Assembly: GCA_934646865.1 (NCBI GenBank)
Contig: CAKUEU010000048.1
Span: 1 to 12,610, forward strand
DNA length: 12,610 nt
Direction: 5' to 3'
Origin: an uncultured Collinsella sp.
Lineage (GTDB): Bacteria > Actinomycetota > Coriobacteriia > Coriobacteriales > Coriobacteriaceae
Positions within the stretch are counted from its first letter, which is position 1. Each line of letters starts with the position of its first letter. The notes beneath the pieces were generated by a model. It worked only from the letters and a program-made list of their open reading frames with translations, was not told where the DNA came from and did not search any database. A program made the position numbers and the translations under genes. Below are positions 1-12,610 of this stretch, one piece after another.

Positions 1-1029
1 CTGATCGAGGACGGCGCCGCCGACATCTGCATGATGGGCCGCGCCAACCTGTGCGATGCCGAGTTCTGCAACAAGGCAGCTGCCGGCAACGCCGACGAGA
101 TTCGCCCCTGCATCGGCTGCCTGCGCTGCCTGAACGGCATCATGTTTGGCAAGCGTATCTCCTGCACCGTTAACCCCGATGTCGAGCGCGACGAGGCCGG
201 CTACGAGCCTGCCGCCGAGGCCAAGAACGTGCTCGTCGTGGGCGCCGGTCCCGCGGGCATGGAGGCGGCCTTCATTGCCGCCAGGCGTGGCCACCACGTG
301 GTGCTCGTGGACAAGCAGGACGAGCCGGGCGGCGAGATGCGCATCGCGGCTGTTCCGCCGGCAAAGCAGGAGCTCACCCGCGTGATCAAGTATCAGTATC
401 GCCGTCTTGCCGAGGCCGGCGTGAAGTGCATCTTTGGTACCGAACTTTCGGCCGAGGACATTCAGCGTGACTACGCCGGGTACGAGGTCGTCCTGGCCTA
501 TGGTGCCGAGCCCGTCGCTCCGGCCTTTATGCAGAACTTTAAGCAGGTCATGACGGCTGACGACCTGCTGGGCGGCAACGCATTCCCGGGCAAGAAGATC
601 GTCATCGTGGGCGGCGGTACCGTCGGCTGCGAGACGGCTGACTACCTGGCCCCGCTGGTCAACGACCTGTCGCCGGCCAACCGCGACGTCACCGTCATCG
701 AGATGACCAAGACGCTCGCCGCCAACGAGGGCGGCGCTGGCCGCGCGGTGCTCATCACGCGCATGCTCTCTAAGGGCGTCCACGTGCTGACCGAGGCCAA
801 GGTGACCGAGATCACCGAGGACACCATCAGCTACGAGAAGGACGGCGAGATCCACACCATCACGGGTGCCGATACGCTGGTGCTGGCGATGGGCTACCGC
901 CCCAACACCAAGCTGGCCGACGACCTGGCTGCTGCCGGCGTTACCGCCCACGTGCTGGGCGACGCCAACAAGTGCGGCAACATCCGCGACGCCATCGGCG
1001 ACGGCTACAAAGTGGCCTGCGCCCTCTAG
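1..1029 (+). CDS. Old-yellow-enzyme family NADH:flavin oxidoreductase, C-terminal part (5' end outside window)
   Basis: The reading frame is open from base 1, so the N-terminal flavin TIM barrel lies upstream of the window; 342 codons remain. Visible are the barrel end (MMGR), then a cluster-binding set Cys37-x2-Cys40-x2-Cys43-x11-Cys55 (window codon numbers), typical of the [4Fe-4S] site of 2,4-dienoyl-CoA reductase (FadH), 2-enoate reductase and BaiCD/BaiH-like enzymes. A first dinucleotide-binding motif GAGPAG is at codons 81-86 (FAD) and a second, GGGTVG, at 204-209 (NAD(P)H). Family knowledge: electrons pass from NAD(P)H through FAD and the cluster to FMN, which reduces an activated C=C bond. 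The substrate cannot be read from this part; enoates, dienoyl-CoA or steroid/bile-acid enones are all possible. The cytoplasmic location is inferred from the absence of membrane segments. The family call is secure; the exact enzyme is not. Confidence 0.9.
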   Translation: MIEDGAADICMMGRANLCDAEFCNKAAAGNADEIRPCIGCLRCLNGIMFGKRISCTVNPDVERDEAGYEPAAEAKNVLVVGAGPAGMEAAFIAARRGHHVVLVDKQDEPGGEMRIAAVPPAKQELTRVIKYQYRRLAEAGVKCIFGTELSAEDIQRDYAGYEVVLAYGAEPVAPAFMQNFKQVMTADDLLGGNAFPGKKIVIVGGGTVGCETADYLAPLVNDLSPANRDVTVIEMTKTLAANEGGAGRAVLITRMLSKGVHVLTEAKVTEITEDTISYEKDGEIHTITGADTLVLAMGYRPNTKLADDLAAAGVTAHVLGDANKCGNIRDAIGDGYKVACAL

Positions 1030-1036
1030 TCAACCT

Positions 1037-1087
1037 CTTGGTGCAAAGGGGGCAGGTTACTTTGCACCAAGTTGGTGCATGTAAACC
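1037..1087. repeat. Inverted repeat with two competing hairpins after the oxidoreductase gene
   Basis: CTTGGTGCAAAG (1037-1048) and CTTTGCACCAAG (1060-1071) are perfect 12-bp arms around an 11-nt loop. The right arm can instead pair with a third copy, TTGGTGCA (1072-1079), across a single base, with weaker pairing continuing out to GGTT (1055-1058) and AACC (1084-1087). No T run follows on the plus strand, so it is not a standard terminator. It starts 8 bp after the stop codon. Confidence 0.7.
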
Positions 1088-1122
1088 TGACGCCGATGCG
1101 CTGCGTGTTGCTCGTTGGAGAT

Positions 1123-1154
1123 GCCCCGTCTGCGTTTTGCGGATGGGGCGTTTT
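1123..1154 (+). terminator. Probable intrinsic terminator
   Basis: GCCCCGTC (1123-1130) pairs with GATGGGGC (1142-1149), 8 bp with one G-T pair and an 11-nt loop, followed by GTTTT. It separates the oxidoreductase gene from the toxin-antitoxin genes. Confidence 0.55.
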
Positions 1155-1161
1155 CCCTCTG

Positions 1162-1217
1162 TTCTGATCTGTCTTTATTCCGTGTATGATAATGTATAGA
1201 TAACGTCATACAGGAGG
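1162..1217 (+). promoter_or_regulatory. Promoter, inverted-repeat operator and RBS of the toxin-antitoxin operon
   Basis: A candidate -10 TATGAT (1185-1190) lies 17 bp after a weak -35 TTCTGA (1162-1167). An inverted repeat GTATGA (1184-1189) / TCATAC (1206-1211) begins within the -10 element and ends just before the Shine-Dalgarno AGGAGG (1212-1217). An operator covering the -10 and start site is the expected place for autorepression by the RHH domain of the first gene. The promoter call is weak; the inverted repeat and RBS are directly seen. Confidence 0.4.
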
Positions 1218-1223
1218 CTGAAA

Positions 1224-1712
1224 ATGAGTGCGTCAGTTTTGAGCGTTCGAGTAGATGCGGCAATTAAGGAATCGTTTGCCGAGCTTTGCGAAGAGCTCGG
1301 CATGACGTCCTCCGTTGCAGTCAATATGTTTATGCGTCAGATGCTGCGGGAGCGTTCTCTTCCGTTTATTCCTTCACTTTCGGTCGATAAGGAAGAAGAA
1401 CGGTCTGGCATTTTGACTATTGAGGAAATCAAAACCGCCGTAGTCTCGGCCGCGCGCAGTCGGGAGGCGATTCAATCAGTTACGCTGTTCGGTTCGTACG
1501 CCAGATGCGATGCACATGACGGCAGCGATATTGACCTGCGCATAGAGCTTGACCCGACAATGACGTTCGGGTTGTTTGCCCTCTCTTCCTTTGGAGAGGA
1601 AATCAAAGAGGCCACGGGCAAAAACGTTGATGTAGTTTCGAGTGAGCAGCTGCGCGAAGAGTTCGCGCAGGCAATCGCCAAGGAGGGCGTGGTGCTCTAT
1701 GTTCGCCCGTAA
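1224..1712 (+). CDS. mntA: Antitoxin: RelB/DinJ-like RHH domain fused to MNT nucleotidyltransferase (MntA-like)
   Basis: 162 aa. Residues 1-50 look like a RelB/DinJ ribbon-helix-helix antitoxin: a short basic strand (SVRVDAAIKE), two helices, and the family ending of the type FMRQMLRERSLPF. Residues 65-160 form a minimal nucleotidyltransferase with the exact GSx10DxD signature: Gly90-Ser91, Asp102 and Asp104, with Asp136 a candidate third carboxylate. Family knowledge: MntA inactivates the HEPN toxin HepT by AMPylating a tyrosine next to the RNase motif; DinJ-type RHH domains dimerise and bind their own operator. The fusion is longer than usual MntA proteins (about 100-140 aa). It overlaps the next gene by 14 bp, which indicates translational coupling. 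ATG with AGGAGG 6 bp upstream sets the start. Codons end in A/T more often than in neighbouring genes, suggesting horizontal transfer. The domain calls are firm; the AMPylation role is inferred from the pairing. Confidence 0.85.
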   Translation: MSASVLSVRVDAAIKESFAELCEELGMTSSVAVNMFMRQMLRERSLPFIPSLSVDKEEERSGILTIEEIKTAVVSAARSREAIQSVTLFGSYARCDAHDGSDIDLRIELDPTMTFGLFALSSFGEEIKEATGKNVDVVSSEQLREEFAQAIAKEGVVLYVRP

Positions 1713-2064
1713 ATCAGATGTGCAGCGCGCTCAAGAAATCCTTGAAGCGATCGATGAGACGAACAAAAGGATCAGGGCGTTCGACGTTACTGAGAGCGAC
1801 TTTCTCTACGGCGATGACATCAAAGCCCGAACGCTCGCTGATTCACTTCTTATGTGCGCTCTGAGGGTGACGGAAGAGGCGGGTAAGCTATCCGAGAAGG
1901 CGCAGCGGCTTCATCCCGAAATTGAGTGGCGTGGCATCGTTGGAATGAGAAATTACCTTGCGCACGATTACGGCAATGTCGATCGGGCGGTTGTGTGGGA
2001 TGCGGTGACCTCGGAGTTCCCAGCGCTTGCAAGGGTTTGCCATCAGATTATCGACGAGTCCTAA
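1699..2064 (+). CDS. hepT: HepT-like HEPN toxin (DUF86 family ribonuclease)
   Basis: 121 aa, helical, the usual size of HepT. The catalytic HEPN motif RX4HXY is intact: Arg84-Asn85, His89 and Tyr91 (RNYLAHDY). In characterised MntA-HepT systems Arg and His cleave RNA and the Tyr is the residue AMPylated by the partner nucleotidyltransferase. The start is ATG 1699, inside the end of the antitoxin gene and 12 bp after AAGGAGG (1680-1686); an earlier in-frame ATG at 1642 would add 19 residues of out-of-frame antitoxin sequence unlike HepT. It is co-transcribed with the upstream antitoxin. The target RNA cannot be seen from sequence. A complete motif argues that the toxin is active and not decayed. 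Confidence 0.85.
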   Translation: MFARKSDVQRAQEILEAIDETNKRIRAFDVTESDFLYGDDIKARTLADSLLMCALRVTEEAGKLSEKAQRLHPEIEWRGIVGMRNYLAHDYGNVDRAVVWDAVTSEFPALARVCHQIIDES

Positions 2065-2088
2065 AACAGGCGTTGCACCATTTCTAGC

Positions 2089-2128
2089 AAAAAAGCGGCG
2101 GCTGCCCTGTGTTGGGCAGCCGCCGCTT
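2089..2128 (-). terminator. Strong intrinsic terminator of the minus-strand isomerase gene, probably bidirectional
   Basis: A perfect 15-bp stem runs from AAGCGGCGGCTGCCC (2093-2107) to GGGCAGCCGCCGCTT (2114-2128), with a 6-nt loop. Six A residues (2089-2094) precede it, giving a U6 tract in the minus-strand transcript. It lies between the ends of two convergent genes, so it can also stop the toxin-antitoxin transcript. Confidence 0.85.
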
Positions 2129-2152
2129 GCGTTTAGCTGCGATGGGTCGCGA

Positions 2153-2794
2153 TTAGAGGCCCAGGAGCTCCTTGACCTTGGCGATGATGGCCTCGTCGGT
2201 GGCGTTGGCGAAGAAGTACTCCTGGAAGTGCTCGCCAGCCAGGGCGCCCTTGACCAGGTCCTGGTCGATCTCGCCCAGGACGTCGACGAGCGGACGCATG
2301 GTCACAGCGCGGACGCCGTCGAGGATCTTCTTGTTGCGCTGCTCGGGCTCGACGCGCTCGGCAGGATAGCCGTTGCCCGAACCAAAGCCAAAGAGCTTCT
2401 CGAAGGTGTACTCGAGGTTGAGCTCCTGGCCCCAGCCGTTCTTGAGGGCGAAGGGCATGGCGACGGCGTTGCCATCGTTGACCTGAGCGAAGGTGTAGGC
2501 GTCCAGCGGGTCGGCGACGTGGCCGCAGAGCACGCCGGGGAAGGAGTTGCAGGCGAGCATGGCGCCCTCGCCGGTGCCGCAGCCGGTCACGACGTAGTCG
2601 GCAGCGCCGGAGTTGAGCAGCACGGCGGCAAGGATGCCGTTCTGCACGTAGGTGAGCGGCTTAGAGTCGGCGTCGGCATACATGCCGTAGTTAAAGACGG
2701 TGTGGCCCATGGGCTCGACAACCTTCTTGAGGGCAGCCTCGATCATGGGGTTCTTGGAGTTCTGAGAGTTCTCGTTGATGAGAGCGATCTTCAT
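2153..2794 (-). CDS. RpiB/LacAB-fold sugar isomerase, DhuI-like (unsaturated uronate / deoxy-sugar acid isomerase)
   Basis: 213 aa, longer than true ribose-5-phosphate isomerase B (about 150 aa), with an extra C-terminal region. The N-terminus MKIALINENSQ and the core GCGTGEG at 71-77 with Cys72, in the position of the RpiB active-site Cys (CGTG), define the family. The usual phosphate-sugar motifs of RpiB are altered, which fits a non-phosphorylated substrate. Members of this longer subgroup include streptococcal DhuI, which isomerises 4-deoxy-L-threo-5-hexosulose uronate; the partner dehydrogenase DhuD is an SDR. Here an SDR gene lies directly upstream on the same strand, supporting that reading. 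AGGAAGG (2804-2809 on the plus strand as CCTTCC) sits 9 bp before ATG 2794. A long hairpin repeat fills the leader. It ends at a strong terminator. The family is secure, the substrate inferred. Confidence 0.8.
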   Translation of the reverse strand: MKIALINENSQNSKNPMIEAALKKVVEPMGHTVFNYGMYADADSKPLTYVQNGILAAVLLNSGAADYVVTGCGTGEGAMLACNSFPGVLCGHVADPLDAYTFAQVNDGNAVAMPFALKNGWGQELNLEYTFEKLFGFGSGNGYPAERVEPEQRNKKILDGVRAVTMRPLVDVLGEIDQDLVKGALAGEHFQEYFFANATDEAIIAKVKELLGL

Positions 2795-2819
2795 TGCGAA
2801 ATACCTTCCTATTTCTAAC

Positions 2820-2881
2820 TTGCGGTGAAATACGGACCGTTTGCCTGATAGAAGCCAAAATCAATCCCTATTTCACCGCAA
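2820..2881. repeat. Hairpin repeat, family TTGCGGTGAAATA, copy 1
   Basis: The left arm TTGCGGTGAAATACGGA (2820-2836) and right arm TCCCTATTTCACCGCAA (2865-2881) pair at 16 of 17 positions, with one C-C mismatch, around a 28-nt loop. Two further copies are at 11460-11542 and 12312-12378. This copy lies in the leader of the isomerase gene, about 10 bp before its Shine-Dalgarno, and after the end of the SDR gene. It could act as a transcript processing or stability element there. Confidence 0.85.
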
Positions 2882-2966
2882 CTCATAAATGAACGACTGG
2901 GAGAAAGCCGATGTGGGCAGTTGCGGCGAGGGTGCGTGAGGTGCGTCAGCTCGCCGCGAAAGAGGA

Positions 2967-3021
2967 GGGCATAGGCCTTTTGGCCATGCCCGACGAATGA
3001 GCCGCGAGATGGCGTGGCTCA
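2967..3021 (-). terminator. Two hairpins after the SDR gene, possible attenuator or weak terminator
   Basis: TGAGCC (2998-3003) pairs with GGCTCA (3016-3021). GGGCAT-A-GGCC (2967-2977) pairs with GGCCATGCCC (2982-2991) with one bulged A and a TTTT loop. Neither is followed by a clean U tract on the minus strand, so full termination is doubtful. They lie in the 239-bp gap between the SDR and isomerase genes; no coding sequence is seen there. Confidence 0.35.
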
Positions 3022-3033
3022 CGCGGCCGCAGC

Positions 3034-3843
3034 CTACTGGGGCTGTTTGCCGATGTAAGCCAGAATTCCGCCGTCGACGTAGAGGATGTGGCCGTTGACG
3101 AAGTTCGAGGCATCGGAGGCCAGGAACACGGCGGGGCCCTTCAGATCCTCGGGCGTGCCCCAACGGGCGGCCGGGGTCTTGGCGATGATGAACTGGTCAA
3201 ACGGGTGACGGCTGCCGTCGGGCTGCGTCTCGCGCAGCGGCGCAGTCTGCGGCGTGGCGATGTAGCCAGGCCCAATACCGTTGCACTGGATATTGGCCTC
3301 GCCAAACTCAGAGCAGATGTTCTTGGTGAGCATCTTCAGACCACCCTTGGCGGCAGCGTAGCCGGCGATGGTCTCGCGACCAAGCTCACTCATCATCGAG
3401 CAGATGTTGATGATCTTGCCGTGACCCTTGGCGATCATGCCGGGCAGGCAGGCCTTGGACACGATAAACGGCGCGTTGAGGTCGATGTCGACGACGCGAC
3501 GGAAGTCCTCGGCGCTCATCTCGAGCATGGGGGTGCGCTGGATAACGCCAGCGTTGTTAATCAGAATGTCGGGCGTGGTGCCAAAGTCGGCCTCGATCTT
3601 GGAGATGAGCTCGGCGACGACGGCCTCGTCGGTAACATCGGCCACGTAGCCGTGAGCCTCAAAGCCCAGCTCGCGGTAGTGCTTCTCGGCCTCGGCGACC
3701 TTGTCGGCGTGACGCGCGTTAAAGGCGATCTTGGCGCCGGCCTCGCCGAGCGCCTCGGCAATGGCCATACCAATGCCGTAGGTGGCGCCGGTTACGAGCG
3801 CGACCTTGCCATCCAGGCGGAAGCTGTCCATAAGATCAGACAT
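3034..3843 (-). CDS. SDR-family sugar-acid dehydrogenase (gluconate 5-dehydrogenase / KduD / DhuD-like)
   Basis: 269 aa classical short-chain dehydrogenase: TGATYGIG at 18-25 (cofactor loop), NNAG 96-99, catalytic Ser149, Tyr162 and Lys166 (YAAAK), and a C-terminus NGHILYVDGGILAYIG typical of proteins annotated as gluconate 5-dehydrogenase. The family interconverts keto sugar acids and hydroxy acids with NAD(P)H; beside an RpiB-type isomerase the best fit is DhuD/KduD-type reduction of a diketo-deoxy uronate to 2-keto-3-deoxygluconate. Beta-strand 2 ends in FNAR rather than Asp, which could allow NADPH. The start chosen is ATG 3843, preceded by GAAAGGA at 5 bp; the frame is open to 3870 but the extra ATG has no RBS. 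It lies downstream of the GntR gene with no terminator between them. Substrate uncertain; 5-ketogluconate is the main alternative. Confidence 0.85.
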   Translation of the reverse strand: MSDLMDSFRLDGKVALVTGATYGIGMAIAEALGEAGAKIAFNARHADKVAEAEKHYRELGFEAHGYVADVTDEAVVAELISKIEADFGTTPDILINNAGVIQRTPMLEMSAEDFRRVVDIDLNAPFIVSKACLPGMIAKGHGKIINICSMMSELGRETIAGYAAAKGGLKMLTKNICSEFGEANIQCNGIGPGYIATPQTAPLRETQPDGSRHPFDQFIIAKTPAARWGTPEDLKGPAVFLASDASNFVNGHILYVDGGILAYIGKQPQ

Positions 3844-3863
3844 AGCGATCCTTTCAAAAGAAA

Positions 3864-3976
3864 CGTTCATCTATATAAGTCTTGCTTCTAATACAAGCTC
3901 AGTATAGGAGAAGTGAAGGAATTAACGCCCCTATTCTCCTAAAAATAGGTGAACGTTCACTTTTAAAAGGTGAACG
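3864..3976 (-). promoter_or_regulatory. SDR upstream region with GGTGAACG operators
   Basis: A perfect 12-bp palindrome GTGAACGTTCAC (3949-3960) carries GGTGAACG at 3948-3955; a second GGTGAACG starts exactly 21 bp later (3969-3976). A degenerate half-site AACGTTCATC lies at 3862-3871 near the start codon. An 8-bp inverted repeat TAGGAGAA/TTCTCCTA is at 3905-3912 and 3934-3941. The only plausible minus-strand -10 is TATACT (3901-3906 complement), with no good -35. The same palindrome core occurs at 10835-10846. Confidence 0.55.
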
Positions 3977-4002
3977 GTTGAAATTGGTTGTTGCGATGCC
4001 CT

Positions 4003-4695
4003 CTACTCGCTTTTCGCCTGTGCGCCTTCCGCGATCATGTTGCGGTTGTAGACCAGGTGCAGATACATCGCGTCGTGCGCGGCGGTGGGGTTGCGTGCGG
4101 CGATGGCGTCGGCCACGCCGCGGTGCGTGCGGATGGTCTCCTCGACGAGCTTTTTGCCCGTTACGTCGATAAAGAGGGGAACGGATGCCTTGAGCACGCC
4201 CATCAGGCGGGGAACGACGAGGTTGCCGCAGCTCTCGGCAATGGCGTTGTGGAATGCGGTGTCGGCGGCGGAGTAATCCTCGCCGGCCTCGGCCAGGCGC
4301 TGGGACTCATCGCAGAGCTCGCGGATGCACATAATCTGGTCTTCGGTTGCGTGCTCGGCGGCCATGCTGGCCATCTGCGGCTCGATCATAAAGCGCACCT
4401 CGAGCAGGTCGCGCGCCAGACGCTGCTTGTCATCGATAAAGGTAAAGCCCAACGGGTCCTCGGCAACGCCGGGGTTGGACGCTACGTACGTACCCGACCC
4501 CTGCTTAATGCGCACGATGTTGCGCGACTGCAGGAGCTTCATGGCTTCGCGCACGGTGCTTCGGCCGGCTCCTAGGCGCTCAACCAGCACGGCTTCCTTG
4601 GGCAAGCGATCGCCCTGGCCAAGGTTCTCGTCCAGGATCAGTTGAATGATTTTATCAGCAATCTGCTCGGGGAGTCCCGACTCGGCTCGTGCCAC
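4003..4695 (-). CDS. GntR-family transcriptional regulator, FadR/FCD subfamily
   Basis: 230 aa. An N-terminal winged helix-turn-helix spans about 8-72 (DRLPKEAVLVERLGAGRSTV region, wing QGSGTYV). A C-terminal FCD ligand domain spans about 90-220, with the metal-site pattern Asp145-x3-His149, His191 and His213. FCD regulators typically bind sugar acids or other carboxylates and repress adjacent catabolic genes. It is transcribed away from the GntP permease, whose promoter region holds repeated ATCAGA-type sites, and it reads toward the SDR and isomerase genes with no terminator between. The start is GTG 4695 with GAGGT 5 bp upstream; the nearest upstream ATG runs into a stop after two codons. 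The likely effector is an aldonate, uronate or 2-keto-3-deoxy acid handled by the neighbours. Confidence 0.88.
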   Translation of the reverse strand: MARAESGLPEQIADKIIQLILDENLGQGDRLPKEAVLVERLGAGRSTVREAMKLLQSRNIVRIKQGSGTYVASNPGVAEDPLGFTFIDDKQRLARDLLEVRFMIEPQMASMAAEHATEDQIMCIRELCDESQRLAEAGEDYSAADTAFHNAIAESCGNLVVPRLMGVLKASVPLFIDVTGKKLVEETIRTHRGVADAIAARNPTAAHDAMYLHLVYNRNMIAEGAQAKSE

Positions 4696-4714
4696 GTTTC
4701 ACCTCATGTCTAAG

Positions 4715-4925
4715 AATTCATCAGAGCTATTCTAGCCCATCAACGATGGGGTGCAGGTCGCTGCTCCCACGATCGACGAACAATATCTACCGTTCACCGC
4801 CAAAAACCGACCGTTTGCTAAAATACATCAGATGTATTTTAAAAAAGTTTCCCTTTGAAACATCAGACCTATTTGAAAAACCGCTATAGTCGTAGGCGAA
4901 TTCAAAAGGTCTGATGAATTGGAGG
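4715..4925. promoter_or_regulatory. Divergent gntR-gntP control region with repeated ATCAGA sites
   Basis: The motif AATTCATCAGA is at 4715-4725 and inverted (TCTGATGAATT) at 4910-4920. CATCAGACCT (4861-4870) and AGGTCTGATG (4907-4916) are perfect 10-bp inverted arms. A perfect palindrome with 11-bp arms and one central base spans 4819-4841 and contains ACATCAGATGT. A candidate -10 TATAGT (4885-4890) for the permease lies between the paired arms. One GGTGAACG half-site occurs in reverse at 4791-4798. The RBS GGAGG is at 4921-4925. These are the likely binding sites of the adjacent FCD regulator; the -35 is unclear. Confidence 0.6.
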
Positions 4926-4929
4926 AAAG

Positions 4930-6291
4930 ATGTCAGACCCAACGTTTATGGCAGACCCCACCAGGCTCGTCATCGCCGCCATCGTGGGCATCGCGCTGCT
5001 GCTTGCGCTCATCATCAAGTTCAAGCTGCACCCCGTGCTGTCGATGATGGTCTCGGCGCTTGCGATCGGCATCGGCGCGGGCATGCCGCTCGATTTGGTG
5101 GCAGACACCGTCACCAAGGGCGTGGGCACCACGCTGCAAAACATCGCCTTGCTCATTGGCCTGGGATCGATGTTTGGTCAGATCCTGGAGGAGAGCGGCG
5201 GCGCCAAGAAGATCGCCCAGACCTTTATCGATACCTTCGGTCAGGGGCACTCCAGCTGGGCGCTGGGCATCACCGGCCTGGTCATCGGCACCACGGTGTT
5301 CTTTGAGGCTGGCGTGGTCGTGCTGATCCCGCTCGCGTTTAGCGTGGCATCGCAGACCAAGAAGTCGACCCTCTACTACGGCATCGCCCTGCTCGCGGGA
5401 CTGGCAGCCGGCTATGCGTTCGTGCCGCCTTCGGCCGGCTCGGTTCTGGTCGCCGGCACGCTCGGTGTCGACCTGGGCACCATGATCCTCGTCGGTATCC
5501 CCACCGCCTTTGTCGCCATGGCCGTCGCCGGCGTCGTCTGGGGCCGCAACGTGGGTGGCCGCATCTTTACGGACGTCCCCGAGCACTTCACCTCTGCCGA
5601 GGGTGCGAGCGACGACAAGGAGCTTCCCTCCTTTGGCATGGTGCTCGCGATCGTGCTCACGCCGCTTTGCCTGATTCTGCTGGGCACGCTGTCCTCGTAC
5701 ATTCCCATGCCCGAGCAGGTCGCCTCGATCCTCGCCTTCCTGGGCAAGCCGTTCGTTGCCCTCACCATCGCCACGCTCATCGCCATGTATCTGCTGGGTG
5801 CCCGTCGCGGCTACTCCGGTGCCGAGCTCAAGGCCCTGCTCGACCGCTCGCTTAAGCCCGTCGGCATGATCTTGCTGGTCATCGCCTGCGGCGGCGTCAT
5901 CCGCTGGATGCTGCAGGACTGCGGCCTGGGCCAGGTCATCGGCCCCGTGCTCGAGAGCTGCCCGCTTCCGCTCGTGGTCGTTGGCTTTCTCATCGCCGCG
6001 CTCGTCCGCGCCTCGGTCGGTAGCTCCATCGTGTCCATGACCATGGCTTCGGGCATCATGGCCGCCATGCCTGCGGTCGCTGGCGCTTCGGTGCTCATGC
6101 GCGCTGCCATCTGCCTTGCCATCTGCGGCGGCGCCACGGCTCTTTCGCACGTCAACGATGCCGGCTTCTGGATGTGCTCTTCGTTCCTGGAGATTGACGA
6201 GAAGACCACCCTCAAGTCCTGGACCATCATGGAGACAATCATCGGTCTTACGGGCCTCGCCTGCGCCCTGGTGATCTCGTTCTTCGCCTAA
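4930..6291 (+). CDS. GntP-family gluconate/aldonate:H+ symporter
   Basis: 453 aa integral membrane protein with about 12 hydrophobic segments from residue 13 on, the normal length for GntP (TC 2.A.8). Recognisable are the N-terminal tandem helices, the stretch GTTVFFEAGVVVLIPLAF near 120-137, VPPSAGSVLVAG near 160, and the C-terminal ALSHVNDAGFWM near 397. These match the GntP/GntT/YjhF pattern for inner-membrane proton-coupled import of gluconate or related sugar acids. ATG 4930 follows GGAGG by 4 bp. It is divergent from the GntR regulator and 79 bp before the dehydratase gene, with no terminator between, so the two plus-strand genes probably share a transcript. The E. coli pair yjhF (GntP) and yjhG (dehydratase) is a direct parallel. 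Substrate not determinable from sequence. Confidence 0.93.
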   Translation: MSDPTFMADPTRLVIAAIVGIALLLALIIKFKLHPVLSMMVSALAIGIGAGMPLDLVADTVTKGVGTTLQNIALLIGLGSMFGQILEESGGAKKIAQTFIDTFGQGHSSWALGITGLVIGTTVFFEAGVVVLIPLAFSVASQTKKSTLYYGIALLAGLAAGYAFVPPSAGSVLVAGTLGVDLGTMILVGIPTAFVAMAVAGVVWGRNVGGRIFTDVPEHFTSAEGASDDKELPSFGMVLAIVLTPLCLILLGTLSSYIPMPEQVASILAFLGKPFVALTIATLIAMYLLGARRGYSGAELKALLDRSLKPVGMILLVIACGGVIRWMLQDCGLGQVIGPVLESCPLPLVVVGFLIAALVRASVGSSIVSMTMASGIMAAMPAVAGASVLMRAAICLAICGGATALSHVNDAGFWMCSSFLEIDEKTTLKSWTIMETIIGLTGLACALVISFFA

Positions 6292-6370
6292 TCGCAAGCC
6301 AGCGCTTCACATCAGCACGTCACATCAATCGATACCAAACCAAGTAAGCCTTAAACCAAAGGAGTACACC

Positions 6371-8149
6371 ATGGACGAGAAGACTAAAGAGCAGATTCAG
6401 CAGGAGGCCGCCGAGCTGGTTGCCAAGCTGCAGCCGCGTTCCGGCAAGTTCCGTACCATCAGCCCCGAGATGGACCCGTTGCGTCTGGGCTCTGGCTGGA
6501 CCATCGAGGACCTGGACAAGCCGCAGGTCATCATCGAGTCGACCTTTGGCGATTCGCACCCGGGTTCTGCCGGCCTGTTTGAGCTCGTCGAGGAGGTCCG
6601 TGCCGGCGTTGCCGAGGCCGGCGGCCACGGTGCCCGTTACTTCTGCACCGACATTTGCGACGGCGAGGCCCAGGGCCACGATGGCATCAACTACTCGCTG
6701 CCTAGCCGCGACATGATCGCCAACATGATCGAGATCCACGCCAAGGCCACCCCGTTCGACGCCGGCGTCTTCGTCGCCAGCTGCGATAAGGGTCTGCCCG
6801 CGAACCTTATGGCCATGGGCCGCGTGAACATTCCTTCGATCGTCGTCACCGGCGGCGTCATGGATGCCGGTCCTGACCTGTTGACCCTGGAGCAGCTCGG
6901 CGCCATCTCGGCCCGTTACGAGCGCGGCGAGATCTCCTGCGAGGAGCTCGAGTTCGCCAAGCACAACGCCTGCCCCAGCTGCGGCGCCTGCTCCTTTATG
7001 GGTACCGCCTCGACCATGCAGGTTACCGCCGAGGCCCTGGGCCTTATGCTCCCCGGCACGGCGCTGCTGCCCGCCACCAGCACCGACCTGCGTGAGTTCG
7101 CCCGCGAGGCCGGCCGCCAGTCCGTGTGGCTCTCCGAGCACAACCTGTGCCCGCGCGACATCGTGACCAAGGAGTCCTTCGAGAACCTCATCATGGTCCA
7201 CGGCGCTATCTCCGGCTCCACCAACTCGCTGCTGCACATCCCCGCGATCGCCCGTGAGTTTGGCATCGAGATGTCCGCCGACGACTTCGATCGTCTGCAC
7301 CGTGGTGCCCACTACCTGCTCAACGTTCGTCCCGCAGGCGAGTGGCCGGCACAGTTCTTCTACTATGCGGGCGGCGTGCCGCGCATCATGGAGGAGATCA
7401 AGTCGATGCTCCACCTCGACGTTATGACCGTCACCGGCAAGACCCTCGGCGAGAACCTCGAGGACCTCAAGAACAACGGTTACTACGAGAAGTGCGGCCG
7501 TTACCTGGAGAAGTGGAACCTCAAGCGCGAGGACATCATCCGTCCGTTCGACCAGGCCTTTGGCACCGACGGCTCCATCGCCATCCTTCACGGCAACCTT
7601 GCCCCCGAGGGCGCCGTCGTCAAGCACACCGTCGTTCCGCGCGAGATGTTCCAGGCCACGCTCAAAGCCCGTCCGTTCGACTGCGAGGAGGATGCCATCC
7701 ATGCCGTCCTGACGCACGAGGTCAAGCCCGGCGACGCCGTCATCATTCGCTACGAGGGCCCCAAGGGTTCCGGTATGCCCGAGATGTTCTACACCACCGA
7801 GGCTATCGCCAGCGACCCCGAGCTGGGCGCGAGCATTGCCCTGATCACCGACGGCCGCTTCTCCGGCGCCTCCAAGGGCCCGGCCATCGGCCATGTTTCG
7901 CCCGAGGCTGCCGTGGGCGGCCCGATTGCCCTGATCGAGGAGGGCGACCTCATCCAGATCAACATCCCCGAGCGCTCGCTGTCCATCGTGGGCATCGCCG
8001 GCAAGGAGATGGAGCCGGCCGAGGTCGACGCCGTCCTGGCCGAGCGTCGCGCCGCTTGGAAGCCCAAGGCTAACCGCTATACCTCCGGCACGCTCAAGTT
8101 CTTTACCGAGCATGCAGTTTCCGCCATCCAGGGTGGCTACATGGAGTAG
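6371..8149 (+). CDS. IlvD/Edd-family sugar-acid dehydratase, YjhG/YagF-like
   Basis: 592 aa. Family motifs are complete: TDICDG (94-98 region, Cys96), ASCDKG (Cys138), CPSCGAC (Cys201, Cys204, Cys207), SGSTN (281-285), [13 protein letters not shown] (352-364) and TDGRFSG (493-499) with the catalytic Ser498. The first cluster Cys of dihydroxyacid dehydratase (in PCN-x-H) aligns by eye with Gly65; E. coli YagF/YjhG, as I recall them, share this loss and share the Cys in D-x-CDG. The enzyme would remove water from an aldonate to give a 2-keto-3-deoxy acid using an Fe-S cluster and Mg2+. The gene follows a GntP permease and sits in a sugar-acid cluster, arguing against a role in valine/isoleucine synthesis. 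ATG 6371 has AAAGGAG 7 bp upstream. D-xylonate, gluconate or galactonate are candidate substrates. It ends at a strong terminator. Confidence 0.88.
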
Positions 8150-8189
8150 CGCCCGGGCGCATCGAATTCTCCTCTCATAGATGCGCGGT

Positions 8190-8225
8190 AAAAGGCCCCG
8201 AGTTCATACGAACTCGGGGCCTTTT
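8190..8225 (+). terminator. Strong intrinsic terminator after the dehydratase gene
   Basis: A perfect 16-bp stem AAAAGGCCCCGAGTTC (8190-8205) / GAACTCGGGGCCTTTT (8210-8225) has a 4-nt loop and A4/T4 ends, so it could act in both directions. It closes the permease-dehydratase transcript. Confidence 0.92.
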
Positions 8226-8377
8226 CGTCTTGATTGCGGACGCATTGCCGGACGAAAAGCGTTTGCGTCTGGTTGTATACCGTACGAAAGCGTATTTTAC
8301 GTCTCATTACCGTACGCAAACCAGATGAAAACCACTTGCATCTGATTTAAAACCATACGCAAACGGTTTTCGTCTTA
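8222..8377. repeat. Array of about nine 11-bp half-sites (consensus CCRKACGMAAA)
   Basis: Direct copies are CCGGACGAAAA 8248-8258, CCGTACGAAAG 8280-8290, CCGTACGCAAA 8310-8320, CCAGATGAAAA 8321-8331 and CCATACGCAAA 8353-8363. Inverted copies are TTTTCGTCTTG 8222-8232, TTTGCGTCTGG 8262-8272, TTTACGTCTCA 8296-8306, CTTGCATCTGA 8335-8345 and TTTTCGTCTTA 8367-8377. Most form inverted pairs with 3-5 bp centres. The array fills the space between the upstream terminator and the -10 of the next gene, as expected for an autoregulatory operator cluster. The copies are too degenerate and irregular for CRISPR. Confidence 0.7.
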
Positions 8378-8413
8378 TAATACGGTTCAGATAAGTATGA
8401 AAAGAGAGAGGGG
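8376..8413 (+). promoter_or_regulatory. -10 element and RBS of the Schlafen-type regulator gene
   Basis: A consensus -10 TATAAT (8376-8381) has no recognisable -35 at 16-18 bp, because that space holds half-sites; the last half-site (8367-8377) overlaps it. The purine-rich RBS GAGAGGGG (8406-8413) is spaced 8 bp from ATG 8422 but only 2 bp from GTG 8416, which favours the ATG. Confidence 0.6.
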
Positions 8414-8421
8414 CAGTGAGC

Positions 8422-9675
8422 ATGGTTGTCAGGGAGAGCCCTACCGTCGAATACAAGGAGAGCGTGACGCCGACGTTCCTCAAAACGGTGAGTGCCTATG
8501 TAAACTACGGAACGGGCAAGATTGAGTTTGGCGTTGACGACGAAGGCGTTGCAGTCGGTCTTTCAGATCCGGTTGCGGAGTGCCTGCGCATCGAGAACAT
8601 GATTAATGACAGTCTAGATCCCGCGCCCCGCTACTCGCTCGAGCCCGACGAGAAGCACGGGACTGTAACTCTTACGGTTTATGAGGGGCAGGACAAGCCC
8701 TATCGAAGTAAGGGGAAGGCCTATAGGCGAAATGATTCGGCGGCGGTAGAGGTGGACCGTTTTGAGTACGGCAGGCTGACGCTCGAAGGCAGCAATCTGA
8801 CGTTCGACGCGCTCACGTCGGCTCGTCAGGACCTGAGCTTTCATACGCTCGAGCACAAGTGCATTGAACATTTGGGCATTTCGGAGCTAACGCCGGATAT
8901 CATGCGTACGCTTCGCTTGCTCGGCAAGGACGGCTATACCAATGCTGCGGCGATATTGGCGGATAAAAACGAATTTCCGGGCATCGACTGCGTTCGTTTT
9001 GGTGACACCGAGGACGTCCTCTTAGATCGTGAGACGGCGACGGGCCTGTCTGCAATTGAGCAGGTGGATAGAGCAGTGGTCATGTTCGAACGCTACTATC
9101 GTTATGAACGCATCGAAGGTTTCGAGCGCGTTCAGACCGATCGGATTCCCCTCGAGGCATTCCGCGAGGCAGTTGCAAACGCCCTCGTGCATCGGACGTG
9201 GGATGTGCAAGCGAATGTTCAGGTTGCCCTGTACGATGACCGCGTCGTCGTGACTTCACCCGGGTCGTTGCCCGCTGGCTTGACGACGGAGCAATACCTG
9301 TATGGGCAGATATCCGTGCTCAGAAACCCCATCGTTGCCGAGGTCTTCTTAAAGCTGGACTATATCGAAAAGTTCGGAACGGGAATTGCGCGCATTAGGC
9401 GTGCCTATCGCGATTCGATCAATCAACCGATCTTTGATGTTCGCGGTGGTATGGTGGCTGTTACGTTGCCCGTTACCGATGCCTTTGAGGGGTCTGAGGA
9501 AGAGGTCCAGGTTCTCAAGGCCTTGTCGGGTGGGCGAATAATGTCGCGAAGTGAGATTGAGAAACAGGCGGGGCTAAGCCGCACACGAACGCTGGCGGCG
9601 CTCGAATCGCTGATTGAGCGGAACGCGATCGTGAAACAGGGAACAGGCCGCGCCACGAAATACGAGCGTGCGTAG
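8422..9675 (+). CDS. Schlafen/AlbA_2 - HATPase - winged-helix regulator
   Basis: 417 aa from ATG 8422 (GTG 8416 would add two residues). Residues 1-110 are an AlbA_2/Schlafen AAA_4-type domain starting with TVEYKES and ending in a RSKGKAYRR-type strand. About 230-330 is a divergent HATPase (HATPase_c_4) with EAFREAVANALVHRTW and VVVTSPGSLPAGL motifs, then FGTGIARIRRA. The last 65 residues form a winged helix (MSRSEIEKQAGLSRTRTLAALESL). Proteins of this architecture are common in gut bacteria and usually annotated as ATP-binding or transcriptional regulators; few have known functions. The winged helix and the upstream half-site array suggest self-regulation. It is a single gene flanked by terminators. 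Codon use is less GC-biased than in the sugar-acid genes, compatible with horizontal gain. A role in nucleic-acid sensing or defence is possible, but nothing here proves it. Confidence 0.85.
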   Translation: MVVRESPTVEYKESVTPTFLKTVSAYVNYGTGKIEFGVDDEGVAVGLSDPVAECLRIENMINDSLDPAPRYSLEPDEKHGTVTLTVYEGQDKPYRSKGKAYRRNDSAAVEVDRFEYGRLTLEGSNLTFDALTSARQDLSFHTLEHKCIEHLGISELTPDIMRTLRLLGKDGYTNAAAILADKNEFPGIDCVRFGDTEDVLLDRETATGLSAIEQVDRAVVMFERYYRYERIEGFERVQTDRIPLEAFREAVANALVHRTWDVQANVQVALYDDRVVVTSPGSLPAGLTTEQYLYGQISVLRNPIVAEVFLKLDYIEKFGTGIARIRRAYRDSINQPIFDVRGGMVAVTLPVTDAFEGSEEEVQVLKALSGGRIMSRSEIEKQAGLSRTRTLAALESLIERNAIVKQGTGRATKYERA

Positions 9676-9697
9676 GGTAAAAGACTTGTGTTACAAG

Positions 9698-9731
9698 ACA
9701 GGCCCCAAACCTAAATTGGCTTGGGGCCTGT
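9698..9731. terminator. Bidirectional terminator-like hairpin between convergent genes
   Basis: ACAGGCCCCAA (9698-9708) pairs with TTGGGGCCTGT (9721-9731), a perfect 11-bp stem with a 12-nt loop. The following U tract is poor on both strands, but the position between two convergent genes fits shared termination. Confidence 0.7.
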
Positions 9732-9758
9732 TGCGTGCCGGCTGTCATTGTGCCGGTT

Positions 9759-9818
9759 TATGTCAAGTTATAGCAAGATATAGTAAAGTATAGCGAGATA
9801 TAGCAACGTATAGCGCCG
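9759..9818. repeat. 10-bp tandem repeat, TATAGCAAGA type, about six units
   Basis: Units in exact 10-bp register are TATGTCAAGT, TATAGCAAGA, TATAGTAAAG, TATAGCGAGA, TATAGCAACG and TATAGCGCCG. The TATA start of each unit recurs once per helical turn. The run lies in the gap between two convergent genes, just after the minus-strand membrane protein's stop codon. It may be a small variable-number repeat or a curved/flexible DNA segment. Confidence 0.75.
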
Positions 9819-9841
9819 CTTGCGGGGTCCTTGCGCCCTCG

Positions 9842-10522
9842 CTACTCACCAAACGCCATGTGGATAAAGCGCTTCGCGAACAGCTTGTTGGCAACGTTGA
9901 TGACGTGCCCCAGGAACAGCGCCGAGATGGCGGTGGTTACGCCAAAGCCGCCCAGGTTGTGCATGAGCGCGAGCGATAGGGCGAGGGACGCCGCGACGTG
10001 CGAGCAGTCAAAAACAACCTTGATGTCACCAAAGCGGCGCTTGAGCTTTTCGGCAATTACCTGTACCAGGCCATCCGGCGCGTTGGGCACGACACCCATG
10101 TTGACGACCAGGCTTACGCCAAACGCGGTGACGGCAAGCGAAAGCAGCATGGTCGCGACCTGCGCGGGAAGCGCGGCAGGGTGCAACGGATTGACCGCCA
10201 TAAAGAAATCGGTGAAGCCGCCGATGAGCGTCGAGAAAAAGAGCTCGAGCAGAATGCGCGGCTGAAACTCTCGGCGAAGAATAGCCAATTGGGCTGCAAT
10301 GTAAGCGACATAGGTCACAGTGATCCAAAACCCGAGCGTCTTGCCGGTGAGCATTGACAGGGTCGTGGCAAAGCAGGTGAGTGCGGCCACGCCAAGTCCC
10401 GAGGCCGTCTGTAGGCTCATGCCGAGTGCCAAAATGGCAACGCCGACCAGGTACATGAGCATCCTGATCGCGGTGTGGCACCAATCGATGTTCTCGCCAT
10501 TCATTACGATGAGCGGTCGCAT
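9842..10522 (-). CDS. YczE/YitT-like integral membrane protein (COG2364 type)
   Basis: 226 aa, with about six or seven hydrophobic segments (roughly 17-37, 45-62, 65-82, 92-112, 118-142, 168-186 and 192-212). A conserved-looking PNAPDGLVQVIAEKLKRRFG segment near 146-165 is typical of the YczE/YyaS family, whose biochemical role is unknown. The start chosen is ATG 10522, with GAAAGGA (10533-10539 complement) 10 bp upstream; an in-frame ATG at 10573 would add 17 polar residues and has no RBS. The gene is monocistronic and convergent with the Schlafen-type regulator. It has a long structured leader and a LacI-type operator just after its putative promoter, so tight regulation by a small molecule is likely. 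What it transports, if anything, is unknown. Confidence 0.8.
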   Translation of the reverse strand: MRPLIVMNGENIDWCHTAIRMLMYLVGVAILALGMSLQTASGLGVAALTCFATTLSMLTGKTLGFWITVTYVAYIAAQLAILRREFQPRILLELFFSTLIGGFTDFFMAVNPLHPAALPAQVATMLLSLAVTAFGVSLVVNMGVVPNAPDGLVQVIAEKLKRRFGDIKVVFDCSHVAASLALSLALMHNLGGFGVTTAISALFLGHVINVANKLFAKRFIHMAFGE

Positions 10523-10563
10523 GTTGCTGCCGTCCTTTCGGTTGTAAGGAATTGGGCTGACCT

Positions 10564-10759
10564 GGGCCGGCAAAAGAGGGTTATCGGAGGCACTGCTGTA
10601 AAAGCAGAAAAGCCGGCCCCACGGTCAGTCGTCTAGAAAATGTCTCGCTGTGCCGGAATGGGACTGAAGGGCCAACGAGACGGGAGAAAAGCGAATGACA
10701 GGACGTGGGCAATAGGATGCCAAGATGGTAGGGTGCGTCTTAGCATCCTATTGCCCACG
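10564..10759 (-). other. Structured leader of the YczE gene: two hairpins
   Basis: Hairpin 1: CGTGGGCAATAGGATGC (10704-10720) pairs perfectly with GCATCCTATTGCCCACG (10743-10759) over 17 bp, and after one mismatch AAGA/TCTT extends it. Hairpin 2: GGGCCGGC (10564-10571) pairs with GCCGGCCC (10612-10619) and encloses a small CTGCT/AGCAG stem (10593-10607). Neither is followed by a U tract on the minus strand. If the promoter near 10789-10816 is used, both lie in a leader of about 260 nt. No coding sequence is supported in 10523-11012. Confidence 0.55.
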
Positions 10760-10764
10760 CTTAA

Positions 10765-10816
10765 CGAAATCGGTTTCGTTTGAGCCTTAGTATACGCACG
10801 GGATTCCTTTTGCAAA
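10765..10816 (-). promoter_or_regulatory. Promoter with LacI-type operator for the YczE gene
   Basis: On the minus strand, -35 TTTGCA (10811-10816 complement), a 16-bp spacer and -10 TATACT (10789-10794 complement). The operator CGAAATCGGTTTCG (10765-10778), with 5-bp arms and a central CG, overlaps the expected early transcribed region, a classical repression position. An exact inverted copy lies at 10891-10904. Confidence 0.55.
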
Positions 10817-10832
10817 GAGAAAAATAATAAAA

Positions 10833-10848
10833 AGGTGAACGTTCACCT
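10833..10848. promoter_or_regulatory. Perfect 16-bp palindrome AGGTGAACGTTCACCT
   Basis: The core GTGAACGTTCAC is identical to the palindrome at 3949-3960 upstream of the SDR gene. It lies between the two LacI-type operators, about 165 bp before the HIT gene and upstream of the YczE promoter. Probably a transcription factor binding site shared with the sugar-acid genes. Confidence 0.65.
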
Positions 10849-10890
10849 AATCGCAACAACTCGTTGGCGGTATCATGGCAAGGACATACT

Positions 10891-10904
10891 CGAAACCGAT
10901 TTCG
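10891..10904. promoter_or_regulatory. Second LacI-type operator, inverted copy
   Basis: CGAAACCGATTTCG is the exact reverse complement of 10765-10778; the two start 126 bp apart. It lies between a weak plus-strand -10 (TATCAT 10871-10876, no good -35) and the HIT gene, so it may act on either gene or support a DNA loop. Confidence 0.5.
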
Positions 10905-11012
10905 CAACGGTTGGAGAGCGCATCGTGTGTTCGTCGTGGACTGCCGGGCAGCTTGGTTGCGCCCGTCGGTCGCATTGCGGCGAACGCTTTCACCCGGATC
11001 GAAAGGACCATC

Positions 11013-11447
11013 ATGGAACAGCACACCGATTGCTCGTACTGCATGTGCGGGACCGACAACACGCTCGTCGATGCTTTTGGCATCCCCATGCTCGACCTGC
11101 CCGCCAGCAAGCTCATCTTGTTTAAGGAGCAGAGCCACAAGGGTCGCGTGATCGTGGCCTCCAAGCAGCACGTCGACGACATCTCCTGCATGTCCGAGGA
11201 GGACGCTGCCGCCTTTATGGCCGATGTACGTCACGTCGCAGCTGCGCTGCACAAGGCGTTCAACCCCGACAAGATCAACTTTGGTGCTTATGGCGACACC
11301 ATGCATCATCTGCATGTGCATATCGTCCCCAAGTACAAGGACGACCCGTTTGAGTTTGGCGATGTGTTCGCCATGAATCCCGGTCGCGTCACGCTCGAGC
11401 CGGCTCAGTACGACGAGATCGCCCAGGCAATCATCGCCAACCTGTAA
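11013..11447 (+). CDS. HIT-family nucleotide hydrolase/transferase (Hint-like)
   Basis: 144 aa. The histidine triad HLHVHIV is at residues 99-105; His101 is the expected nucleophile. An N-terminal Cys7-x2-Cys10-x-Cys12 could bind zinc, as in some Hint-branch proteins. DNLV-like residues and SHKGRVIVAS (41-50) match the family's N-terminal strand region. HIT proteins hydrolyse purine nucleoside phosphoramidates, Ap4A or related adenylated compounds in the cytoplasm. The start is ATG 11013, preceded by AAAGGA; the frame is open further up to 10875, but that extension has no RBS and no HIT similarity. The upstream leader holds a LacI-type operator and the GTGAACGTTCAC palindrome. The physiological substrate is not known. 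It is followed by hairpin repeat copy 2. Confidence 0.9.
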   Translation: MEQHTDCSYCMCGTDNTLVDAFGIPMLDLPASKLILFKEQSHKGRVIVASKQHVDDISCMSEEDAAAFMADVRHVAAALHKAFNPDKINFGAYGDTMHHLHVHIVPKYKDDPFEFGDVFAMNPGRVTLEPAQYDEIAQAIIANL

Positions 11448-11459
11448 CCCCCCCCTCGC

Positions 11460-11542
11460 CCCCCCATAAGTTGCGGTGAAATACGGACTGTTGCGGCTTA
11501 GCTGACTCCAATAGTCCGTATTTCACCGCAACTTATGGGGGG
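11460..11542. repeat. Hairpin repeat, family TTGCGGTGAAATA, copy 2
   Basis: Perfect 30-bp arms at 11460-11489 and 11513-11542 around a 23-nt loop. The arm begins with six C residues, then ATAAG, TTGCGGTGAAATA and CGGACT. C-rich and G-rich flanks outside extend the symmetry imperfectly. It starts 12 bp after the HIT stop codon and lies upstream of the GntR gene. No U tract follows, so it is not a typical terminator, but it could stabilise or end the HIT transcript. Confidence 0.9.
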
Positions 11543-11581
11543 CGGGGGATGCGATAGTATTACGTGGTGGTATTCGACTAA

Positions 11582-11606
11582 CCGAGGACTTATCCGAGGA
11601 CTTTAT
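11582..11606 (+). promoter_or_regulatory. Duplicated RBS region before the second GntR gene
   Basis: CCGAGGACTTAT (11582-11593) is followed directly by CCGAGGACTTTAT (11594-11606), a tandem near-duplication that includes the Shine-Dalgarno GAGGA and the start codon's AT. The second copy is the one at the right distance (4 bp) from ATG 11605. A weak -10 TAGTAT lies at 11555-11560. Confidence 0.5.
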
Positions 11607-12297
11607 GGAACAGCACCAGCATTATCAGAGTCTGCAAGACCAGGCATACAACGCATTGCGCTCCAAGATCATCTATGCCGAGCTCAAGCCCGGCACGCGC
11701 CTTTCGGCGATTGGTCTGGAAAAGGAGACGGGGATCGGTCGCACGCCCATCCGCGAGTCCTTTGTACGCCTGCGCGAGCAGGAGCTGGTGGAAACGCGCC
11801 CCAAGAGCGGTACCTATGTTTCAAAGATCAGCATGGAGCGTGCCGAGAACGCCTGCTTTTTGCGCGAAAAGCTCGAGAGGAGCGTGCTGATCAAATGCTG
11901 CTCGGCTGCCACGCCCGAGCAAAAGCGCCGGCTTGAGCAAATCCTTGCCGAGTCCGAGGCACTCGACCATAGTGAGACGCGTCGCTTCTTTGACTTGGAT
12001 AATCTGTTTCACGAGACGTGCTTTGAGATTGCCGGTCGCCATATGCTGTGGGATTGGATGAAGAGCATCAACACGCATTTTGAGCGGTATAACTGGCTGC
12101 GTGCGGTGTCGCAGGATCTGGATTGGGAGCCGATTCGTCGGCAACACCGCCGAATTTTGGAGGCCATTAAGGAAGGCGACACCGATGCGGCGAGCTATCT
12201 GGCGCAGACGCATCTGCATCTGATGCCCGAAGAGCAGGGCCCAGTTATCGCCCTGCATCCCGATTGCTTCGAGCTGCCCAAAGATTCGTCCATCTAA
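11605..12297 (+). CDS. GntR-family transcriptional regulator, FCD subfamily
   Basis: 230 aa. A winged helix-turn-helix spans about 10-75 (SAIGLEKETGIGRTPIRESF, wing PKSGTYVSKI). An FCD ligand domain spans 80-210 with the metal-binding pattern Asp132-x3-His136, His181 and a C-terminal His203/His205. This resembles the regulator at 4003-4695 in architecture but is clearly different in sequence. FCD regulators bind small carboxylates; the effector here cannot be inferred, since no catabolic partner lies beside it. ATG 11605 follows GAGGA by 4 bp. The gene is bracketed by two copies of the same hairpin repeat (11460-11542 and 12312-12378). Its first 12 bases are identical to the first 12 of the HIT gene. 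Confidence 0.88.
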   Translation: MEQHQHYQSLQDQAYNALRSKIIYAELKPGTRLSAIGLEKETGIGRTPIRESFVRLREQELVETRPKSGTYVSKISMERAENACFLREKLERSVLIKCCSAATPEQKRRLEQILAESEALDHSETRRFFDLDNLFHETCFEIAGRHMLWDWMKSINTHFERYNWLRAVSQDLDWEPIRRQHRRILEAIKEGDTDAASYLAQTHLHLMPEEQGPVIALHPDCFELPKDSSI

Positions 12298-12311
12298 TCT
12301 ATCCCCTCATA

Positions 12312-12378
12312 AGTTGCGGTGAAATAGGGATTGTTTTGCGGCCCAGGTGGCGCAAACAGTCCCTATTTCACCGCAACT
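12312..12378. repeat. Hairpin repeat, family TTGCGGTGAAATA, copy 3
   Basis: AGTTGCGGTGAAATAGGGA (12312-12330) pairs perfectly with TCCCTATTTCACCGCAACT (12360-12378). The stem continues inward through TTGTTTTGCG / CGCAAACAGT with one bulged T and one G-T pair, closing on a 10-nt loop. The left flank CATAAG is shared with copy 2. It starts 15 bp after the GntR stop codon. Confidence 0.88.
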
Positions 12379-12405
12379 GCGTTGGGGCATGGCCGGGGCA
12401 CAAAG

Positions 12406-12476
12406 ATGCGGTGCCGTTTGGAGGAACAGACCGGAAGCAAGGGGTCGATTCCTCCAGACGGCACCGCATTTGTTTT
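12406..12476 (+). terminator. Long hairpin with T-rich tail, probable terminator of the GntR gene
   Basis: A 21-bp stem with one T-G pair: ATGCGGTGCCGTTTGGAGGA (from 12406, ending at A12426) pairs with the segment 12449-12469, around a 22-nt loop that holds a further GACC/GGTC pairing. TTTGTTTT follows (12469-12476). The length exceeds that of ordinary terminators, so it may be a repeat recruited as one. Confidence 0.6.
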
Positions 12477-12534
12477 GACGCTCTGGATTATGTTGGGGCA
12501 AAGATTCAGCTGGGGGAAATAAAGCGGCTCGGGG

Positions 12535-12607
12535 GCGTGTCGCTTCCGTCACGTTCTATCAGCATACAAGACGGTTTCGGTTCTTGTCCGTGACGGAAAC
12601 GGCACGC
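12535..12607. repeat. Third long inverted repeat of the terminal non-coding stretch
   Basis: TTCCGTCACG (12544-12553) pairs with CGTGACGGAA (12589-12598). Outward, GCGTGTCG / CGGCACGC (12535-12542 and 12600-12607) adds eight more pairs after one mismatch, one of them G-T. An inner ACAAG/CTTGT stem is at 12566-12587. The window ends here. No gene is supported in 12298-12610. Confidence 0.7.
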
Positions 12608-12610
12608 TTC

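Follow-up and report, generated by a model that had tools for sequence, protein, structure and literature searches.

A RelB/DinJ-type ribbon-helix-helix domain joined to an MNT nucleotidyltransferase in a putative type VII-like toxin-antitoxin operon of Collinsella

Among the known systems nearest to the module described here is HepT/MntA, the type VII toxin-antitoxin pair represented by S. oneidensis SO_3166/SO_3165 and the L. pneumophila HEPN-MNT system. S. oneidensis MntA (SO_3165) is headless, with no predicted DNA-binding domain, and Yao et al. 2015 (PMC4621449) report that it shifts its own promoter in EMSA and that deletion of the operon makes promoter activity 1.6-fold higher. Makarova et al. 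2009 (PMC2701414) present HEPN and MNT as strictly paired with each other and, apart from several domain fusions, not part of the combination network of other toxins and antitoxins. They describe RHH-HEPN fusions without MNT and raise the possibility of a DNA-binding component supplied in trans; the Pyrobaculum RHH-HEPN fusions (paREP1), covered in the same paper, likewise join RHH to a component of the HEPN/MNT system. The terms "RHH", "ribbon-helix-helix" and "RelB" do not occur in the main text of the 2013 HEPN survey (PMC3710099). No report of an RHH-MNT antitoxin was found among the papers listed in searches of the open literature, PMC6929052 and PMC11586414 among them.

The stretch of DNA analysed here (the window) comprises 12,610 nucleotides from an uncultured Collinsella sp. 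of the class Coriobacteriia. Its module differs from HepT/MntA in the RHH domain fused to the N-terminus of the antitoxin and in the conserved half-sites upstream, and its HepT bears only a distant likeness to the solved HepT structures. RelB/DinJ antitoxins of type II have a toxin-wrapping tail after the RHH domain. The window fusion resembles them (V. cholerae DinJ, 9lew) in its RHH, residues 1-51, and in having inverted half-sites where the operon begins, but has an enzyme domain in place of the tail and a HepT partner instead of RelE/YafQ. Other MNT proteins with CopG-like (group B), AbrB-like, HTH_17 or Xre heads also unite a DNA-binding head with MNT, several of them with a downstream HepT, and are distinguished from the window fusion by a different head and a different MNT clade or element.

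The fusion antitoxin and its HepT partner

The fusion antitoxin gene (1224..1712, + strand), delimited by its open reading frame, domain searches and alignment, encodes 162 residues and is preceded by an AGGAGG ribosome-binding site (1212..1217, + strand, read by eye). Residues 1-50 (1224..1373) form a RelB/DinJ-type RHH domain; the RelB profile PF04221 matches residues 4-68 (E 9e-11) and the RelB_DinJ model TIGR02384 scores 54.9 bits, above its curated NCBI cut-off of 45.65. The MNT nucleotidyltransferase domain occupies residues 76-161 (1449..1706), where Polbeta (PF18765) matches over the whole domain (7e-14) and NTP_transf_2 over residues 76-154 (1e-10). The predicted structure agrees with both assignments, as residues 60-161 match MntA crystal structures and residues 1-51 give a modest match to DinJ. 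By domain profiles and predicted structure the protein is thus an MNT-fold antitoxin, as in type VII, and by TIGR02384 its head is an RHH of the RelB/DinJ type.

The GSx10DxD motif, as defined for MNT antitoxins in PMC7641770, lies at residues 90-104 (1491..1535; G90, S91, D102 and D104), and D136 (1629-1631) is probably the third metal ligand, equivalent to D71 of S. oneidensis MntA, which the same source gives as a metal ligand. These five residues and L6-S7-V8-R9-V10 of the RHH are invariant across 33 aligned full-length fusions, namely the window protein and 32 chosen from the 120 listed homologues, with truncated or deleted proteins such as P0067 and P0076 left out.

The downstream gene (1699..2064, + strand) encodes a HepT-like HEPN toxin of 121 residues that scores 56.2 bits against PF01934 (cut-off 23.5) and matches HepT 5yep_B in a profile search (E 8.5e-6); a single-sequence search of the PDB gave no match up to E 1. 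Its RX4HXY motif reads RNYLAHDY at residues 84-91 (1948..1971; R84, H89 and Y91). The open reading frame list begins hepT at GTG 1642. Two features favour ATG 1699 instead: in 18 of 20 aligned HepT the first in-frame ATG falls at this position (the L024 start being set by hand and L014 being five residues longer), and an AAGGAGG ribosome-binding site, read by eye, precedes it inside the antitoxin gene (1680..1686, + strand). R84, N85, H89 and Y91 are invariant in these 20 sequences, which come from 19 headed loci and the headless L014, were picked by a filter requiring R-x4-H and leave out the near copies L003-L006. The sequence-only reading of this DNA had proposed a DinJ-like RHH joined to MNT, GSx10DxD in its present position, an RHH fold for residues 1-50, an intact RX4HXY in HepT and a 14-bp gene overlap; all of these hold, the 14-nt overlap with the ATG 1699 start. 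An intrinsic-terminator-like hairpin (2093..2128, - strand) lies between hepT and the convergent RpiB-like gene.

Among the 18 loci of groups A and A' (the window, L001-L006 and L020-L030), a HepT with RX4HXY lies directly downstream in 15, the window among them, as in type VII systems; at L021, L026 and L030, the last of which also lacks the start of its RHH, the ORF filter found no HepT ORF. The curated NCBI models for MntA and HepT (NF047752 and NF047751) score 52.4 and 31.9 bits, below their cut-off of 60 each; because these cut-offs govern naming and do not describe how the system works, the module is named type VII-like and filed as a variant. The genes adjoining the fusion and module encode an oxidoreductase, HepT and an RpiB-like protein; as none is a RelE/YafQ partner, the module is not filed as RelBE.

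In a collection of 5.8 billion proteins, 177 matched at E 1e-3; of the 120 listed, 81 carry both Pfam domains. Among these 81, 77 are 150-195 residues long, 78 have GSx10DxD and all have the RHH strand L-[SN]-V-R-[VM]-[DE]. Of 396 genomes sampled across the class, 15 have the same fusion, with matches that span both domains at E 1.5e-45 or better and begin at profile position 1 in 14 and at position 18 in G162; some match at E 1e-3 is present in 295 of the 396, in most cases to the MNT or RHH part by itself or to a more distantly related fusion. All named isolates that carry the fusion belong to Collinsella aerofaciens, and its recurrence in six C. aerofaciens isolate assemblies and in 81 of the 120 listed proteins rules out an assembly artefact. 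One homologue, P0040, is named at NCBI as a RelB/DinJ family antitoxin only, its MNT half being unnamed. In P0084 and P0087-P0095 the RelB head is kept and the MNT frame is lost, through either decay of the alleles or sequence errors, and P0218, a headless MNT, looks recombinant by eye, with a start like L014 and a remainder like the group A fusion.

Cargo of mobile elements was considered and is without support: plasmids and phages gave partial or distant hits (8 and 3 records respectively) with no full-length group A match, and in viral contigs no group A fusion was confirmed. A distant module on a Roseibium aggregatum plasmid (L081, 1483-2309), with an RHH-like head (by eye) and MNT accompanied by HepT, lies directly after a ParDE pair, with an integrase gene further on.

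An operator-like element upstream of the module

Upstream of the fusion gene lies the operator-like inverted repeat TGTATGA-N16-TCATACA (1183..1212, + strand), whose final base is shared with the AGGAGG ribosome-binding site. A -10-like TATGAT at 1185-1190 can be read by eye inside the repeat; a promoter scan found none there. The window repeat alone is marginal (p 0.03 against shuffles), and it is the conservation of its right half-site that singles it out. Of the 11 distinct upstream regions of groups A and A', 10 contain this half-site, TGTCATACA, without mismatch, starting at -27 to -19, and the window, one base off, brings this to 11 of 11 when one mismatch is allowed; in the rest of those 11 loci it has one hit in 104264 positions on both strands. 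The 11 regions were collapsed from 17 loci; L030, which lacks a normal start, and L010-L013, which duplicate L001, L002, L005 and L006, were dropped. Collinsella and L024, whose arms are perfect over 10 bases, retain the left arm, and L029 nearly does, but elsewhere this arm is often missing. The repeat noticed in the sequence-only reading is thus real, its right half being conserved in place among diverged relatives.

Inverted repeats beyond those of shuffled sequences are found in group A upstream regions taken together (combined p 0.0012, 12 loci), with p above 0.4 in five of the 12 (L022, L023, L025, L026 and L027). The test across all groups left out L035 as a near copy of L034, and L003, L004, L006, L020 and L021 as near copies of L002/L005. 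The full element, searched as TGTNTGATAN{11,14}TGTCATACA, occurs once per genome in five of nine genomes (G001-G004 and G315), always 10 bases before the fusion match, with 0 hits for the backward control. The four genomes lacking it are G145, which has a variant upstream region (L020), G022 and G098, whose A' loci have no left arm, and G024, which has no group A fusion among the matches listed. No regulon was seen in the nine genomes searched, in which the full element is a local site. Its conservation fits autoregulation and suggests a putative operator role, and promoter constraint may explain part of this conservation, as the element overlaps the presumed promoter.

DNA-binding heads on MNT domains

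The union of a DNA-binding head with MNT is not confined to one lineage, as RHH heads are found on MNT domains of several clades, and other MNT proteins have heads of the AbrB-like, Xre or HTH_17 kind. Group B heads consist of a CopG-like RHH followed by a long helix; they have at most a sub-threshold hit to an RHH-type Pfam family and a weak profile match to the group A head (hhalign probability 69), and Foldseek returned, among the matches listed, MNT, other nucleotidyltransferases or unrelated folds. The assignment of group B as CopG-like draws on sequence pattern, helix layout, the weak profile match and upstream palindromes. Group C (L031, P0211 and P0213, the last with a RelB score just below the Pfam cut-off) has a RelB head on a group B MNT, and group D (L036, L044 and 23 both-domain rows within P0241-P0266) has a RelB head on a different MNT; proteins from Ruminococcus, Desulfitobacterium and Megamonas are among the closest headless relatives of this MNT. 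AbrB-like heads sit on group B-like MNT domains in L093 and L098, both with HepT downstream; Pfam gives no hit for these heads, and the NCBIfam AbrB model matches below cut-off (E 9e-4 for L098 and 0.14 for L093). HTH_17 heads (PF12728 above cut-off) are found in L066, L067 and L076, and Xre-like heads in P0221 and in L071, the latter just above its cut-off.

HEPN-like ORFs, detected with a profile built from the HepT alignment, occur near L066, L067, L071, L076 and others. HepT lies downstream in six of 11 group B loci of a first set and in six of eight loci of a second (five of group B, two AbrB-headed and one of group C), so that either the pairing of group B with HepT is less regular or the ORF filter misses some; in group D, the same filter found HepT at L036 and none at L044.

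A tree was built from 95 MNT domains over 100 columns, with a bootstrap not quite settled and many forks unresolved; the groups had been named in advance, by head type and search provenance. Starred branches place group C inside group B. Most group D rows are separate from A, although P0266 sits with headless rows and P0226, assigned to D beforehand, is nearer A. Groups A, A', B and C form, with four headless rows, one unstarred set (96/72), and A and B may stem from one headed ancestor, with heads changing later; counts of head changes on the tree cannot separate gain from loss. AU tests reject a single clade of all RelB-headed rows (p 3e-66) or of all RHH-headed rows (0.012). Grouping A with either D or C is rejected at 0.004 each, and a clade of B that leaves out C at 0.009. 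On the sequence evidence, then, RelB heads are placed as having joined MNT domains more than once.

Upstream palindromes accompany several of these heads. In group B the combined p is 1e-8 over 10 loci, seven of which are below 0.05 against shuffles, and the group B element GTATTGCANNTGCAATAC has, within three mismatches, no match in 32355 background positions on one strand. The same test gives a combined p of 0.027 for group D (two loci) and 0.79 for group C (a single locus), and standalone MNT upstream regions show no palindrome excess (combined p 0.75; four loci that are two pairs of close kin). The RHH half-sites of groups A and B are alike, with TGTCATACA present upstream of both. An argument from L031, that the operator tracks the RHH rather than the MNT, was dropped, as TGTCATACA also precedes four CopG-headed loci (L042, which equals L094; L086; L091; and L102), and because of this the argument linking head and operator rests on the AbrB case. 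The AbrB-headed L093 and L098 share GCTTGGTACCAAGC, 20-21 bases before the chosen start codon, which occurs once in each AbrB-locus genome and in none of four other genomes. Over the MNT part, L093 shares 57% and L098 54% identity with P0211 of group C, and the HepT motif RNRLAHAY is common to them and to several group B loci. Given the similar MNT and the same HepT motif, the largest differences lie in the head and the element, and the head probably sets the operator, a suggestive result with two AbrB loci.

Proposed action of the module and its genomic setting

We consider it likely that the module is a type VII-like (HEPN/MNT) toxin-antitoxin operon in which the antitoxin bears its own RHH repressor head. 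HepT would be an RNase, which the MNT domain would disarm by adenylylating it at Y91; the RHH domain would dimerise the antitoxin and bind the TGTATGA/TCATACA half-sites, and so keep the promoter shut as long as antitoxin is abundant. Since the enzyme domain stands where RelB and DinJ have their toxin-wrapping tail, catalysis would replace sequestration, with the operator-binding half of a type II antitoxin kept. We infer these enzymatic and operator functions from sequence. The combined mechanism put forward in the sequence-only reading is plausible to this extent, and the conservation of the element fits its autoregulatory part; the novelty of autoregulation was overstated, as the claim that a simple MntA lacks operator binding is not supported, given the promoter shift reported for SO_3165 (PMC4621449).

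It is unlikely that the RHH serves only to dimerise the antitoxin, with any repression of the operon coming from MNT or the toxin-antitoxin complex as in headless S. oneidensis MntA. The promoter binding and 1.6-fold effect reported for that protein in PMC4621449, and the p of only 0.03 for the window repeat, would be consistent with such an arrangement. Against it, L6-V10, presumed to be the strand that reads DNA, does not vary among the 33 aligned fusions, and RHH and AbrB-like heads, though joined to similar MNT domains, are accompanied by different conserved elements (in two AbrB loci only). That the protein is instead a domesticated regulator whose MNT modifies a target other than HepT, or part of a decayed toxin-antitoxin pair, seems very unlikely: HepT was not found beside three of 18 group A/A' loci, GSx10DxD is absent from three of the 81 listed both-domain homologues and P0084 and P0087-P0095 have lost the MNT frame, yet the catalytic motifs are kept in 78 of those 81 and the pair is adjacent at 15 of the 18 loci. 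More improbable still is a dual antitoxin whose RelB part also neutralises a RelE/YafQ-type toxin. The RelB/DinJ model passes its curated cut-off, but the match ends near position 66-67 of models 82-85 positions long, residues 50-60 are of low confidence in the structure model and poorly conserved, and no RelE-like gene is present among the ten larger window genes scanned or the two module genes.

With the repressor-headed operon as the preferred reading, a broader and more tentative view, which we hold to be possible though doubtful, is that MNT antitoxins are a chassis that has repeatedly taken RelB, CopG-like and AbrB-like heads together with matching operators, giving hybrid type II/VII systems in which transcription reads the level of unmodified toxin. 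Bound un-AMPylated HepT would then alter the grip on the operator, and conditional repression would be coupled to an ATP-dependent enzyme step and not to the toxin:antitoxin ratio. Repeated recruitment of DNA-binding heads with changing operators would be of more interest than a single locus. In the fusion described here a DNA-binding component of the type II antitoxin kind is present in cis, as against the trans suggestion of 2009 (PMC2701414). Head swaps would offer natural controls for whether autoregulation and toxin neutralisation are separable, bearing on the regulation of enzymatic antitoxins, for which lasting attachment to the toxin is not required.

The module lies between the same neighbours in the window and in L001. 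At the DNA level it is about 79% identical between the two (window 1183-2065), whereas the nearby flanks are 93-94% identical. Differences at fourfold sites number 34 of 70 in MntA and 23 of 50 in HepT, against 37 of 183 in the oxidoreductase gene and 13 of 112 in the RpiB-like gene, a divergence of 0.46-0.49 in the module versus 0.12-0.20 in the flanks. The history of the module differs from that of its flanks, as expected under allele exchange by recombination.

After the oxidoreductase gene, window 1037-1071 contains a 12-base perfect inverted repeat (CTTGGTGCAAAG/CTTTGCACCAAG), and for a neighbouring shared stretch at about 1060-1090 the only exact-pattern match among six genomes is before the G001 module. 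Further along, window 8416-9675 encodes a protein with Schlafen AlbA_2 and HATPase_c_4 domains, near genes of sugar-acid catabolism (a GntP permease, an IlvD/Edd dehydratase and GntR regulators).
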